DNA from: Paenibacillus sp. OV219 | GTDB taxonomy: Bacteria > Bacillota > Bacilli > Paenibacillales > Paenibacillaceae | DNA length: 64,000 nucleotides | Direction of reading: 5' to 3' | Assembly (NCBI RefSeq): GCF_900110075.1 | Contig: NZ_FOCJ01000002.1 | Coordinates: forward strand, 248,001-312,000 | Part shown: in pieces, positions 1 to 64,000 of the stretch | How the letters are laid out: every line of letters starts with the position of its first letter | Numbering within the stretch: the first letter of the stretch is position 1 | Program-made: the position numbers and the translations under genes | The notes under the pieces: model-generated | The model's database searches: none | What the model saw: the letters and a program-made list of their open reading frames with translations, nothing else | Told to the model about the DNA's origin: nothing

Positions 1-1877
1 TTCAAGATCTGACGAAGATCGACTGGTGGTTCCTTGACAAGATCGAAGGCATCGTCGCATTCGAAGCAGAGCTGCGCGCTGCATCCGTTCTGAGCAAAGA
101 GCAGCTCTACGCAGCGAAGCGCAAAGGCTTCTCGGACCGTTCTATTGCGGATATTCGCCGTGAAGGCAACCACACGACAATGATCGATGAGTACGATATT
201 CGCAAATACCGCCTGGAGCAAGGTCTCAAACCAGTTTACAAAATGGTTGATACTTGCGCAGCGGAATTCGAAGCGACAACACCGTACTACTACTCGACAT
301 ACGAGGTAGAGAACGAAGTAACGGAAACAACCAAGGAGAAAGTACTTGTACTTGGTTCCGGTCCAATTCGTATCGGTCAAGGTATCGAATTCGACTACTC
401 GACGGTGCATGCGGTTTGGGCGATTCAGAAAGCAGGCTACGAAGCGGTTATCATCAACAATAACCCAGAGACGGTTTCGACTGACTTCAGCACATCCGAC
501 CGTCTATACTTCGAGCCGCTCTTCTTCGAAGATGTGATGAACGTCATCGAGCAAGAGAATCCAATCGGCGTTATCGTACAATTCGGTGGTCAAACAGCGA
601 TTAACCTTGCTGCTCCACTGACTAAGGCAGGCGTTCGTATCCTTGGCTCAAGCCTCGAGAGTATCGACGCTGCCGAAGATCGCAAGAAATTCGAAGCTCT
701 TCTGAACGAGCTGAACATTAAGCAGCCGAAAGGCAAAACAGTGACTTCCGTTGACGAAGCGGCTGCAGCTGCAGAAGGCCTCGGCTATCCAGTGCTCGTT
801 CGTCCATCGTACGTCCTTGGCGGACGCGCAATGGAGATCGTATACTCCGATGAAGAATTGCTGACATACATGGTTCAAGCTGTAAAAATCAATCCAGAGC
901 ATCCGGTTCTGATCGACCGTTACATGCTTGGTAAAGAAGCGGAAGTTGACGCGATCTGCGATGGCGAGACGGTTCTGATCCCAGGTATCATGGAGCACGT
1001 CGAGCGTGCTGGCGTTCACTCCGGTGACTCGATCGCTGTATATCCGCCGCAATCGATCTCGCAGGAACTGCAGCAGAAGATGGTCGAGATTACGGACAGA
1101 ATCGCGCGCGGCTTGAACGTCATCGGTCTTGTGAACATCCAGTTCGTTATCTTCCAGGATGAAGTGTACGTAATCGAGGTAAACCCACGTTCCTCGCGTA
1201 CGGTTCCGTTCCTGAGCAAAGTAACGAACATTCCGATGGCGAACCTGGCAACACAAGCGATTCTTGGCACGAAGCTCTCGAGCCTTGGTTACTCGAACGG
1301 CCTGTGGCCGGAAGACGAGTATGTATCGGTTAAAGTGCCGGTCTTCTCGTTCGCTAAGCTGCGCCGCGTTGACCCAACACTGACGCCGGAGATGAAATCG
1401 ACGGGCGAAGTTATGGGCCGTGACTATCAATATGCTAAAGCATTGTACAAAGGTCTGGTCGGTGCTGGTATGCGCATCCCGCCAACAGGCTCGATCATCG
1501 CTACCGTGTCGGACAAAGACAAGCCGGAAGCGATCGAGATTCTGCGCGGATTCTACGAGCTGGGCTACAACATTGTCGCAACTGGCGGTACAGCGACTGC
1601 GCTGGAAGATGCTGGCTTGCGTGTACAACGTGTGAACAAGCTAAGCGAAGGTTCGCCGAACATTCTGGATCTGATTCGCGAGAACCAAGCGCACTTCGTC
1701 GTGAACACATTGACGAAGGGCAAGACGCCAGAGCGTGACGGCTTCCGTATTCGCCGTGAAGCAGTTGAGAACGGCGTTGTATGTATGACATCACTTGATA
1801 CAGTTCGCGCATTGCTGACTATGCTCGAAGCGATTAACTTCGCTTCGCGTCCTATGCCAGTACTAGCGAAGAAATAA
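1..1877 (+). CDS. carB: Carbamoyl-phosphate synthase large subunit, C-terminal part (5' end outside window)
   Basis: This subunit makes carbamoyl phosphate from bicarbonate, ammonia and 2 ATP, the first step of pyrimidine and arginine synthesis. The frame is open from base 3, so the gene begins upstream; the ATG at 180 is internal. About 625 of the usual ~1070 residues are present. Visible are the end of the oligomerisation domain ([13 protein letters not shown]), the second synthetase domain beginning at [18 protein letters not shown]-grasp motifs ([28 protein letters not shown]) and the C-terminal MGS-like allosteric domain ([14 protein letters not shown]), where UMP or PRPP usually act. 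It is followed by pyrF and pyrE in the same direction. Confidence 0.97.
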
Positions 1878-1901
1878 TAGAGATTACGGTCGTTAACGGT
1901 C

Positions 1902-1931
1902 GCGAAAGCCTGCCTACAAGCAGGCTTTCGC
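1902..1931 (+). other. Perfect hairpin between carB and pyrF
   Basis: Twelve-base arms GCGAAAGCCTGC (1902-1913) and GCAGGCTTTCGC (1920-1931) flank a six-base loop. No T-run follows, so it is a poor intrinsic terminator. It may stabilise or process the mRNA between carB and pyrF, or reduce read-through. Confidence 0.6.
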
Positions 1932-1971
1932 CATGCTCGTATAGCGAAGAACACGGGAAGGTGGAGCGGAA

Positions 1972-2703
1972 ATGAGTCTAACGAGAGAGCAAGCGGCAGG
2001 CCGTATTATGGTCGCGCTGGATTATCCCGATACGGCTGCGGCAGAAGCGTTGGTATCCAGCCTTGAAGGAATTCCGTGTTACATGAAAGTCGGTATGCAG
2101 CTGTACTACGCAGCAGGCCCGAGCTTCGTCAAGAGCTTGAAGGAACGCGGCTACAAAGTATTCCTCGACCTGAAGATGCATGACATACCGAATACAGTCA
2201 AAGGCGGCGCGAACAGCATTACGAAGCTTGGCGTTGACGTATTCAACGTCCATGCAGCTGGCGGCGTCGATATGATGAAAGCGGCTATGGACGGTGTAGA
2301 CGCTGCTCTTGCAGCTGATTCGTCGCTACAGCGGCCACTCGTCATTGCTGTAACACAACTGACAAGCACTAGCAGGGCGGTGTTGAACGAAGAGATTGGC
2401 ATAAGCGGTTCGGTGCAGGATGCGGTTGTTCGTTATGCGCAATTGACGAAGCAAGCCGGACTTGGCGGCGTCGTTGCTTCCCCGCAGGAAGTGGAACTAA
2501 TCAAAGCAGCTTGCGGCGATGAATTCCGCACCATCACGCCTGGCATTCGTCCAGCAGGTGCAGATGTGAACGACCAGACTCGTATTATGACACCGCGCCA
2601 AGCGATTGAAGCCGGCACAGATTATATGGTCATCGGGCGTCCGATTACAGCAGCTGCCGACCCGCGTGCAGCATTACAATCCATCATCGAGGAGCTGATT
2701 TAG
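1972..2703 (+). CDS. pyrF: Orotidine 5'-phosphate decarboxylase
   Basis: Catalyses OMP to UMP plus CO2, the last step of UMP synthesis, in the cytoplasm. The 243-residue length is normal for the bacterial TIM-barrel family. The active-site cluster D66-x-K68-x-x-D71 is in FLDLKMHDIPNTV, the phosphate-binding segment is TPGIRPAG, and VIGRPIT lies near the C-terminus. The ATG at 1972 has a GGTGGAG Shine-Dalgarno. It lies 94 bases after carB and abuts pyrE. In Bacillus subtilis pyrK and pyrD lie between carB and pyrF; here they are absent. Confidence 0.96.
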   Translation: MSLTREQAAGRIMVALDYPDTAAAEALVSSLEGIPCYMKVGMQLYYAAGPSFVKSLKERGYKVFLDLKMHDIPNTVKGGANSITKLGVDVFNVHAAGGVDMMKAAMDGVDAALAADSSLQRPLVIAVTQLTSTSRAVLNEEIGISGSVQDAVVRYAQLTKQAGLGGVVASPQEVELIKAACGDEFRTITPGIRPAGADVNDQTRIMTPRQAIEAGTDYMVIGRPITAAADPRAALQSIIEELI

Positions 2704-3348
2704 TTGACAACAACTCTACAACAACTACCACGCGAAATCGCAAGCGGACTACTGAGCATCAACGCAGTTGCGCTGCGCCCGAATGAGCCTTTCACTTGGA
2801 CAAGCGGGATGAAATCCCCGATTTATTGCGATAACCGTCTGACGATGTCCTATCCGGAAATCCGCGAGCTGATCGCGGAAGGCTTCGCGACCGTTATTCG
2901 CGAACAGTTCCCGGATTGCGAAGCGGTAGCAGGTATCGCAACTGGCGGCATTCCGCACGCGGCATGGGTCGCGCAGAAGCTGAACCTGCCGATGCTGTAT
3001 GTGCGTGACAAGGCGAAGGGTCATGGCAAGACGAACCAAATCGAAGGCCATTTCAAGCCGGGACAGAAGGTCGTGCTGATCGAGGATCTGATCTCCACTG
3101 GCGGCAGCTCGCTGAAAGCAGCTGTAGCGGTTCGCGAAGCTGGCTGTGAAGTACAAGGCGTCGTAGCGATCTTCACTTACCAGTTCCCGCACGCAGTGGC
3201 GGCATTCGAGCAGGAAGGCATTCCGATCGCAACATTGTCGAACTACTCAGCGCTGATCGAAGTTGCAGCTGAGAAGGGCATCGTACAGAGCAGTGACGTA
3301 GCGCTGCTGCAATCGTGGCGCGAGAACCCGCAAGCGTTCGGCGTATAA
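2704..3348 (+). CDS. pyrE: Orotate phosphoribosyltransferase
   Basis: Joins orotate to PRPP to give OMP, the substrate of PyrF. It is 214 residues long, with the type I PRTase PRPP loop VVLIEDLISTGGSS (two acids then a Gly-rich turn) and the substrate segment YVRDKAKGHGKTN. Translation probably starts at TTG 2704, directly after the pyrF stop, using GAGGAG at 2689-2694 inside the end of pyrF. The two genes are therefore likely translationally coupled. It is the last gene of the operon, followed by a strong terminator. Confidence 0.95.
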   Translation: MTTTLQQLPREIASGLLSINAVALRPNEPFTWTSGMKSPIYCDNRLTMSYPEIRELIAEGFATVIREQFPDCEAVAGIATGGIPHAAWVAQKLNLPMLYVRDKAKGHGKTNQIEGHFKPGQKVVLIEDLISTGGSSLKAAVAVREAGCEVQGVVAIFTYQFPHAVAAFEQEGIPIATLSNYSALIEVAAEKGIVQSSDVALLQSWRENPQAFGV

Positions 3349-3355
3349 AAGAAGA

Positions 3356-3391
3356 AGACCTGAAGCTGACCTAAGCTTCAGGTCTTTTTTT
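3356..3391 (+). terminator. Intrinsic terminator of the pyr operon
   Basis: Twelve-base arms AGACCTGAAGCT (3356-3367) and AGCTTCAGGTCT (3374-3385) form a hairpin followed by a run of T. It lies 7 bases after the pyrE stop. Confidence 0.93.
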
Positions 3392-3573
3392 GTCGAGAAT
3401 AGGATCTGTCGGGCTTTTTAGCGCTGCATGGAGTTCGTTACAATTTTTTATGAGCTAGATTTCGACTAATAAGGTGTTTACGATTCGTTAGCCGACGATG
3501 CATTACAGTCAATACTGAACTTTAAGCTTCATAGCCGATTTTACCTTATAAATCATAATATTAAATTTATAAC

Positions 3574-3605
3574 TTGAATTCGTTTATATTTTGTTTTAAT
3601 ATAAT
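3574..3605 (+). promoter_or_regulatory. Candidate SigA promoter for the DUF2089/DUF4097 pair
   Basis: TTGAAT (3574-3579) is followed after 17 bases by TAATAT (3597-3602); a perfect TATAAT at 3600-3605 has a 20-base spacer. The stretch 3392-3636 is AT-rich and otherwise shows no gene. Confidence 0.4.
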
Positions 3606-3657
3606 CAATGTAGAGATTGAATAATTCAATTCACACTTGCATAGGGAGTTGATACTT

Positions 3658-4083
3658 CTGAAATATCCACCGCCACAGCAATGCCCGGTATGCGAAAGCA
3701 AGCTGACGATTCAGGAGCTGAAGTGCGATCATTGCACGACAGTGATTAGAGGGAATTTCGAATCGACCAGACTCGCTTCACTGAACGGGGAACAGTTGCA
3801 TTTTGTCGAAGTGTTCTTGAAGGTACGCGGCAACATCCGCGAGATGGAGAAGGAGCTTAGCGTCTCGTATCCGACAGTGAGGAATCGGCTCGATCAGATC
3901 GTAGACACACTCGGATTCCAATCTTGGCCTGCAGCAGCACCAGCAGCACCAGCAGCACCAGCTGCGCCGCCCGAGCAAGCTGCCTCGGAAGATTCGCAAC
4001 GGAAGCAGATTTTGTCGAAGCTGAATGAAGGCGAAATTACGGTAGAAGAAGCGTTGAAGTTAATCGGAGCCAGTAAAAAATAG
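3658..4083 (+). CDS. DUF2089-family zinc-ribbon/HTH protein
   Basis: A small protein of about 141 residues. The N-terminus has two zinc-ribbon knuckles, CPVC and CDHC. A helix-turn-helix-like segment follows (SVSYPTVRNRLDQIVDTLGF), then an Ala-Pro linker made of repeated GCACCAGCA codons. It ends with a short helical motif (LNEGEITVEEALKLIGA) resembling the start of the next protein. Start choice: AGGGAG at 3643-3648 sits 9 bases before CTG 3658, which is unusual; upstream TTG codons (3637, 3649) are in frame but lack a well-placed Shine-Dalgarno. Probably a DNA-binding regulator co-transcribed with the DUF4097 gene, as for yvlB-type pairs. The exact role is unknown. Confidence 0.8.
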   Translation: MKYPPPQQCPVCESKLTIQELKCDHCTTVIRGNFESTRLASLNGEQLHFVEVFLKVRGNIREMEKELSVSYPTVRNRLDQIVDTLGFQSWPAAAPAAPAAPAAPPEQAASEDSQRKQILSKLNEGEITVEEALKLIGASKK

Positions 4084-4098
4084 GAGGAATGGTGAGCG

Positions 4099-5283
4099 AT
4101 GCACGAAGAGCGGACGATGATTATTCGAATGATTGAGGAAGGTAAGATTACCGCGGAGCAAGGCTTGGCGCTGCTGGAAGCGCTCGAGCAATCACAACCA
4201 CAATCTCAAGCTGCGCCTACGCTAGAGCAACAGGAAGATCAAGATGAAGAGCATGAGCTGTCCGAAAGTGGACAAGCTGCTGAGTGGACAAGCACCTTCG
4301 ATGCATCCAGAATCGAGCGGATGGAATTTACCGCGTATGACGGTTCGATCAAATATCAAACCTGGGATGAATCATACACAGAGGTCAAGGTGACTTTCAG
4401 AGAGCTGAATGGGTGGAGTGTGCGGGCGCTGAACGAATGGCTCAATCAGTCAATCTTAGTAAGTCGAAGCGAGGAACGATACATATGGACGATGAAGCCG
4501 GCGGACAATGATCGTGATCGTGAACTAGAGAATGGAATTGTGATTACCATCCATGTTCCTGAGACGCAGAGCTTTGAGTATTTCAAAGCGACGACGATGA
4601 ACGGAACTCTCAAGATCGACAAGCTGCTATCTGAAACGGCCGAGCTTACAACGAATAACGGTGCAATTAAGATGAATGACACTAGGCTAGAGAATCTTAA
4701 ATCGACATCTATGAATGGTGCGATTAAGCTCGAATCTGGGATTATGGAAACGGCAGAGCTGAAGACGACGAACGGCAAGATTCACGTTAGTGGCAAGTAC
4801 GAGAAGCTTAATTGCCATACAACTAACGGCAAGATTGCGCTGCATGATCTAATCGCGGAACAGGTTGACCTTCATACGCAGAACGGGAATATTGACGCGG
4901 CTGCTGCTTTTGAACAAATGGCTTGCAAGACGCAGAACGGGGCCATTAGTGTCCAAGTTCGAAGAAGCGGAGAGACAGAGCAGCGTAAAGAAACGTTCAA
5001 TGGTGAACTGATGTCTGAACTGCAAGCTGAGACGCAGAACGGTGCAATCAACATTGTGTACGAGGAAGGCGTTATCGGCGTCTGCGGCGAGTTTAAATTC
5101 AGTCGGGGAAGAGCGAGCTGCATGCTGAACGGGGAGACGTTCGCTGATATGCAAGGTGAAGGCGATAACCAGACAATTGCTTTTCGCCAAGGGGATGAGG
5201 AGTACCACCGCCTTGACGTAACGACGTCTAACGGGGCGATTCACGTGGAGACAATCCCTGTAAAAAACCTGTTGCCATCCTAA
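4099..5283 (+). CDS. DUF4097-family beta-helix protein with N-terminal YvlB/LiaX-type motif
   Basis: A protein of 394 residues with no signal peptide or membrane segment. Residues 1-30 carry the short helical motif also found at the end of the preceding protein (MIEEGKITAEQGLALLEALE). From about residue 160 there are nine turns of a degenerate 18-22 residue repeat centred on T-x-NG-x-I (TNNGAIKM, TTNGKIHV, TQNGNIDA and so on), the DUF4097 right-handed beta-solenoid. TAGGAGG at 4081-4087 precedes the ATG. Relatives in Bacillus and Enterococcus (YvlB, LiaX) belong to cell-envelope-stress regulons; a similar role is inferred. Confidence 0.8.
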   Translation: MHEERTMIIRMIEEGKITAEQGLALLEALEQSQPQSQAAPTLEQQEDQDEEHELSESGQAAEWTSTFDASRIERMEFTAYDGSIKYQTWDESYTEVKVTFRELNGWSVRALNEWLNQSILVSRSEERYIWTMKPADNDRDRELENGIVITIHVPETQSFEYFKATTMNGTLKIDKLLSETAELTTNNGAIKMNDTRLENLKSTSMNGAIKLESGIMETAELKTTNGKIHVSGKYEKLNCHTTNGKIALHDLIAEQVDLHTQNGNIDAAAAFEQMACKTQNGAISVQVRRSGETEQRKETFNGELMSELQAETQNGAINIVYEEGVIGVCGEFKFSRGRASCMLNGETFADMQGEGDNQTIAFRQGDEEYHRLDVTTSNGAIHVETIPVKNLLPS

Positions 5284-5312
5284 TAAATGGATGCTAACAT
5301 GTTACATTAAAC

Positions 5313-5405
5313 GGAAGGGTTTCTAGGGATCCGCGAATGGGCGAACCGAGCGAAACCGGCTAACGACGATAGTCAAGCTACACCGTAGGGATAAAAGACC
5401 TTCGG
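5313..5405 (+). promoter_or_regulatory. ykkC-family riboswitch candidate (subtype unresolved)
   Basis: The leader contains, in order, blocks that resemble the ykkC consensus: CTAGGGATCCG (5323-5333), ACCGAGCGAA, CTACACCG and AGGGATAAAAGACC. GAAGGGTTT (5314-5322) can pair with AAAGACCTTC (5394-5403) to close a P1 stem. That same 3' strand also pairs with 5440-5450 to form a terminator, the usual layout of a ligand-ON switch. ykkC RNAs bind guanidine, ppGpp, PRPP or ADP depending on subtype, which cannot be assigned by eye. The gene downstream is an ABC-2 exporter ATPase. Confidence 0.62.
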
Positions 5406-5452
5406 CAAGTTCCGCCTCAATTGACAGGCGGTGCTCGCAGAAGGTCTTTTTT
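5393..5452 (+). terminator. Terminator overlapping the riboswitch P1 strand
   Basis: AAAAGACCTTC (5393-5403) pairs with GAAGGTCTTTT (5440-5450); an inner helix CCGCCT/AGGCGG extends it, and T residues follow. The 5' arm is the 3' side of the aptamer P1, so the two structures exclude each other. Confidence 0.85.
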
Positions 5453-5509
5453 GTGTTATTCGCTGAAGTGGCACCGCCGAACGAGGAGCAGACAGGGGGA
5501 GAAACAAAG

Positions 5510-6505
5510 ATGGCAATGGTAGCACTTCAGACACATGCACTTAGCAAAAGATTCTCGGTTAAACAGAAACGCGCAGGATTAACCGGCAGTCTCCGCTCTC
5601 TGATCAAGCCGGAATGGGAAGAGAAAATTGCGGTGAAAAGCATCGACCTGACGGTGCAACGCGGCGAGATGGTCGCTTTCCTCGGACCGAACGGAGCAGG
5701 CAAATCGACGACGATCAAGATGCTGACTGGCATTCTGCATCCATCCTCCGGTAAAGCGGAGGTGCTCGGTCTGACGCCTTGGCGCGAACGAACGAAGCTG
5801 GCTTACCGAATTGGCGCCGTATTCGGGCAGAAGTCACAGCTGTGGTATCACCTTCCGCCGATCGACACCTTCGATCTGATCAGCCGCATCTATGAGCTGG
5901 ACCGTAGCGAATACGCGGCTCGGCGGGATGATCTTATCGAACGCTTCGAGCTTGGACCGTATTTGAACATTCCTGTTCGTAAGCTCTCGCTCGGTGAGCG
6001 GATGCGCTGCGAAATCGCAGTATCCTTCCTGCATCGTCCGGAACTGCTCTTCCTCGATGAGCCAACGATCGGCCTCGACGTCGTCGTGAAGCAGCGTATT
6101 CGCGAGCTCATTCGCGAAGTGAACAAAGAAGAAGGGATGACGGTGTTTCTGACATCCCATGATGCCGGCGATGTCGAGGAGCTGTGCTCGCGAGCGGTCG
6201 TGATTCATCATGGCGGTATTTTGCTCGATGCGCCTGTAGATCGGCTCAAGCGGGAAGTGCTGAGCCGCAAAATCATTTCACTCACCTTGGCAAATGGGTT
6301 TCACGCAGCGATGCTTCCGAGCATGATTGGCACGGAGGTTGTGCAATCAGAGGGCAGACGCGTGAAGCTCGCCGTCGACTTGCGGCAAACGGAGATCGAA
6401 ACGGTGCTCGGCAGCTTAATCGGTCAGTTCCGCCTGGAGGATGTCACGGTTGAAGATCCGCCTATGGAAGAGATCATCTCACATATTTATGGATCGGGAG
6501 GTTAG
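5510..6505 (+). CDS. ABC-2 type exporter ATP-binding protein (COG4586-like)
   Basis: ATPase of 331 residues powering two following permeases. Walker A is GPNGAGKST, the signature LSLGERMR, Walker B LLFLDEPTIGLD and the switch histidine TSHD. The rather long N-terminal part and C-terminal domain after the H-loop fit the COG4586 subgroup found with COG4587 and COG3694 permeases. The ATG at 5510 follows AGGGGGA with 9-base spacing; the open frame extends to 5453 but that region lies in the terminator. Transcription is probably governed by the riboswitch upstream. The substrate is unknown. Confidence 0.92.
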   Translation: MAMVALQTHALSKRFSVKQKRAGLTGSLRSLIKPEWEEKIAVKSIDLTVQRGEMVAFLGPNGAGKSTTIKMLTGILHPSSGKAEVLGLTPWRERTKLAYRIGAVFGQKSQLWYHLPPIDTFDLISRIYELDRSEYAARRDDLIERFELGPYLNIPVRKLSLGERMRCEIAVSFLHRPELLFLDEPTIGLDVVVKQRIRELIREVNKEEGMTVFLTSHDAGDVEELCSRAVVIHHGGILLDAPVDRLKREVLSRKIISLTLANGFHAAMLPSMIGTEVVQSEGRRVKLAVDLRQTEIETVLGSLIGQFRLEDVTVEDPPMEEIISHIYGSGG

Positions 6506-6509
6506 CGCT

Positions 6510-7340
6510 ATGAATGTTCATCAAAGTAGTCAGCTTGGCACCTGGTCCCTGAAAGGACTGAAGGTAGCAGCTGTCGCGCGCATCACCTTACGGCAGCAGC
6601 TGGCGTACAAGACCGATTTTCTCATGCGATCGACGTTTCTGCTGCTCATTCTGTTCGTCTTCGTTCAGCTCTGGGGCGCGGCTTATGAAGGTGACACGAC
6701 ACGGGTGATCGATGGGTACACGTTGAAGCAGATCATCTGGTACCTCGTCTTCACAGAAGCGATTACGATGGCGGTTCCAGCGTTGTGCGGAATCGTGGAG
6801 AACGAGGTCAAGAATGGTGATATCGCCATTCGGCTCATACGGCCGTTATCGTATGTCGGGTATCATTATTCTTCCTATATGGCGGAAGCGATCTTCCGCT
6901 TCTTCATCCACCTTGCGGTTGGCAGCATCATTGCATGGACGTTCGCTGGGCCGCCGGCATTCGGGTTTGGCTGGTCAGGTCTACTCGCATTAACGCTTGG
7001 AGCGATCACGATTGCTTTTCTGCTCAATATGATTGTGGCATTATGCGCCTTCTGGGTCGAAGAGACGAGAGGGATGGAATTCGTTCTCCACAAGCTTCAA
7101 TTTACGGTCGGAGGGATGCTGCTGCCGCTCGATCTGATGCCGGAATGGCTGCAGCGGATATGCGCTTGGATGCCGTTTCAGGCGATGTTGTATTTTCCGG
7201 CGCGGACCGCTGTTAATTATGGCGAAGTGAGCGTGTGGGAGCAGTTCGGCATACAAGCTGCATGGATTGCTGTACTGGCTGCTGCCGTTATGATGATGTA
7301 CCGGAGAGGAGTGGCAAAATTGCATGTCAATGGCGGATAA
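6510..7340 (+). CDS. ABC-2 family permease (COG4587-like)
   Basis: Integral membrane protein of 276 residues with about six hydrophobic segments, the first near residue 45 (STFLLLILFVFVQLW). GGGAG upstream of ATG 6510 gives the start, 4 bases after the ATPase stop; the open frame upstream overlaps the ATPase gene. It is the first of two dissimilar half-transporters that should form a heterodimeric channel. The substrate is not predictable. Confidence 0.88.
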   Translation: MNVHQSSQLGTWSLKGLKVAAVARITLRQQLAYKTDFLMRSTFLLLILFVFVQLWGAAYEGDTTRVIDGYTLKQIIWYLVFTEAITMAVPALCGIVENEVKNGDIAIRLIRPLSYVGYHYSSYMAEAIFRFFIHLAVGSIIAWTFAGPPAFGFGWSGLLALTLGAITIAFLLNMIVALCAFWVEETRGMEFVLHKLQFTVGGMLLPLDLMPEWLQRICAWMPFQAMLYFPARTAVNYGEVSVWEQFGIQAAWIAVLAAAVMMMYRRGVAKLHVNGG

Positions 7341-8160
7341 CAATCGTGAGAATGAGCGACAGAGAGGTTCGAGCAGCTGGGGCACATTGAAGTTTCTGCT
7401 TACCTGCTGGAAAGTGAATCTCGCTTCTGCGATGGAATATAGGCTCAGCTTCTTCATGCTAGCCGGCATGATGTTTATCAATAACTTCATGTGGCTATTC
7501 TTCTGGAGCTTGTTTTTCAGCCGGTTTCAGGTTGTGAATGGCTGGGAATTAAACGACGTGATGATGCTCTGGGCGATCGGAGCAGGCGGGTTCGGCTGGA
7601 CGAATATGCTGTTCGGCAACTTCAACCAAATCGCTCCAATCGTCGCCGGCGGACAAATGGATGTTTATTTGACGCAACCGAAGCCCGTGCTCTTGCATGT
7701 GCTGGCGAGCCGGATGTCGCTGACCGCGGTCGGGGATTTCTTGTTCGGCTTGACCGTCTTCGCATGGGTTGGCGATCATTCGGTGCGAGGTGTACTTTTG
7801 TTCACAGTCAGCCTGCTGATTAGCGGCTTATTGATTATGGCGGTCACGATGGTCGCTGGCTGCTTCTCCTTCTATGTAGGGAATTCCGAGGGGATTGCGA
7901 GGCAAGTATTTAATAGCTTCTTGGCGCTATCCACGTATCCGTCCGATATCTTCCGAGGGTTCGCCAAGGCGCTTCTGTTCTCGATTATTCCGGCAGGATT
8001 CATCAGTTATATGCCGATTGGGCTGCTTCGGGACTTCGATGCGGTATTTGTCTTGGAGGCTGTCTCCATCACAGTGGGCTTCCTGGCGGGAAGCATTCTC
8101 TTCTTCCATCAAGGCTTGAAAAGGTACTCGTCCGGCAATGCCATCACTCTGCGGGGTTAA
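7324..8160 (+). CDS. ABC-2 family permease (COG3694-like)
   Basis: Second membrane subunit, 278 residues with about six membrane segments (for instance LSFFMLAGMMFINNFMWLFF). The motif LTQPKPVLLHVLASR in the cytoplasmic loop after the second span is typical of this permease family. The ATG at 7324 overlaps the previous gene by 17 bases and is preceded by GGAGAGGAG, so translation is coupled. It closes the riboswitch-led transporter operon. Confidence 0.88.
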   Translation: MSMADNNRENERQRGSSSWGTLKFLLTCWKVNLASAMEYRLSFFMLAGMMFINNFMWLFFWSLFFSRFQVVNGWELNDVMMLWAIGAGGFGWTNMLFGNFNQIAPIVAGGQMDVYLTQPKPVLLHVLASRMSLTAVGDFLFGLTVFAWVGDHSVRGVLLFTVSLLISGLLIMAVTMVAGCFSFYVGNSEGIARQVFNSFLALSTYPSDIFRGFAKALLFSIIPAGFISYMPIGLLRDFDAVFVLEAVSITVGFLAGSILFFHQGLKRYSSGNAITLRG

Positions 8161-8284
8161 GATTGGTACTTAATGAAATTTTTATCAAAATCGGTCGCTT
8201 AGGCGTGTAACCTTAAGGAGGTTCGATGCGTCTAAAAGATAGCTAGATTAGAGTTTTCTAATCGGAGAGGGGGTTAGATAAAGA

Positions 8285-8962
8285 ATGAATGCAGAGCCTC
8301 TGCTCAAGACAGATTCCGTTTGGCGGACATTTCAAGTTGGTGGTCAGCCGCTGCATGTATTGAAAGGCATTGAGATGGAACTAAGACCGCAGCAGCTTGT
8401 CATGCTTCGCGGACGCTCGGGCTCTGGAAAAACAACGCTGCTTAATTTAATCGGAGGTCTGGATACGCCTACCAAAGGTCAAATTATGTTCAAGCAGCTC
8501 CCCTTCCACGCGATGAGTGACGACGAGAGGACGAAGGTGCGGCGCAAGGAGATCGGCTTTATTTTTCAAGCGTACGCGCTCATGCCGCTCTTATCCGCAT
8601 ATGAGAATGTCGAGCTTAGCTTGCGAATGGCAGGCGTGCCAAGCAGTACTTGGAAGGGACGAACCCAGCAATGCCTTGATCTTGTTGGGCTGTCGAAGCG
8701 GATGCATCATCGGCCCTTTGAGCTCTCCGGCGGGGAGCAGCAGCGCGTCGCCATTGCGAAAGCGATTGCCCACAAACCGAGCTTGCTGCTCGCCGATGAA
8801 CCGACTGCGGAGCTGGATTCCCAAATGTCTGCGCAAGTGATGTCGCTCTTCCAGACGATTATCGAGACTGAACAAGTGACAATCTGTATGACTACACACG
8901 ATCCTACAATTCTGGAGGTTGCCGATCATGTTTACGAAATGGTTGACGGTTCGTTCCTCTAA
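8285..8962 (+). CDS. ABC transporter ATP-binding protein, LolD/MacB type
   Basis: ATPase of 225 residues. Walker [11 protein letters not shown]-loop [20 protein letters not shown], signature LSGGEQQRV, Walker [13 protein letters not shown] and H-loop TTHD are all present. The FQ...LxxxENV and [11 protein letters not shown] features place it in the LolD/MacB group that works with FtsX-like permeases. The 124-base gap upstream contains a small hairpin (8246-8263) before the Shine-Dalgarno. It is the first gene of a five-gene cluster with adaptor, large permease, second ATPase and solute-binding protein. Confidence 0.92.
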
Positions 8963-9998
8963 GGCTGCGGTAGCTATTGTTATAGGCGCCTCGCTCCTGA
9001 TGACGACAGGCTGTTCGCTGCTGCCGGATGAAGATAATGAGGAAGTACTGCCTGCAATTGTGCCTCCGCAAATTTCGAAGAAGCCGGAATATGAAGTAAC
9101 GACTGCGACGATTGAAACGAAGAAGACCGCAATTGGGAAGATGATTTCGCAGAAGGAAGAGACGCTTTACTTTACTCTCGACGGTAAAAGGCTGAAGGAG
9201 CTTAACATCAAGGCTGGTCAGAAGGTGACCAAAGGCGAAGTGATCGGCTCCCTCGACGTCGATGATTTGCGCAAGCAGCTGCGTACCGATACATTGCAGT
9301 TTTCTCGGGATCAGGTGCAGATGAAGGATACGCTGCGCAAGAAGGATGAGATGGACCCGACCGAGTTTGAGCTTGCCAAGATCAGCTTCGAAGAGAAGCG
9401 CCAGCATCTTGTCGATTCGCAAGAGGAGATTGATAAAGCGGTGCTGATTGCTCCATTCACAGGTACAGTCGTTGCACTGAATGTAATGAAGGGCGATTTG
9501 ATTAAAGCCTATGATCCTATCTGTATCATTGCAGATACGAGCCAGCTAACGGCGGCAGCGGTCATGACAAATGAGGAGCTGAAAGGCGTGTCGGTAGGCA
9601 TGCCGGTTATCGTGGACATTAACAACGCCGGCCAGATGAAAGGTGTCGTTGCGCAGCTTCCGGTTCAGAAGGAGCAGGGCAGCGGCGGTGAAGGTGGCGG
9701 CGGCAATGGAGGGCAGCGTCCGGAACGGCCGGAGGATTTTCTCATTGTGAAGCTCGACAGCCTGCCGAAGAGTGTGACACGCGGAACGCCGCTGTCCGTC
9801 TCCATCATTATGAACCGTAAGGAAAATGCGATTGTTATCCCTCCGTCTGCGCTCCGCACCATTAGCTCACGTACGTATGTGCAGGTGGTGGATGAGAAAG
9901 GCAAGCACGAAGAAGACGTTGAGGTCGGCCAAATGACGGCTACGCAGGTTGAAATACTGCGAGGGCTGAAGCCGGGGCAGAAAGTCGTAGGGCGTTAA
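8928..9998 (+). CDS. HlyD/MacA-type efflux adaptor lipoprotein
   Basis: Membrane-attached adaptor of 356 residues. A lipoprotein signal with lipobox LMTTGC lies at residues ~22-27. A lipoyl/barrel-sandwich half motif (LKELNIKAGQKVTKGEVIGSL), a helical hairpin and the matching half (IAPFTGTVVALNVMKGDLI) follow. A Gly-rich insertion sits before the beta-barrel. The ATG at 8928 has GGAGGT 8 bases upstream, overlapping the end of the ATPase gene by 35 bases. It probably couples the FtsX-type permease to the extracellular side. The substrate is unknown. Confidence 0.88.
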   Translation: MFTKWLTVRSSKAAVAIVIGASLLMTTGCSLLPDEDNEEVLPAIVPPQISKKPEYEVTTATIETKKTAIGKMISQKEETLYFTLDGKRLKELNIKAGQKVTKGEVIGSLDVDDLRKQLRTDTLQFSRDQVQMKDTLRKKDEMDPTEFELAKISFEEKRQHLVDSQEEIDKAVLIAPFTGTVVALNVMKGDLIKAYDPICIIADTSQLTAAAVMTNEELKGVSVGMPVIVDINNAGQMKGVVAQLPVQKEQGSGGEGGGGNGGQRPERPEDFLIVKLDSLPKSVTRGTPLSVSIIMNRKENAIVIPPSALRTISSRTYVQVVDEKGKHEEDVEVGQMTATQVEILRGLKPGQKVVGR

Positions 9999-10001
9999 CG
10001 T

Positions 10002-12917
10002 ATGGGGATGCCGTTATTTCGATTTCTATTACGGAAAATGTGGAATACCAGATGGCTCACGTTAAGCTCGCTTGTCGGGTTAATCATTGCTGTCGCATTC
10101 GCAACAAGTATCCCGATGTATGCGGACGGTGCGCTGAAGCGGGTTGTCGCGCAGTCGCTGAAGGATGAGAGCGGTGGATTGCCGGCAGGCTCTCTCTTAA
10201 TGCGATATCAGGAGACGGAGACGACTGACGTCAAGGCGCTGACTGAGGTGAGCCGATATGTGCGGGAGGATGTGCCGAAGGAGATCGGATTCCCGTTCGG
10301 TACGTATGTGCAGAGCTATTCGATCCGAAGTGCAGAGCTCACACCTGTTGATCCGACTAAGGTCGATGCGAGCCGTGTGCGGAAGATGGCGCTGACGGCG
10401 ATGTCCGGGCTCGACAAGAAAGTTGAGCTGACGCAAGGACGCTGGTATACAGACTCGGCCCTAGCGGATGATACGGTCGAAGCGGTAATGATGCAAGAAG
10501 CGATGTACCAAAGCGACGTGCATATTGGAGACGTGTTCGAGTATCCAATCTATAGCGGGCTTAATCTGACGCTTCATGTGAAGATTGTAGGTGCCTACAA
10601 GCCGCTCAATGAGACCGATCCGTACTGGTATCAAGGGCTGGAAGGCATGATGAGCACGCTGCAGATCGGGGAGAAAGCGTTCCAGCAAGGGCTGCTTGAG
10701 GATCGCAAAATCCCGATGCACACCGCGAACTGGTTCTATGCCTTTGATCTGAGAGACATTCAAACGAGCCAGCTGTCACCGCTAGGGAAGACGCTCGACC
10801 GACTCAATATTGAGCTGTATCAGCGACTCCAGAAAACGCGAGTCGAGATTTCGTTCGCGAAGCTCCTCGGCGAGTTCAAGAAGCAGAGCTTGCAGCTGCA
10901 GCTGCTCCTGTTCACGCTGGCAGCGCCAATGCTCGCGATGGTGTTCTACTTCATCGCGATGAATGCAAGGCAAGCGCTGGATAAGCAGCGCAGCGATATT
11001 GCGGTTCTGCGGAGCCGGGGCGCAGGAACGCGGCAGATCTTCCGCATTTACTTCGTAGAAGGACTGCTGCTTGGCATTATCGCGCTTATTATCGGGCCGA
11101 TGCTCGGCTGGTTTATGGCGAAGAGTATTGGCTCCGCTAATGGTTTTCTCGAATTCGTCAATCGGAAGTCGCTTCCGGTTGGATTTTCTACGGAAGCTAT
11201 CGTAGCTGGTGTTGGCGCAGTTGTGCTGGCGCTGCTTGCGACGATTATTCCCGCTATTATCTATGCGAAGGCGTCTATCGTCGATTACAAGAAGCAGCTT
11301 GCGCGTTCAGACCGCAAGCCGTTGTGGCAGCGTTGGTATGGCGATGTGCTGCTCCTCGCTGTGTCCGGCTATGGCTGGTACTTATTCAATGAACGGCAGA
11401 TGATTTCGTTCAAGAGTAATTTAACGACAGATCAGCTGAACGTGCAGCCGTTTCTGTTCTTCGTGCCGGCGCTTGCGATATTCGCAATGGGACTCTTCTT
11501 CCTGCGTGTATTTCCGTGGCTATTGAAGCTGTTCAATTGGATCGGCCGCAAAGTGCTGCCTGTTCCTTTATTTCTGACGCTAACCCAGCTGTCCCGCTCA
11601 TCGAGAGCGTACTATCCGCTTATGATTTTGCTCATCTTAACTCTCGGCCTTGGTGTCTATAACGCTTCGGCTGCAAGAACGATTGATCTGAACTCCACGG
11701 AGCGAACGCTCTACAAGTACGGAACAGATGTCGTGATGCAGACGGTGTGGGAGGGTAGTGCAGAGGTGCAGAATACTGGCGGCTCTGGCTCTCAAGGCGG
11801 TGGCAATGGCGGTAGCGGCGGTCAAGGCGGAGGTGGAAATGGAGGAGGAAGCGGCGGAAGTGGAGGCGGTTCAGGCGGTTCAGGTTCCGGAGGGGGCAGT
11901 ACGCCAGTCCCGACGAAAATTGTCTATTCTGAACCACCTTTTGAAGTATTCCGTACGTTGACCGGAGTTGAAGCGGCAGCCCGCGTGTTACAGACGAAAG
12001 CCAACATCTTGGTAGCTGACAAGTCCATTGGACAAGGTACATTAGTGGGAATTGATAATGTCGATTTTGCCAAAGTCGGTTGGTTCCGCAATGACCTGTA
12101 TCCTTCTCATCCGTATTCCTATTTGAAAAACTTAGGCCTTTATGAACATGCAGCTATTGTCCCTTCCAAGGTAGCAGAGAAGTATCAGTTGAAGCTTGGC
12201 TCTCCAATATCGGTGGGTTTGCCGGACGGTGTGATTGATTTCGTCGTCGTCGGTATCGTCCCGTATTGGCCGAGTCAGTATCCGGATCAATCGCCATTCC
12301 TGATCGCGAATCTCGATTATATCTACGACCAAGTGCCAATGATCCCTTACGACGTGTGGCTCAAAATGAAGCCAGGCGCGCTAACCGGGCCGATCATGAA
12401 GGAGCTTGAGAGCAAAGGCATTGAGCTCGCGAATGTGCAGGATGTGCGGATCGAGCTTGCTGCAGAGTCGAAGCATCCGACTCGGGGCGGTGTGTTCGGC
12501 ATTCTAAGTCTCGGTTTCCTCGTCTCGATCATCGTGTCGCTGGTTGGCTACCTGCTCTTCTGGTTCTTCAACCTGTCTGGGCGGATCGTTCAGTTCGGTG
12601 TACTGAGGGCGATGGGGCTGTCTCGCAAGCAGCTCACTGGAATGCTCTTGCTCGAGCAGCTGTTTACAGCGGGGCTGTCTATTGGGCTTGGCATTCTCAT
12701 TGGTAAGATTACGAGCTTGCTGTTCCTACCCTTCCTGCAAACGACGGATAATGTGGCGAACTCTGTTCCGCCATTCCGGGTCGTGTTTGAGGCAAAGGAC
12801 ACGACGCAGCTGTATATCGTCGTCGGCTGTATGATGCTGATGGGCGCGCTGCTCATGCTCGTTCACATCCGCAGATTGCGTGTTCATCAAGCCGTGAAGA
12901 TGGGAGAGGAGCGGTAG
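10002..12917 (+). CDS. Large FtsX-like ABC transporter permease
   Basis: A 971-residue membrane protein with two FtsX-type modules. There is one span near the N-terminus (LSSLVGLIIAVAFATSI), an extracellular domain, a three-span FtsX block (~residues 300-420) ending in a coupling sequence, a second central pair of spans, an extracellular part, and a C-terminal three-span FtsX block (GILSLGFLVSIIVSLVGYLL onward). A Gly/Ser-rich linker of about 40 residues (~590-630) separates the halves. The duplicated architecture suggests one polypeptide supplies both membrane halves. The two flanking ATPase genes are presumably its partners. Confidence 0.87.
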   Translation: MGMPLFRFLLRKMWNTRWLTLSSLVGLIIAVAFATSIPMYADGALKRVVAQSLKDESGGLPAGSLLMRYQETETTDVKALTEVSRYVREDVPKEIGFPFGTYVQSYSIRSAELTPVDPTKVDASRVRKMALTAMSGLDKKVELTQGRWYTDSALADDTVEAVMMQEAMYQSDVHIGDVFEYPIYSGLNLTLHVKIVGAYKPLNETDPYWYQGLEGMMSTLQIGEKAFQQGLLEDRKIPMHTANWFYAFDLRDIQTSQLSPLGKTLDRLNIELYQRLQKTRVEISFAKLLGEFKKQSLQLQLLLFTLAAPMLAMVFYFIAMNARQALDKQRSDIAVLRSRGAGTRQIFRIYFVEGLLLGIIALIIGPMLGWFMAKSIGSANGFLEFVNRKSLPVGFSTEAIVAGVGAVVLALLATIIPAIIYAKASIVDYKKQLARSDRKPLWQRWYGDVLLLAVSGYGWYLFNERQMISFKSNLTTDQLNVQPFLFFVPALAIFAMGLFFLRVFPWLLKLFNWIGRKVLPVPLFLTLTQLSRSSRAYYPLMILLILTLGLGVYNASAARTIDLNSTERTLYKYGTDVVMQTVWEGSAEVQNTGGSGSQGGGNGGSGGQGGGGNGGGSGGSGGGSGGSGSGGGSTPVPTKIVYSEPPFEVFRTLTGVEAAARVLQTKANILVADKSIGQGTLVGIDNVDFAKVGWFRNDLYPSHPYSYLKNLGLYEHAAIVPSKVAEKYQLKLGSPISVGLPDGVIDFVVVGIVPYWPSQYPDQSPFLIANLDYIYDQVPMIPYDVWLKMKPGALTGPIMKELESKGIELANVQDVRIELAAESKHPTRGGVFGILSLGFLVSIIVSLVGYLLFWFFNLSGRIVQFGVLRAMGLSRKQLTGMLLLEQLFTAGLSIGLGILIGKITSLLFLPFLQTTDNVANSVPPFRVVFEAKDTTQLYIVVGCMMLMGALLMLVHIRRLRVHQAVKMGEER

Positions 12918-12924
12918 CAGCATT

Positions 12925-13824
12925 ATGATTACGTGCGAAGGACTTGTAAAGATTTATAAATCAGACGATCTCGAGGTCGTCGCGCTGCAAGGTCTTAATC
13001 TACACGTGCGGGACGGAGAGATGATGGCGATCATCGGCAACAGCGGAAGCGGGAAGTCGACGCTGCTCAATATTCTCGGCGGCTTGGATCGTCCGTCTGC
13101 CGGTCAGGTTCATGTCGGGCCTTGGGATTTGCTAAAAATCACAGAGGAGCAGCTTGTTGCGTACAAACGTGATACGGTCGGCTTCATCTGGCAGAGCAAT
13201 GCTCGCAACCTGCTGCCGTACTTGACAGCGCTCGAGAATGTGGAGATGCCAATGATGCTGTCCTCTCGGCTTGACCGCGCCTATGCGAAGCAGCTGCTCG
13301 AATGGGTTGGCTTGAAGGAGCGGATGCATAACAAGCTGCATCAGCTCTCCGGTGGGGAGCAGCAACGGGTTGCGATTGCAATCTCGCTTGCGAACCGGCC
13401 GAAGCTGCTGCTTGCAGATGAACCAACCGGTTCGGTAGATACGGTGACGAGCGATCTCATTATGGATATTTTTCGCAGGCTGAACCAAGAGCTTGGCATC
13501 ACGGTCGTCATCGTAACGCATGATTTATCACTCGCTAGCAAGGTTGACCGGGTGGTGGCGATTCGGGATGGGCTAACGAGTACGGAGTTTGTTAAGAGAA
13601 ATCCGAACCTGGATGACGTTCAACAGCGCGGGGACGGAGTTGGCCTCGGCGAGGGTGAAGGTGGCATACATTCGATTCATGAGGAGTATGTTGTCGTAGA
13701 CCGCGTGGGCAGGCTCCAAATCCCAAAAGCGTACTTAACCGCACTGCAAATTACAGATCGTGCATCGATGGAGTTTGATGGGGAGCGTATTATCATTTCA
13801 CCGCCTAAATCATTGGAGGGGTAA
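12925..13824 (+). CDS. ABC ATP-binding protein with C-terminal AbrB-like tail
   Basis: The first ~215 residues are a MacB/LolD-type ATPase: Walker A GNSGSGKST, signature LSGGEQQRV, Walker [14 protein letters not shown]-loop THD. After a Gly/Glu-rich linker comes a 40-residue tail beginning VDRVGRLQIPKAYLTAL and continuing DRASMEFDGERIIISPP. This matches the SpoVT/AbrB swapped-hairpin pattern (RxGRxxIPKxxxxxLxI...I.P). It could dimerise the ATPase or bind DNA; neither is shown by sequence. The start is 7 bases after the permease stop. Confidence 0.86.
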   Translation: MITCEGLVKIYKSDDLEVVALQGLNLHVRDGEMMAIIGNSGSGKSTLLNILGGLDRPSAGQVHVGPWDLLKITEEQLVAYKRDTVGFIWQSNARNLLPYLTALENVEMPMMLSSRLDRAYAKQLLEWVGLKERMHNKLHQLSGGEQQRVAIAISLANRPKLLLADEPTGSVDTVTSDLIMDIFRRLNQELGITVVIVTHDLSLASKVDRVVAIRDGLTSTEFVKRNPNLDDVQQRGDGVGLGEGEGGIHSIHEEYVVVDRVGRLQIPKAYLTALQITDRASMEFDGERIIISPPKSLEG

Positions 13825-13830
13825 ACGAAC

Positions 13831-15384
13831 ATGGAGAGAAGAGAGAATCGTAAGCGAGTCGTATGGAAGAGGTCAGCAGCGGCTGCGGTCAGCGCGCTCA
13901 TGCTCACGTCTACGCTAGCGGCGTGTACGAAAGGGGATAGCGACAGTGATGCGGATCGGCATGTTCTCCGCGTCGGATTTATGTATTCAAACTCGGATAA
14001 TGATCCGTATTTGCGCCAGCAGTTTACGGACAGCTACGAGCTGCTGCACCCAAACATAGATATTGAGATCGTCTCCGCAATCAACTATGACGAACAACGA
14101 TTCGAGGAGCCAGATCCGAATAAGAAGCAGCCTGATCCTTATGAGAAAATGAAAGAGATGCTGACAGGCAGCAACCCTGCAGACGTCGTTATCCTCGAAT
14201 CTACTTATCTCAAGCGCGCAGTACAGGATAACCTGCTTAAGCAGCTTGATCCCATCATTCAAGAAGATGAGTTTGATATCGACGACTTCGTTCCGACGGT
14301 CATCAATGGAATCAAGGATGCTGGCGATGGATACTTGTATGCACTCACGCCGACATTTAGCGGTTCAGCACTCTTTTACAATAAGAAGCTGTTTACGGAG
14401 GCAGGTGTTACGCTTCCAACGGATAGCATGGAATGGCCTGATGTTATTGCGCTGGCGAAGCGCCTCGCTAAGGGAGATGGCAAAGAGCGCAAGTTCGGGC
14501 TTGCCTTCAACCGCTGGGGAGGCGACCCGTTCTATGATTCCCAGAGCTACGCAGCTCCGCTGCAGCTGAAGATGTTCGATAACAAAGCGGAGAAAATGAC
14601 TGTTGACCAGCCGCAGTGGCGTAAAGTTTGGAATGATCTGGCGGGCTTGTATAAAGAGAAAATCGTGCCGTCAGCTGAAGATCTCAATAATGGGGGCGGA
14701 GGACCACGACCGCTTGATGATTCAAGTAAAGATGTGTACGATCCGTTCCAAGGCGATTTGTTCATTAACGGGCGCCTTGCCATGACTGTAGCGGGCTATG
14801 ACTATATTAACGAGCTGTCGAAGCTGAAAGATTACGCTGCCAAAAATCCCAACAAACCAGTTATCGATTGGGATGTCGTAACAGTGCCACAGTTTCAGGA
14901 AGCGCCAGGCATCGGCGGAAATATCTATTTGAGCAATCTAATGGCGATTAACGCGAAGGCGCAGAACAGCGAGGACGCGTGGGACTTCATCCGCTTCAAT
15001 AATAGCAAGGAATGGGCGAAGCTAAAGTCGCGTAGCACGTACGAGATGGTATCCCGTAAGTCGTTCCTGAAGCCGAAGGAAGGGATGAGCTATAATATTG
15101 GCGCGTTCTATGCACTGAAGCCGGTACCGGCTCAGGATGTTGAGCTGGATAAACTGTATCGCGAACGTCAGAACCTGTACCAAGTGCAGAACCTCGCGCA
15201 GCCGCTCTTCCAGGAGGTCATTCAGGGCAAGAAATCGGTCGAGGATGCATTGAAGGAATGGCAGACGAAAGGCGACGCCATGCTGCAGAAGATCAAGGAT
15301 AACCCGAATGGCCCGCTTGATCCGGTTGACGGCGGCGGTGTAGGCGGGGACGTGTATGTGAATCCAGGTGGCGCTAAAGGATAA
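13831..15384 (+). CDS. Extracellular solute-binding lipoprotein (family 1)
   Basis: A 517-residue lipoprotein with lipobox LAAC near residue 32. The body resembles sugar-type binding proteins (SBP_bac_1), with segments such as YLYALTPTFSGSALFYNKKLF and the later FINGRLAMTVAGY. It starts 7 bases after the ATPase gene and so appears to be part of the same operon. No MalF/MalG-type permease is nearby, so its partner may be the FtsX-type system or a distant permease. The ligand is unknown. It ends the operon before a terminator. Confidence 0.85.
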   Translation: MERRENRKRVVWKRSAAAAVSALMLTSTLAACTKGDSDSDADRHVLRVGFMYSNSDNDPYLRQQFTDSYELLHPNIDIEIVSAINYDEQRFEEPDPNKKQPDPYEKMKEMLTGSNPADVVILESTYLKRAVQDNLLKQLDPIIQEDEFDIDDFVPTVINGIKDAGDGYLYALTPTFSGSALFYNKKLFTEAGVTLPTDSMEWPDVIALAKRLAKGDGKERKFGLAFNRWGGDPFYDSQSYAAPLQLKMFDNKAEKMTVDQPQWRKVWNDLAGLYKEKIVPSAEDLNNGGGGPRPLDDSSKDVYDPFQGDLFINGRLAMTVAGYDYINELSKLKDYAAKNPNKPVIDWDVVTVPQFQEAPGIGGNIYLSNLMAINAKAQNSEDAWDFIRFNNSKEWAKLKSRSTYEMVSRKSFLKPKEGMSYNIGAFYALKPVPAQDVELDKLYRERQNLYQVQNLAQPLFQEVIQGKKSVEDALKEWQTKGDAMLQKIKDNPNGPLDPVDGGGVGGDVYVNPGGAKG

Positions 15385-15414
15385 AGTTTAGAAGCTTTGC
15401 AATGATTACAGGAG

Positions 15415-15448
15415 CCGCATCGGTGCATTTACGCCGGTGCGGGTTTTT
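15415..15448 (+). terminator. Intrinsic terminator after the ABC cluster
   Basis: CCGCATCGG (15415-15423) pairs with CCGGTGCGG (15434-15442) with one T-G wobble, followed by TTTTT. It lies 31 bases after the binding-protein gene. Confidence 0.85.
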
Positions 15449-15525
15449 ATCGTTTTGGGGGTGAATGCTTGATTTTCCGAAATTCGGGTATCCTAGTCAA
15501 AACGGCAAAGAAAGGAGCGAGGCGC

Positions 15526-15690
15526 ATGAAATGGATCTATTGGGGGAAACTGTACGAGACCAAGTTTCAGGCAGGCTGCTTAGTAAGACGGATGGAGAAT
15601 GATTGGTGGGTGTACGGTTACGAGTGTCCTCAAGAAATCGAAGTGTTCCGGTCGCGCAAAGGTCGATTTGGTGTTCGATTCCTCCCTTAG
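15526..15690 (+). CDS. Small hypothetical protein, 54 residues
   Basis: Starts at ATG 15526 with AAAGGAG about 8 bases upstream. The predicted protein is basic and rich in aromatic residues (MKWIYWGKLYETKFQAG, NDWWVYGYE, ending GRFGVRFLP). There is no signal peptide or membrane span and I do not recognise the family. It lies alone between the ABC operon terminator and the tRNA promoter. Confidence 0.6.
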   Translation: MKWIYWGKLYETKFQAGCLVRRMENDWWVYGYECPQEIEVFRSRKGRFGVRFLP

Positions 15691-15701
15691 AATATTAAGG
15701 C

Positions 15702-15731
15702 TTGACTAATACTTGCCTCATATAGTATATT
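15702..15731 (+). promoter_or_regulatory. Promoter of the tRNA cluster
   Basis: TTGACT (15702-15707), an 18-base spacer and TATATT (15726-15731) lie 42 bases before the first tRNA. This is a good SigA-type promoter for the three tRNA genes. Confidence 0.75.
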
Positions 15732-15773
15732 AATTCTTGTCGCCATTGAATGTTTGAAGTGAATTGATGTTAT

Positions 15774-15850
15774 CGCGGGGTGGAGCAGCTCGGTAGCTCG
15801 TCGGGCTCATAACCCGAAGGCCGCAGGTTCAAATCCTGCCCCCGCAACCA
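15774..15850 (+). tRNA. tRNA-fMet (CAT), initiator
   Basis: A 77-base cloverleaf with encoded CCA. Two features identify the initiator: the first acceptor pair is a C1-A72 mismatch, and the anticodon stem has three consecutive G-C pairs (GGG/CCC) around CTCATAA. Confidence 0.96.
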
Positions 15851-15871
15851 ACCTTTCGATTATCATCGTAA

Positions 15872-15945
15872 GGGCCCTTAGCTCAGTTGGTTAGAGCGGT
15901 CGGCTCATAACCGATTGGTCGGGGGTTCGAGTCCCTCAGGGCCCA
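15872..15945 (+). tRNA. tRNA with CAT anticodon (probably Ile2, or elongator Met)
   Basis: Acceptor GGGCCCT pairs with AGGGCCC and the anticodon loop is CTCATAA. CCA is not encoded. The acceptor and anticodon-stem sequence resemble the lysidine-modified tRNA-Ile(CAU) of other bacteria more than the elongator Met tRNA. This cannot be settled without comparing the full tRNA set. Confidence 0.9.
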
Positions 15946-15970
15946 TCATTTCCTCAACCATAACTTTCAT

Positions 15971-16056
15971 GCCGGGGTGGCGGAACTGGCAGACGCACAG
16001 GACTTAAAATCCTGCGGTGGGTGACCACCGTACGGGTTCGATTCCCGTCCTCGGCA
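15971..16056 (+). tRNA. tRNA-Leu (TAA)
   Basis: An 86-base class II tRNA with long variable arm (GGTGGGTGACCACC). The anticodon loop ACTTAAAAT gives TAA. Acceptor GCCGGGG pairs with CCTCGGC using a wobble pair; no CCA is encoded. Its 3' three-quarters are repeated at 18135-18249. Confidence 0.95.
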
Positions 16057-16096
16057 TCCTACAAGAAACCTTGATGAATCAAGGTTTTTTTATTTT
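15983..16096 (+). repeat. Direct repeat copy 1 (tRNA-Leu 3' part plus terminator)
   Basis: From GAACTGGCAGACGCAC in the D-arm of tRNA-Leu through the terminator, this ~114-base segment recurs at 18135-18249 with one substitution and one extra T. Together they bracket a 2.15-kb islet in the manner of attachment-site repeats. Confidence 0.88.
16066..16092 (+). terminator. Terminator of the tRNA cluster
   Basis: AAACCTTGAT (16066-16075) and ATCAAGGTTT form a hairpin followed by seven T. The same terminator is copied at ~18217-18245. Confidence 0.85.
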
Positions 16097-16211
16097 ATAC
16101 AACAACGCTAATCATGCACGAGTCCTGTGATACCTGTACACCAAACAGGATTCGAATGATATATCCCTTTTTCGTGACTTGCTCAAACAAGCCGAAGGAG
16201 GGATTTTTATT

Positions 16212-16295
16212 TTGAAAAGAAAACGAGTAAGAATAGTCGCAACAATGCTGCTATTGACTGGAAAGATTGCAACGGGCAGGATAGTTCAGATATAA
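16212..16295 (+). pseudogene. Truncated N-terminus of an exported protein (27 codons)
   Basis: AAGGAGGG (16195-16202) precedes TTG 16212 by 9 bases. The peptide MKRKRVRIVATMLLLTGKIA looks like the start of a signal peptide, then ends at TAA after 27 residues. It is probably a remnant at the left edge of the tRNA-Leu islet. It could also be a short real peptide. Confidence 0.3.
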
Positions 16296-16384
16296 ACGTA
16301 TTGAACCTATTCTACTTATAATAATTATTGTTATGATGTTACTTAAAGTGGAAATCTAAATTGTAGTTATAGAGGTGAATGACT

Positions 16385-18106
16385 ATGAACAGGCTCATCA
16401 AATTATTAAGTTCTTGTGATCTCTCCGATGTTACTTCATTAAGAGTCTTATATAAAAACGATAACGTTTATTCATACAATGGAGTAACTATAGTCTGTAG
16501 TGAAACGCATAAATCAAAACCCGAATATGTAAAGTTTACGGTTCAGTTTCCTGTTGAGATGTTAAGCCTAGAAAACCGGAATAGATCTTTAGATGCATCA
16601 ACAGCCGACTATTGTTTGCGGGCTTTTGTTTCTCTTATCGAGAAGATAGATTTGGAACAAGAGCATAAGACGGGGAAAGAGAAATTCTCAGGCAAAATAT
16701 TTATACATGAACCTAACCAAAAGGTAATTGTCCGCAATAGCTGTTTTTTTAAAGATGACATGCTGAATATCACGATGGTAATCCGTTTCCCTGTGCACAT
16801 GATGGAGAAACGGAATGTTGTTGCAGGTAAATTATCAGTAAAAATTGTGAGAAAGGAATTAGGAAAGGCGATTAGAGATTTTGTTGACTTCTTCGACAAT
16901 GATACATGCGTTCTATTTAATACCGTGTATAGAAGACAAATGGAGATCCGAAGTTTATTGCAGGAGCGGAAATTGGTATGTTTTATAGCCAATAACAGTG
17001 TTCTCCCGCGGGGGAAAGGAGAAAAACCGCTAGGCGATGCCGTTCCCTTTATTTCCCCAACTGAAGATGAGATCGAAATTACATTATCAGATGGCTTTGT
17101 TGTTAAAGGAATGGGGATTGCCGAAGGCGTAACCGTTATAACTGGAGGAGGTTATTCTGGGAAAAGCACGCTGTTAGACAGTATTCTTTCGGGCATATAC
17201 AATCATGTTCCTGGGGATGGGCGTGAATATTGCATCACCGAAGAGAGAAGCTGCAAAATCATTGCAGAGGATGGACGCAGTGTATCTTCCCTGGACATTA
17301 CACCTTTTATACGGGATATCCCGCATTCCAATACCAAGGCTTTTAGTTCCTATCATGCCAGTGGAAGCACCTCACAAGCTGCCAATATTATCGAGGCTGT
17401 TTCATTTGGATGCAAAGCATTGCTGATAGATGAAGACAGAACAGCAACTAACTTTATGATACGTGATTCCCGTATGAAACAAATTATTCAAGATGATCCC
17501 ATAGTTCCTTTTACAGATCGTGTCCGTCATTTGTATAACAAATCGAGTGTTTCGACAATTCTTATTATTGGTGGAACCAGTGAATATCTGGATTTAGCTG
17601 ATAATGTGTACATGATGAAAAACTATACACTGCATAACTATAATAGGGAATTAATGCCGTTCAAGCAAAATACGTTTGAATTCTACGAAAGAGAAGATGA
17701 ACATGAGGTGCGGTGGAAGGTAGAGAGATGGGTGAGAACGGACTCGCTTTCCTCCTTTAAAAGAGATGCAGAGAGTAATCGGATCTTTGAATATATGTAT
17801 GTCGACAATAATACGATTCATCTGGGAAAAGAGACGGTGGATGTTTCTCGCTTGGATACGATAATTTCACAGCAGCAAATAGCGACTATTGCATTTATAC
17901 TCCGATATTTGGCTACCCGGACGAAGGAACCGAAATTTAATCTTTATCGTTCCGTTCAAGAAGTATTTGCCCTTCTCTCTGAACAAGGGCTTGATGCCAT
18001 ATATTCAAACAGTTTTGATATCCCTCATGATTTGGAGCTACCTGCATTGCACGATGTTATGTTTTCTTTTTCCAGAATGCGGTTGCCGGTGTATGTGCTA
18101 GTATGA
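16385..18106 (+). CDS. ABC-class P-loop ATPase of unknown function (COG3044-like)
   Basis: A 573-residue soluble protein. Walker A GGGYSGKST is at about residue 254 and a Walker B-like LLIDEDRTATNFMIRD near 345. IPHSNTKAFSSYHASGSTSQ lies between them at the ABC-signature position, and ILIIGGTSEYLDLADNVYMM follows. This arrangement is that of the 'predicted ATPase of the ABC class' family, which includes trypanosome MRB1590, so nucleic-acid-related work is possible but unproven. ATG 16385 is 7 bases after AGAGGTG; an ATG at 16379 is too close. The gene is visibly more AT-rich than its neighbours and is the only complete gene between two tRNA-Leu repeats. Confidence 0.85.
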   Translation: MNRLIKLLSSCDLSDVTSLRVLYKNDNVYSYNGVTIVCSETHKSKPEYVKFTVQFPVEMLSLENRNRSLDASTADYCLRAFVSLIEKIDLEQEHKTGKEKFSGKIFIHEPNQKVIVRNSCFFKDDMLNITMVIRFPVHMMEKRNVVAGKLSVKIVRKELGKAIRDFVDFFDNDTCVLFNTVYRRQMEIRSLLQERKLVCFIANNSVLPRGKGEKPLGDAVPFISPTEDEIEITLSDGFVVKGMGIAEGVTVITGGGYSGKSTLLDSILSGIYNHVPGDGREYCITEERSCKIIAEDGRSVSSLDITPFIRDIPHSNTKAFSSYHASGSTSQAANIIEAVSFGCKALLIDEDRTATNFMIRDSRMKQIIQDDPIVPFTDRVRHLYNKSSVSTILIIGGTSEYLDLADNVYMMKNYTLHNYNRELMPFKQNTFEFYEREDEHEVRWKVERWVRTDSLSSFKRDAESNRIFEYMYVDNNTIHLGKETVDVSRLDTIISQQQIATIAFILRYLATRTKEPKFNLYRSVQEVFALLSEQGLDAIYSNSFDIPHDLELPALHDVMFSFSRMRLPVYVLV

Positions 18107-18134
18107 CTGATGCTTTGGCACATGCCTGTTCAGC

Positions 18135-18249
18135 GAACTGGCAGACGCACAGGACTTAAAATCCTGCGGTGGGTGACCACCGTACGGGTTCGATTCCCGT
18201 CCTCGGCATCCAACAAGAAACCTTGATGAATCAAGGTTTTTTTTATTTT
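18135..18249 (+). repeat. Direct repeat copy 2: tRNA-Leu remnant and terminator
   Basis: Matches 15983-16096 and lacks the first 12 bases of tRNA-Leu, so it cannot form an acceptor stem. It marks the right end of the islet carrying the COG3044 ATPase and also supplies a terminator after that gene. Confidence 0.88.
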
Positions 18250-18330
18250 CACGTGGTGTATGTACTTATATTTAAACCATATAATCCTGTGCGTTTAAAC
18301 TTACCACACAGGATATTCGTAAAAGCTATT

Positions 18331-18380
18331 ACCTCCTTTGCAATATCTGACTAAATCAGATATTGCAAAGGAGGTATTTT
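18331..18380 (+). terminator. Twenty-base-pair hairpin containing a ribosome-binding site
   Basis: ACCTCCTTTGCAATATCTGA (18331-18350) pairs perfectly with 18356-18375 across a 5-base loop; ATTTTTG follows. It resembles a terminator. However, its 3' arm ends in AAAGGAGGT, 9 bases before ATG 18385, so folding would also hide the Shine-Dalgarno of the next small gene. Confidence 0.7.
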
Positions 18381-18384
18381 TGTT

Positions 18385-18537
18385 ATGCGTATCACGAAAG
18401 TTAACGACATCCTAATGCAATTGATTCAATGGTGCGTTGAGCAAGGCGCTTTATCCGATAATCCCTTGGGTGTTTTTTTCAATCGAGATGAAGTCCAGTT
18501 AACTCTATTTAATCCCTCGGATAATTCATACTCATAA
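18385..18537 (+). CDS. Small hypothetical protein, 50 residues
   Basis: The ATG follows AAAGGAGGT at ideal distance. The product begins MRITKVNDILMQLIQWC and ends FNPSDNSYS; its composition is protein-like, with no recognised domain. Its last 29 bases overlap the 3' end of the convergent yolD-like gene. Translation would be blocked by the upstream hairpin unless it opens. Confidence 0.5.
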   Translation: MRITKVNDILMQLIQWCVEQGALSDNPLGVFFNRDEVQLTLFNPSDNSYS

Positions 18538-18769
18538 TATCCATAAATGGAACCTTCTCTTCTCCATTTGATGTATTAACGTGTACTTTGCCTGTTCTAG
18601 AGTCCATTTTGACAATCTGTCCTCGTACGGTATCTTCCCATCCCCACACGCTCAATTCGATTGTTGAACTGTCATGGAATGCTTCTGAAAGTTGATTACC
18701 TAACTCCTCTAATACAAACTCATCTCGCGTAGGACGTTTAGGAATTTTTGATTTCGCCAATATAATCAT
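18509..18769 (-). CDS. YolD-like protein
   Basis: About 86 residues. The core ELSVWGWEDTVRGQIVKMDSR and the following beta hairpin are the YolD-like pattern, a family encoded next to UvrX-type polymerases and thought to be a UmuD-like accessory. A start at ATG 18769 is shown. The Shine-Dalgarno GAGGT is better spaced for TTG 18760, giving MAKSKIPKRPTRDEF. It is the last gene of an SOS operon with the unknown gene and uvrX upstream. Confidence 0.75.
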   Translation of the reverse strand: MIILAKSKIPKRPTRDEFVLEELGNQLSEAFHDSSTIELSVWGWEDTVRGQIVKMDSRTGKVHVNTSNGEEKVPFMDIMSMNYPRD

Positions 18770-18890
18770 ACCTCGCTTATTTCTTCTGTCATTACTCCGA
18801 AATTTCCCTAATCCCAAGAGCAGGAGATGTAGATAAAGTGAAACCCATCGACTATGATAATCGATGGGATGTTGAAGCCGCAACACAATT

Positions 18891-19385
18891 TCAAGATTTT
18901 CCTTCTTTTAGTATCTTATTAAACATAGCTTCGATATTTGCGATATATTTGCCAAGACGTACACTCACCTCTGAGCGAACGACGAAACGCATCAAAGCAA
19001 ATTTGTGTTCATAGCCTTTGTAGAAAAATTTATAATGAACAGCGTCATCAATTCGTTCATCCTCAATGACTTTAATCTGATTCTCTCTCAGTTCTTTTTT
19101 TACTTTAACCAAATCAGAATGTATTACGCCTAACAATAATCTGGCTGAATCTGCATAAAGCAACTTTAGAGTATGATTCGAACGTTCAATCTCTAAACGG
19201 TTATTATCGACTATCGTCATCATAATTGGCAACAGTACGGATTCGCGTACAAGTTCCATCGTTTGTTGTGACAACTGAAGTGGTGCTGGTTTATTTGGGT
19301 TGTTCTGCTCGATAAGTTGCTCACGATGTTCTGGGGACATGAATTTCGTTTCCCATCTGCCATTTCCTTCAAGTAATTTACTCAT
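18891..19385 (-). CDS. Unknown protein of the uvrX-yolD operon
   Basis: A 164-residue, charged, mainly helical protein with no signal peptide (MSKLLEGNGRWETKFMSPEH ... NIEAMFNKILKEGKS). I do not recognise a family. Its start overlaps the end of uvrX by 4 bases (ATGA type), so it is translated with uvrX and should be induced by DNA damage. A role with the polymerase or YolD is an inference from context only. Confidence 0.75.
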   Translation of the reverse strand: MSKLLEGNGRWETKFMSPEHREQLIEQNNPNKPAPLQLSQQTMELVRESVLLPIMMTIVDNNRLEIERSNHTLKLLYADSARLLLGVIHSDLVKVKKELRENQIKVIEDERIDDAVHYKFFYKGYEHKFALMRFVVRSEVSVRLGKYIANIEAMFNKILKEGKS

Positions 19386-20641
19386 TTAAAGTGGCCTCCA
19401 ATCATATTGGCTCTTTCCCTCGCCTGGGCTGATTTAAGCAGCGAAGACGCACTTAATATAGAAGCTTCACCGAATTTGTTTTTGATCGAATCCTTAACTA
19501 AAGCCAAATTATGATGTCGTGGTAAGTCTTCAAACATGTCGAGTTGGTAAACGCTGTTGTCACTTAATTGAGATAGATCGACAGAAAGATGAGTTAGAGG
19601 ATTGCCATCCCAATGAGCCAAGAATAAATTGTGTGCAGCTTTTAAAATGTGATGCTCCAAGCAACTCGGATCACTAAGAGTCATCTGACGGCTAAATCCG
19701 CTTGAGGCTACACCGTTCGTCGTTCCAACACTGACAGAGACTTTATGACCATGATATTTATAGTGTCTACTTGTACGACAGACCTCGATCACCAATTCCA
19801 GCAGTAACGGTTCAATCTCCTCTAACGTTTGATAATTACTCCAACGTAAAGCTCGACCACGAGCAATAGATTTTGGAGCGACAATCGATCCAGAGACGAC
19901 AGGGCTAGGGTCTATTCCTCGTGCCGTTTGCCAGTAGTACGTTGCCTTAATATCACTCTGTTTACCCATACGAGAACGCATACGACGCTTAACTTCATAC
20001 AATTCCAGCCGCGCTAGATCACCAATTGTATTTATGCCCATACGCATAAAATGCATCGTCATTTTAGAACCAACCATGTACATGTTATTTATGGTCAAAG
20101 GCCAAAGAGTAGATTCGAGCCGATCTTGCGGCAGTTCATAAATGCCAGATTCACTTTTCTTTGCGAAATTGTCTGTAGCCATCTTTGCAAGTACTTTGGT
20201 CGAACTAATTCCAGCTCGTACCCATACGCCTGTCGATAGCATAACTGTTGCCTGTATTTGTCTTGCGATCTCAAACGGAGAACCAAAGAGTGATGTCGAT
20301 CCAGATAAATCTAAGAATTGCTCATCAATACTCCATGGCTCAACGAGAGGAGTAAACGTTTTATATGCCTCTGTAATCATTAAAGAGACGCTTATATAGG
20401 TTTGCATACGTGGTCGAATTGCAACCAATTCTGGACATTTGGCTAAAGCTTCACCTAAGCGCTCTGCCGTTTTTACACCCTTAGCTTTGGCGATTGGACA
20501 AGCAGCCAAGATTATCCCACTACGGCGTTCAGGATCACCAGCAACAACGACAGGTTTATTGGCGTATTCAGGATGAGTTGCTTTCTCCACCGATGCGTAG
20601 AATGATTGACAGTCAATAAGCATGATGATGCGATCTTTCAT
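19382..20641 (-). CDS. uvrX: Y-family DNA polymerase, UvrX type
   Basis: A 419-residue lesion-bypass polymerase. The palm acids are in MLIDCQSFYASVE and in WSIDEQFLDLSG; RPRMQTYISVS and the GISSTKVLAKMATDNFAKK finger segment are conserved, and a helix-hairpin-helix region follows (GSKMTMHFMRMGINTIGDL). Near the C-terminus, YQLDMFED resembles a beta-clamp-binding motif. Upstream, two LexA boxes flank the -10, so it is SOS-induced. It is the first gene of an operon with the unknown 164-residue protein and YolD. Confidence 0.93.
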   Translation of the reverse strand: MKDRIIMLIDCQSFYASVEKATHPEYANKPVVVAGDPERRSGIILAACPIAKAKGVKTAERLGEALAKCPELVAIRPRMQTYISVSLMITEAYKTFTPLVEPWSIDEQFLDLSGSTSLFGSPFEIARQIQATVMLSTGVWVRAGISSTKVLAKMATDNFAKKSESGIYELPQDRLESTLWPLTINNMYMVGSKMTMHFMRMGINTIGDLARLELYEVKRRMRSRMGKQSDIKATYYWQTARGIDPSPVVSGSIVAPKSIARGRALRWSNYQTLEEIEPLLLELVIEVCRTSRHYKYHGHKVSVSVGTTNGVASSGFSRQMTLSDPSCLEHHILKAAHNLFLAHWDGNPLTHLSVDLSQLSDNSVYQLDMFEDLPRHHNLALVKDSIKNKFGEASILSASSLLKSAQARERANMIGGHFK

Positions 20642-20666
20642 TGATGATTTTCACTTCCTAAGGAGA

Positions 20667-20711
20667 GGAACGTTTGTTCTTATTATATGCGAATGTGCGT
20701 TCGTTATTCAA
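20667..20711 (-). promoter_or_regulatory. SOS promoter of uvrX with two LexA boxes
   Basis: Read on the minus strand, TTGAAT (20711-20706), an 18-base spacer and TATAAT (20687-20682) form the promoter. CGAATGTGCGTTCG (20690-20703) lies inside the spacer and differs from the Bacillus box CGAACnnnnGTTCG at one base. GAACGTTTGTTC (20668-20679) lies just downstream of the -10. LexA on either would block RNA polymerase. Confidence 0.85.
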
Positions 20712-21002
20712 GGGCAGGATGTAACGGTTTAAGGGAGGATTTTAGATGGAAGGTGGGGGACTTATACAATTACATTTGATGCAGAAGAAGGTGTCATGAT
20801 GGATGCCAGTTTTGTTTGCTCATATTTCATAGAGTATAGGTGAATTTAGAGAAGGGGTGCTGGCAATATCAGCCGGTAATTCACTTATAAGCAGGACACG
20901 CCAACGCAATGATACCTCCTGTTAAGGTCTGATGATTTCAGATGTCCTGTGTGGTAAAATTAACCTGATTAAACATTATTTTGTTTAAAAAAGGGGCACT
21001 CA

Positions 21003-21427
21003 TGAAGAAACACATCGCACTCGTGTAACTCATCGCATTACTCGTTCTGGCTGTCGGTCTTAACCCGAATCCCGCAAGCGCGGCCGCTGTCAGTCCGCAA
21101 TCCATTTTGAAGAAGAAGTACCCGCATGAAACGATTAGATTATTGAAATCCGCTGATCTGAACAATGAATAACAAGGAGAAACACGTAGCTGTATCGTTT
21201 GGTTACGGGCCGTCCAACACACAAATGTACGTATACCGGTTAAAGAGCAACGGATACAACCAAGTGCTCAGCACGATGGGCGACCAAGGCGTCGAAATTG
21301 ATGCGAAGGGCAAAATCCATATGTACTGGAAGAAATACTTAGATGAGGCGGCTGGAATGCAGCGGAAGCCATCTATACGTGGAATAGCAACTCATTGCGC
21401 TACGCAGGCTCAGGACAACTGCCATAA
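21003..21427 (+). pseudogene. Broken gene for a secreted protein
   Basis: ATG 21003 starts a signal-peptide-like sequence (MKKHIALV, stop, LIALLVLAVGLNPNPASA) with an in-frame TAA at codon 8. The frame then shifts near 21165 into NKEKHVAVSFGYGPSNTQMY and again near 21345 into GGWNAAEAIYTWNSNSLRYA. It ends at TAA 21425-21427. One stop plus two frameshifts indicates a dead gene; the family is not recognised. Confidence 0.65.
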
Positions 21428-21518
21428 TTCGAATTACGAGTTGGACGTGAACGGGTCCATGGATCGCATTGTAAGGTCAGCCCGAAAGCGTCCTTCTCTG
21501 GTTAAGGAGGGCTAGCAG

Positions 21519-22541
21519 ATGCAATTAATAAGAAGAATTACGGACAGCGACTGGTCTGGTGACACGCCAAAATGGTTAGATACCGTCTCCCGCTATGCTG
21601 CCAGAGGCGTTCTGTTCGACAGCGAATGGAAAGTAGCGATGATGCATATGACGAAGCTGCAGCTCTACAAGCTGCCTGGTGGTGGCGTTGAAGAGGGGGA
21701 AGATCCTCAGAGTGCTTTCCTGCGTGAAATTCTGGAGGAAACAGGCTGCATTGCGGAAGTGATTCATGAATTAGGGTATATTGAGGAGCACAAAGTTAGC
21801 AACGCGTTCCTCCAGCATTCCTCTTGTTATGCAGGGAAAGTCGTGCAGCATTCTACTAGCATTTCTCTAACGGATGAAGAAATTGCCCTCGGGATGCAGG
21901 TAGAATGGATGGATATAGACGCTGCAGTAGAAATCATGAAGGCAGCGCTTCAACAAAACGTGGACGAATCGGATAGATTCATGCTTCTTCGTGATCTTAC
22001 GATCCTCGAAGAAACCGCGAAGTGGTTGTCTGCGAGCGTTACCATACAAGCTCGTAAATATGGCGATCGCCCGCATTATGAATGGCGTACCACGCTGCTT
22101 GAGCGAACAGACTCGCATATTTTCGTTCTCGGACACTATGGAAGGAAGCTGAAGCATTTTACGAAAGGGAAGACATTTATTGTGGAAAACTGGACGATCG
22201 AATGTTTCCCGTTCGATTTCTGGTTTACGGTGAGCGCAGATGTCATCAATGGGAAAATTGCTCAGTACTATTGCAACATCAGTGAGCCGGCCAGAATGGA
22301 AGGCTGCATGGTTACATTCGTAGATTTGGATATTGACCTCATCTATAAGCGCGGCAAGTGGGAGATCGTTGACGAGGATGAATTTGTTAGTCACGCCGCG
22401 AAGTTCGAATATCCTCCCGAGTTGATTGCTAGGGTGAGGCAAGAGGTCGAGCGCTTGCAGGAGCGCATTGCTCTGAGGCAGTTTCCTTTTGACGGGTCGA
22501 TTGAACGCTTCATTCCGTGCATACCGCGAGATTCTGCATAA
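21519..22541 (+). CDS. NUDIX hydrolase fused to a DUF402 domain
   Basis: 340 residues. Residues ~20-160 are a NUDIX domain with the box G-x5-E-x7-REILEETGC starting GGGVEEGEDPQSAFLR. Residues ~165-330 match DUF402 (FomD/nucleoside-diphosphatase type): KYGDRPHYEW, TIECFPFDFWFTV, GKIAQYYCNISEPARMEG, VTFVDLDIDLIYKRGKWEIV and DEDEF, with the acidic metal-binding cluster preserved. Both halves hydrolyse nucleoside diphosphate linkages in known members, so the protein may clean up nucleotides; the substrate is unknown. ATG 21519 is preceded by AAGGAGG. Confidence 0.82.
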   Translation: MQLIRRITDSDWSGDTPKWLDTVSRYAARGVLFDSEWKVAMMHMTKLQLYKLPGGGVEEGEDPQSAFLREILEETGCIAEVIHELGYIEEHKVSNAFLQHSSCYAGKVVQHSTSISLTDEEIALGMQVEWMDIDAAVEIMKAALQQNVDESDRFMLLRDLTILEETAKWLSASVTIQARKYGDRPHYEWRTTLLERTDSHIFVLGHYGRKLKHFTKGKTFIVENWTIECFPFDFWFTVSADVINGKIAQYYCNISEPARMEGCMVTFVDLDIDLIYKRGKWEIVDEDEFVSHAAKFEYPPELIARVRQEVERLQERIALRQFPFDGSIERFIPCIPRDSA

Positions 22542-22590
22542 TGCTGCTGCTTGGGTGCATAGTTATCCAGAATTCTTTCGGCAAAAGCAG

Positions 22591-22640
22591 AAAAACCTCC
22601 TTGTCCATCCAATCACTTCAGATGGATAAGGAGGTTTTTT
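22591..22640. terminator. Bidirectional terminator
   Basis: AAAAACCTCCTT-TCCATC (from 22591) pairs with GATGGA-AAGGAGGTTTTTT (to 22640). A-rich and T-rich ends let it serve both the NUDIX gene and the convergent chemoreceptor gene. Confidence 0.85.
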
Positions 22641-22660
22641 AGCGTTGGCTTACGAGGCAC

Positions 22661-24526
22661 TCAGCTATTCACTTTAAACCGATCAACCGTTCTGCTAAGC
22701 TCTTCTGCGAGGTACTCAAGAGATTGCGAAGAGGACGCCGTTTGCTCAGCGGAAGCAGCTGTCTCTTCGCTAACTGCTGCGACGGATTCAATCGCTTCCA
22801 TAACTTTCCCAGTTTGCATTAATTGAGAGTTACTTGCAAGTTTAATCTCTTTAACCTTCTGCGCGGTTTCATTGACAATTTGGGCGATTTGATCAAAAGC
22901 GGTGAATGTCTTCTGGGATTGGATAGCCCCTTCGGAGACCGCATTTACGCTCATTTCTGTATTTTGCTGCATCTGCTTGATGATCTCTGTAATTTCCTTA
23001 GTTGCTTCCCCGCTACGTTCAGCAAGCTTCCGTACTTCCTCGGCTACGACGGCGAAGCCCCTACCTTGTTCTCCCGCACGTGCAGCCTCAATGGCCGCGT
23101 TCAGCGCGAGCAAATTCGTCTGCTCGGAAATTTCATCGATGATATCGATGATTTCACCGATCTTTGCGGAGTCTCGCTCTAACAGTGTCATCTTCTCCTT
23201 CAACTGCTGCATGCCCTCAATTGATGAATTCACATCTTCACCACCGCTCACAGCGATGGCAACCGTTTGCTCGGATAACGCAGAGGCTTGTGCGGAGATA
23301 TGATCGATACCTCGTATTGCCGCTGACAATCCTTGGAACAGATCGGAGATGTCTTGCGAAGCTGAAGCCTGACTCATGCTGCCTCGTGCTACTTCGTCGG
23401 TACTGAGTGAAATCTCGCTGCTTGCGGCTGCAACGCTTCTTGATGTCTGGAGCGCTTTGCCGATCATGCTCTGCATGGCATCCAGCATCGTGTTAATATG
23501 TCGCTTCAACGCACTGATCTCATCGTGACCGTTCGCGTCCAGACGTTCTCTCAGATCACCATCTGCGACAATCTCCATCAAGGCGCTGATCTGCAGCACC
23601 GGCTTCTGAAAGAGGCGTGCTACGACAACAGCGAGCGCAATGACTCCTAGCAAACAGATGACGATAATGATGATGATCGTTCGGGTAAGGCTATTAACTT
23701 CTTTCATGAGTTCGGTCTGCGGGATGGTAATGACCACTTTCCATCCGGTAGACTTCATCTCGGCAAAAGATGTGCTTCTCAGCTGCTGATCCCAATTATC
23801 CGTGAAATATCCTTCATTGGAGGTAAGCGCCACTTGCTTGAATGTATTCGCGGTTTCGCTCGATGCGACATCCGATATATTCTTCCCGATAAAATCTGCA
23901 TTAGGATGGACGAGGATCGTTCCCGAAGGCGATACCAAATAACCGAATCCATTTGTTCCGAATTTGATGGTTTCTATCCGCTTCAAAATTTCATCCGCCA
24001 GAATAAGCTCCTGCGTTAGTCCGCGGAACTCGCCTTTCGCATTCACGAGCGGATTATCGACGATGACAATCTTCTGGTCCGTTCCTGCCTTCACGAGAAT
24101 ATCGGAAACTTGCAACTTCTTCTGCTTCTCCGCTTGGATGATGTTCGTGAAGGTCGAGGCGTCGAATACAGGACCTTTGGTGTCGTATGCCATCTTGCTC
24201 GGATCCACATAAGCGAAATCATCGACTTCTTTATCGCTCTGAGTTAGAGTGCGCAGTACTTGCAGCACCTGTTCCGGCTTTGCTTCCATAAACTCGGGAT
24301 GCGCGTTCGTGACATTGACGAGTGTGTTAATTTTCTGAGTCATCCATGTATCTAAGTCATTTGCGTTCAGCTGGGCGCGCTGCTCGAGAGTTTGCTCTGC
24401 ATTTTGCTTCAGATTACCGCTAAGCAGGTAGATGAATAGCGATGATGCGGCGAGTAAAGGAACAAGTCCAACAAGCAGCAGAATAATTAAAATTTTAGCC
24501 CTTATGGATTGGAATAGCTGTTTCAA
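22661..24526 (-). CDS. Methyl-accepting chemotaxis protein with Cache sensor
   Basis: 621-residue transmembrane receptor. The N-terminal span ([20 protein letters not shown]) is followed by a ~250-residue extracellular dCache-like domain ([18 protein letters not shown]), a second span near 290, HAMP, and the signalling hairpin with tip sequence [20 protein letters not shown]. It senses a small ligand and controls CheA. A TTG start is used at 24526 with AGGAA upstream. Confidence 0.93.
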
Positions 24527-24701
24527 AAAAAATTCCTCACTTTCAACGGTGGATAAGTTTACTTTATGTGAATCGTGTTAAGGAACATCTCTAATGCGTA
24601 TTAGAGTTTTGTTAGATTTTCATTTTGTGTTATGGAGATACTCGCCCGATGATTAGCCTGTTAATGTTGCAATACTACTTTTCGACAAAATACGATATAA
24701 A

Positions 24702-24731
24702 TTGACAACTTTGAAACTAGTTCGTTATACT
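24702..24731 (+). promoter_or_regulatory. Promoter of the S-layer-homology gene
   Basis: Consensus TTGACA (24702-24707), an 18-base spacer and TATACT (24726-24731). The gene starts ~83 bases downstream. Confidence 0.75.
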
Positions 24732-24813
24732 CATTTATATATCCTGTTTTTCCCATTCTCTTAGCGATCATGGAATGAATAGTAGTAAACAAATAAGACT
24801 CGGAGGGTTAGAT

Positions 24814-27711
24814 ATGACAAAGTCATCATTATTTAAGAAATCGATTATCATGATTTTGACCTTGCTGCTTGTATTCAGTTCACAAGCTTTTGCCACTCAG
24901 AAGGCTACAGGGTCGGACATTGAAGGAAACTGGGCAGAAACTAAAATTAAGAGCTGGATCGAAAAAGGTTTAATCAACGGGTATAGTGATGGTTCCTTTA
25001 AGCCGGACAAGTCAATTAGCCGCGGTGAATTGATGGCACTTATTAATCGTGCATTTGGATTTACGCAAGTCTCGGATATTCAATTCAAAGATTTGAAAAA
25101 CAAGGATTGGAAATACGAAGTTGTTCAAAAGGCGGTAAACGCTGGTTATATTCATGGCTATGCGGACTCTACGATACGTTTTGATCGCACGATTACTCGT
25201 GAGGAAACGGCTGTTATTGTTGCGAAATTGCTTAAATTAGACAATAAAGCGGATGGTACTAGCGTGTTTTTCGATAAGGATCAAATCGCGGAGTGGAGCA
25301 AAGGGGCTGTCGGGGCAATCGCATCCCTAAGCCTGCTTCAAGGCATTGCTGATCAAGCGTTCCAACCGAAAAAACAGCTAACGCGGGCAGAGGCTGTTGT
25401 GCTTTTGGACAGAGCTCTCACACAGACCACACAGAATGCAACAACAACAACTTATAATACAGCCGGTACATACGGACCTGCTTCCGGAAGCGAAACGATT
25501 AAGGGCAACGTAGTCATTGCTACTACTGGTGTAAGCCTCCAAAACGTCATTATCGAAGGCGATCTGCTTCTTGCTGAAGGAATCGGCGAAGGCGATGTAT
25601 TCCTTAATAATGTTACCGTTAAAGGCACGACGACCGTTAAAGGCGGAGGCGTGAATTCGATTCACATCAAGGATTCGATTCTTGTTACGGTATTCGTGGA
25701 TAAAGCGACCGGTCAAATTCGAATCGTGGCGGAAGGTTCGACTTCAATCAAAGAAGTCACATTGCAATCTGGAGCGAAGCTGGAGTCGAATACTGACAAG
25801 GGTACGGGATTTGACATTGTGAATCTATCAAATCTATTGCCCAACGATTCAGTTGTCACGCTAAAGGGAACTTTCGATGAGATTAACGTTTCATCTTCTA
25901 CGATGACAATCGATATGTTGGAAGGTTCCGTGAATGATTTTAACGTCAATCAGGAATCAGAAGACGTCGAGCTTAAATTAAGTGAAGATGCGAAGGTTAT
26001 CAATCTTGTGCTGAATGCTGTACTGAAGGTTCTTGGACTAGGTACGATTGAGAATGCGACTGTTAAGGAAACGGCGAAAGATTCTTCCTTTGAAACCACG
26101 CCGATCAATCTTAGAAATAATGACACGACTAGCGTAGGTAGCGATAGTAGTAATAATAATACGAGTAGCGCTGCACTAACTGCGATTAACGGTGCGTCTA
26201 AAGATACAATGCAAGTTGCACTGGAAACATACGCATCGGATTTGAAACTCAACCTGACTGCTTATAATGAAACAAATTTCCAAGCTAAAAGCCGTCAGAC
26301 ATCGGTTGCGAATTACGTATATGATTCAAGACCAGAGAATGGATACGTATCGATCGCAGCTGTGAAATCCGCATTCAACCATGGTGTGGCTTATGAAACA
26401 GCAAAACTGACTTTTTCAACGAAGTTAGCCTCTGATGAGGGAGTGACGGTTGGTGATTTCGAAGCGTTGCAAACGGCATACAACAACCATGTTGTGTACC
26501 GTGACGGAGTGAGCGACAGCATTTCGACAGCCGCTCTTGCAGCGATTAATGCCGTCATAGACAATGTAACAATTCAAGCTAGTTTGATCGCAGCTGTTGA
26601 GGCTCAATTTAATGATGAAAGTACTCCAAAACACAATCCGTACAAGATCAACGATGTATATGCGCTCATTAATTTGCTGGCAGCAGTTGATGGAGCTACG
26701 GATAAAGTGACGATGAAGTCAGTGCTTGAAATGAATGTAGAAAGCTTAGGTCTGGATATGGGTGAAATGTCCGCCTACAATGATATAACCTTTGTAGCGA
26801 AAAACCGTCAGGGATCGGTTGCGCAATACGTCATCGACTCTAGACCGGATGGCGGCTATGAATCAATCGCAGCTGTAGTAATCGCTTTCGACAATGGTGT
26901 TGCATATGAAACAGCGAAATTGACTTTTTCAACGAAATTAGCCTCTAATGAGAGCATAACGGTTGATGATTTCGAAGCATTGCAAACGGCATACAACAAC
27001 CATGTTGTGTACCGTGGCGGAGTGAGCGATAGCATCTCGACAACCGCTCTTTCAGCGATTAATGCAGTAATTGATAATGAAACGATTCAAGTTAGTTTGA
27101 TCGCAGCAGTCGAAGCACAGTTTACTGATGAAAGTAGCCCAGGACTCAATCCGTACAAGATCAATGATGTGTATGTGCTAATTAATTTGCTGGCTGCAGT
27201 TGACGGAGCTGATGATAAAGCTGCGATGGAATTAGTACTTGAAACGAATGCAAGCGGCTTAGGTCTAGTATTGACCGCCTATAATGATTCAACCTTTATA
27301 GCGAAAAACCGTCAGGGATCGGTTGCCAATTACGTCATCGATTCGATGCCGGACGGCGGCTATGAATCAATCGCAGCTGTGAAATCCGCATTTGATCATG
27401 GTGTCGCATATGAAACAGCGAAATTGGCTTTTTCAACGAAATTAGCCTCTAATGAGAGCATAACGGTTGATGATTTCGAAGCATTGCAAACGGCTTATGT
27501 GAATCATGTTGCATACCGCGATGTGAGCGACGGCATTTCTACAGCCGCACTTGCAGCGATTAATGCAGTAATTGATAATGAAACGATTCAAGTTAGTTTG
27601 ATCGCAGCAGTCGAAACTCAATTTACAAGTGAGAGCACAGCAGGACACAATCCGTACAAGATCAATGACGTATTCACATTTATTACAAATTATATCAATT
27701 CTCAAGGTTAA
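24814..27711 (+). CDS. S-layer-homology surface protein with three C-terminal repeats
   Basis: 965-residue exported protein. A signal peptide (residues ~5-28) precedes three SLH modules (~35-210; GYSDGSFKPDKSISRGELM, GYADSTIRFDRTITREET, FQPKKQLTRAEAV) that bind pyruvylated wall polymer. A beta-strand-rich, helix-like region (~225-430) follows, then three ~170-residue repeats at the C-terminus. ATG 24814 is 6 bases after CGGAGGG; an upstream ATG at 24775 has no Shine-Dalgarno. Function of the repeat domain is unknown. Confidence 0.87.
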   Translation: MTKSSLFKKSIIMILTLLLVFSSQAFATQKATGSDIEGNWAETKIKSWIEKGLINGYSDGSFKPDKSISRGELMALINRAFGFTQVSDIQFKDLKNKDWKYEVVQKAVNAGYIHGYADSTIRFDRTITREETAVIVAKLLKLDNKADGTSVFFDKDQIAEWSKGAVGAIASLSLLQGIADQAFQPKKQLTRAEAVVLLDRALTQTTQNATTTTYNTAGTYGPASGSETIKGNVVIATTGVSLQNVIIEGDLLLAEGIGEGDVFLNNVTVKGTTTVKGGGVNSIHIKDSILVTVFVDKATGQIRIVAEGSTSIKEVTLQSGAKLESNTDKGTGFDIVNLSNLLPNDSVVTLKGTFDEINVSSSTMTIDMLEGSVNDFNVNQESEDVELKLSEDAKVINLVLNAVLKVLGLGTIENATVKETAKDSSFETTPINLRNNDTTSVGSDSSNNNTSSAALTAINGASKDTMQVALETYASDLKLNLTAYNETNFQAKSRQTSVANYVYDSRPENGYVSIAAVKSAFNHGVAYETAKLTFSTKLASDEGVTVGDFEALQTAYNNHVVYRDGVSDSISTAALAAINAVIDNVTIQASLIAAVEAQFNDESTPKHNPYKINDVYALINLLAAVDGATDKVTMKSVLEMNVESLGLDMGEMSAYNDITFVAKNRQGSVAQYVIDSRPDGGYESIAAVVIAFDNGVAYETAKLTFSTKLASNESITVDDFEALQTAYNNHVVYRGGVSDSISTTALSAINAVIDNETIQVSLIAAVEAQFTDESSPGLNPYKINDVYVLINLLAAVDGADDKAAMELVLETNASGLGLVLTAYNDSTFIAKNRQGSVANYVIDSMPDGGYESIAAVKSAFDHGVAYETAKLAFSTKLASNESITVDDFEALQTAYVNHVAYRDVSDGISTAALAAINAVIDNETIQVSLIAAVETQFTSESTAGHNPYKINDVFTFITNYINSQG
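26176..27711 (+). repeat. Three tandem ~170-codon repeats in the S-layer protein
   Basis: Each unit contains a GYxSIAAVxxAFxxGVAYETAK block and ends near NPYKINDV. The TACAAGATCAA landmark occurs at 26641, 27154 and 27655, a spacing of 513 and 501 bases. Units 2 and 3 are closest at DNA level, suggesting recent duplication or gene conversion. Confidence 0.85.
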
Positions 27712-27751
27712 CCATTATCGACGAAGATCAGAGATCGTTTTACTTCAAAAC

Positions 27752-27790
27752 AGGACAAAGCAGTTATTAATCGCTCCGTCCTTTTTTTTG
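27752..27790 (+). terminator. Terminator after the S-layer gene
   Basis: AGGAC pairs with GTCCT around an imperfect stem, followed by TTTTTTTT. Confidence 0.55.
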
Positions 27791-27808
27791 CGTGCATCTA
27801 GAATTCTT

Positions 27809-27838
27809 TTGACAAAAAGAGACATACATCCTTAAAAT
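27809..27838 (+). promoter_or_regulatory. Promoter of trpB
   Basis: TTGACA (27809-27814), an 18-base spacer and TAAAAT (27833-27838), 48 bases before the start codon. No attenuator or T-box is apparent. Confidence 0.65.
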
Positions 27839-27886
27839 GGAAGGGGTTACATAGGTTAACGAATTGATCTTATGGAGGCTGGAGAG

Positions 27887-29038
27887 ATGGCAGAAAGAGG
27901 ATATTTTGGCGAGTTTGGCGGTAGCTTCGTTCCACCTGAACTGCAGGAAGTGTTAGATTATCTGGAATCTCAGTTTCTTAAGTACAAAGACGACCCTGAA
28001 TTCATTGAAGAATACCGTTACTATCTGCGCGAATACGTAGGCCGGGAGAATCCGCTAACCTATGCGAAGCAGCTAACCGAGAAGTGGGGCGGCGCGAAGA
28101 TTTATTTGAAACGCGAGGACCTAAACCATACAGGCGCGCACAAAATCAATAATGTAATCGGACAAATCCTGCTCGCCAAACGAATGGGCGCAAAGCGCGT
28201 CATTGCAGAAACAGGCGCAGGACAGCACGGAGTTGCAACAGCGACGGCATGTGCGATGTTCGACATGGAATGCATCATCTACATGGGGGCAGAGGACACA
28301 CGCCGTCAATCGCTTAACGTGTTCCGAATGGAGCTGCTAGGCGCCAAAGTCGTCCCGGTTGAGAAGGGCCAAGGCCGACTGAAGGATGCTGTAGACGAAG
28401 CGTTGAATGATCTCATCGCGAACTATCGCAATACGTTCTATCTGCTCGGTTCGGCGGTTGGGCCGCATCCGTTCCCGACGATGGTGAAGCATTTCCAATC
28501 GGTCATCAGTGAAGAGTCGAAGCGTCAAATTCTCGAAAAAGAAGGTCGTCTGCCGGATGCCGTCCTCGCTTGCGTCGGTGGTGGCAGTAACGCAATCGGG
28601 GCGTTCGCTCACTATATCGACGAGCCATCCGTTCGTCTCATCGGCGTTGAACCTGATCAAGCGCCGTCGCTCACGGAAGGCGTGCCTAGCGTGCTGCACG
28701 GATTCAAATGTCTCGTGCTGCTCGATGAGGAAGGCAACCCGAAGAAGACGTATTCGATTGCCGCTGGGCTGGACTATCCGGGTATCGGACCGGAGCACAG
28801 CAATATGAAAGTAAACGGCCGTGCGGAGTATGTCACGGTAACGAATGAAGAAGTGCTTGAAGCGTTCCAGGAGCTCTCGCGGACGGAAGGTATTATTCCT
28901 GCGCTTGAAAGCTCGCACGCGGTTGCCTATGCGAAGAAGCTCGCACCAACGCTAGATAAGGACAAGATACTGATTCTCAACTTGTCCGGTCGGGGCGACA
29001 AGGACGTGGAGCAAGTGTTCCACATGCTGCATAAGTAA
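27887..29038 (+). CDS. trpB: Tryptophan synthase beta chain
   Basis: Makes L-tryptophan from indole and serine with pyridoxal phosphate. It has 383 residues; the PLP lysine is in [11 protein letters not shown], the catalytic glutamate in [14 protein letters not shown], and the phosphate loop GGGSNAIG is intact. GGAGG at 27874-27878 is 8 bases before ATG 27887; an ATG at 27872 sits on the Shine-Dalgarno. It stands alone with its own promoter and terminator, with no trpA or other trp genes beside it. It may be a second or salvage copy or the only beta subunit. Confidence 0.95.
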
Positions 29039-29098
29039 TCGCTTTGTGCTTTTGCAATGGGCATGATAGAATCATAGCTAAGTAGTCGACGAATTATT

Positions 29099-29155
29099 AC
29101 CTCCTTTGCTTCTTTCTGATTGAAAGTCAGAATGGCTGCAGGGGAGGTTTTTATT
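29099..29155 (+). terminator. Terminator after trpB
   Basis: ACCTCC...CTGAtt / AAGTCAG...GGAGGT form an imperfect hairpin followed by TTTTTA. Confidence 0.65.
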
Positions 29156-29174
29156 TCATTATATGGAGGACGTT

Positions 29175-29903
29175 ATGCATTGGAATGTTGTGAATGACTG
29201 GTCATTCGTACTGATGGAGGAGTCGCAGAAGCTTTACTTCACGCAGCTCATGTCGCAGCTTACGGAGCAATATGAATCGGAGACGATCTATCCGGATCAG
29301 GTCGATGTATTTAATTCGCTGAAGTTCACGCCATATGCGGCTACCCGTGTCGTCATTATTGGGCAAGACCCCTATCATGGGCCGGGTCAGGCGCACGGAC
29401 TTAGCTTCTCTGTGAGGCACGGAGTCAAGACACCGCCATCGCTGCAAAATATGTATAAAGAGCTGAAGGAGGACCTCGGCTGCGAGATTGCGGAGCACGG
29501 CTGTCTGGAATCGTGGGCGAAACAGGGTGTGCTGATGCTCAATACGGTATTGACGGTGAGAGCCGGAGAGCCTGCATCGCATAAGGGAATCGGCTGGGAG
29601 AGGTTCACCAATGCTGTCATTGCGGCACTGAATGCGAGAGAGCTGCCAATTGTGTTCATCCTGTGGGGCAAGCATGCGCAGGAGAAGGCAGCTTCTATTG
29701 ATGCGAGCCGGCACCGTGTGATTGAATCGGCGCATCCGAGTCCTTTTGCCGCGCGACGCGGTTTCTTCGGAAGCAAGCCGTTCTCGCGTGCGAATGGGTA
29801 TTTGCGTGAACTCGGCATGCTAGAGATTGATTGGGCGATCAAAGAACATACAGTGCAGCAGGATGCAGCTAATCGCGTAACTGAGGCTGAAGCTGCTAGG
29901 TAG
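29175..29903 (+). CDS. ung: Uracil-DNA glycosylase
   Basis: Family 1 enzyme removing uracil from DNA, 242 residues. The water-activating loop GQDPYHGPGQAHGLSFSV, the uracil pocket residues in MLNTVLTV, and the minor-groove loop HPSPFAARRGFFGSKPFS are all intact. GGAGG at 29165-29169 lies 5 bases before ATG 29175; the ATG at 29163 overlaps that site. The radical SAM gene follows after 14 bases, so the two are probably co-transcribed. Confidence 0.95.
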   Translation: MHWNVVNDWSFVLMEESQKLYFTQLMSQLTEQYESETIYPDQVDVFNSLKFTPYAATRVVIIGQDPYHGPGQAHGLSFSVRHGVKTPPSLQNMYKELKEDLGCEIAEHGCLESWAKQGVLMLNTVLTVRAGEPASHKGIGWERFTNAVIAALNARELPIVFILWGKHAQEKAASIDASRHRVIESAHPSPFAARRGFFGSKPFSRANGYLRELGMLEIDWAIKEHTVQQDAANRVTEAEAAR

Positions 29904-29917
29904 GGAGGCTGCGAGAG

Positions 29918-30748
29918 ATGGCTGATTCGAAGCCGGCGAGTATGAAGAAGAAAGCGCCTATCCGCCTGCTTAACCCGGCATCCGGTTATTTGACAGGTTA
30001 TAGCTACACGCTGAATCCGTATACGGGCTGCGCTTTCGGATGTTCCTATTGTTATGTAAGGCGAATGCCCATTGCGCTGTTTCGGAACGAGCCGTGGGGG
30101 GAGTGGGTGGACGCCAAGCCGCTGGATGAGGCGCAGTTCCGCAAAGAGTGGCATAAAGCGCTATCCAAAGGTGAAGTGACCGTCTTTATGTCATCCGCGA
30201 CCGACCCTTACCAGCCTGCGGAATTCAAAGAGCAGGTGACGCGCCGAGTGCTTGAGGTGATGGTCGAAGCGCCACCTGCATTCGTGATCGTTCAGACGCG
30301 CAGTCCGCTTGTCGAGCGAGACATCGACTTGCTGCAGCGACTTGGCGCTCATGTTCGTGTCAGCATGACGGTGGAAACGGACCTCGAATCCGTCCGCAAA
30401 GAGCTGACACCTGCGGCGCCGCCAATCGCCGCAAGGCTGCGCGCGCTTCGCTCGCTTCGCGAAGCGGGCATCGCCGTGCAAGCAGCCGTGTCACCGCTGC
30501 TGCCATGCAGCGAAGCGTTCCCCGCGCTGCTGGCGGAAGCGGCACCGCGCGTCGTCGTCGACGACTTCTTCCGCGGCGATGGCAGCAACGGGAAGCGCTC
30601 GGCGCAGCTGGGGATGGCCGAGCGTTATGGGGAGCTCGGCCATGGCGAGCTCTATACGCCGGAGACGGCGGACCGCTTCGTCGACGAGCTGAAGCGGCAT
30701 ATGCCCGAAGGAGCAGTTTACTTCGGGCAGGCAGGTTTTATGCCCTAA
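29918..30748 (+). CDS. Radical SAM protein related to spore photoproduct lyase (COG1533)
   Basis: 276 residues. The iron-sulfur motif CxxxCxxC is in TGCAFGCSYCYVRRMPI. Later segments FMSSATDPYQPAE, RSPLVERDIDLLQ and SMTVETDLESVRKELTP are those of the 'DNA repair photolyase'-like group. Lesion repair is not established for this subgroup. It is placed directly behind ung, which supports a nucleic-acid role by context. The last third is noticeably GC-rich. Confidence 0.85.
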   Translation: MADSKPASMKKKAPIRLLNPASGYLTGYSYTLNPYTGCAFGCSYCYVRRMPIALFRNEPWGEWVDAKPLDEAQFRKEWHKALSKGEVTVFMSSATDPYQPAEFKEQVTRRVLEVMVEAPPAFVIVQTRSPLVERDIDLLQRLGAHVRVSMTVETDLESVRKELTPAAPPIAARLRALRSLREAGIAVQAAVSPLLPCSEAFPALLAEAAPRVVVDDFFRGDGSNGKRSAQLGMAERYGELGHGELYTPETADRFVDELKRHMPEGAVYFGQAGFMP

Positions 30749-30752
30749 CAAC

Positions 30753-30800
30753 GAAAGACCCTTCTAGCGAACGATTAGTTCGCTAGAAGGGTCTTTCTTC
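30753..30800. terminator. Bidirectional terminator
   Basis: Perfect 20-base-pair stem: GAAAGACCCTTCTAGCGAAC (30753-30772), loop GATTA, complement 30778-30797. It lies between two convergent genes. Confidence 0.93.
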
Positions 30801-30804
30801 GCTT

Positions 30805-31824
30805 TTATTGATTCTCCGCAGCTGATGTCGCAGTCCCATCAGAATCCGCGGCAGAGGTGCCGTTATCTCCGATGATTCCGGTCGAGCCGCCAATGGAATT
30901 GCCAGATACGCCGAGAACTGGCTTGAAGGCAGAAGATACATAAGTGACTGCTTTCACTTCGGTAATGACCTGCGGGTACATTTTATCCTTATCCGGGTAA
31001 GTTGGCTCTACATAAATAATGGCTTGATCGCCCTCGAAGGAGATCGAGGAAATTCGTACGCCGTAGCCTGGATTCGGTGCCTGAGCGGACACCGTTACAG
31101 CATTGACATCGTTATTAACAGCTGTCGTTGTAAGCTTCACATCAAAGAGCGGTGACGAGTCCGGTTGTTCAACTGGCATCGATGGTTGGTCCTCCACGAA
31201 TTTAATTGTATTGTAGAGCCAGCCAGCAGCTTCGCTACGCGTAATAGCGGCTTTCGGATTGAACTTCTGGCTCGCATCTATCCCAATAATATGCGTTGTG
31301 ATCAACGTTTGAATGCTGCCCATGAAAGTTGGATTTACGTCAGCCTCATCCTTCAATACGACTCCGAGATCGTCGAAGGCAAAGTCTCCTGAGCGAATGA
31401 GCGCTTTGTAAAGATGATGCGCGAACTGCTCGCGTGTCATGTTCGCTGCAGGGTTCGTATCCCTAGCGAGATCGAGCGAATTGTACGCCGCGATAATGAA
31501 GGTATCTGCATACCAGGCATCATTCTTCATCATGGAGAAGCTGTCGGACACTTCAGGCTTTTTGAAGAAACGGAGATCATCAATGTTCAGCCCAAGCCCT
31601 TTCACCAGCATTGTAATGCCTGCAGCATAAGTCAGCGTGCCGTTTGGCGCAAATTGATCATTCTTGCTCGCATTGCCATTCAAAATACCGCGTTTCTGCA
31701 GCTCTGTGATTTTCGCATCATTCGGATCATTCTTCGTATCGGAGAACGCCCACACAGACTGAGTTACAGCCAGAAACAGCACAACAAGCATGGTTATGAC
31801 GAGTAGCGGTTTTTTCACATTCAT
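30805..31824 (-). CDS. S-layer-homology protein with PrcB-like C-terminal domain
   Basis: 339 residues with a signal peptide (LVVLFLAVTQSVWA). Three SLH modules follow (~27-200), the third containing FNPKAAITRSEAAGWLY. A ~90-residue domain then has the pattern NPGYGVRISSISFEGDQAII and a VITEVKAVTYV strand, resembling the PrcB C-terminal domain. It ends in a Ser/Gly/Thr-rich tail. It should be displayed on the cell wall. GAGGTGA precedes the ATG. Confidence 0.8.
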   Translation of the reverse strand: MNVKKPLLVITMLVVLFLAVTQSVWAFSDTKNDPNDAKITELQKRGILNGNASKNDQFAPNGTLTYAAGITMLVKGLGLNIDDLRFFKKPEVSDSFSMMKNDAWYADTFIIAAYNSLDLARDTNPAANMTREQFAHHLYKALIRSGDFAFDDLGVVLKDEADVNPTFMGSIQTLITTHIIGIDASQKFNPKAAITRSEAAGWLYNTIKFVEDQPSMPVEQPDSSPLFDVKLTTTAVNNDVNAVTVSAQAPNPGYGVRISSISFEGDQAIIYVEPTYPDKDKMYPQVITEVKAVTYVSSAFKPVLGVSGNSIGGSTGIIGDNGTSAADSDGTATSAAENQ

Positions 31825-31934
31825 TCACCTCGAAAGTTATTGGATTCCTTGATTTGCCTTTGTACTATGTAGACGCACCAACATGTCACAATGTTGCATG
31901 AGCTTGAGGTGCATTTTAAACGGAAGCGATGTGA

Positions 31935-32273
31935 TTATGGCCGTATGGTCACTCGCGTATGAATCGGGACAAGTGCGGACAATGCCAGAACATCCTCATT
32001 ATACATTCGGATGCAGCCGTGGGATACCATTCTGCCAATCGAGCCTGGATCACTCGTTCCGTGGATGCCGTAATGCGGCTTAGACAAGCCCATCCATAGC
32101 ACGCCGAAAGGGCCACCGGGGTTCGGCTGCTTGTTAATAATCTCGTATTCGCCAGTTGGCGTCCTTGTGAGCATCTTGCCTATACCTACAGGGAAACCTC
32201 TGACGACAATATTGCCATCCAACAAATATAATTGGCGGTCGGATAAATCAACGATGATCCGATACTGTGGCAC
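31935..32273 (-). CDS. L,D-transpeptidase (YkuD family)
   Basis: Small YkuD catalytic domain of 112 residues. The active site is [20 protein letters not shown], with the nucleophilic cysteine in SHGC and a catalytic histidine upstream. Start: GTG 32273 ([20 protein letters not shown]) has AAAGGAG about 10 bases upstream; the open frame runs to 32423 but gives no domain. No signal peptide is seen, as in other short Paenibacillus relatives. Expected to act on peptidoglycan cross-links. Confidence 0.85.
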
Positions 32274-32441
32274 CTTAAGTTCACTCCTTTCCGTCAGCAT
32301 ATGTACTCGCGGCGAGTGAGGAATGGGCAGCAGGGCAATTGCTTGCAGGCGCATAGTTCGCTGCCTTTGAGGTGATACTACATGTCCGTGTGGAAAATCA
32401 AACCACAAGTGGCTGATCACCATAAAAGGGAGGAACGATAG

Positions 32442-33539
32442 ATGCTGAAACGTTCGATGCTGCTTGCGAGCACTGTACTGCTTCTTACTTCGTGCTCGTC
32501 CGGCAGCGGCAGCGGCAGCGGCAGCGGCGGCAGCACCGTCACAAAGAATAACACAGCAGGCTCAGTCGTTAATTTGAAAGCGCAAGGACAAGCATCCACG
32601 ATTAAGACGAGGCATTGGGAAGAGAAGGGCGGCGTATGGATACCTGCGGAGCGGGCGGCTACATATATGCAGTACCGCTTCGATGAGAATCCGAAAAATC
32701 ACGTCGCTTCAATGGGGTATGCAGATCCGGTTTACACGTTTAAAGTAGGCTCGAAACAAGCGAAGATTGGCGATCAGCAGATTCTGCTGAGTGATGCGCC
32801 GCGAATGATTGACAACAACGTCTGTCTGGAGCTTCGCTCCTTGTCTCAGCTCATCCAGCAGCCTGTTCGATGGGACTCCGGCAGCAGTACGGTTATTATT
32901 GAGGCGCAGAAGCATCAGCCGCCTACGAATGAGCTAGTGAATACACCTCCTGGAACGAATCAGTTCCGTGCCCAGTCGACGGATATGAGCACGGGCGATG
33001 ACAATCCCGACTACGATAATCCCGACAACTATGATGAATACGGGAATTACATCGGTGGAGGCCGACCTGGCAATAACGGAAATAACGGCAACAACAGCAA
33101 TAACGGCAACAATGGCAATGATGTCGAGAACGGGAACAACACGGCCGATCAGGATAAAGTCGACGAGGTCATCTCGTATGGGAAGCGTTACATGGGCGTG
33201 GATTACAAATTCAATGCAGCGGCCTATGCGGAGAGCCGCAAGTTCGATTGCTCCTCGTTTATACAGCATATTTTCAAGCATGTCGGGGTGGATCTGCCAC
33301 GTTCCTCGCGTTCACAATCGACCGTAGGCAAATATGTGTCACGTAAGAACTTTATCCCTGGCGATATCGTCTTCTTCTATACGCCGGGCCGGTACAAGAC
33401 GAACAATATCGTCGGACATGTCGGGCTCTATATCGGCAATAATCAGGTGCTTCAGACGTATGGGAATCCTGGGGTCACGATTACGAAGCTGCTGGGCAAT
33501 TGGGATGATCGGATTATGTGGGGAAGAAGAGTGCTTTAA
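32442..33539 (+). CDS. NlpC/P60 endopeptidase lipoprotein with stalk-type domain
   Basis: 365 residues. The lipobox LLTSC ends a 17-residue signal and a Gly-Ser repeat follows. Residues ~55-165 resemble a copper-amine-oxidase N-terminal stalk domain ([20 protein letters not shown]). An Asp/Asn-rich linker follows, then the NlpC/P60 domain: [11 protein letters not shown] (Cys), VGHVGLYIG (His). Predicted to cut peptide stems of peptidoglycan at the cell surface. Divergent from the L,D-transpeptidase gene, so both ends of this locus concern the wall. Confidence 0.87.
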
Positions 33540-33545
33540 AAATAC

Positions 33546-33582
33546 AAAACCGTATGGAGCTTAGAGCTTCATACGGTTTTTG
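33546..33582. terminator. Bidirectional terminator
   Basis: AAAACCGTATG and CATACGGTTTTTG with an inner AGCT/AGCT pairing. It lies between the NlpC gene and the convergent germination operon. Confidence 0.85.
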
Positions 33583-34666
33583 CATTTGCGCGGTATTTCT
33601 TGCGAATCGACCCAACAATCCATAACAATATCGGGATGCCGACCAAATTGACGGGGAAGATCACATCACGCCAAAAGTTAGCGAAATCGATTGTATCGTC
33701 AATATTTCGCGGTATGAGAGAGATGGCAAATACGATTGGCGTTATGAGCCATATACTCTTCTTCCATTTCGGAAAGCGTAACAATTGTGCCGTACCGTAG
33801 CTGGTCACGAAGAAATAGAGGGCGAGTTTGATGAAGATGCCGATGATCCAGAGCAGGACGATGATGACATCAATATTCTGAATAAACTCCATGACCGAAA
33901 TATAGGTGACGACGGAATAGATGGGGTAAACAAAATGCCCTGCCAAATGCGGGCCAAAGACCAAGATGACGATGAAAGTGATGAACAGGATGGAAATGGA
34001 GGCAGCTGTAACGCCCAATATAGATGCCGCCATCGCACGCTCTGGTTTAGGCAAGAAGGCGATCAGCATGACGATCATGAACGATTCCGCGATGAAGGAG
34101 GCTGGAAATAAGCTTCCTTTCATAATGGGCAGCAAGCCCGTATTGGCATATACCGGCAATAGATTGAACAAGTTCCAATCCTTCACGCTAAGCAAAATAA
34201 TGAGCAGGCTGCCGATGATGCTAATCGGTCCGATAATTTCGCTGCATCGGCCTATGCTGGTAAGCCCGCCTGTGGAAGTGATGTAAACAACGGCAGCTAG
34301 CATGATGAGGCTGATCGTCCAGAGCGGCGTCTTGCTGAATAAGGCAATGAAGACGAAATCTGCAAACTCTCTTAATATCAAGCCTGTGATCGCAATCCAC
34401 ATCAGGAAGATCGGGATGAGGATGACGGTTCCGAGCCACTTTCCTAGAATAGTTTGCGTGTATTGAATAAACGTTTGCTTCGGATGGAGCAAGCTGACTT
34501 TCACGGCAATATAGGTCGTCACTAAACCGATCAAGCTCGCAGCGATGATGGACAGCCAAGCGTCTTGTTTCGCTGCTAGTATTGCGGGTGATATGGTGAA
34601 TATGGCAGTCTTCCCGTAATCGAGCGTATATACGAGCCAAAATAGCTGATAACCCGAGATCTTCAT
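33569..34666 (-). CDS. Spore germination permease, GerB family
   Basis: 365-residue membrane protein with about ten spans (APC-like GerAB/ArcD group), starting MKISGYQLFWLVYTLDYGKT. It binds germinant and works with GerA and GerC in the inner spore membrane. ATG 34666 is chosen; an in-frame GTG at 34678 is possible. The frame is intact although the other two genes of this operon are broken, so the complex may no longer be made. The last codons overlap the terminator. Confidence 0.88.
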   Translation of the reverse strand: MKISGYQLFWLVYTLDYGKTAIFTISPAILAAKQDAWLSIIAASLIGLVTTYIAVKVSLLHPKQTFIQYTQTILGKWLGTVILIPIFLMWIAITGLILREFADFVFIALFSKTPLWTISLIMLAAVVYITSTGGLTSIGRCSEIIGPISIIGSLLIILLSVKDWNLFNLLPVYANTGLLPIMKGSLFPASFIAESFMIVMLIAFLPKPERAMAASILGVTAASISILFITFIVILVFGPHLAGHFVYPIYSVVTYISVMEFIQNIDVIIVLLWIIGIFIKLALYFFVTSYGTAQLLRFPKWKKSIWLITPIVFAISLIPRNIDDTIDFANFWRDVIFPVNLVGIPILLWIVGSIRKKYRANAKTV

Positions 34667-34674
34667 CCTATCAC

Positions 34675-35834
34675 TCACTTTTCACTTATTAGCGCCGGAC
34701 CCACGAGGCCGATATGCTTTAATTTCAAATTGACATGGACCGTTACTTCAACATTTGGGAAAATCGCCTCCCATTGTCCCTTCATTTGTTCCCACGCATC
34801 GGATGCTGCCGATTTAGAACGGTGCTGAAGCCGAGTACGTCGGTACCATATTGCTTCTGCACCTTCTTGATCATCTCGAGGACATGCTCGCTCGTCTTCG
34901 CATTGAACCGATCCTGCACGATCTGGAGATGTTCCTGTTTGCTTAGGTCTAGCTTCGTCTCGTTCTCGCCGACATGCCCTCCGCCAGTAAGCTCAATCTC
35001 CATCTTTACTTTGTTTGTCCCAGAGATGCTGCTTGTTAGCTTGCTGCCAAATTGGGTGACATGGACACCGACGATTCCGCCGCCTTGATCCGGGAAGCGT
35101 TCAGCTAAGTCAAGGTACTTGAGTCCATTAAGCATCCACAGGCGATAGGAGGCCTCGATAAAATTCAAATATCCGACGAGTTTATAATCGTGGTTAAACA
35201 GCGCACGTCCATAGAATCGGATCGTTCTTTGCGGGGAAGCTCCCTGCACGATATCAACGGCCGGCAAAGTAGGGCAGCTGCCTTCTTCATTCGAAGCGAG
35301 CAAGAAGCCGAGATATGATGTGCCTATAGAGCCGCCAACCGCACGATGGATTTTGACCGATGCGACGGAAGGGATTTTCTCCAGCGGGTAAGGCACTTGC
35401 AGCACATCCAAGCCCGTATTGCCTTTGACCACCCAAATGTCCATACGGATGCGGTTGCCTGGATCCCGAGTGAACGCATCCATCATGTCATAAACGCCTT
35501 TTTTTGCTAGATCTTCACCAATGTAGAAGTTTCGTCGATGACCGCGGGTAACGATGCGAGAAAGCTTTTGCCGCATCATTTGAATGGACTCAAAATAGCT
35601 GTGTCCGCCACCCGACTCGATAAAGAACGGTTTCTCGCCGGAAGTACCGCCAGTCGTGTTTGCCCGGGAAGGGATAAAGAATTGAGCGGAGGTCAGAATT
35701 GTTCCGTCCTGCTGCAAATCAGCCGCTGCCGCAAGATCGAATACGCGATCCGATAGTTCTTCCCGATCCCAACAGCCAGTTATGAATGCCATGCAGCTAA
35801 CTGCACAGAGGAGGGCGACTACGCGAGGTTTCAT
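34675..35834 (-). pseudogene. Ger(x)C lipoprotein gene with a 3' frameshift
   Basis: Begins MKPRVVALLCAVSCMAFITGC, a normal Ger(x)C signal and lipobox, then the WDREELSD motif. The frame runs to NRQHPMRGNK and stops at 34782. If one base is restored at ~34800, the frame continues as DAWEQMKGQWEAIFPNVEV and ends LVGPALISEK at 34675. This aligns with the ending of the intact paralogue at 59891-61012 (HPKIWKSMNW...). Loss of one C in CATCC(C)GATG explains it. The natural end overlaps the gerB start region. Confidence 0.8.
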
Positions 35835-37291
35835 TTGGATTCGCCTCCTTGTTTGCCGCTTGGCTGCGTGCGTATGGTCCACCATGGGGCTCGGATGAAG
35901 ATATCTCTTAATTTACTGCGTTCCATTGGAGCGACCGGACTTAGATAAGGGACTCCGAAAGACTCCAGATTTGTTAAATGAATGAGCAGAAATAAGGACG
36001 CCATCGTAATGCCATATAAACCGAACATCCCCGAACAGATGAGCATTGGAAAACGAAGCATACGAAATGCGATACCCATGTTGTATCTCGGCGTGACAAG
36101 CGATGCGATTCCGGTTACCGATACAACAATAACCATCGGTGCGGATACGATCCCCGCCTGGACAGCTGCTTGTCCGATAACGATAGCTCCGACAATGCTG
36201 ATGGCCGAACCTGTCTGACGAGGCATCCGTATGCCGGCTTCGCGCAAGCCCTCGAACAAAAATTCCATCAACAGCGCTTCGATCACCGCCGGAAAAGGCA
36301 CCCCTTCGCGAGCAGAGGCGATGCTAAGCAGCAAATTTGTCGGGATTAATTGAGGGTGAAACGTTGTAATGGCGACATAGAACGAAGGCAGGAATAGAGA
36401 AGTGAAAATTAAGAGCATTCGTAACCAGCGGGTGAAGGAAGCATAGATAAACCGTTCATAGTAATCATCAGCCGACTGGAAGGCAGTCCATAATGTACAA
36501 GGGACGATAAGGACGAGAGGATTGCCGTCGATGAATATGGCTACTTTGCGTTCCGCAAGGCTTGAGGCAACGATATCCGGGCGCTCGCTCTTCTGTACTT
36601 GCGGGAAAACCGTAAACGGTTGATCCTCGATAAACTCCTCAATGACGTTCCCGCTCAGCACCGTATCGATCCGAACCTTACGAATGCGATTCCGGACCTC
36701 TTCAACGACCGATTCTTGCGCGACTCCGTGTATATAGGCGATTACAATCGTCGTTCTTGAGAGATTGCCAACGGTTACGGACTCCATCTTCAAATCTTTG
36801 CTCTGAATCTTCCTGCGTACGAGAGCCGTATTCACGTTCATGCTCTCGGTAAATCCTTCGCGTGGGCCTTGTATGGTGACTTCTGTGGAAGGCTCTCCGA
36901 CGGTTCGATGCTCGAAGCCCTTCAAGTCTGCAATGACAGTTTACTCATAGCCGTCAATTAATAGGGCAGCACAGCCGGACAAGATGTCCTTTTCGATATC
37001 CTCGAAGTTGTCCGCTGTTTGTATGCTTGCAATTGGAAATAGCTGCTCCAATATGTTGTCAAATGCGATGGGCTTATCTCGTTCAAGGGAAGGCGTTCCG
37101 AACATCCAAGACTTTAACAGGACATTATCGAGTGCCGAGGTGTCCACCAAACCATCTACATAAACGAGCAGCGCTTGGATTTCGCCAAACATTTGGACAC
37201 GCCGGAAGATGATATCGTAACTATCCTTAAACGTATTTCTGAGCAGGCTTTCATTCTTCTGCAACGACTGAGTGAGCTGTTCCGTGGACAA
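35831..37291 (-). pseudogene. GerA-family germinant receptor gene with an internal stop
   Basis: The two halves are in the same frame, separated by one TAA at 36941-36943 (LLIDGYE, stop, TVIADLKGFEHRT). GerA proteins read straight through here; a CAA (Gln) to TAA change would explain it. Everything after it is normal GerA: PREGFTESMNVNTALVRRKI, RPDIVASSLAERKVAIFIDG, and five C-terminal spans. The start is probably TTG 37291, 7 bases after GGAGG. The end overlaps gerC by 4 bases. Confidence 0.85.
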
Positions 37292-37382
37292 AAAGGTGCC
37301 TCCCTCCATTAGAAATAATTAGCAATTAAAGTTCCTCGATTGAGGTGGATTTATCCCGAATGGCTGATTAGTCAAGAAAAAA

Positions 37383-37427
37383 GAGAGGCTTCCCGTAAGT
37401 TCAAATTGAACTTCTAGGAAGCCTCTT
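37383..37427 (-). terminator. Terminator of the nuclease gene
   Basis: AGAGGCTTCC (37384-37393) pairs with GGAAGCCTCT (37417-37426), with an inner AGTTCAA/TTGAACTT helix. On the minus strand it is followed by a T-rich run. Confidence 0.85.
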
Positions 37428-37440
37428 TGGTAGGGCGCAA

Positions 37441-38475
37441 TTATTCGCAAGCGACACCGTCGTGGTCACGGTCCAGTTTGGTGCTATAGCCTGGCTGACC
37501 TTGGCGTAGCGGAGCTTTACCTGCGGCTCTTACGGCAGCGCAGTTTTTGTAATAAGCGCTACTGGGTTTCGTTGCAGGCTTCGGTGTTGTTGTTGGTTTC
37601 GGCGTTGGTTTCGCAATCGGTTTAGCTGGGGCGGCGGTACCTGAGTTTGTATCCATTACGATCAGTACGCGTGTACCGTCAGGGAAACTCTGCATATGAT
37701 TGCCTACCCATGAGCCTGCACCACGATTATCTGAGGACTTAACATAAGCAACATCGGCTCCTGCTCCACCCTCTGCACACATGGCCATTGGGAATTCGTC
37801 TCGATCGTAGCCGTCTTTAGTTGGGATGCCGCTAAGTGACTCCTCCCGATTATGATCAGCTCCTCCCCGAGCAATGGTGCAGATCGGGGATTCACCTCGA
37901 CTCATTGCACTTTTAATATGAGCCGACGTCTGGGGGTAGCGGACTGCTGGGAAGTAAATGACCTTGCTATGCGCTTGGGTATTAATATAAACCGCTCTTA
38001 TTGTGGCATCCCAGGTCACGTATTTCATAAGCAGTTCACCGGCTGCTCGTACGGGAACATACGTAACGCTATTTATAATTTTAGGGGCGGTGGTTGCTTG
38101 CTTGCCGTTAACAATTAACTTTAGAGTGTGACTCGTAGGCTTTGGGCTTGACTGATTCTGATCATTAATGTAGACCGTTTTCGTCGCCGCGTCCCATGAC
38201 ACGGTCTTCTTGAGGAGCTCGCCCGCTGCACGTACGGGAACATAAGTAGCACCACTAATCACTTTCGGGGAAGCTGTTGACTGATTTCCATTCACAAATA
38301 ACCGAATAGCTGTACCCGTTGCCTGCATGCGTAGGGGCTGCTCCACGGTGTCGATAATCCGCTTATTCGAGATCGAATTTGGCTGGCTTACGTGATCAGG
38401 TGCCTCGTGCGACTTTTGCAGACATCCAGTGAATGTAGTGGACATTGCCGCCAATAGGATGATTTTCTTTAGCAT
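37441..38475 (-). CDS. Secreted lipoprotein nuclease: two stalk domains, NucB-like domain, excalibur domain
   Basis: 344 residues in four parts. The lipobox is TFTGC (residue ~18). Two copper-amine-oxidase-like stalk domains follow (~55-105 and ~115-168; each with [12 protein letters not shown] and VYIN). A NucA/NucB-type DNase domain comes next (~170-270; [25 protein letters not shown]). After a Pro/Thr/Lys linker there is a C-terminal excalibur calcium-binding module ([11 protein letters not shown] ... [11 protein letters not shown]). NucB enzymes degrade extracellular DNA during sporulation; this one is likely anchored and wall-associated. AAAGGAG precedes the ATG. Confidence 0.88.
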
Positions 38476-38640
38476 GGTTGTAATGGCACTCCTTTGACTA
38501 TCACTTCATGCATAGCCTTCTCATGCCAGATTTCGTTTATGTTAGGTTTGGATAGCAGATGTATCCCAGTATTGCGCGGAATTTCCAGCTTGATGATTGT
38601 GGCAGTAGAAATGGCGGACCACTGCTGCGAATGCGTTTTG

Positions 38641-38661
38641 ATGAAAATAATTATTTTTCAT
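38641..38661. promoter_or_regulatory. Near-palindrome resembling a Fur box
   Basis: ATGAAAATAATTATTTTTCAT is symmetrical apart from one base. Together with the 4 preceding bases it matches about 13 of 19 positions of the Fur consensus. It lies ~80 bases before the MFS gene, so iron control of that gene is possible. AT-rich palindromes occur by chance. Confidence 0.25.
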
Positions 38662-38743
38662 AACAGGAATTTATTCAATAGAAAGGAATATCTCAATGAC
38701 AAGTTCAATTCCTATAGAGAGCAATTAACAAGGGGGCGTCGGC

Positions 38744-39925
38744 TTGAACCAAACAACATCACGCTGGTCTGTCATCATCGCTTATGCCGCGCTTGCGGCT
38801 GTCACGCAGATTCTTTGGGTTACGTTTACTCCCGTCACGACCGATGCTGCAGAGCAGTGGGGCGTATCGGTTGATGCTGTCGGGTGGCTGTCGCTCGTTT
38901 TTCCGCTTATTTATGTTCTTCTATCTATACCATTTGGTTTTGCAGCGGATCGTAGCTTCCGCGGCGCGCTAGCCTGGGGAGCGGGACTTACCGTGGTAGG
39001 TGCGTTCATCCGGGTTATGCCCGGTTATGACTATTCACTTATCGGTCAGATTGCGATTGCAGTGGGGCAGCCCTTAGTGCTAAATGCGGTTAACAAAATA
39101 GCGGCGCTCTATGTGGCACCGCCAAAACGTCCGATAGCGATTGCTACTGGCACGGCTAGCCTGTTCGTCGGCGTTATGATTTCCAACGTGACGGTGCCTT
39201 TCCTGATGGAATGGGGCGGACTTCCTGCCGTACTTTGGACACAGGCTTTCGTTAGTGCATTCGCTTGTGCAGCGATGTTACTCGCTCTTCGGCATGCTCC
39301 ACTCTACGTGGAAGCGACGGGGGATGGAGCACCTGCACCTCTGATTCGCACGCTTCGGGAGATTTGGTCACAGCGGTGGGTGCGCCTATTCAGCCTGCTT
39401 CTGTTTGCAGGGTTTGGGATTTTCATTACGCTGGCGACATGGCTTGAGGTACTGGCGGATGCAATCGGTTACAATTCGGTGCAGGTCGGAACGGGCCTAG
39501 GGCTCATGACAGCGGCAGGCATTATCGGGGCTGCGTTCCTACCGGACTTCGCCATGCGAGGGAATCGAGCCAGGCACTTACTGGTGCTATCGCTCGCGGT
39601 TAGCGTCGTGCTGCTAGTCTTCCTTGCGGCAGGCTTGCCAGCTTGGTTGTTTATGTCTCTGCTTGCTCTCACAGGACTGCTTCTACTGGCCGACTTGCCC
39701 ATTGTCCTATCATTCGCCGAGGCCAAGGCAGAGCCGCGAACTGCAGGCGTGGTAACAGGATTGCTGCTCCTGTTCGGCAATCTGGGCGGCATCGTGCTGT
39801 CGCTTCTTGTACAGCTACTTCTATATGAGCGAGTGCTGGCAATCGGCGCGCTCGTGGTGGTCACGATTATCATTATGCCTTTTGCTCTGCGATTTCCTGG
39901 GGTTCCGTCAAGGAGACTGCCTTAA
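38744..39925 (+). CDS. Major facilitator superfamily transporter
   Basis: 393-residue protein with about 12 spans. Cytoplasmic loop 2-3 has FGFAADRSFRGALAWG, the MFS motif A variant. Start TTG 38744 has AAGGGGG upstream. The family includes sugar, nitrate and siderophore exporters; the substrate is unknown. Monocistronic with its own terminator. Confidence 0.87.
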   Translation: MNQTTSRWSVIIAYAALAAVTQILWVTFTPVTTDAAEQWGVSVDAVGWLSLVFPLIYVLLSIPFGFAADRSFRGALAWGAGLTVVGAFIRVMPGYDYSLIGQIAIAVGQPLVLNAVNKIAALYVAPPKRPIAIATGTASLFVGVMISNVTVPFLMEWGGLPAVLWTQAFVSAFACAAMLLALRHAPLYVEATGDGAPAPLIRTLREIWSQRWVRLFSLLLFAGFGIFITLATWLEVLADAIGYNSVQVGTGLGLMTAAGIIGAAFLPDFAMRGNRARHLLVLSLAVSVVLLVFLAAGLPAWLFMSLLALTGLLLLADLPIVLSFAEAKAEPRTAGVVTGLLLLFGNLGGIVLSLLVQLLLYERVLAIGALVVVTIIIMPFALRFPGVPSRRLP

Positions 39926-39969
39926 TCTTATATTCTGGTGAAATTTATGAGAGGCAAATAAGTGCAAGG

Positions 39970-40009
39970 GACTCTGTTCTTTAATCGGAACAGAGTTCTA
40001 TTTTTTTTA
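39970..40009 (+). terminator. Terminator after the MFS gene
   Basis: ACTCTGTTC (39971-39979) and GAACAGAGT (39988-39996) followed by a long T-run. Confidence 0.9.
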
Positions 40010-40064
40010 TAATTGAGTTTGGCCTCATTAGAGAGGGCCTTATAAGGGCGAAACGGACTTTGAT

Positions 40065-40904
40065 TTATTTTTCCGGAGTTGAATCTCCGTAGTGGCTAGT
40101 GGCGCCACGACCGATGAACCGGAACCGTGAAGGTGAGGCTCCGTAATGCTGCTTAAATAATTTGCTGAAATGATAGATGTCTGTAAATTCGAGCGCTGCC
40201 GCGACCTCGGTAATGTTCATCGTCGTTTCGGCTAATAGAAACCGGGCATGTTCCATACGAGCATGCGTAATGTACGCTTTCAACGAGTAGCCGGTATATT
40301 TCTTGAACAGATGGCTCAAGTATCGCGGCGAGACATTGACTTCTGCTGCCAAGGCCGCTATGGAGATTGACTTTTCATCATCTGCAAGACGATCGATCAC
40401 TTTATGAATGAGCTGCTTATGCATCGTGGAGACAGGGGACGCCATCGCCTCCTCTTGCCGCAGCATATGCACGATGACTAGCCGAATGAGCAGATCGAAT
40501 TCCTCGTCTTGCTTGGCTTCGCCGCGCAGCTGTAAATCCACGATCCGCTGCAGGCAAGTTTCGGGCACCCTCGTATCCTCGAACTTCACGTGCCTGCCCG
40601 GCAGCGTAACGCAGCTTCCTTCCTGTATCGTGAAATGGATGTAAATGACCGTCAAGCGCTGCTCTTCATCCTGTTCGGCATGAACTCGGTCACCAGGACG
40701 GATCAGAAAACAGGAGCCCTTGCTGACCGGATAGCATGTGCCATTAATGAACATCTCTCCTTTGCCTTCCATCGCATACCACAAATCATAATCGTGAAGT
40801 GGAAGCTTCGGCGACCAATCCCATCCTTTCTCACAACGGGCTTTGCCTAGCTGACTTGTACAGCGGAACGCGAACAATAGCAGCTCTCCTTTCGGTATGT
40901 TCAT
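40065..40904 (-). CDS. AraC-family transcriptional regulator
   Basis: 279 residues. An N-terminal cupin-type sensing domain (WYAMEGKGEMFINGTCYPVSKG, FLIRPGDRVHA) precedes a C-terminal two-HTH AraC domain: AALAEVNVSPRYLSHLFKKY and VAAALEFTDIYHFSKLFKQH, ending YGASPSRFR. Divergent from the PhyH gene, and probably its activator. An inverted repeat overlaps the start codon. Confidence 0.92.
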   Translation of the reverse strand: MNIPKGELLLFAFRCTSQLGKARCEKGWDWSPKLPLHDYDLWYAMEGKGEMFINGTCYPVSKGSCFLIRPGDRVHAEQDEEQRLTVIYIHFTIQEGSCVTLPGRHVKFEDTRVPETCLQRIVDLQLRGEAKQDEEFDLLIRLVIVHMLRQEEAMASPVSTMHKQLIHKVIDRLADDEKSISIAALAAEVNVSPRYLSHLFKKYTGYSLKAYITHARMEHARFLLAETTMNITEVAAALEFTDIYHFSKLFKQHYGASPSRFRFIGRGATSHYGDSTPEK

Positions 40905-40926
40905 GCATTTTCATACAAAAATGCAT
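40903..40926. promoter_or_regulatory. Inverted repeat at the AraC/PhyH divergent region
   Basis: ATGCATTTT (40903-40911), six bases, AAAATGCAT (40918-40926). It overlaps the araC-type start codon, a plausible operator site. Confidence 0.4.
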
Positions 40927-41010
40927 CGGTTCCTTCCATTTTCAATCCTTTGAACGAAAGATATGATAATCGTAACAAAAAAGGAATAAATGGGAAATGG
41001 GTGTGGAAGC

Positions 41011-41844
41011 ATGGATCGAACAAAATTACAAAACCCAGAAGAGATCAACCGGCAGATGTACCGATTTGACAGGTGCTATACGCCGCTGTCGTCGTTGAAC
41101 GATTTTACGGAAGAACATGTTAAAGCGTACAGAGAACAAGGGTTTATCGCGATCGATCAGGTGCTTCAGAAAGGTGAGGTTGAAGCATCCGTTTCGGCGA
41201 TTATGGAAGTGATGTTTGATCTGGAAACAAAGGCGAAAATCCAATTTACGAAGCCGCAGCACGAGCTGACCTCCGATGTGGAACGAGAACTTGCGGTGCG
41301 TAAAGTGTCTGAGTTTGTCGATGTGCATACAGCGCTGCATGCCGCCGCTTATCATCCGTCGATTCTATCCGTTGTCGAACGGTTGCTGGGCGGGCCGGTG
41401 AAATTAGCACAAGACCAAGCGCTTCTTAAGCCGCCCTATGGAGGTGGGGAGAAGCCCTGGCATCAAGATATGGCATACGGGAACTTGTCCTACGAGAAAG
41501 CGGTTGTCGGCGTTTGGATCGCACTGGACAACGCTGGACTTGGCAACGGCTGTATGCATGTGATCCCGCAGTCACACAGGGATGGCGGAGTTCCGCACTA
41601 TGCGGTTCGTGACTGGCAAATTTGCGACCGGTACGTACCAGTAGAAGAAGATGTCGCAATCCCGCTTAACCCCGGCGGCGCGTTGTTCTTCCATGGCTTG
41701 CTATATCATGGTACGCCGTTTAATTTCTCAACGCATCGGCGGCGCGCGCTCCAATTCCATTATGCGCCATCGGAGGCGCAGAAGATGTCCCCAGGCGAAT
41801 ACAAACGGATGTTTACGAATGAACTGACGAACGCTGAATGTTGA
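41011..41844 (+). CDS. Phytanoyl-CoA dioxygenase family protein
   Basis: 277 residues; an Fe(II)/2-oxoglutarate-dependent oxygenase. The iron ligands fit HQD (in KPWHQDMAYGNLSYEKA) and the distal histidine in GLLYHGTPFNFSTHRRR, with the 2-oxoglutarate-binding arginine behind it. The substrate is unknown. ATG 41011 is preferred over 40990 because GGTGTGGA precedes it. It is the first gene of a pair with an esterase. Confidence 0.85.
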   Translation: MDRTKLQNPEEINRQMYRFDRCYTPLSSLNDFTEEHVKAYREQGFIAIDQVLQKGEVEASVSAIMEVMFDLETKAKIQFTKPQHELTSDVERELAVRKVSEFVDVHTALHAAAYHPSILSVVERLLGGPVKLAQDQALLKPPYGGGEKPWHQDMAYGNLSYEKAVVGVWIALDNAGLGNGCMHVIPQSHRDGGVPHYAVRDWQICDRYVPVEEDVAIPLNPGGALFFHGLLYHGTPFNFSTHRRRALQFHYAPSEAQKMSPGEYKRMFTNELTNAEC

Positions 41845-41868
41845 ATCGAATAAGGAGGTTGAAGTGTA

Positions 41869-42960
41869 GTGTCCAATAATCGAACGATTCCAACAACTCA
41901 CTACTATACATCTGAGGAGCAGCTAACGCGCCTCTTTGAAGCCACAGCCAGAAGCAGAGGCTTAAGGGCTTCGACATTAGATGAATATAAGGCTTGGAAG
42001 CGGGAAACCGTCGCAGAGCTGTATGAAATTACGGGGCTAAACCAGATGGAGCGCTGTGAGCTTGAGCCGCGAATGTTGAGCTCCGAGCAGATGAATGGCT
42101 ATGTGCGAGAGAAATGGCTTATTCAAACGGAGCTGTCGATTTGGATGCCGTTCTATGTGCTTATCCCGGATGGCATGAAGCCCGGCGATAAGCTTCCATC
42201 CATAATTACGCCGCATGGTCATTCTAGCGGTGGTAAATATTCGCCGGCGGCTCGAACCGACATCCCAGCGATTGCCGATGCCGTTCACGATTACAATTAC
42301 GGCTACGGCGAAGCGTTCGTTCGGCAGGGCATGATCGTTTTTTGTCCGGATGCCAGAGGCTTCGGAGAGCGAAGGGAGGCTATGCTCCAGCGCGAAGATG
42401 AATATGCATTCCTTAATAGTACATGCGTGGCATTGAATCATGTTGCAATAAGCCTTGGACGCTCATTAACTGGGATGTGGACGTGGGATTTGATGCGGCT
42501 AGTCGATTACATCAGCGGGCGTGCAGACTGTGATGCGGAAAAAATCGGCTGTGGCGGTTTATCCGGGGGCGGCCTGCAAACCTTATGGCTTGCTGCGATG
42601 GATGAACGGATCGGGTGCGCAATCGTCAGCGGGTATTTTTACGGATACAAGGATTCCTTGCTCAAGCAGTCCCAACACTGCGGCTGTAATTATGTCCCGC
42701 GTCTCTGGCATGCTGTTGATATGGGCGACATTGGTGCTTTGATCGCGCCGAGGCCTTTACTTATTGAGACCGGTACGCAGGATCCGCTCAACGGAGAACG
42801 CGGGATGGCAAATGTGACGGAGCAGGTGGATTTTACTCGACATGCTTATAGGCTCTGGGAGTACGAAGAGCGGCTGTACCACCATTCATTTGAAGGCGGC
42901 CATCGCTGGGATGGTCTTGCAGCCTATCCCTTCGCAGCGCGCTTTCTATCGGGGCAATAA
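41869..42960 (+). CDS. Alpha/beta hydrolase, acetylxylan-esterase/dienelactone-hydrolase-like
   Basis: 363 residues. Oxyanion region ITPHGHSSGG, nucleophile elbow CGGLSGGGLQT, acid in ETGTQDPLNG and histidine in FEGGHRWDG. Start GTG 41869 has AAGGAGG upstream, 24 bases after the PhyH stop. With the AraC regulator and the dioxygenase it forms a small catabolic cassette, plausibly for a plant-derived ester or sugar. No specific substrate can be read from sequence. Confidence 0.85.
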   Translation: MSNNRTIPTTHYYTSEEQLTRLFEATARSRGLRASTLDEYKAWKRETVAELYEITGLNQMERCELEPRMLSSEQMNGYVREKWLIQTELSIWMPFYVLIPDGMKPGDKLPSIITPHGHSSGGKYSPAARTDIPAIADAVHDYNYGYGEAFVRQGMIVFCPDARGFGERREAMLQREDEYAFLNSTCVALNHVAISLGRSLTGMWTWDLMRLVDYISGRADCDAEKIGCGGLSGGGLQTLWLAAMDERIGCAIVSGYFYGYKDSLLKQSQHCGCNYVPRLWHAVDMGDIGALIAPRPLLIETGTQDPLNGERGMANVTEQVDFTRHAYRLWEYEERLYHHSFEGGHRWDGLAAYPFAARFLSGQ

Positions 42961-43302
42961 TCGGAATCATGGAGCGCAGCTCTGATTCATCGTTACCGGC
43001 GAAAGCGGAGCGGGTAAATCTATGGAGGTGCCAGTTTCCCTATATAAGTCGGTCGAATGGGATGTATTGGCTGGACGAATGATAGCCGTTATTTGCCCAG
43101 ACAAGACGATATAGCTACAGTATCTTACTGGTTATCATACTTGATGGTTCTTAGAATCGCTTTGACAGGCAGAACAATGACGCTGGATCTGTACGATATG
43201 ATGCAGGTTATGGGATACGCTCGTGTACGCAACAGGCTGAACCAATTTAGCGGCTAGTGCTCCATGATAACTGTTTCCTATTGCGAATAATTGAGTAATA
43301 CC
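42961..43302. other. Gap with a P-loop remnant
   Basis: No complete gene. At 42983-43100 the + strand reads FIVTGESGAGKSMEV, a good Walker A with its preceding strand. It is preceded by a stop and ends in another after about 38 residues, so it looks like the N-terminal scrap of a P-loop ATPase. A 66-codon ORF at 43057-43257 has no Shine-Dalgarno or recognisable similarity. Confidence 0.35.
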
Positions 43303-43360
43303 AAAAGGACTATATCCACACGAGGATGCTTGCCTCCTTCCGTGTGGACATAGTCCTTTT
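43303..43360 (+). terminator. Strong hairpin terminator
   Basis: AAAAGGACTAT-TCCACACG pairs with CGTGTGGA-ATAGTCCTTTT (one mismatch), followed by CTTTG. It probably ends the esterase transcript despite the 340-base distance. Confidence 0.75.
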
Positions 43361-43589
43361 CTTTGTAGTTATAAAAGTAATCACTGTATTCGGGAAGATC
43401 AACGTCCATCCGTCCATTTTCGTCACCATAAGTGCTCGTCCTCGTATACTGAAAGAGAAGCTGACTCTACTAAAAGGGGGGAAATGGTGAAGAAATGAGA
43501 TTTAAGAATGCTCCTCTACAGGGCAGCGTTGCTCACGATAATCTGGAGCGTAGAGGGAACAAGTTTTTTTAAAGGAGGCGAATGGGGCA

Positions 43590-45671
43590 GTGGGAACCAT
43601 TACAGTCAAATTGACTGAAACGCCGGAAGCATTCAATAATCCGATCATGGGCTTTAGACCATCGCGCGGCATAAATGATACTACTTTCCAGAATCGGGAA
43701 TATGCAGATATTTATAAACATTATATCAAGTATACCGATCTGGAAGTGAATGCAACGGACTCTGTTCAGAAGATCAAAGATTGGAGCAATAAGGCTTGGA
43801 CGGGCATTGAAAATAAGAATATTAAGGTTGTTCCACGAGTCGTCATTGTTTATCCTGGTGCCGGGGAGTTTTGGCCGAATGGTGTCACGCATAGCGATCC
43901 CGTCAATCAGTGGTTGTCAGACTCCTTGAAAGCCCGGCTTGTAGCGTTTATCGGGAAGCTTGGGCAAGCTTGGGACAATGATCCTCGTGTTGCTTTTGTG
44001 GAGCTCGGCTTGTATGGCAACTGGGGCGAGCACCATATTTATCCTCTTAAGTTTGCTGACGGGAAAAATCGAATCCCGCTCAGTTTTCAAACGGCTCTAG
44101 GAGATGCATCTATAGCAGCGTTCCATAACAAAAAAATGCTTATACGCTATCCAGAGACGTTCGCGAATTACAATTTCGGCATTTATTGGGATTCCTTCGC
44201 TCTGCCGGATGATGCTAGCGGCGGGAATGGGGAAATTTCGCGGAATAATTGGCGGACGCAGATTAACAGCGGTGAAGTAGCTTATAATTGGGGCAACCAG
44301 TCAAATCTAGGCGGCAGTCCGAATGGAACGCTGAGCAGTACCTCTAATACGAACTACGTCATTGACTGGATTATGAAGACGCATACCTCGAGCTTAGGGT
44401 GGATTTCGGACTATACAGCAAGCAATGCTGCCGTAGAAGTCGGAGCAACCGCCATGCAGAAGGTGCTTGGTTATCGCTTCGTGTTGAATCAGGTGACGTT
44501 TACAGGAAATGTGACGCCAGGCGGGACGATGAACGTGTCGTTCCAGGTTACCAACAAAGGCTCCTCGCCATTCTATTACAACTGGCCGGTGGAGGCGAGT
44601 CTGCTGAAGAGTGACGGAACTGTTGCGTGGAAGGGAGTCTTCCCAGTCGATACTCGAACTTGGCTGCCCGGCTCAGACTGGAATAGCGCGACTCGTGCTT
44701 ATAATCAAGCTCCAGCTGTCAATATCGTGAATGGTGCATTTAAGATTCCGACAACTCTACCGAATGGAACCTATACGCTTACGCTGACTATTCTGGATCC
44801 GGCTGGTTGGAAGCCAAGCGCGAGATTTGCAAATTCAAACTATTACACCGGAGGTAGAACGCCAATCGGTAAGGTCGGCATCGGCATGGATCCCGCAAAT
44901 CAAACGCTCGGTACGTTTGCAAGCTTGAAATCGGATACGACGCTTGGCTACAGCCTGCAAAGCGGTGCATACGACGGATCAACGGGCGTTGGAAGTGTCG
45001 ATATGCAAGCGCCGACAGCTCCTGCGAACCTAACATCAACAGGTAAAACGGCTAGCAGCATCAGCCTCAGTTGGTCAGCTTCGACGGACAATGTTGGCGT
45101 AACTGGTTACGAGATCTATCGGAACGGCAGTTATGTCGGTACCACAACAAGCACTTCCTACACCGATACAGCCCTTAAAGCATCGACGATCTATACCTAT
45201 ATGGTAAGTGCGAAAGATGCGGCAAGTAATGTTTCGGCTAACAGCAACGCTATTAGCGTAACGACGAATACAGCTGGTGCTGGAGGCACTTCAGTTACGA
45301 TTGAAGCGGAGTCTTCAGCTAATACGCTTGCAGGCGGTGCTACCGTAGTGTCGTGCAGCTCCTGCTCAGGTGGTTCAAAAGTCGGTTACGTTGGCAACAA
45401 TAGCGGTACGCTTCAGTTCAACCGAATTAATGTTGCAACCGCGGGGACCTATACGTTGGTCATTTCCTACTTGAATGGCGATACGGCAGCAAGAGCGTCT
45501 CGAATCAGTGTAAACGGCACGATTGCTAACTTAAGCTTCCCATCTACTGGCAGTTGGACTACACTCGGCACTTTACAAGCAACTGTTCAGCTGAAAGCAG
45601 GAGACAACACGATCAAGTTGTCAAACCCTAGCGGATGGGGTCCAGACTTCGATCGGATCCAGATCCATTGA
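43590..45671 (+). CDS. DUF4832-FN3-CBM protein, upstream copy without signal peptide
   Basis: 693 residues: a DUF4874/DUF4832-type barrel (~1-470; NPIMGFRPSRGIND, VELGLYGNWGEHH), a fibronectin type III domain (~480-565; APANLTSTGKTASSISLSW) and a carbohydrate-binding module of the CBM6/35 type (~570-693; EAESSANTLAGG ... DFDRIQIH). Start GTG 43590 is 11 bases after AAAGGAGG; an out-of-frame ATG at 43582 lies closer. There is no export signal, although the ~90% similar copy at 46741 is a lipoprotein. So this copy may be mislocalised and non-functional. Confidence 0.78.
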   Translation: MGTITVKLTETPEAFNNPIMGFRPSRGINDTTFQNREYADIYKHYIKYTDLEVNATDSVQKIKDWSNKAWTGIENKNIKVVPRVVIVYPGAGEFWPNGVTHSDPVNQWLSDSLKARLVAFIGKLGQAWDNDPRVAFVELGLYGNWGEHHIYPLKFADGKNRIPLSFQTALGDASIAAFHNKKMLIRYPETFANYNFGIYWDSFALPDDASGGNGEISRNNWRTQINSGEVAYNWGNQSNLGGSPNGTLSSTSNTNYVIDWIMKTHTSSLGWISDYTASNAAVEVGATAMQKVLGYRFVLNQVTFTGNVTPGGTMNVSFQVTNKGSSPFYYNWPVEASLLKSDGTVAWKGVFPVDTRTWLPGSDWNSATRAYNQAPAVNIVNGAFKIPTTLPNGTYTLTLTILDPAGWKPSARFANSNYYTGGRTPIGKVGIGMDPANQTLGTFASLKSDTTLGYSLQSGAYDGSTGVGSVDMQAPTAPANLTSTGKTASSISLSWSASTDNVGVTGYEIYRNGSYVGTTTSTSYTDTALKASTIYTYMVSAKDAASNVSANSNAISVTTNTAGAGGTSVTIEAESSANTLAGGATVVSCSSCSGGSKVGYVGNNSGTLQFNRINVATAGTYTLVISYLNGDTAARASRISVNGTIANLSFPSTGSWTTLGTLQATVQLKAGDNTIKLSNPSGWGPDFDRIQIH

Positions 45672-45833
45672 AGCTCCGTAGTAGTGGTTATTAATTGACT
45701 CGCTGACATTGGCGAGCGTAACAATGAAAGGGATCCCCGGTTAATACGGAGGATCCCTATTTTCAGACATTCAGACAATGATGATGAAACGACAGGCGAT
45801 GACGATTAGCTTGATTCTACCTTTGCCGGATGC
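43606..45833 (+). repeat. Tandem duplication, copy 1
   Basis: Begins TCAAATTGACTGAAACG and ends CTTTGCCGGATGC; it recurs at 46934-49197. It covers the mature protein gene, its terminator and the last codons of the small minus-strand gene. Confidence 0.9.
45730..45765 (+). terminator. Terminator of copy 1
   Basis: GGGATCC-CCGG / CGG-GGATCCC hairpin followed by TATTTTC. Confidence 0.8.
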
Positions 45834-46075
45834 AGCCAGTTATCCATTACTATTGCTCGTGATTCGGCTTGATTGGAGAGCGCTTCTGCCCATTCGTTGA
45901 TTTTTACTTTCATGACATCAATCGAATACTGGAAAGGGTACTCGCGCAAATTAACAGCTACCCAATTGGCATTGTTCAAATTTGACCATTCCATGCTAAT
46001 CGTGTTGGTCATTTCGGAAAAACCTTGGATTAATTTGACGAAATCATGAATTTGCTGCTGATTGTCTTTGGTCAT
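45806..46075 (-). CDS. Small hypothetical protein, 89 residues
   Basis: Starts MTKDNQQQIHDFVKLIQGFS at ATG 46075 with GGAGA 8 bases upstream. The protein is soluble and helical, with SIDVMKVKINEWAEALSNQA and ending HPAKVESS. No family is recognised. Its last codons recur after the second DUF4832 copy (HPAKIETG on the minus strand at ~49170-49197), which shows that the duplication junction fell inside this gene. Confidence 0.6.
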   Translation of the reverse strand: MTKDNQQQIHDFVKLIQGFSEMTNTISMEWSNLNNANWVAVNLREYPFQYSIDVMKVKINEWAEALSNQAESRAIVMDNWLHPAKVESS

Positions 46076-46102
46076 CTGAATTCTCTCCATTCGAATGGGT
46101 TG

Positions 46103-46740
46103 GGAATGTAGATTAACTTTACCATTTATTAGGTTTTTAATATGTCACTCTTTGTTGTCTTTTTGTTGGAATAATTGACGAGCCATACACATAAACGATA
46201 CCTTGGAAGCCATTTGTATAGGGGATGTTTGTTGGTCAGGTTCAGCTAATTCGTGGCTATAAATATTCAATACAATTATCGTTCTCGTTGGACAAGTTTC
46301 AATAATAGGTGGAATACATAAAAACCAATTTCTACCAAAGTTAAATTGAATCCTCATAGCCCTGTTTCGCAGGCACATAAAGAAGAGCCTTCAGGATATT
46401 TTCCTGAAGCTCTTTTTTTTTCAAACAGTAAAATCTGGCTGATCTCAAAATACGATGGATACGATAATTGTGGAGCTTGCTTAAACAGCAGCTCCTTTTC
46501 GTTCGTAAAGCACAGATTCTCTCAAACCAGATTGTCAATTCTATGATATTTTCTTTCCAATCCTTCTAACTCTAGGGGAGTATTCTAACGGCATAAAGAA
46601 ATAAGGCCTTATTTTCCATTCATTAATTCCGGTTAAGCTAAGCCGCTGCGAGCAAGATAACTATCGAAGGGAATTGACTGGGTGATTGATCTTACTCGAT
46701 GTCGACGACCGCCCGCTCAGATTAAGAGGAGGATTTCGAT
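46103..46740. other. Intergenic region before the second DUF4832 copy
   Basis: ORFs on the minus strand at 46145-46378 and 46341-46538 lack Shine-Dalgarno sites and overlap a terminator (46384-46420), so I do not call them. The rest holds the leader of the next gene, whose ATG 46741 has GAGGAGG upstream. Confidence 0.5.
46384..46420 (+). terminator. Hairpin terminator
   Basis: AGAGCCTTCAGG, loop, CCTGAAGCTCT, then eight T. No gene on the + strand directly precedes it. Confidence 0.75.
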
Positions 46741-48993
46741 ATGCGTAAGACTTTGGCTTTAACTACGGCGCTGTTATCTATTTTATTGATTTTATCCGGC
46801 TGTAGGGTGGATAACGGCGACTCTGATCAAATAAATATGCACTCACAAGGTGTAACGCCTTACGAAAAAACAAATCGAATTGCTCCAACCGATTCATCGG
46901 AACCGAAAGTGAAGCTATTTGGGCAAAACACCTTCAAATTGACTGAAACGCTGGAAGCATTCAATAATCCGATCATGGGCTTTAGACCATCGCGCGGCAT
47001 AAACGATACTACTTTCCAGAATCGGGAATATGCAGATATTTATAAACACTATATCAAGTACACCGATCTGGAAGTGAATGCAACGGACTCCGTTCAGAAG
47101 ATCAAAGATTGGAGCAATAAGGCTTGGGCGGGCATTGAAAATAAGAATATTAAGGTTGTTCCACGAGTCGTCATTATTTATCCTGGTGCCGGGGAGTTTT
47201 GGCCGAATGGAGTCACACATAGCGATCCCGTCAATCAGTGGCAGTCAGACTCTTTGAAAGCCCGGCTTGTGGCGTTTATCGGGAAGCTTGGGCAAGCTTG
47301 GGACAATGATCCTCGAGTTGCCTTTGTGGAGCTCGGCTTGTATGGCAACTGGGGCGAGCACCATATTTATCCTCTTAAGTTTGCTGACGGGAAAAATCGA
47401 ATCCCGCTCAGTTTTCAAACGGCTCTAGGTAATGCGTCTATAGCAGCGTTCCATAACAAAAAAGTGCTCATTCGCTATCCAGAGACGTTCGCGAATTACG
47501 ATTTCGGCGTTTTTTGGGATTCCTTCGCTTTGCCTGATGATGCTAGCGGCGGGAACGGGGAAATTTCGCGGAATAATTGGCGGACGCAAATCAACAGCGG
47601 TGAAGTCGCTTATAATTGGGGCAACCAATCAAATCTAGGCGGCAGTCCGAATGGAACGCTGAGCAGTACTTCTAATACGAACTACGTCATTGACTGGATT
47701 ATGAAGACGCGTACCTCGAGCTTAGGGTGGATTTCGGACTATACGGCAAATAATACCGCCGTAGCAGCGGGGGCATCTGCCATGCAGAAGGTGCTTGGCT
47801 ATCGCTTCGTGTTGAATCAGGCGACGTTTACAGGAAATGTGACGCCAGGCGGGGCGATGAACGTGTCGTTGCAGGTTACCAACAAAGGCTCCTCGCCATT
47901 CTATTACAACTGGCCGGTAGAGGCGAGTTTGTTGAAGAGTGACGGAACTATTGCGTGGAAAGGCATTTTCGAAGGTGATATTCGAACTTGGCTGCCCGGT
48001 TCAGATTGGAATAGTACAACTCGTGCCTATAATCAAGCTCCAACTGTCAACACCGTGAATGGTGCATTCAAGATTCCGACAACAGTACCGAATGGAACCT
48101 ATACGCTGGCACTGTCCATTCTGGATCCGGCTGGCTGGAAGCCAAGCGTACGATTTGCTAATACCAACTATTACACCGGAGGCAGAACGCCGGTCGGTAA
48201 GGTCGGCATCGGTATGGATCCCGCAAATCAAACACTCGGTTCGTTCGCAAGCTTGAAATCGGATACGACGCTTGGCTATAGCCTGCAAAACGGGCCATAT
48301 GACGGAACAACGGGCAGCTCAGACACACAAGCGCCGACAGCTCCTGCGAACCTAACATCAACAGGTAAAACGGCAAGCAGCATCAGCCTCAGTTGGCCAG
48401 CTTCGACGGATAATGTCGGCGTAACTGGTTATGAGATCTATCGGAACGGCAGTTATGCCGGCACCACAACAAGTACTTCCTACACCGATACAGGCCTTAA
48501 AGCATCGACGAACTATACCTATATGGTAAGAGCGAAAGATGCGGCAAGTAATGTTTCGGCTAACAGCAACGCTATTAGCGTAACATCGAATACAGCTAGT
48601 ACTGGAGGTACTACAGTTACAGTTGAAGCGGAGTCTTCTGCTAATACGCTTGCAGGCGGCGCTATCGTAGTGTCGTGCAGCTCATGCTCAGGTGGTTCAA
48701 AAGTCGGTTACGTCGGCAACAACAGCGGTACGCTTCAGTTCAACCGAATTAACGTGGCAAACTCTGGGACCTATAAGTTGGCTATTTCCTACTTGAATGG
48801 CGATTCGGCAGCAAGAGCGGCTCGAATCAGCGTAAACGGAGCAAACTCTAACTTAAGCTTTCCTTCTATAGGCAGTTGGACTACACTCGGCACTCTACAA
48901 GTTACTATTCAACTGAAAACAGGAGACAATACGATCAAGTTGTCAAACACTAGCGGATGGGCTCCAGACTTCGATCGGATCCAGATCCATTGA
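46741..48993 (+). CDS. DUF4832-FN3-CBM lipoprotein, downstream copy
   Basis: 750 residues with a lipoprotein signal (LLSILLILSGC, residues ~11-21) and ~45-residue linker, then the same DUF4874/DUF4832, FN3 and CBM6/35 domains as the copy at 43590. The barrel plus carbohydrate-binding module suggests a surface glycan hydrolase or binder; the catalytic mechanism of DUF4832 is unknown. GAGGAGG precedes ATG 46741. Differences from copy 1 are scattered, many at third positions. Confidence 0.87.
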   Translation: MRKTLALTTALLSILLILSGCRVDNGDSDQINMHSQGVTPYEKTNRIAPTDSSEPKVKLFGQNTFKLTETLEAFNNPIMGFRPSRGINDTTFQNREYADIYKHYIKYTDLEVNATDSVQKIKDWSNKAWAGIENKNIKVVPRVVIIYPGAGEFWPNGVTHSDPVNQWQSDSLKARLVAFIGKLGQAWDNDPRVAFVELGLYGNWGEHHIYPLKFADGKNRIPLSFQTALGNASIAAFHNKKVLIRYPETFANYDFGVFWDSFALPDDASGGNGEISRNNWRTQINSGEVAYNWGNQSNLGGSPNGTLSSTSNTNYVIDWIMKTRTSSLGWISDYTANNTAVAAGASAMQKVLGYRFVLNQATFTGNVTPGGAMNVSLQVTNKGSSPFYYNWPVEASLLKSDGTIAWKGIFEGDIRTWLPGSDWNSTTRAYNQAPTVNTVNGAFKIPTTVPNGTYTLALSILDPAGWKPSVRFANTNYYTGGRTPVGKVGIGMDPANQTLGSFASLKSDTTLGYSLQNGPYDGTTGSSDTQAPTAPANLTSTGKTASSISLSWPASTDNVGVTGYEIYRNGSYAGTTTSTSYTDTGLKASTNYTYMVRAKDAASNVSANSNAISVTSNTASTGGTTVTVEAESSANTLAGGAIVVSCSSCSGGSKVGYVGNNSGTLQFNRINVANSGTYKLAISYLNGDSAARAARISVNGANSNLSFPSIGSWTTLGTLQVTIQLKTGDNTIKLSNTSGWAPDFDRIQIH

Positions 48994-49197
48994 AGCTCCG
49001 TTAGCAATCGTTAATATTGGATTCAGGCTTTCCTTGGTGACGGTTTGTTTCGGTTCTTCGTTTCGCTTATCTTGGCGAGCGTAACAATGAAAGGGATCCC
49101 CGGTTAATACGGAGGATCCCTTTTTTCAGACATTCAGACAATGACGATTGAAATGAAAGGTGACGACGATTAGCCTGTTTCAATCTTTGCCGGATGC
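46934..49197 (+). repeat. Tandem duplication, copy 2
   Basis: Matches 43606-45833 from TCAAATTGACTGAAACG to TTTGCCGGATGC, including the terminator and tail of the minus-strand gene. Confidence 0.9.
49093..49127 (+). terminator. Terminator of copy 2
   Basis: Same GGGATCC/GGATCCC hairpin as at 45730, here followed by TTTTTTC. Confidence 0.82.
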
Positions 49198-49321
49198 GAG
49201 GGATAAAAAGGCATATTTAGAAGTATTAAATACACACGCATGCAGGCGGTAAAATAATGATTCGCATCAAATTCGCATCAACTCGTGCCAGCACCAGTTT
49301 TAAGCCTTTGGCAGACAAAAG

Positions 49322-49350
49322 AAAAACTCCAGCATTTCTGCGGAGTTTAA
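49322..49350 (-). terminator. Ancestral tRNA-Val terminator at the left island end
   Basis: On the minus strand AAACTCCGCAGAAATGC...GGAGTTTTTCTTTT forms a hairpin with T-tail right after the tRNA-Val 3' fragment. It was probably the tRNA terminator before the island inserted. Confidence 0.6.
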
Positions 49351-49357
49351 AGTTTAA

Positions 49358-49407
49358 GTTATGGTGATCTGAACAGGGTTCGAACCTGTGACCCCTACCC
49401 TGTCAAG
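49358..49407 (-). repeat. Left attachment-site repeat (tRNA-Val 3' half)
   Basis: Fifty bases identical to 63585-63634: the tRNA-Val from its anticodon loop to the 3' CCA plus four bases. The 5' half is missing here, so this copy is not a tRNA. Confidence 0.93.
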
Positions 49408-49523
49408 GTGGTGAGTCGAGTTTCACTTCATCTGTAGCAGTTTGAACAACCCTTGTCGTCATGCGGTTTCATCTGCTTTACACCCGAACTAGTTTCATTC
49501 CATCCGATCTTTGATGTAATAGT

Positions 49524-49544
49524 TTTACATCAGTTTTACATCAA
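49524..49544 (+). repeat. Left internal repeat TTTTACATCA x2
   Basis: Two tandem TTTTACATCA units sharing a G spacer, also found at 63487-63507; an inverted partial copy (TTTGATGTAA) lies just left. Candidate recombinase arm sites. Confidence 0.6.
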
Positions 49545-49863
49545 GCGAGGTTGAAGTCAACCATTTTAAAATAAATGGTTTTCTATATAGTATCTATTTC
49601 ACGTGGTACATGTGGGAATGTGGGACAAGAGCGCGAAAACCCGCGTCATTACTGGATTTTATGAATTCGGCTTGTCCCAACATAGCCCACATAAGGTTCA
49701 AAATGTCCCAAGAAAAATGTTGTGCTGCACAATTGATCGACATGGTTCACCTTGCAATCCCTTGCTGCATAAGGGTTTCGGGGTTTTTGGTGATTCTGAA
49801 AAGGCTTTTTAACGTGGGACAATAAGATTTTGTGGGACACCAAACATGAATAAGACGGTATGG

Positions 49864-50375
49864 TTATACCATACCGCCTCCGGATGATTTATCGAACAAT
49901 GTGTTGAAGGTGTCCGCCGCTGCTTGATCGACTTCCTGCAGCACGTGCATATAAACGTCTTCTGTAACTGACGTCCGACTGTGCCCGAGTCTCTTACTGA
50001 TTGCCTTTGTCGGCGTACCTTGCAGAAGCATGTATGTAGCAGATGTATGGCGGAGATCATGGAATCGTATCACCGGCAGGCTCGGATGACGTTTGAAGAA
50101 CCGGCGCCACCACGTTTTAACACTTGAAGGGTTTAAGGGCTTGCCTTACCATCCCGTAAAGACAAAGAACCGTTCGCCGCCTTCCCATAGGTCCGCAGCT
50201 TTTAGGCGGTTTTTCGCGCACTCCTTTTTATATCCACGCAGGAGCGGCAATAGCGGAGCAGGAATTGCCATTTCCCGTTTACCGGCTTTTGTCTTTGGCG
50301 CTTTGATCTCATAGCCATCATCGCGGGTATATGACAGAGCCTGTGAAACCTTCAGTGTCCCACGTTAAGAAGTAC
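49864..50375 (-). pseudogene. Tyrosine recombinase (phage integrase) relic
   Basis: The C-terminal ~165 residues survive in one frame with an in-frame TAA. TLKVSQALSYTRDDGYEIKA and AGKREMAIPAP lead to FFVFTGW, stop, GKPLNPSSVKTWW and then the catalytic block HDLRHTSATYMLLQGTPTKA, LGHSRTSVTEDVYMHV (Arg, His and Tyr present). The N-terminus is lost exactly where the motif TTAACGTGGGACA occurs. Position beside the left repeat fits the original island integrase. Confidence 0.85.
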
Positions 50376-50596
50376 CGCAGAGCGGTTGTGCCGTTCGCTG
50401 GGGTGCAAGCACGCGAGTAATTTGATATAGCAGCGCATTCATTTGGAATACAGAGTATGGGTATATTTTCACCCGCTCTGTATTTTTTATGTCGAGAAAA
50501 AGATTGAATGAGGATACGTCGTTAGACACTCTTTTTAAGCAGCCACTGATACAATTTAGGAGGTTTAGTACAGGCTGCCTAAGGGAGTGATAATTA

Positions 50597-51286
50597 TTGA
50601 GGAAAAAAGTCTTAATTGCTTTATCTTTCGTGCTAGTGGTGATGGTTTCTTTCGAGCTCGGCGTTCATGCTGCATCTAACATCAAGTTAATCATTAACGG
50701 GAAGTCGATCAAGACGGAAGTGCTCAGCGTCAAAGGAACCAGCTATGTGCCGCTAAGAGTCGTGTCCGAGAATCTAGGCGCAAAAGTAAATTGGAACAGC
50801 GGGACAAGCACCATTACGATTACGAGTGCGAATTCCGGATCCGAACCCGTTACAACTACCCAGCCTTCTCAGGGTTCGAGCAAGTCTTATCCGGTTAACG
50901 TTACGGTGAACAGCGGGCCGATGACGATGACCATTTCCAAAGTCACCCTAGATCCCGCATATAAGCAATACGAGTCTTTCTCACAGGCGATTCAAGTGTT
51001 GACGCTGGATGTTACGGTGGAGAATACGTCCGTCGATCCTGTAAGCTGGTCTCCTGCATATGGGGTAATCGTCACGAATACGCAAGAACAGACACAAGGG
51101 TATCATTATTCGGATGCAGTAAGCGGCGATTTTCTTGGAAATGTCAAGAAGACAGGGAAACTCAGGTTTGAGATCATGGGTGATTTAAGCGCGATCAGCA
51201 GCTTCAAATTTATGATTGAAGAACCGATTGGCTCGGAGTACGAAACAGTCGGCGAGAAAACAACAACGGAGGTTGTGTTTAAGTAG
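50597..51286 (+). CDS. Exported stalk-domain protein
   Basis: 229 residues: signal peptide (VLIALSFVLVVMVSFELGVHA), a copper-amine-oxidase-like stalk domain (~28-75; IKLIINGKSIKTEVLSVKGT, SYVPLRVVSENLGAKV), a Ser/Thr linker and a beta-rich C-terminal domain (~100-229) reminiscent of DUF4352-type Ig folds (VLTLDVTVENTSVDPVSWSP). Start TTG 50597 has AAGGGAG upstream. Intact although both neighbours are relics. Function unknown; likely surface-located. Confidence 0.78.
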   Translation: MRKKVLIALSFVLVVMVSFELGVHAASNIKLIINGKSIKTEVLSVKGTSYVPLRVVSENLGAKVNWNSGTSTITITSANSGSEPVTTTQPSQGSSKSYPVNVTVNSGPMTMTISKVTLDPAYKQYESFSQAIQVLTLDVTVENTSVDPVSWSPAYGVIVTNTQEQTQGYHYSDAVSGDFLGNVKKTGKLRFEIMGDLSAISSFKFMIEEPIGSEYETVGEKTTTEVVFK

Positions 51287-52181
51287 CTAATTAATTAACA
51301 TAAACCCCCTCGTTTTGAACGCGGCAGTCGGTATTGGAACGGAACCGACATTGTGATAGACCCATCCAAGGGCGATCGTCTTCCCCACAACCGAGCTTGC
51401 ATGGTCGTCGTATGTCGATATGCGTTTTACGAGTAGATCGCGGATGAAATCAGCTTGGAGATCATGGATGAAGCAGCTAATCCAACGATAAAGACAATAG
51501 CCGATTACGCAACTCTCAAATGACAAGCCAGGGAGTAATCCTTTGATTGGTTTACCCGGAAGCGAGCACTGCGAGAAATGGAGTGGCATCGCTCTGGTGG
51601 AGTGAAAATACGTTTACGTATGAACAACAAAGACCGTAGTGCTGCTGCAACGGTCGACTTATTTCTGTCCGAGCGCGGTAGGAAACTTCAATAGCCGCGC
51701 AGCAGGGCAAATCCCCTGAAATTAAAAATGAGATGCGAGGACTTCCCTCAGCGTCTCATTTGTTTTTTGTCTATGTAGAGATAGCGATGATGATTGGGCC
51801 TTGCTTTGCTCAGTGCAACACATTGTATATTGTAACTGTTCAAAAAGTGATGTAATCGTGGTGCGATCCCGCCGGAACCGACGCCGTCAAGACGAGAGCT
51901 TATTGTTGAACATAGTAGCGAACCGCTGGGGCCTGCAGCATCTCGTGGCGTGACAAGAACGCAGTATAAGGTTTCGGATTGCAAAAATGTGCCAGGCCCT
52001 AAGTGTTTCTCGAAGCGACTATTATGCTCATATCAAAGAGAGAACCGTGAGTGACAGGATACGATAAAAGACATCTCGGTAATATATAAGCATAGATTTT
52101 GGTTGCAGATATTAGGTGATCACGCACGATTTATTACCAATTCGCTCTCATCAGTAGAAGTGCAAGACATCAGGAAATATC
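51287..52181. other. Gene-poor stretch of the island
   Basis: No ORF here has a good Shine-Dalgarno or a family resemblance I can defend. A terminator is at 51726-51767. Short protein-like pieces occur, such as ADEISLEIMDEAANPTIKTI at ~51445 on the + strand, and are presumably decayed genes. Confidence 0.4.
51726..51767 (+). terminator. Hairpin terminator
   Basis: AAATGAGATGC (51726-51736) and GCGTCTCATTT (51751-51761) with one wobble, followed by GTTTTTTG. Confidence 0.75.
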
Positions 52182-52481
52182 CAATTTGTTAATGAAAAGA
52201 CGCTGCTAGAAAAAGTGGAAACGCTACTCAAGCTTCAAGGGGGCGGACTCAGCGCGTTTCGAATGGCAGCTAAGTTAGTCCGCAAGGGCGGCACAATCCA
52301 AGTGACCGGAGTCTATGGAGTCATCCATTACATACCGGAACTGTATCGCCAAGTAAAAGATGGCGTGTTCGATCCTACCGATATTATAAGCCAACGGATC
52401 GGCTTGGACGAGGCGGAGCACGGGTTTAAGATTTTCAACAATAAAGAGGACAACGCGATGAAGATTATATTGAAACCGTAA
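52182..52481 (+). pseudogene. Zinc-dependent alcohol/formaldehyde dehydrogenase, C-terminal relic
   Basis: Reads FVNEKTLLEKVETLLKLQGG, RKGGTIQVTGVYG then directly VIHYIPELYRQVKDGVFDPT and ends FNNKEDNAMKIILKP. Relatives have about 25 more residues between GVYG and VIHYIPELY, so an internal in-frame deletion is likely. The catalytic N-terminus is absent. Confidence 0.75.
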
Positions 52482-52555
52482 ATATAAATATTCCGCGAGC
52501 TTTGAGGCGACGATAAACGTACTCGGGATAAAAATCAAATAAACCAAGATTCCAT

Positions 52556-52584
52556 AAAGGTCGCTTATATAGCGACCTTTTTAT
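52556..52584 (+). terminator. Terminator after the dehydrogenase relic
   Basis: AAAGGTCGCT, loop TATAT, AGCGACCTTT, then TTATTG. Confidence 0.85.
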
Positions 52585-52655
52585 TGTTTCTTTATATGTA
52601 AGCCTGCTAATTTGTTATTGGGAGTCGGGCATAATAACCACGGGGGTGAATTGTT

Positions 52656-52745
52656 ATGAAATGCATTTACTGCGAAAACATTCAGCAAATTAAAGGAATG
52701 AATCATAAATGCTACATCTGCTCCATCGTAAAGCGAAAGCTGTAA
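52656..52745 (+). CDS. 29-residue protein with two CxxC motifs
   Basis: GGGGGTGA precedes ATG 52656. The peptide starts MKCIYCENIQQIKG and continues NHKCYICSIVKRKL. Two CxxC pairs 17 residues apart could bind one zinc. It lies between two terminators. Either a genuine microprotein or a remnant; no family recognised. Confidence 0.4.
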   Translation: MKCIYCENIQQIKGMNHKCYICSIVKRKL

Positions 52746-52812
52746 CGCTCTGAAAATGTCGTTCAAAATGATGTAGACTTCGATGACCGATCTGCCATTG
52801 CGATGAACGATG

Positions 52813-52836
52813 AAAGCCGCTTCTCAGCGGCTTTTA
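52813..52836 (+). terminator. Terminator after the CxxC peptide gene
   Basis: AAAGCCGCT and AGCGGCTTTT hairpin followed by ACTATTTTT. Confidence 0.75.
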
Positions 52837-52847
52837 CTATTTTTACA

Positions 52848-53105
52848 TCAGTTAGCAGGTATTTCCAGTCGTTCGAAATGTTCAGCCAATCGGTTTAAGC
52901 CCATTTGCAATTCGTTTCCGAACATCGGTTGGCCATGCACGGTAACGGCTGACCGCGGATTCAGATCAACGATTTTTCTCACAGATGCCCAAGCATGTTG
53001 CCAGTCGAAAGTAAAGTAGGCAGGTGGGCCGTGAACTTCACATTCCTGCGTCAAAACTGCCCATGCCGATTCCTGTTTTACTAATACAGCTTTATTACTG
53101 GCAGA
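52848..53105 (-). pseudogene. MBL-fold metallo-hydrolase, C-terminal relic
   Basis: Minus-strand reading VKQESAWAVLTQECEVHGPP, AYFTFDWQHAWASVRKIVDL, AVTVHGQPMFGNEL matches the end of a common MBL-fold hydrolase family. The metal-binding N-terminal HxHxDH half is missing. Confidence 0.7.
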
Positions 53106-53190
53106 GAAAGGTCATTGGCTCTATGCTATTTTCGCTATCGGCACCGGATTGTTCGAGTTGACCATCGACACAACGGTTTCGTAGAAAACC

Positions 53191-53315
53191 CTTGAGGGCA
53201 AGGTGCATCATGTTGGGTTCTTAAGTCGCCAGACCGATTGGATGCGCTCGTATGGGCGCTTACGGAGCTTATCACCGAACCGTCGTCGTTTGAATTGTTC
53301 ATCGGTAGAGCCTAA
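53191..53315 (+). pseudogene. Phage terminase large subunit, C-terminal relic
   Basis: EGKVHHVGFL, then (after a shift and deletion) SPDRLDALVWALTELI to a TAA at 53313. SPDRxDAxVWAxTEL is the typical ending of phage terminase large subunits. It indicates prophage DNA in the island. Confidence 0.72.
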
Positions 53316-53459
53316 AAGGAGTAAATATGCTGTGCCACAGTAAAAAAATAAAGAGAACCCGAGTTGAACGGTTCACTTTATTGCATGATTGGTGTTACCT
53401 ACAAATAAAACCTGTAGATCAGCCCACTGAAGAAGAGAAACGCATCCGCAGCAGCTAAG

Positions 53460-53705
53460 TCAATCAACCTGTTTGACCTTCATGCCGGACAGCTCGGAAA
53501 GAAGGGTGAGTAGGTGATTTTTCAACATCCAATTCATAGGTGAATTATCATAGCTGTCATGATTGGGGGGCTCATCGGGAAAAATGAACCGAAATTCCTG
53601 ATATTTGAAGCTATATGGGCCAAGCACCGGCATCCACTCGGCCACGGTTATTGAACTCCATTTGTCCGGTTAAATAATCCGGTGGATTGCCGATGCCTTT
53701 AACAT
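53460..53705 (-). pseudogene. Frameshifted hypothetical gene
   Basis: GIGNPPDYLTGQMEFNN continues, after a one-base shift near 53645, as VAEWMPVLGPYSFKYQEFRF and ends LLTLLSELSGMKVKQVD. Both parts look like real protein. Family not recognised. Confidence 0.45.
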
Positions 53706-53727
53706 TTACCTGGATAAGCCATCGTGA

Positions 53728-53832
53728 TTACGAATGTCTTTGCACATTGCTTTTACCTTGATCGCTTGGGTCGTTAGATCGCGACGGAGCATGCTTTGCC
53801 TTGTTTTTCTGGGGTTTGGCTTTCGTACTCAT
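53728..53832 (-). CDS. Small basic protein, 34 residues
   Basis: A strong GGAGGTGA lies 9 bases before ATG 53832. The product is MSTKAKPQKNKAKHAPSRSN followed by DPSDQGKSNVQRHS: highly charged, Lys/Ser/Pro-rich, no hydrophobic stretch. It resembles minor small spore proteins in composition only; identity unknown. Confidence 0.5.
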   Translation of the reverse strand: MSTKAKPQKNKAKHAPSRSNDPSDQGKSNVQRHS

Positions 53833-54032
53833 ATTTTTCTTTCACCTCCTGTCTTTTCCGTAAAGAGTATTTCTCCAAACCGCTATCCTTATTAGTAAAG
53901 GATTGTCATCAATGGGCAGGATAGTTCTAACTGCGGGAGAATAAGTTAAGTAAACTTTTCCCGAAAACTGGAAGTGAATTACCGAAAGGGTTTGAGATCG
54001 CTCAGTTAACAAATTGGATATTTCCTCAAAAT

Positions 54033-55550
54033 TTGTGCAACTTATTTGTAAGAGATAACAATGGGGAGGTTTTTGTAATTTGGATTTTAGGGCTCTACAT
54101 ATTGAATGCATTCTTTATGATAATCGTAGCCATCCGAGAGGTGCGCAAACCGGCAAAAGCTTTGAATTGGCTGGCGATCGCTCTTATTCTGCCAATAATC
54201 GGTTTCGGTATCTATCTCCTCATTGCCAATCCGGTGCGCATTCGTCGGGAGAAACTCACATCTTCGCATGATGTAGTGGATCCATTGCCTGATTCGTTCA
54301 GCCGAGCATCCTCGATCATCGCCTCATCATTATGGCCGTTGACCGTGCACGGTCTCCGAAAAGGGCGTGTCCAAATTCTAACCAACGGCATTGAAACCTA
54401 TAAGAAGCTCATCGAATCCCTACAGAACGCGCAACGGACAATTGATGTGGAGTATTATATTTATCGGGATGACCAAGTAGGCAGAAGGATCACGGACGTA
54501 TTGATTGAACGGGCCAAATCCGGCGTGCAGATCCGGTTTGTTAGAGACGGTTGGGGAAGCTGGCAATTTCCGCGCAATCAGATCAATCGGATGATGGAGT
54601 CCGGAATCGGATGTCGGACGATATTTCCGATTCGTTTTCCCTGGCTACCCGCTTTGACCTACCGCGATCATTGCAAGAATGTCGTGATTGACGGAAAAGA
54701 GGCTTTTACAGGCGGCATCAATGTAGGATATGAGTATACGGGATTAAAGCCTGATGTAGGATTCTGGCGTGATACCCATATGCGCATACTTGGGGAGGCT
54801 GCGAACGATTTACAAGTGCTATTCGATGTCCATTGGAAAATCGCGACGCAGGAAAAGATGAACAGAAAATCTTCACAGAAGCCCTCTCCTGATAAAAATC
54901 AGAGGTCACAATTCGCCAATCCTTCAGGCGGATTAACACCCTCGACGGGAGAATGGGGAGCTGAACTGGGTGAGGCCGATCACGCTCCAGGTCCGGAGCA
55001 TCATGCTTACCTGCAGACACTGGAAAGTAATCCTGGCATGCCAACTCAAGTCATCCGTCAGGCTTACTTCATTTGTCTGACGCAGGCGACTCGGACCATT
55101 GACATCACGACGCCTTATTTCGTGCCTGATGCGGATATCATCATGGCTTTAAAAACAGCGGTGGCACGAGGCGTATGCGTAAGATTGATGGTTCCGCGGC
55201 ATGTTACTCCAAAAATCGTGGGACCTGCGAGCCGTTCCTTTTATGGAGAACTGCTGGAAGCGGGAGTTCACATTTATATGTACGAGAAAGGCATGGTCCA
55301 TGCAAAAGTGATGATCATTGATGAGGAAATGGCGGGGATCGGTTCGGCGAATTACGATTTGCGAAGCTTTCGACTGAATTACGAAATACTAGAAATGTTG
55401 TACAGTGTCGACACGGCGCGTGATCTCACCAAGCAATTCGAGCGTGATCTCATGGATTCCACGCCTTTACTCATAGAAGAATTGCAACATCGCTCGTATC
55501 AACAGCGCATCATCGATCAGGCAGCACGCCTGCTTTCCCCGCTATTATGA
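54033..55550 (+). CDS. cls: Cardiolipin synthase (phospholipase D family)
   Basis: About 490-505 residues. Two N-terminal spans (WILGLYILNAFFMIIVAI, LAIALILPIIGFGIYLLI) form the PLDc_N domain. Two HKD motifs follow: HCKNVVIDG with GGIN nearby, and HAKVMIID with GSANYDLRS. It joins two phosphatidylglycerols to make cardiolipin. Start is uncertain: the frame opens at TTG 54033 without a ribosome site, whereas GGGGAGG (54063-54069) is ideally 8 bases before ATT 54078, giving the usual family N-terminus. Intact inside a decayed island. Confidence 0.9.
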   Translation: MCNLFVRDNNGEVFVIWILGLYILNAFFMIIVAIREVRKPAKALNWLAIALILPIIGFGIYLLIANPVRIRREKLTSSHDVVDPLPDSFSRASSIIASSLWPLTVHGLRKGRVQILTNGIETYKKLIESLQNAQRTIDVEYYIYRDDQVGRRITDVLIERAKSGVQIRFVRDGWGSWQFPRNQINRMMESGIGCRTIFPIRFPWLPALTYRDHCKNVVIDGKEAFTGGINVGYEYTGLKPDVGFWRDTHMRILGEAANDLQVLFDVHWKIATQEKMNRKSSQKPSPDKNQRSQFANPSGGLTPSTGEWGAELGEADHAPGPEHHAYLQTLESNPGMPTQVIRQAYFICLTQATRTIDITTPYFVPDADIIMALKTAVARGVCVRLMVPRHVTPKIVGPASRSFYGELLEAGVHIYMYEKGMVHAKVMIIDEEMAGIGSANYDLRSFRLNYEILEMLYSVDTARDLTKQFERDLMDSTPLLIEELQHRSYQQRIIDQAARLLSPLL

Positions 55551-55713
55551 ACAGGTGAAATGGTCGAGGAAGCGGCCGCGATCGATGAACAAGTGCCTGT
55601 CAAATCACTTGGTCAATACTCACGGCTCTATTCGCCTTTGCCCCGGGTGAACGGTTGGATGATCAACTCGTAACGGATTTTAAGCTGCATCTTTTGCCAA
55701 TCCCTCTGCCAAT

Positions 55714-56367
55714 TTAATCGATCGGTTTGGAGGCGGGTCTCAGCGTTAGATCGCCGATCTGCAGGGGATCGATGCCTTGCTCCTGCATCATCTTCAGCAT
55801 CGATAACGTCTGCTTTTCCAGCAGAGCCTCGACCTCCTTCTTGAGGGCAGCCAAATCGCTGCGTTCATACAAGTCGCGGTTTCCGCGGTATTCTTCGATC
55901 CGGCCGCGTAAATGAACGTCAATGGCGAGCGCGGAACGATCCCGGCTAACCTGTGTATGTTGGCATTGAGCTGGCCGAATGTAACGGACTGCTGGGGGAT
56001 CGGGAGCAGTTTCAGCATATGACGGTTGGAAAGAAGCTGGAGCATCTGATCTTTCGTATTGTCGACATTCGCGACAAGCTTATCATCCTTGAACAGGGCA
56101 CTTCCCTCGTAAATAAAATTTTGTTCGTCTGCGCGAAAGACAGTCAAGATCGGATCGGAGTAGCGGGAATAAACCTTCTTCATAAATTGATGCAAATTGA
56201 CAATTGGTCATATCACCCTGATTTCTGCGCTCGTAATGTTTGAACATTCGATACAACGCATAATCCAACTGGCTCTGTTCCTTCAGCTGGGCAGTGATAT
56301 AGCTGTTGAAATCGCCCTTGACCCCAGCGCGCTTTAGTTGGTTTTCTACATAGGGACAAGCCTTCAA
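55714..56367 (-). pseudogene. Ger(x)C relic with two frameshifts
   Basis: Reading on the minus strand: ALYRMFKHYERRNQGDM, then shifted HQFMKKVYSRYSDPILTVFR, DEQNFIYEGSALFKDDKLV, and after another shift near 55925 DRSALAIDVHLRGRIEEYRG to LQIGDLTLRPASKPID at stop 55714. The SDPIL and Y-G-x-ALFKDDKLV features are those of Ger(x)C proteins. The lipoprotein signal and N-terminus are missing. Confidence 0.7.
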
Positions 56368-56621
56368 TGAAAAATGGACTGCACATGGCAGCCCTTAACT
56401 CATACTAAATTGCAGCATACAACCGGCAACCCACTCCGTAAAATGCTGATGGTAAGCAATCGGATCGATCGATACATCAGCTCTCACTTCATAACCATCC
56501 ATCCAAACCAAGACGATGCGGACTTATTCCCTCTAACGATCTGTGAGATCGGAACGACATAACCCCGTTCGGAACTTGTCCGATAACAAATTCCACGCCA
56601 GTCAGACCGCTGAGAGACGCG

Positions 56622-56645
56622 TTCTTCTTCTTCTTCTTCTTCTTC
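56622..56645. repeat. TTC trinucleotide repeat, eight units
   Basis: Eight uninterrupted TTC units. On the minus strand they would encode Glu-rich sequence in an ORF (56484-56681) with no recognised family. A slippage-prone site. Confidence 0.8.
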
Positions 56646-56705
56646 CAACGTGATCCTTCCGTAGTTAGTGCACTTCATCAAATGCGGTTGCCGTTTTCGT
56701 TTTTC

Positions 56706-56905
56706 ATCCCAATGTTGCTTTCCTCCAGGTTCGTGCGCGCGTTCCGTATTTCATGAACAGAACGCCTTCTTTGGTGATCGGTGTTACGAGTTTAGGCGCT
56801 TCGATTGCACCTTTCCCAACGCCGCTTAGTGCCGTCCAATCACGCCTCGCGGCCTTTTACCTAAACCTGTTGCATCCCCGATGAAGATGCCGCGGTGCGT
56901 ATCCC
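56706..56905 (-). pseudogene. Phage-type helicase fragment
   Basis: Minus-strand reading RGIFIGDATGLGK (Walker A-like), then after a shift DWTALSGVGKGAIEAPK and TKEGVLFMKYGT. The order resembles the first motifs of large phage DEAD/SNF2-like helicases. Short and frameshifted; identification tentative. Confidence 0.4.
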
Positions 56906-57360
56906 TGCTAAGTGGGGACTTGGTCCCTCCCTCGACCGGATTTAGAGGGCTCGTAGTCGACCCGAACGAACGCGTTTACAATAGAGCAGTTTACGGAACT
57001 GACATCAAGGTCAAAGGAGACACTGGACAGTTCGCATCAGTATTCCGATGGGAGGTCTATGCTCACAGAATGCTCACGCAATATCGTAACAGGTCACCAC
57101 AGAATGGCGACGATATTACAGATCATTGCTATTAAAACCTTGTAATAACGCCATTTCGTCACAACTTGTAATTTATCGTTAACGATGTTACAAAACACTA
57201 CCGTCATGATGCTTATTACGGATAGTGCTAGCCATTAGCTTTTTGAACCAAGCCGTACATCTCCCATTTCCCTTATACGTTTTCTCGCTAGATAGGATAG
57301 GAAAATCACTCTTGGGCAAAATAGGTTAAACATTCCATTCTAAAAGTGAGGAAACCTTCC
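56906..57360. other. Leader region of the island gerABC operon
   Basis: No gene supported; the ORF at 56881-57135 has no ribosome site and runs opposite the helicase relic. A forespore (SigG) promoter would be expected just before 57361 but I could not pick one with confidence. Confidence 0.35.
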
Positions 57361-58797
57361 ATGAAAGCCGATATATCTTCGGACATTAACGAGAAGTCAC
57401 TGCTAGGATTACTATCGCAAAGCTCCGACTTCAAGTCGAGTGATTTCTCGGCTGGTAACCGCTGTTATCGGTTATTTTATTTGGATACCATGATCGAGCC
57501 TACCGTGGTGCAAGAACATGTTATTCGCCCACTTCTTCATCACTCGGACGGCAGCAGCATTCGCGAAGCCGTTTCCATTTTGGAATACGGCGAGACGGAG
57601 CTGCTTTCCGATGCTTCGAAAGCGTTAATCGAAGGGAAGACTGTAGTCCATATCGAAGGTGAAACAAAGCTCTATTTGCTAGGAACAGATCTTAAAAAAG
57701 AACGCTCGGTCAACATCCCGGTAAACGAACGGGTGCTGCGCGGTTCCAACGAAGCGTTGATCGAAAACATGAATACAAATCTCAACTTGATACGCAAGCT
57801 GATTGCAACACCTGATCTTGCCGTGAAGTACTATATACTTGGCCGCAGATCAAATACGAAAGTTGCCCTCCTTTACTTGCACTCTCTCGCCAATGAAAAG
57901 GTCTTAAAAGAGTTTGAACGAAGGCTCGGGCTCATCGATATCGATTACGTCGAAGCGCCTGGTTTTCTCAAAGAATTGATCCATGATAGAAAATTGGCGC
58001 TGTTTCCACAAATACTCGTATCCGAGAGACCGGACCGGGTAAGATCTCACTTAATGGATGGTAAAATCGCGATTTTGACCGACGGTTCGCCGGATTGCCT
58101 GATCGTACCGGTCTCATTCTGGGCGTTCTTGCAAAGCCCCGACGATTATCAAGTTAGCTGGCTGTTCGGAAGCATCTTTCGTTTTTTTCGTGTTGTCTGC
58201 TTTATTTTCGCAATCAGCTTGCCCGGCGCTTACGTGGCTCTTGTCACCTTCGATCCACGGTCTCTCCCGTTCGAAATCGCGTTGACCGTGCAAAGCTCGA
58301 TGCAATACGTAGCAATGCCTCCGGTACTAGAAGCGATTTTTATGCTGATTACGCTTGAAATATTGCGAGAGGCGAGCATCCGTCTCTCAAGCCCGATCGG
58401 GCAGACGATCGGCGTCGTCGGTGGTATCGTCATCGGTACCGTTGTCGTCCAGTCCAATCTGATTTCCACGATGATGGTCGTCATTATTGCGTTTACGGCC
58501 ATTGCTTCGTTTGTTATTCCTTCCTACGAAATGAGTATCGCGGCTCGAATATTGCCATATCCGATCATCATCTTGTCGTCGATTCTCGGGTTGATCGGTT
58601 TAGAGCTTTCCTTCCTGTTAGTTATCGCGCATTTGGCAAGGTTGAACACGATGGGGATTCCATACTTTTACTCGGGACTTGACGGCGAGAAGGATACGTT
58701 TTTCAGGAGTCCCCTCAGCAGCTTGAAAAAGCGTCCAAAGGAAAGCTTGGCGAAGGACAATACAAGAATCAAAGTTAAGGAGGATGGGAATTCATGA
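57361..58797 (+). CDS. Spore germination receptor, GerA family (intact)
   Basis: 478 residues: a soluble N-terminal half and five C-terminal spans (FRVVCFIFAISLPGAYVALV onward). Family landmarks are ILVSERPDRVRSHLMDGKIA, the ILREASIRLSSPIGQTIGVV span and the final ARLNTMGIPYF. The usual PREGF motif is replaced by SNEALIENMN, so it is a divergent member. ATG 57361 is 9 bases after GAGG; GTG 57346 is less likely. It overlaps gerB by 4 bases. With GerB and GerC it should form a germinant receptor in the spore inner membrane. Confidence 0.92.
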   Translation: MKADISSDINEKSLLGLLSQSSDFKSSDFSAGNRCYRLFYLDTMIEPTVVQEHVIRPLLHHSDGSSIREAVSILEYGETELLSDASKALIEGKTVVHIEGETKLYLLGTDLKKERSVNIPVNERVLRGSNEALIENMNTNLNLIRKLIATPDLAVKYYILGRRSNTKVALLYLHSLANEKVLKEFERRLGLIDIDYVEAPGFLKELIHDRKLALFPQILVSERPDRVRSHLMDGKIAILTDGSPDCLIVPVSFWAFLQSPDDYQVSWLFGSIFRFFRVVCFIFAISLPGAYVALVTFDPRSLPFEIALTVQSSMQYVAMPPVLEAIFMLITLEILREASIRLSSPIGQTIGVVGGIVIGTVVVQSNLISTMMVVIIAFTAIASFVIPSYEMSIAARILPYPIIILSSILGLIGLELSFLLVIAHLARLNTMGIPYFYSGLDGEKDTFFRSPLSSLKKRPKESLAKDNTRIKVKEDGNS

Positions 58798-59894
58798 TCC
58801 ATTTGGAGAAGCTGTCCCTTAAACAGCTATTTTGGCTTGTTGTATTGACTCAAGTCGGCGTTCATGTGTTGACGATCCCATTCGAAGAATCCAAACACAC
58901 GGGCTACGACTCGTGGATGTCCGTGATAATTGGGGGAGCGATGGCTCAAGTGGTCATCCTGATCATTTATCAACTTGGTAAGAGATATGCCGATCGGCCG
59001 CTTCCCCAATATATGTCCGCGATTACGGGAAAGCTGCTCGGAGCGGTCCTAAATGTTGTGTTTGCACTATACTTCGCGGAGTCCAGTCTTATGGTCGTTG
59101 TCTCTTACGCGGATGTCCTAAGACGCTGGGTGTTATTTACAACACCCTGGTCCGTAATCATTGGGTTTTCATTTGCAATCGCTGCGTACATCGCTACTTC
59201 TTCGTTACGATCCATCGCTGTAATCACCCAGACGATTACGATCATGTTTCTGCTTTGCTTCATGATTGTGGTTATCAGTGGATTGGGGAGAGGCGACTTG
59301 CGTAATTTCATGCCGCTCGGCACTCACGGGATTGGACCGATTCTTAAGGATGCTCTTCCCGCATTTTGGGCGTACGCTGGATATGAACTGCTTCTGTACA
59401 CCTTTCCATTCGTAAAGTGTCGCAAGAAGAAAGATATCTTGATTACAATGTCAGTCGCCAATGGATTTACGACCCTTTTCTACATGTTGTTATCGTTCCT
59501 TGCGACGTACAGCTTCAGCGAAAGTCAATTGAAAGCCGTGCCCGAGCCGATGATATTCATTCTTCGTCAATTCAGATGGCCAACCGTACAAAATCTCGAT
59601 ATTGTATTCATGACCATTTGGCTTTCTGTGACTACGGTAACGGTGTATGTTTATTTGTTTATGGCCGCGCGGTATTTGGCTTACATACGAAGTAAAGAAA
59701 TCCGCAACCATCCTCTTCTCGTATGGATTGTGGCATTCGCCTGCTTCTTGATCGGGATCTGGGGCTCCGACCGGCAATGGATATCCCGTTTTACACTTTA
59801 TCATGATACTGTCTCCATCTTGATCCTTGCCGGTATACCTGCTTTTTTGCTTCTCGTTTCTCTGGTACGTAATAAAAAGGCGGCGATAGGATGA
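58794..59894 (+). CDS. Spore germination permease, GerB family (intact)
   Basis: 366 residues and about ten membrane spans, starting MIHLEKLSLKQLFWLVVLTQ. It is the APC-like subunit thought to bind the germinant. ATGA overlaps link it to gerA and gerC, so the three are translated together. The frame is complete. Confidence 0.92.
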   Translation: MIHLEKLSLKQLFWLVVLTQVGVHVLTIPFEESKHTGYDSWMSVIIGGAMAQVVILIIYQLGKRYADRPLPQYMSAITGKLLGAVLNVVFALYFAESSLMVVVSYADVLRRWVLFTTPWSVIIGFSFAIAAYIATSSLRSIAVITQTITIMFLLCFMIVVISGLGRGDLRNFMPLGTHGIGPILKDALPAFWAYAGYELLLYTFPFVKCRKKKDILITMSVANGFTTLFYMLLSFLATYSFSESQLKAVPEPMIFILRQFRWPTVQNLDIVFMTIWLSVTTVTVYVYLFMAARYLAYIRSKEIRNHPLLVWIVAFACFLIGIWGSDRQWISRFTLYHDTVSILILAGIPAFLLLVSLVRNKKAAIG

Positions 59895-61012
59895 AAAAAG
59901 CAGCCTTCGGATTATTGTCGTTGCTGTTGCTCACAGGTTGTTGGGATCGGCTGCCGATTCGTGAGCTTCATTTGGTGAACTATGCCGGAGTTGACCTCGA
60001 CGAGAAGAGCGGGGACGTCCTTGTAAATTTCGTTGTCAGCAAGCTTGGCAAATCTGGCCAAGGAGGAGGAGAAATGCTTTCGAAGATGACGGAACTCAAA
60101 GGGAAAAGTGTGTCCGAAGCGTTCGGACAAGGGGTCTATACCGATCGAGGTCCTTTCTATGGGGTTGACACGGGAATGTTTTTTATAAGCGAAAAGTTTG
60201 CCTCGAATGATCCTGTCGGACAGCTTGATTTTTTGCTTCACACACGTTATACCGCAATTAACAGCCCCGTTATCGTAATTGAAGGGAGCCTATCTAAATT
60301 TTTTAAAGACAAATCAGTCAAAGCACATGAACTGATTGATTATATTTCAAATTTGGGAACAAATAAAATTGTAAACAATGTTACTATGTTGCATTTCCTT
60401 TTATCCGAAGAAGAACCTTTAGAAGATATCGTTTTGCCTATGATCAAGCAAGAGGATTCCGGAGTAGTGTTGAAAGGCGCCTTATTATTCCAACAAGGTA
60501 AGAGTACTGGGGCTAAGCTTAACAAAAAACAAGTGCGAATGTTAATGTTGTTATCCGGGACTTCCCTGGGACTGCAAAGGCTTACCACTAAATTAACGGC
60601 ACCCATTGAGGGACGACAACCGCATACGGGGCAAGTGAACGGTATTGATTATGCGTTTTCTACCAAGAAAGTAAATGCTAAGATTTCCGTCCGGTCTGAA
60701 CCCAGCGGATTGCCGAAAGTCAGCCTGAAAGTCAGAATGATTATTAATATAATCGAGCTAGGCCGCGGCGTTCACCCGATCAAATCCGATTATGTAAATA
60801 AAATGGAAAAAGAACTGGCAGATCACCTGAAAGAAGAAGCGGTGGCAACGATCGAGAAGCTGCAAAAAGCGAATTGTGATGCTCTGGGCATCGGAAAGCA
60901 AATTAGGGCTTACCATCCGAAGATTTGGAAGTCCATGAATTGGCGTAAAGACTATCCGAGATTATCGATTCAGCCGGTTTTCGACGTGCAGATCATTAAT
61001 GCGAACGAATAA
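59891..61012 (+). CDS. Ger(x)C germination lipoprotein (intact)
   Basis: 373 residues. Signal with lipobox LLTGC and the following WDRLPIRELH motif are typical. The middle has a TRYTAINSPVIVIEG segment and the C-terminal domain ends AYHPKIWKSMNWRKDYPRLS and VFDVQIINANE. This is the only one of four Ger(x)C sequences in the window that is complete. The last 17 bases overlap a convergent recombinase relic. Confidence 0.92.
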   Translation: MKKAAFGLLSLLLLTGCWDRLPIRELHLVNYAGVDLDEKSGDVLVNFVVSKLGKSGQGGGEMLSKMTELKGKSVSEAFGQGVYTDRGPFYGVDTGMFFISEKFASNDPVGQLDFLLHTRYTAINSPVIVIEGSLSKFFKDKSVKAHELIDYISNLGTNKIVNNVTMLHFLLSEEEPLEDIVLPMIKQEDSGVVLKGALLFQQGKSTGAKLNKKQVRMLMLLSGTSLGLQRLTTKLTAPIEGRQPHTGQVNGIDYAFSTKKVNAKISVRSEPSGLPKVSLKVRMIINIIELGRGVHPIKSDYVNKMEKELADHLKEEAVATIEKLQKANCDALGIGKQIRAYHPKIWKSMNWRKDYPRLSIQPVFDVQIINANE

Positions 61013-61190
61013 GTAAAAGGCGCGAACCTTCCAACTTTTCATCCAGTTCGTCCTGGCGAATCCCGATATATCGTTTAGTAATCGACGGTGCCGCGTGGTT
61101 AAAAATTTCTTGCAAAACTGCCACGTCCTTGTTACGCCGATAATGGTGGTAGCCGAATGTCTTCCGCATGGTGTGTGTTCCAATATCCTA
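60996..61190 (-). pseudogene. Second tyrosine recombinase relic
   Basis: Minus-strand reading DIGTHTMRKTFGYHHYRRNK, DVAVLQEIFNHAAPSITKRY, IGIRQDELDEKLEG: the C-terminal catalytic block (HxxR, His, Tyr) of a different integrase from the one at 49864. A stop immediately precedes DIGTH and the rest of the gene is gone. Confidence 0.8.
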
Positions 61191-61599
61191 GCGAACTATC
61201 ATCCCACCCAGTGCTGCTATAGATTTGCAGTCCAAAGGGGGGGACGATGAACTCGTTTTCAGCATTTCAATAAGATCGCTTGTCTTCAAGTTTTGATTTA
61301 CCGTATTTATTCGAAATCCATTGCGTTGCTCATGCCCATTGATTCCAGGACGAATGGTAAAGGTTGCCCGGCAGCCGGCTTAATGGCTGCCGTTTTCTCA
61401 ACTACCATGAAAAATCATCGTAGTGACATTTAAGGCGTGATTCTAATGAGTAATAAAGCAAAACATATATTCAAATGATAAGGAATTGGAATAAAGCCAT
61501 CTCTATATTGAGACTTTACATTTATTTCGTTGCTGTAATACGTTAAAGCTTTAATGAATGGAATACATTGATGGCAGAGGACATGATCTTGTAACATAG
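61191..61599. other. Gap after gerABC
   Basis: Contains a terminator (61369-61398) and otherwise AT-rich sequence with no supported gene. Confidence 0.5.
61369..61398 (+). terminator. Hairpin terminator
   Basis: CGGCAGCC (61369-61376), GGCTGCCG (61385-61392), then TTTTCTC. A near-identical hairpin lies at 62121-62153. Confidence 0.7.
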
Positions 61600-61635
61600 A
61601 AGATGCCCGGTTCCTAATGAGGATCCGGGCATCTT
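61600..61635. terminator. Hairpin after the small spore-protein-like gene
   Basis: AAGATGCCCGG (61600-61610) pairs with CCGGGCATCTT (61625-61635). T-tails are weak on both strands. Confidence 0.6.
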
Positions 61636-61648
61636 GCTTTACATTATC

Positions 61649-61837
61649 CTAGAATTCATCCAGAGCTTCTTTTGCTGATGCGTTGGCTGCAGTTTCGTTG
61701 GCTGCAGGGTTGTGCTGAAATACTTCAGCTGCTTCCTCGGCGGAAAATTCCGTATCCGCGGCTCCTGCAACCGGAAGTTTATTCAGCTTAACGGATTGCA
61801 CATCAGCTTTAGATACTTCATTTTGTTCATTTGGCAA
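61649..61837 (-). CDS. Small acidic protein, possible gamma-type small acid-soluble spore protein
   Basis: 62 residues from TTG 61837, with AAGGAGG 7 bases upstream: MPNEQNEVSKADVQSVKLNK, then LPVAGAADTEFSAEEAAEVF, ending ASAKEALDEF. It is Ala/Glu/Asn-rich, without Trp or Cys. TEFSAE resembles the GPR protease site (TEFASE) of gamma SASPs, and the neighbouring germination genes fit. The resemblance is short, so it may be an unrelated small protein. Confidence 0.5.
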   Translation of the reverse strand: MPNEQNEVSKADVQSVKLNKLPVAGAADTEFSAEEAAEVFQHNPAANETAANASAKEALDEF

Positions 61838-62166
61838 ACTGCATCCTCCTTGATTAAATCTAAGTGACAACAAAATCTATGTTGCCCCTGGGAGGATGAT
61901 AAATATGCATTTACATCAAAAATGTTCCGATGACGATGGACGAGCCGCGAAAATATCATGGAAAGATGTCGGATGACAAGAACATTGTTCAGTTGCCGAC
62001 TTCTAGACAACATTGCAACTGTCAGATCGGCAGCTTGTTAAGCTCCCATGGAAGAACGTAATTCCTTTCATAATCTGTGGTGCCGCGCTAACGAAGAACG
62101 ATAGCTCAATAAACACGAAGAAACGGCAGCCGGCATAAGGCTGCCGTTTTCGCCCATAATCTACCT
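61838..62166. other. Gap with terminator
   Basis: Contains the Shine-Dalgarno and presumed promoter of the small minus-strand gene and a hairpin at 62121-62153. No gene seen. Confidence 0.5.
62121..62153. terminator. Hairpin terminator
   Basis: AAACGGCAGCC (62121-62131) and GGCTGCCGTTT (62139-62149). It lies just past the 3' end of the minus-strand Ger(x)C relic and resembles 61369-61398. Confidence 0.65.
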
Positions 62167-63141
62167 TTAATTAATTCTCCCGGTATGCTGAATTTGTACC
62201 TGAATGCTGACCTGAAACTCTACTTTCGTATACTCTGTTTCCCACTCGAACGACTTCGACAGCTTCGGGTGAAAAGCCCGGATTCGCTCGCCGATGCCGT
62301 ATAGATCGCATTGGTTCTTCTGCAGCTTGTTTACGGTGTCCGTGGCTTGCTTGGTCAGTTGATCGGACAACTCGTGGTTCCACTTTCGGATGTTCGCTTC
62401 CGAATACATGTCGTACTCGTCGAATTCCTGGACGTGCGCTCTCAGCACCGCGTGGAGCTTCGCGACGATTTTTTAGCGGCGGTCGTCGACGAAGACGTTG
62501 ATGTTCTTCTTCTTCCCGACCACTGCGATCGTCATGTAATTACGGATCGGAGGGACACGTCCTTGATCCACCTTGAGCGTGATCATCGCCTCATTGGGTT
62601 CGTGCGGCGTGAAGGTCAAAGCCATTACCGTTTCATCAGGCGTTAACTCGCCCTTCATTTTCTCATCATGGATCATCGCCCTCCCGTCCATCTCGGCTTC
62701 ATCGGCTTGGACTTTAATAAGCGGAATCAAGGTATCCTCTTCTGGAGGCAAAATTTCACCGATGATGGAGCCCATATTGACGGCAGGCACGATGAATCGT
62801 TTCTCCTGTCCTCGCAGCATATCCGTCAGGTAGCGCCCGACTTGCGGATTCTTCTTCGCAATCGTCTTCATCAATTGGCTCGGACTGCCCTCCACTATGA
62901 TGATCTTGGCGTGCAGATTGCTCAGTCTGTCGCGAAAAAAACGTTAAGCGGCGCGATAAATTTCTCACGCGCGGAGCCTTCGCTGAGCAGTACGATCTGT
63001 AGCTCGGAGGCGTTGAGCGATTTGGTCGTTTTGCGATCGATCATGACTCGTGCTTCGCGGACCGTATCGCCGAAGGCGGTTACGATTTGTTCGCCTTTTC
63101 CTTGGGTTTCCAGTTCGAAGTCGATATGGTTAAACGGTTAG
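62167..63141 (-). pseudogene. Ger(x)C relic with frameshift and stop
   Basis: Minus-strand pieces: DFELETQGKGEQIVTAFGDT and LQIVLLSEGSAREKFIAPLN, a frameshift near 62940, HAKIIIVEGSPSQLMKTIAK to NINVFVDDRR, an in-frame TAA at 62473, then LRAHVQEFDEYDMYSEANIR and the C-terminal GIGERIRAFHPKLSKSFEWE to IQHTGRIN. The C-terminus resembles that of the intact gene at 59891. The signal peptide and GCWDR region are lost at the right edge. Confidence 0.8.
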
Positions 63142-63486
63142 CGTCCAGTTGCATGAACTACTATATCCACACGGATATACACCGGTGGACAAAATTTTAA
63201 CGTGGGACAGTTAAGTCATGAAGTGGACAAACGTGGGGCATAAGGGATTCAGAAATACCTTGATAATTCTAGCAATTATATATAACTGTACCACAGTACC
63301 ACATGTACCACTTAATACACTTTATTAGGAAGAAACTTATTTACGCATATCGCAGAGCAGCTTTAGTGCCTATTCCTTCACAGGATTCATTCCTATTCCC
63401 CGCGTGGAAATAGTTTTTCTGTATTTAGCTGTAATGTATGGCGGAAGGCTTAATAAAATAGGGGACATTTGATCTAATTTCTTTTC

Positions 63487-63507
63487 TTTTACATCAGTTT
63501 TACATCA
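63487..63507 (+). repeat. Right internal repeat TTTTACATCA x2
   Basis: Identical to 49524-49544; lies 78 bases inside the right attachment repeat. Confidence 0.6.
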
Positions 63508-63550
63508 CGCAGTCTGTAGTAGTAATTTCGTCTATACTGTAACAATAAAA

Positions 63551-63577
63551 AAAAGCCTTGAATATCAAGGCTTTCGG
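63551..63577 (-). terminator. Present terminator of tRNA-Val
   Basis: AAAGCCTTGA (63552-63561) and TCAAGGCTTT (63565-63574); on the minus strand it is followed by a long T-run. It lies 3' of tRNA-Val and came with the island. Confidence 0.85.
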
Positions 63578-63584
63578 CGTTTGT

Positions 63585-63634
63585 GTTATGGTGATCTGAA
63601 CAGGGTTCGAACCTGTGACCCCTACCCTGTCAAG
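63585..63634 (-). repeat. Right attachment-site repeat within tRNA-Val
   Basis: Identical over 50 bases to 49358-49407; covers the tRNA from anticodon loop to 3' end. Confidence 0.93.
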
Positions 63635-63664
63635 ATAGTGCTCTCCCAGCTGAGCTATCAGATC
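63589..63664 (-). tRNA. tRNA-Val (GAC)
   Basis: A 76-base cloverleaf with encoded CCA. Acceptor GATCTGA/TCAGATC, D-arm GCTC/GAGC, anticodon loop TTGACAG, T-arm ACAGG-TTCGAAC-CCTGT. It is complete, reconstituted at the right end of the island. Confidence 0.96.
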
Positions 63665-63810
63665 ATATGAGTTGCTTCGTTAGTGACAAATAATAATATA
63701 GCAAACGGCAAAATAGATGTCAACCACTTTTCACAAAAAACTAGTCTAAATCGACACCGAGCCGCATAAGGTGTACTCAAGAGGTTAACCTTGAGGAGGC
63801 GGGTTGTCTA

Positions 63811-63978
63811 GTGGCGGAAGCTGCTCATTTAGTTGTATGGCTGGTTGGTTTGTTTGGTATCGTCGGTACGGTTTGCTTGTGTGTAGCCAAGATGGTCATC
63901 AATGATACGATCGCCTATGATGAAACCTTTGTATGGAAGAGAAAGCTCCCGCCAGAAGCGAAGGCATCCAAACGGTAA
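63811..63978 (+). CDS. Small single-span membrane protein, 55 residues
   Basis: GAGGAGG (63793-63799) precedes GTG 63811. MAEAAHLVVWLVGLFGIVGT continues into a hydrophobic span, then a charged tail ending PPEAKASKR. No family recognised. It lies just outside the island, downstream of the tRNA. Confidence 0.55.
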   Translation: MAEAAHLVVWLVGLFGIVGTVCLCVAKMVINDTIAYDETFVWKRKLPPEAKASKR

Positions 63979-64000
63979 TGAGGAAATGTTTGCTACATTA

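Follow-up and report, generated by a model that had tools for sequence, protein, structure and literature searches.

An RNA switch that very probably senses ppGpp precedes a three-gene ABC exporter operon in the window (the whole analysed stretch of 64,000 nucleotides), and it is a well-conserved and otherwise ordinary member of its class. In our opinion, positions 5311–5416 are in all likelihood a ykkC subtype 2a aptamer for (p)ppGpp, the ligand-bound form of which would block an intrinsic terminator and turn the exporter on. Membership in the ykkC family, a subtype-typical sequence, the helix P0, an overlapping terminator and a strict link to one clade of NatA ATPases were established by computation. 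The initial annotation had read the leader as a riboswitch of the ykkC family with strands in common with a terminator, and this reading was borne out; the class of the ligand, which had been left open, may now be narrowed to subtype 2a, i.e., (p)ppGpp.

As natA transporters are already grouped in subtype 2a (PMC5912903) and a Clostridiales natA aptamer for (p)ppGpp is known, the element may be regarded as a further, so far unannotated example of an established class, and its target gene is of a type already on record. The present analysis adds a one-to-one link to one NatA clade, found over 59 genomes, and another ykkC type situated before orthologues of the exporter. A likely signal, (p)ppGpp, is assigned to the exporter, and the question of what a starving cell must pump out becomes testable in culturable Paenibacillus-like bacteria. 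A search of the open-access literature found no paper joining Paenibacillus and a ppGpp riboswitch.

Locus and Exporter Operon

The ABC-2 exporter operon that had been placed downstream of the leader was confirmed and consists of an ATPase and two PF06182 permeases (Table 1). A ribosome site, GGGGGAG, lies at 5495–5501 ahead of the NatA-type ATPase, the reading frame of which is also open from an alternative upstream GTG at 5453. The label COG4586 for this protein is the naming of the initial annotation, and a PDB search returned generic ABC ATPases only. The consensus scan that gave the promoter found a mean of 0.3 promoter-like sites in shuffled sequence, and transcription is expected to start near 5307.

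We take DUF990 to be the same family as PF06182. The statement that the exporter has no known substrate was correct only in part: the permeases are of PF06182, and DUF990-family transporters were filed as the ethyl viologen exporter family in a survey of B. cereus (PMC5417439). The exporters grouped under TCDB 3.A.1.141 (the ethyl viologen family, DUF990) are, like the operon of the window, composed of one ATPase and two PF06182 permeases, a likeness at the level of family content.

Directly upstream, at 3637–5283, the window encodes two proteins with SHOCT-like domains, a zinc-ribbon/HTH protein of the DUF2089 family and a DUF4097 protein; the latter, second of the pair, shows a weak resemblance to LiaX/LiaG, below the cut-off.

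Table 1. Positions of the leader elements, the operon genes and the leaders of the second ykkC variant
Feature	Position	Strand	Basis or remark
Sigma-A-like promoter TTGCCA-17-TAACAT	5272–5300	+	Consensus match only, 9 of 12 positions
ykkC subtype 2a ((p)ppGpp-type) aptamer, predicted	5311–5416	+	R2 76.1 bits, R3 51.4 bits, Rfam guanidine-I 24.9 bits (below cut-off)
P0, 5' strand CGGAA	5312–5316	+	Pairs with 5410–5414; A1 pair counts and fold
P1	5318–5357	+	5318–5323/5352–5357
P1a	within 5318–5357	+	5326–5327/5346–5347
P1b	within 5318–5357	+	5332–5334/5341–5343
ykkC block CTAGGGATCCG	5323–5333	+	
ykkC block ACCGAGCGAA	5345–5354	+	
P2 hairpin	5359–5378	+	Sequence variable
ykkC block CTACACCG	5378–5385	+	
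Ligand strand ACACCGU	5380–5386	+	
ykkC block AGGGATAAAAG	5387–5397	+	
P3	within 5380–5401	+	5387–5389/5399–5401, loop GAUAAAAGA
Intrinsic terminator	5393–5452	+	5' arm 5393–5417, loop 5418–5425, 3' arm 5426–5450, U-run 5447–5452
P0, 3' strand UUCCG	5410–5414	+	Also within the 5' arm of the terminator; A1 pair counts and fold
NatA-type ABC ATPase	5510–6505	+	331 aa from ATG at 5510
ABC-2 permease, PF06182	6510–7340	+	
ABC-2 permease, PF06182	7324–8160	+	
Variant leader	L135:1176–1308		
Variant leader	L141:1274–1380		
Variant-like leader (Clostridium)	L159:1219–1321		
Variant-like leader (Clostridiales)	L181:1368–1450		

Structure of the Aptamer

All four blocks close to the ykkC consensus were found in the place and order in which they had been reported. 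Folded alone, the aptamer forms P0, P1, P2 and P3 in the computed structure; the closing helix equivalent to P0 is named P1 in PMC10687018.

In the alignment of 27 natA leaders (A1), 94.1% of the cells of this structure are paired, compared with 90.2% in shuffles and 24.6–50.4% with slid partners. Seven pairs, including the outer pair of P0 and one pair of P1, change on both sides, a number reached by 9 of 500 shuffles, and the count of further pair types is not unusual, being reached by 143 of 500; the rows of A1 are related, so that the pair counts are less independent than they appear. Helix P0 is paired in 98.5% of cells, with one of its five pairs changing on both sides and four invariant. 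Among the 26 distinct A1 sequences its outer pair is C-G in 19, U-A in 5 and unpaired in 2, and one pair of P1 is U-A in 20, C-G in 4 and U-G in 2. The P2 helices are paired in 76–91% of cells, which is partly driven by the alignment. The alignment of amino-acid-type leaders described below (A3) supports both P0, where three of the five pairs change on both sides although 9 of the 24 leaders leave the outer pair open, and P3, where two of the three pairs do so. The ykkC blocks, ACACCGU, AUAAAAGACCU and the end CGG.AAGUUCC.CC are invariant in A1, and P1b and P2 vary in both sequence and length.

Terminator and Proposed Switching

The terminator has a minimum free energy of −32.4 kcal/mol, below all 100 base shuffles (mean −13.2), and engages 21 of the last 24 nucleotides of the aptamer (5393–5416) in the computed fold. 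The full leader folds as the terminator, with loss of P0 and P3. A consensus scan missed the terminator at this locus, probably owing to the interruption of the stem. In all 27 leaders a terminator was predicted with an energy of −29.6 to −43.4 kcal/mol, in each case below all 100 base shuffles of its own, and using 20–23 of the last 24 aptamer nucleotides.

It had been proposed that the strand AAAAGACCTTC (5393–5403) either closes the aptamer as P1 or forms the terminator. The mutual exclusion holds, because both this strand, which starts the 5' arm of the terminator, and the true closing strand lie within that arm. The closing role does not: AAAAGACCTTC is made up of loop 3, the 3' strand of P3 and two further bases, and the aptamer is closed on its 3' side by UUCCG (5410–5414), pairing with CGGAA (5312–5316). 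Pairing of CCUUC (5399–5403) with GAAGG (5314–5318), apparently the closing helix meant earlier, was rejected; relatives keep P0 (UUCC) and P3.

In a ppGpp riboswitch of another bacterium, the ligand steadies the closing helix, called P1 there, against the terminator (PMC10687018). By analogy with this precedent, the leader of the window is probably an ON switch raising expression of the exporter in the stringent response, and both the ligand and the ON direction are drawn from published work on relatives. When ligand is lacking, P0 would be weak, and its 3' strand together with that of P3 would be captured by the 3' arm 5426–5450, so that the terminator would form and transcription would halt ahead of natA. 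With (p)ppGpp bound, P0 and P3 would be held, the terminator would be unable to complete, and RNA polymerase could proceed into the three-gene ABC exporter, which would thereby be induced during the stringent response.

The motif GCUUUA stands right after the U-run in 20 of the 27 leaders, often with AAAGC or AAGC soon after, and a small hairpin is possible there. Just 3' of the U-run, at 5453–5465, the window has GUGUUAUU.

Profile Searches

With curated cut-offs, an Rfam search of the whole window gave five tRNA matches and nothing more. A weak partial tRNA match (31.3 bits) lies at 18132–18200, 2 kb past a cluster of three good tRNAs (15774–16056). A permissive search of 5100–5600 matched the guanidine-I family (RF00442) at 5312–5409 with 24.9 bits (E 0.021), the gathering cut-off being 63; with E values of up to 10 admitted, only two more families matched, neither of them a riboswitch, and hence none for ppGpp or PRPP aptamers. 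Searched across the own genome of the window, RF00442 found two true copies, with 83.9 and 80.5 bits, and the window element came next (E 0.059). The true copies, L001 and L002, are situated at C22:38456–38567 and C34:1132463–1132576. The refuting condition set by the initial annotation, the lack of a significant covariance-model hit, would have misled with Rfam alone, where the single ykkC-type match was the sub-threshold guanidine-I; a custom model (R2, below) gave a significant match. This is also a gap in annotation: a leader that, like this one, exceeds the cut-off of no Rfam family would stay unannotated or be mistaken for a weak guanidine-I riboswitch.

Model R1 was built from A1, i.e., from the 27 natA leaders only, and run against 398 genomes from the phylum; a match at E ≤ 0.01 turned up in 184. 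Its matches lead ilvC, ilvE, genes for a TPP enzyme (ilvB-like) and glutamate-synthase-type proteins, livK-like genes and other natA genes across the phylum. The contexts of 29 other loci were named by HMM or BLAST in 14 cases and by eye from protein starts in 15. The named set includes amino-acid-type genes (ilvC, two ilvE-type aminotransferases, a TPP enzyme, a class-II glutamine amidotransferase and a glutamate-synthase domain protein), along with two livK-like genes, a sodium-dependent transporter, a DppB-like permease, three natA and one purE. The contexts judged by eye are mostly similar, with two further purE, two NCS2-like permeases and two ambiguous cases. Twenty lower matches, judged by eye, comprised ten of the purine type (six purE, one purC-like, purB and two NCS2-like permeases), eight of the ilv/leu type, one sodium-dependent transporter and one DppB-like permease.

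Model R2 was made from 24 leaders of the ilv/leu/glt/liv type (A3) of phylum members outside the order of the window, with contexts named by HMM in 8 cases and by eye in 16; all natA leaders, the order of the window, ambiguous or other contexts and L067, an ilvB-like leader carrying a long insertion, were excluded. It scored 76.1 bits on the window (E 7.6e-17), and in the 6.1 Mb genome the window element had E 7.3e-15. Coming from a model built without the clade in question, these E values show that the element is no chance match. The remaining natA leaders of the order, 26 in number, scored 58.5–78.4 bits, and three left-out natA leaders of another genus 90.0–95.3 bits. No second ppGpp switch appeared in the own genome: R1 listed the window element alone, and R2 added only a guanidine-I copy with 24.5 bits, the second copy (29.0 bits) being absent from the genome list presumably through stricter filters.

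Some R2 matches in relatives were set aside. Those of 70.7 bits (G041 C53) and 55.3 bits (G033) precede xpt-pbuX-like genes by eye and are therefore PRPP-like, and a 42.5-bit match in G021, ahead of an amino-acid permease, is guanidine-I-like by eye. The PRPP-like ykkC leaders ahead of xpt-pbuX-like genes (by eye) in two relatives are L230:60–183 and L231.

Pocket Positions and Choice of Ligand

Roles of residues were transferred to the window from PMC6031431 and PMC10687018 by our own alignment. The A of guanidine-I is replaced by a pyrimidine in subtypes 2a and 2b (PMC6031431), and this marker (the C49/A46 position) is C5351 in the window. All 27 A1 leaders have C here; among 30 R1 matches, 26 share this C and 4 have U, and the two guanidine-I controls carry A. 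C5381, invariant in the 27 leaders, is equated by inference with C75 (C69 in Cba) and should, by analogy, form a pair with the guanine in the ligand. PRPP aptamers conserve a G96, which pairs with C75, and ppGpp aptamers do not; in the G96A mutant, C75 pairs with the guanine of ppGpp (PMC6031431). As placed by alignment, the G96 position is C5403 in the window and C in all 27 A1 leaders, though the Rfam alignment may also be read with G5404 there. Seven listed Paenibacillus and Cohnella natA leaders outside A1 have the C marker (7/7) and mostly CACCGU (6/7), and five of them (L151, L152, L153, L155, L156) have G at the G96 place under the same alignment, as does one ilvB-like A3 leader (L063). 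The place is thus not conserved, as subtype 2a requires, although this makes no clean test.

Taken together, the marker, P0, the guanine-pairing C, the non-conserved G96 place, the match to the profile of amino-acid leaders and the predicted competing terminator are those of subtype 2a. Known riboswitches of this subtype (D. hafniense ilvE, Clostridiales bacterium taxon 876 and Clostridiales natA) have in common with the window P0–P3, the pyrimidine marker, the competition between closing helix and terminator and natA as a target. The leader of the window differs from them in a P1b as short as 3 bp, in being tied one-to-one to a single NatA clade within the order and in exceeding the cut-off of no Rfam family; compared with ilvE-type leaders, its joint between P3 and P0 is also shorter (8 nt versus 10–11 nt, by eye).

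This short joint, as well as an approximately 10-fold preference of a Clostridiales natA aptamer for pppGpp over ppGpp (PMC12373219, citing earlier work), leaves some room for a subtype 2a fold preferring another guanosine phosphate, pppGpp or pGpp. We consider such a preference unlikely on balance, and it would refine the best explanation, not compete with it.

A PRPP riboswitch (subtype 2b) deserves attention as having the same fold with P0, and G at the 96 place in five of the seven listed Paenibacillus and Cohnella leaders, as aligned, is in its favour. Four purE leaders scored 72.7–78.4 bits with R2, level with the window, so that this model alone cannot separate ppGpp from PRPP. The separation is provided by the difference between R2 and a third model, R3, constructed from 11 purine leaders (A4: nine purE, one purC-like and one purB). 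R3 still gave 51.4 bits on the window, 36.2–50.9 on the 26 other natA leaders of the order, 55.3–62.2 on the three natA leaders of the other genus, 55.5 and 63.7 on two ilv leaders, 27.5 and 23.9 on the guanidine-I copies and 104–115 on the four purE leaders, all of which are in its training set. R2 minus R3 is consequently +24.7 for the window and +32.6 to +34.7 for the three natA leaders of the other genus, but −31.7 to −36.9 for the purE leaders, with the reservation that they trained R3. Two positions past the 3' strand of P3, at the G96 place, all 11 purine leaders have G and the window has C. The purine leaders have CACCG(A/G) in 10 of 11 cases (the eleventh, purB, has CACCGUAG), whereas the window has CACCGU, as have 26 of the 30 R1 matches; the four exceptions are three purE and one NCS2-like permease. 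The operon of the window has no purine gene. The R3 scores, the pocket positions and the gene context decide for ppGpp, and a PRPP riboswitch is quite improbable here.

Still less credible is a ligand-free constitutive attenuator or relic, since all 27 leaders keep the pocket residues unchanged and differ in P1b and P2.

Guanidine-I (subtype 1), which would switch on the exporter as it does SMR-type guanidine pumps, is the best Rfam family, shares the P1–P3 core blocks and typically controls exporters (PMC7266159), yet it may be practically dismissed: the score of the window is far below the 63-bit cut-off and those of the true copies, the marker is C and not A, ACACCG stands in place of ACACGG, P0 is present although the guanidine aptamer is without it (PMC6031431), and R2 gives 76.1 bits against 29.0 and 24.5 for the true copies. 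For the NDP riboswitch (2c), the comparison covered the gene context: the NUDIX or HAD hydrolase genes typical of it are absent from the operon of the window.

Conservation and Link to NatA

A BLAST search with 5290–5460 over 59 genomes, own included, found the leader in 27, again with the own genome counted: 19 of 22 in the genus, 4 of 14 in the rest of the family and 4 of 23 in the rest of the order. In these leaders, the comparison of which had been suggested earlier as a check, the full motif and a predicted terminator are both present in 27 of 27. NatA-like ATPases occur in all 59 genomes. An orthologue of at least 61% identity (E 1.4e-129 or better) is present in 27, exactly the genomes with the leader; in the other 32 the best NatA match has E 7.9e-100 or weaker, with at most 48% identity among the matches listed.

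Among 80 loci listed, the seven of at least 62% identity (Paenibacillus, Cohnella) all have the leader by R2, and the remaining 73 gave four R2 matches, with 76.9, 34.9, 23.5 and 19.4 bits. A NatA homologue at E ≤ 1e-95 to that of the other genus was found in 29 of 398 genomes of the phylum, and R2 matched in six of these loci (one is the window, three come from a single genus and two have the second variant described below), a few of the 29 having short upstream sequence. In the NatA tree, which has 58 rows, a single clade (100/100) holds the 27 proteins of the order, and those of the three genomes from the other genus make up a second one. This gives two changes of the label, although a single origin with losses may also account for the pattern.

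Second ykkC Variant

Some other NatA orthologues are preceded by a different ykkC variant, ACACCC..GGA(A/G)AAAAGCC..GGAGUCUC, in which P0 is still possible. It was found in L135 and L141 and, by pattern, in L144, L148 and L149; two of the seven pattern matches (L143 and L146) lie inside coding sequence by eye and were rejected as chance, and a backward control pattern gave three matches. The tail GAGUCUC or a near form occurs in L159 and L181 and perhaps in L169 and L184 (spirochaetes), with different letters after ACAC in some of them, so that the ACAC block takes the forms ACACCC, ACACUU and ACACGU. The genes 3' of the variant, by eye or BLAST, are natA in L135 and L141 and one for a GNAT protein in L148; in L149 a HAD hydrolase is encoded farther downstream.

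Subtype 2c (NDP) goes with NUDIX and HAD genes (PMC7266159), and the variant could be this subtype or one as yet unassigned. We tentatively put forward, as a rather doubtful reading, that DUF990-type NatA exporters gained ykkC-family control more than once and with different pocket types, namely the (p)ppGpp type in the order of the window and one other genus and the second variant in a set including Clostridium and perhaps spirochaetes. Should the two types respond to different nucleotides, the exporter would be a pump devoted to the starvation response, with the second variant an unassigned riboswitch class.

In L144 (6–314), a permease similar by eye to the second one of the window lies 416 nt downstream, with no natA between, and the exporter operon there may be rearranged.
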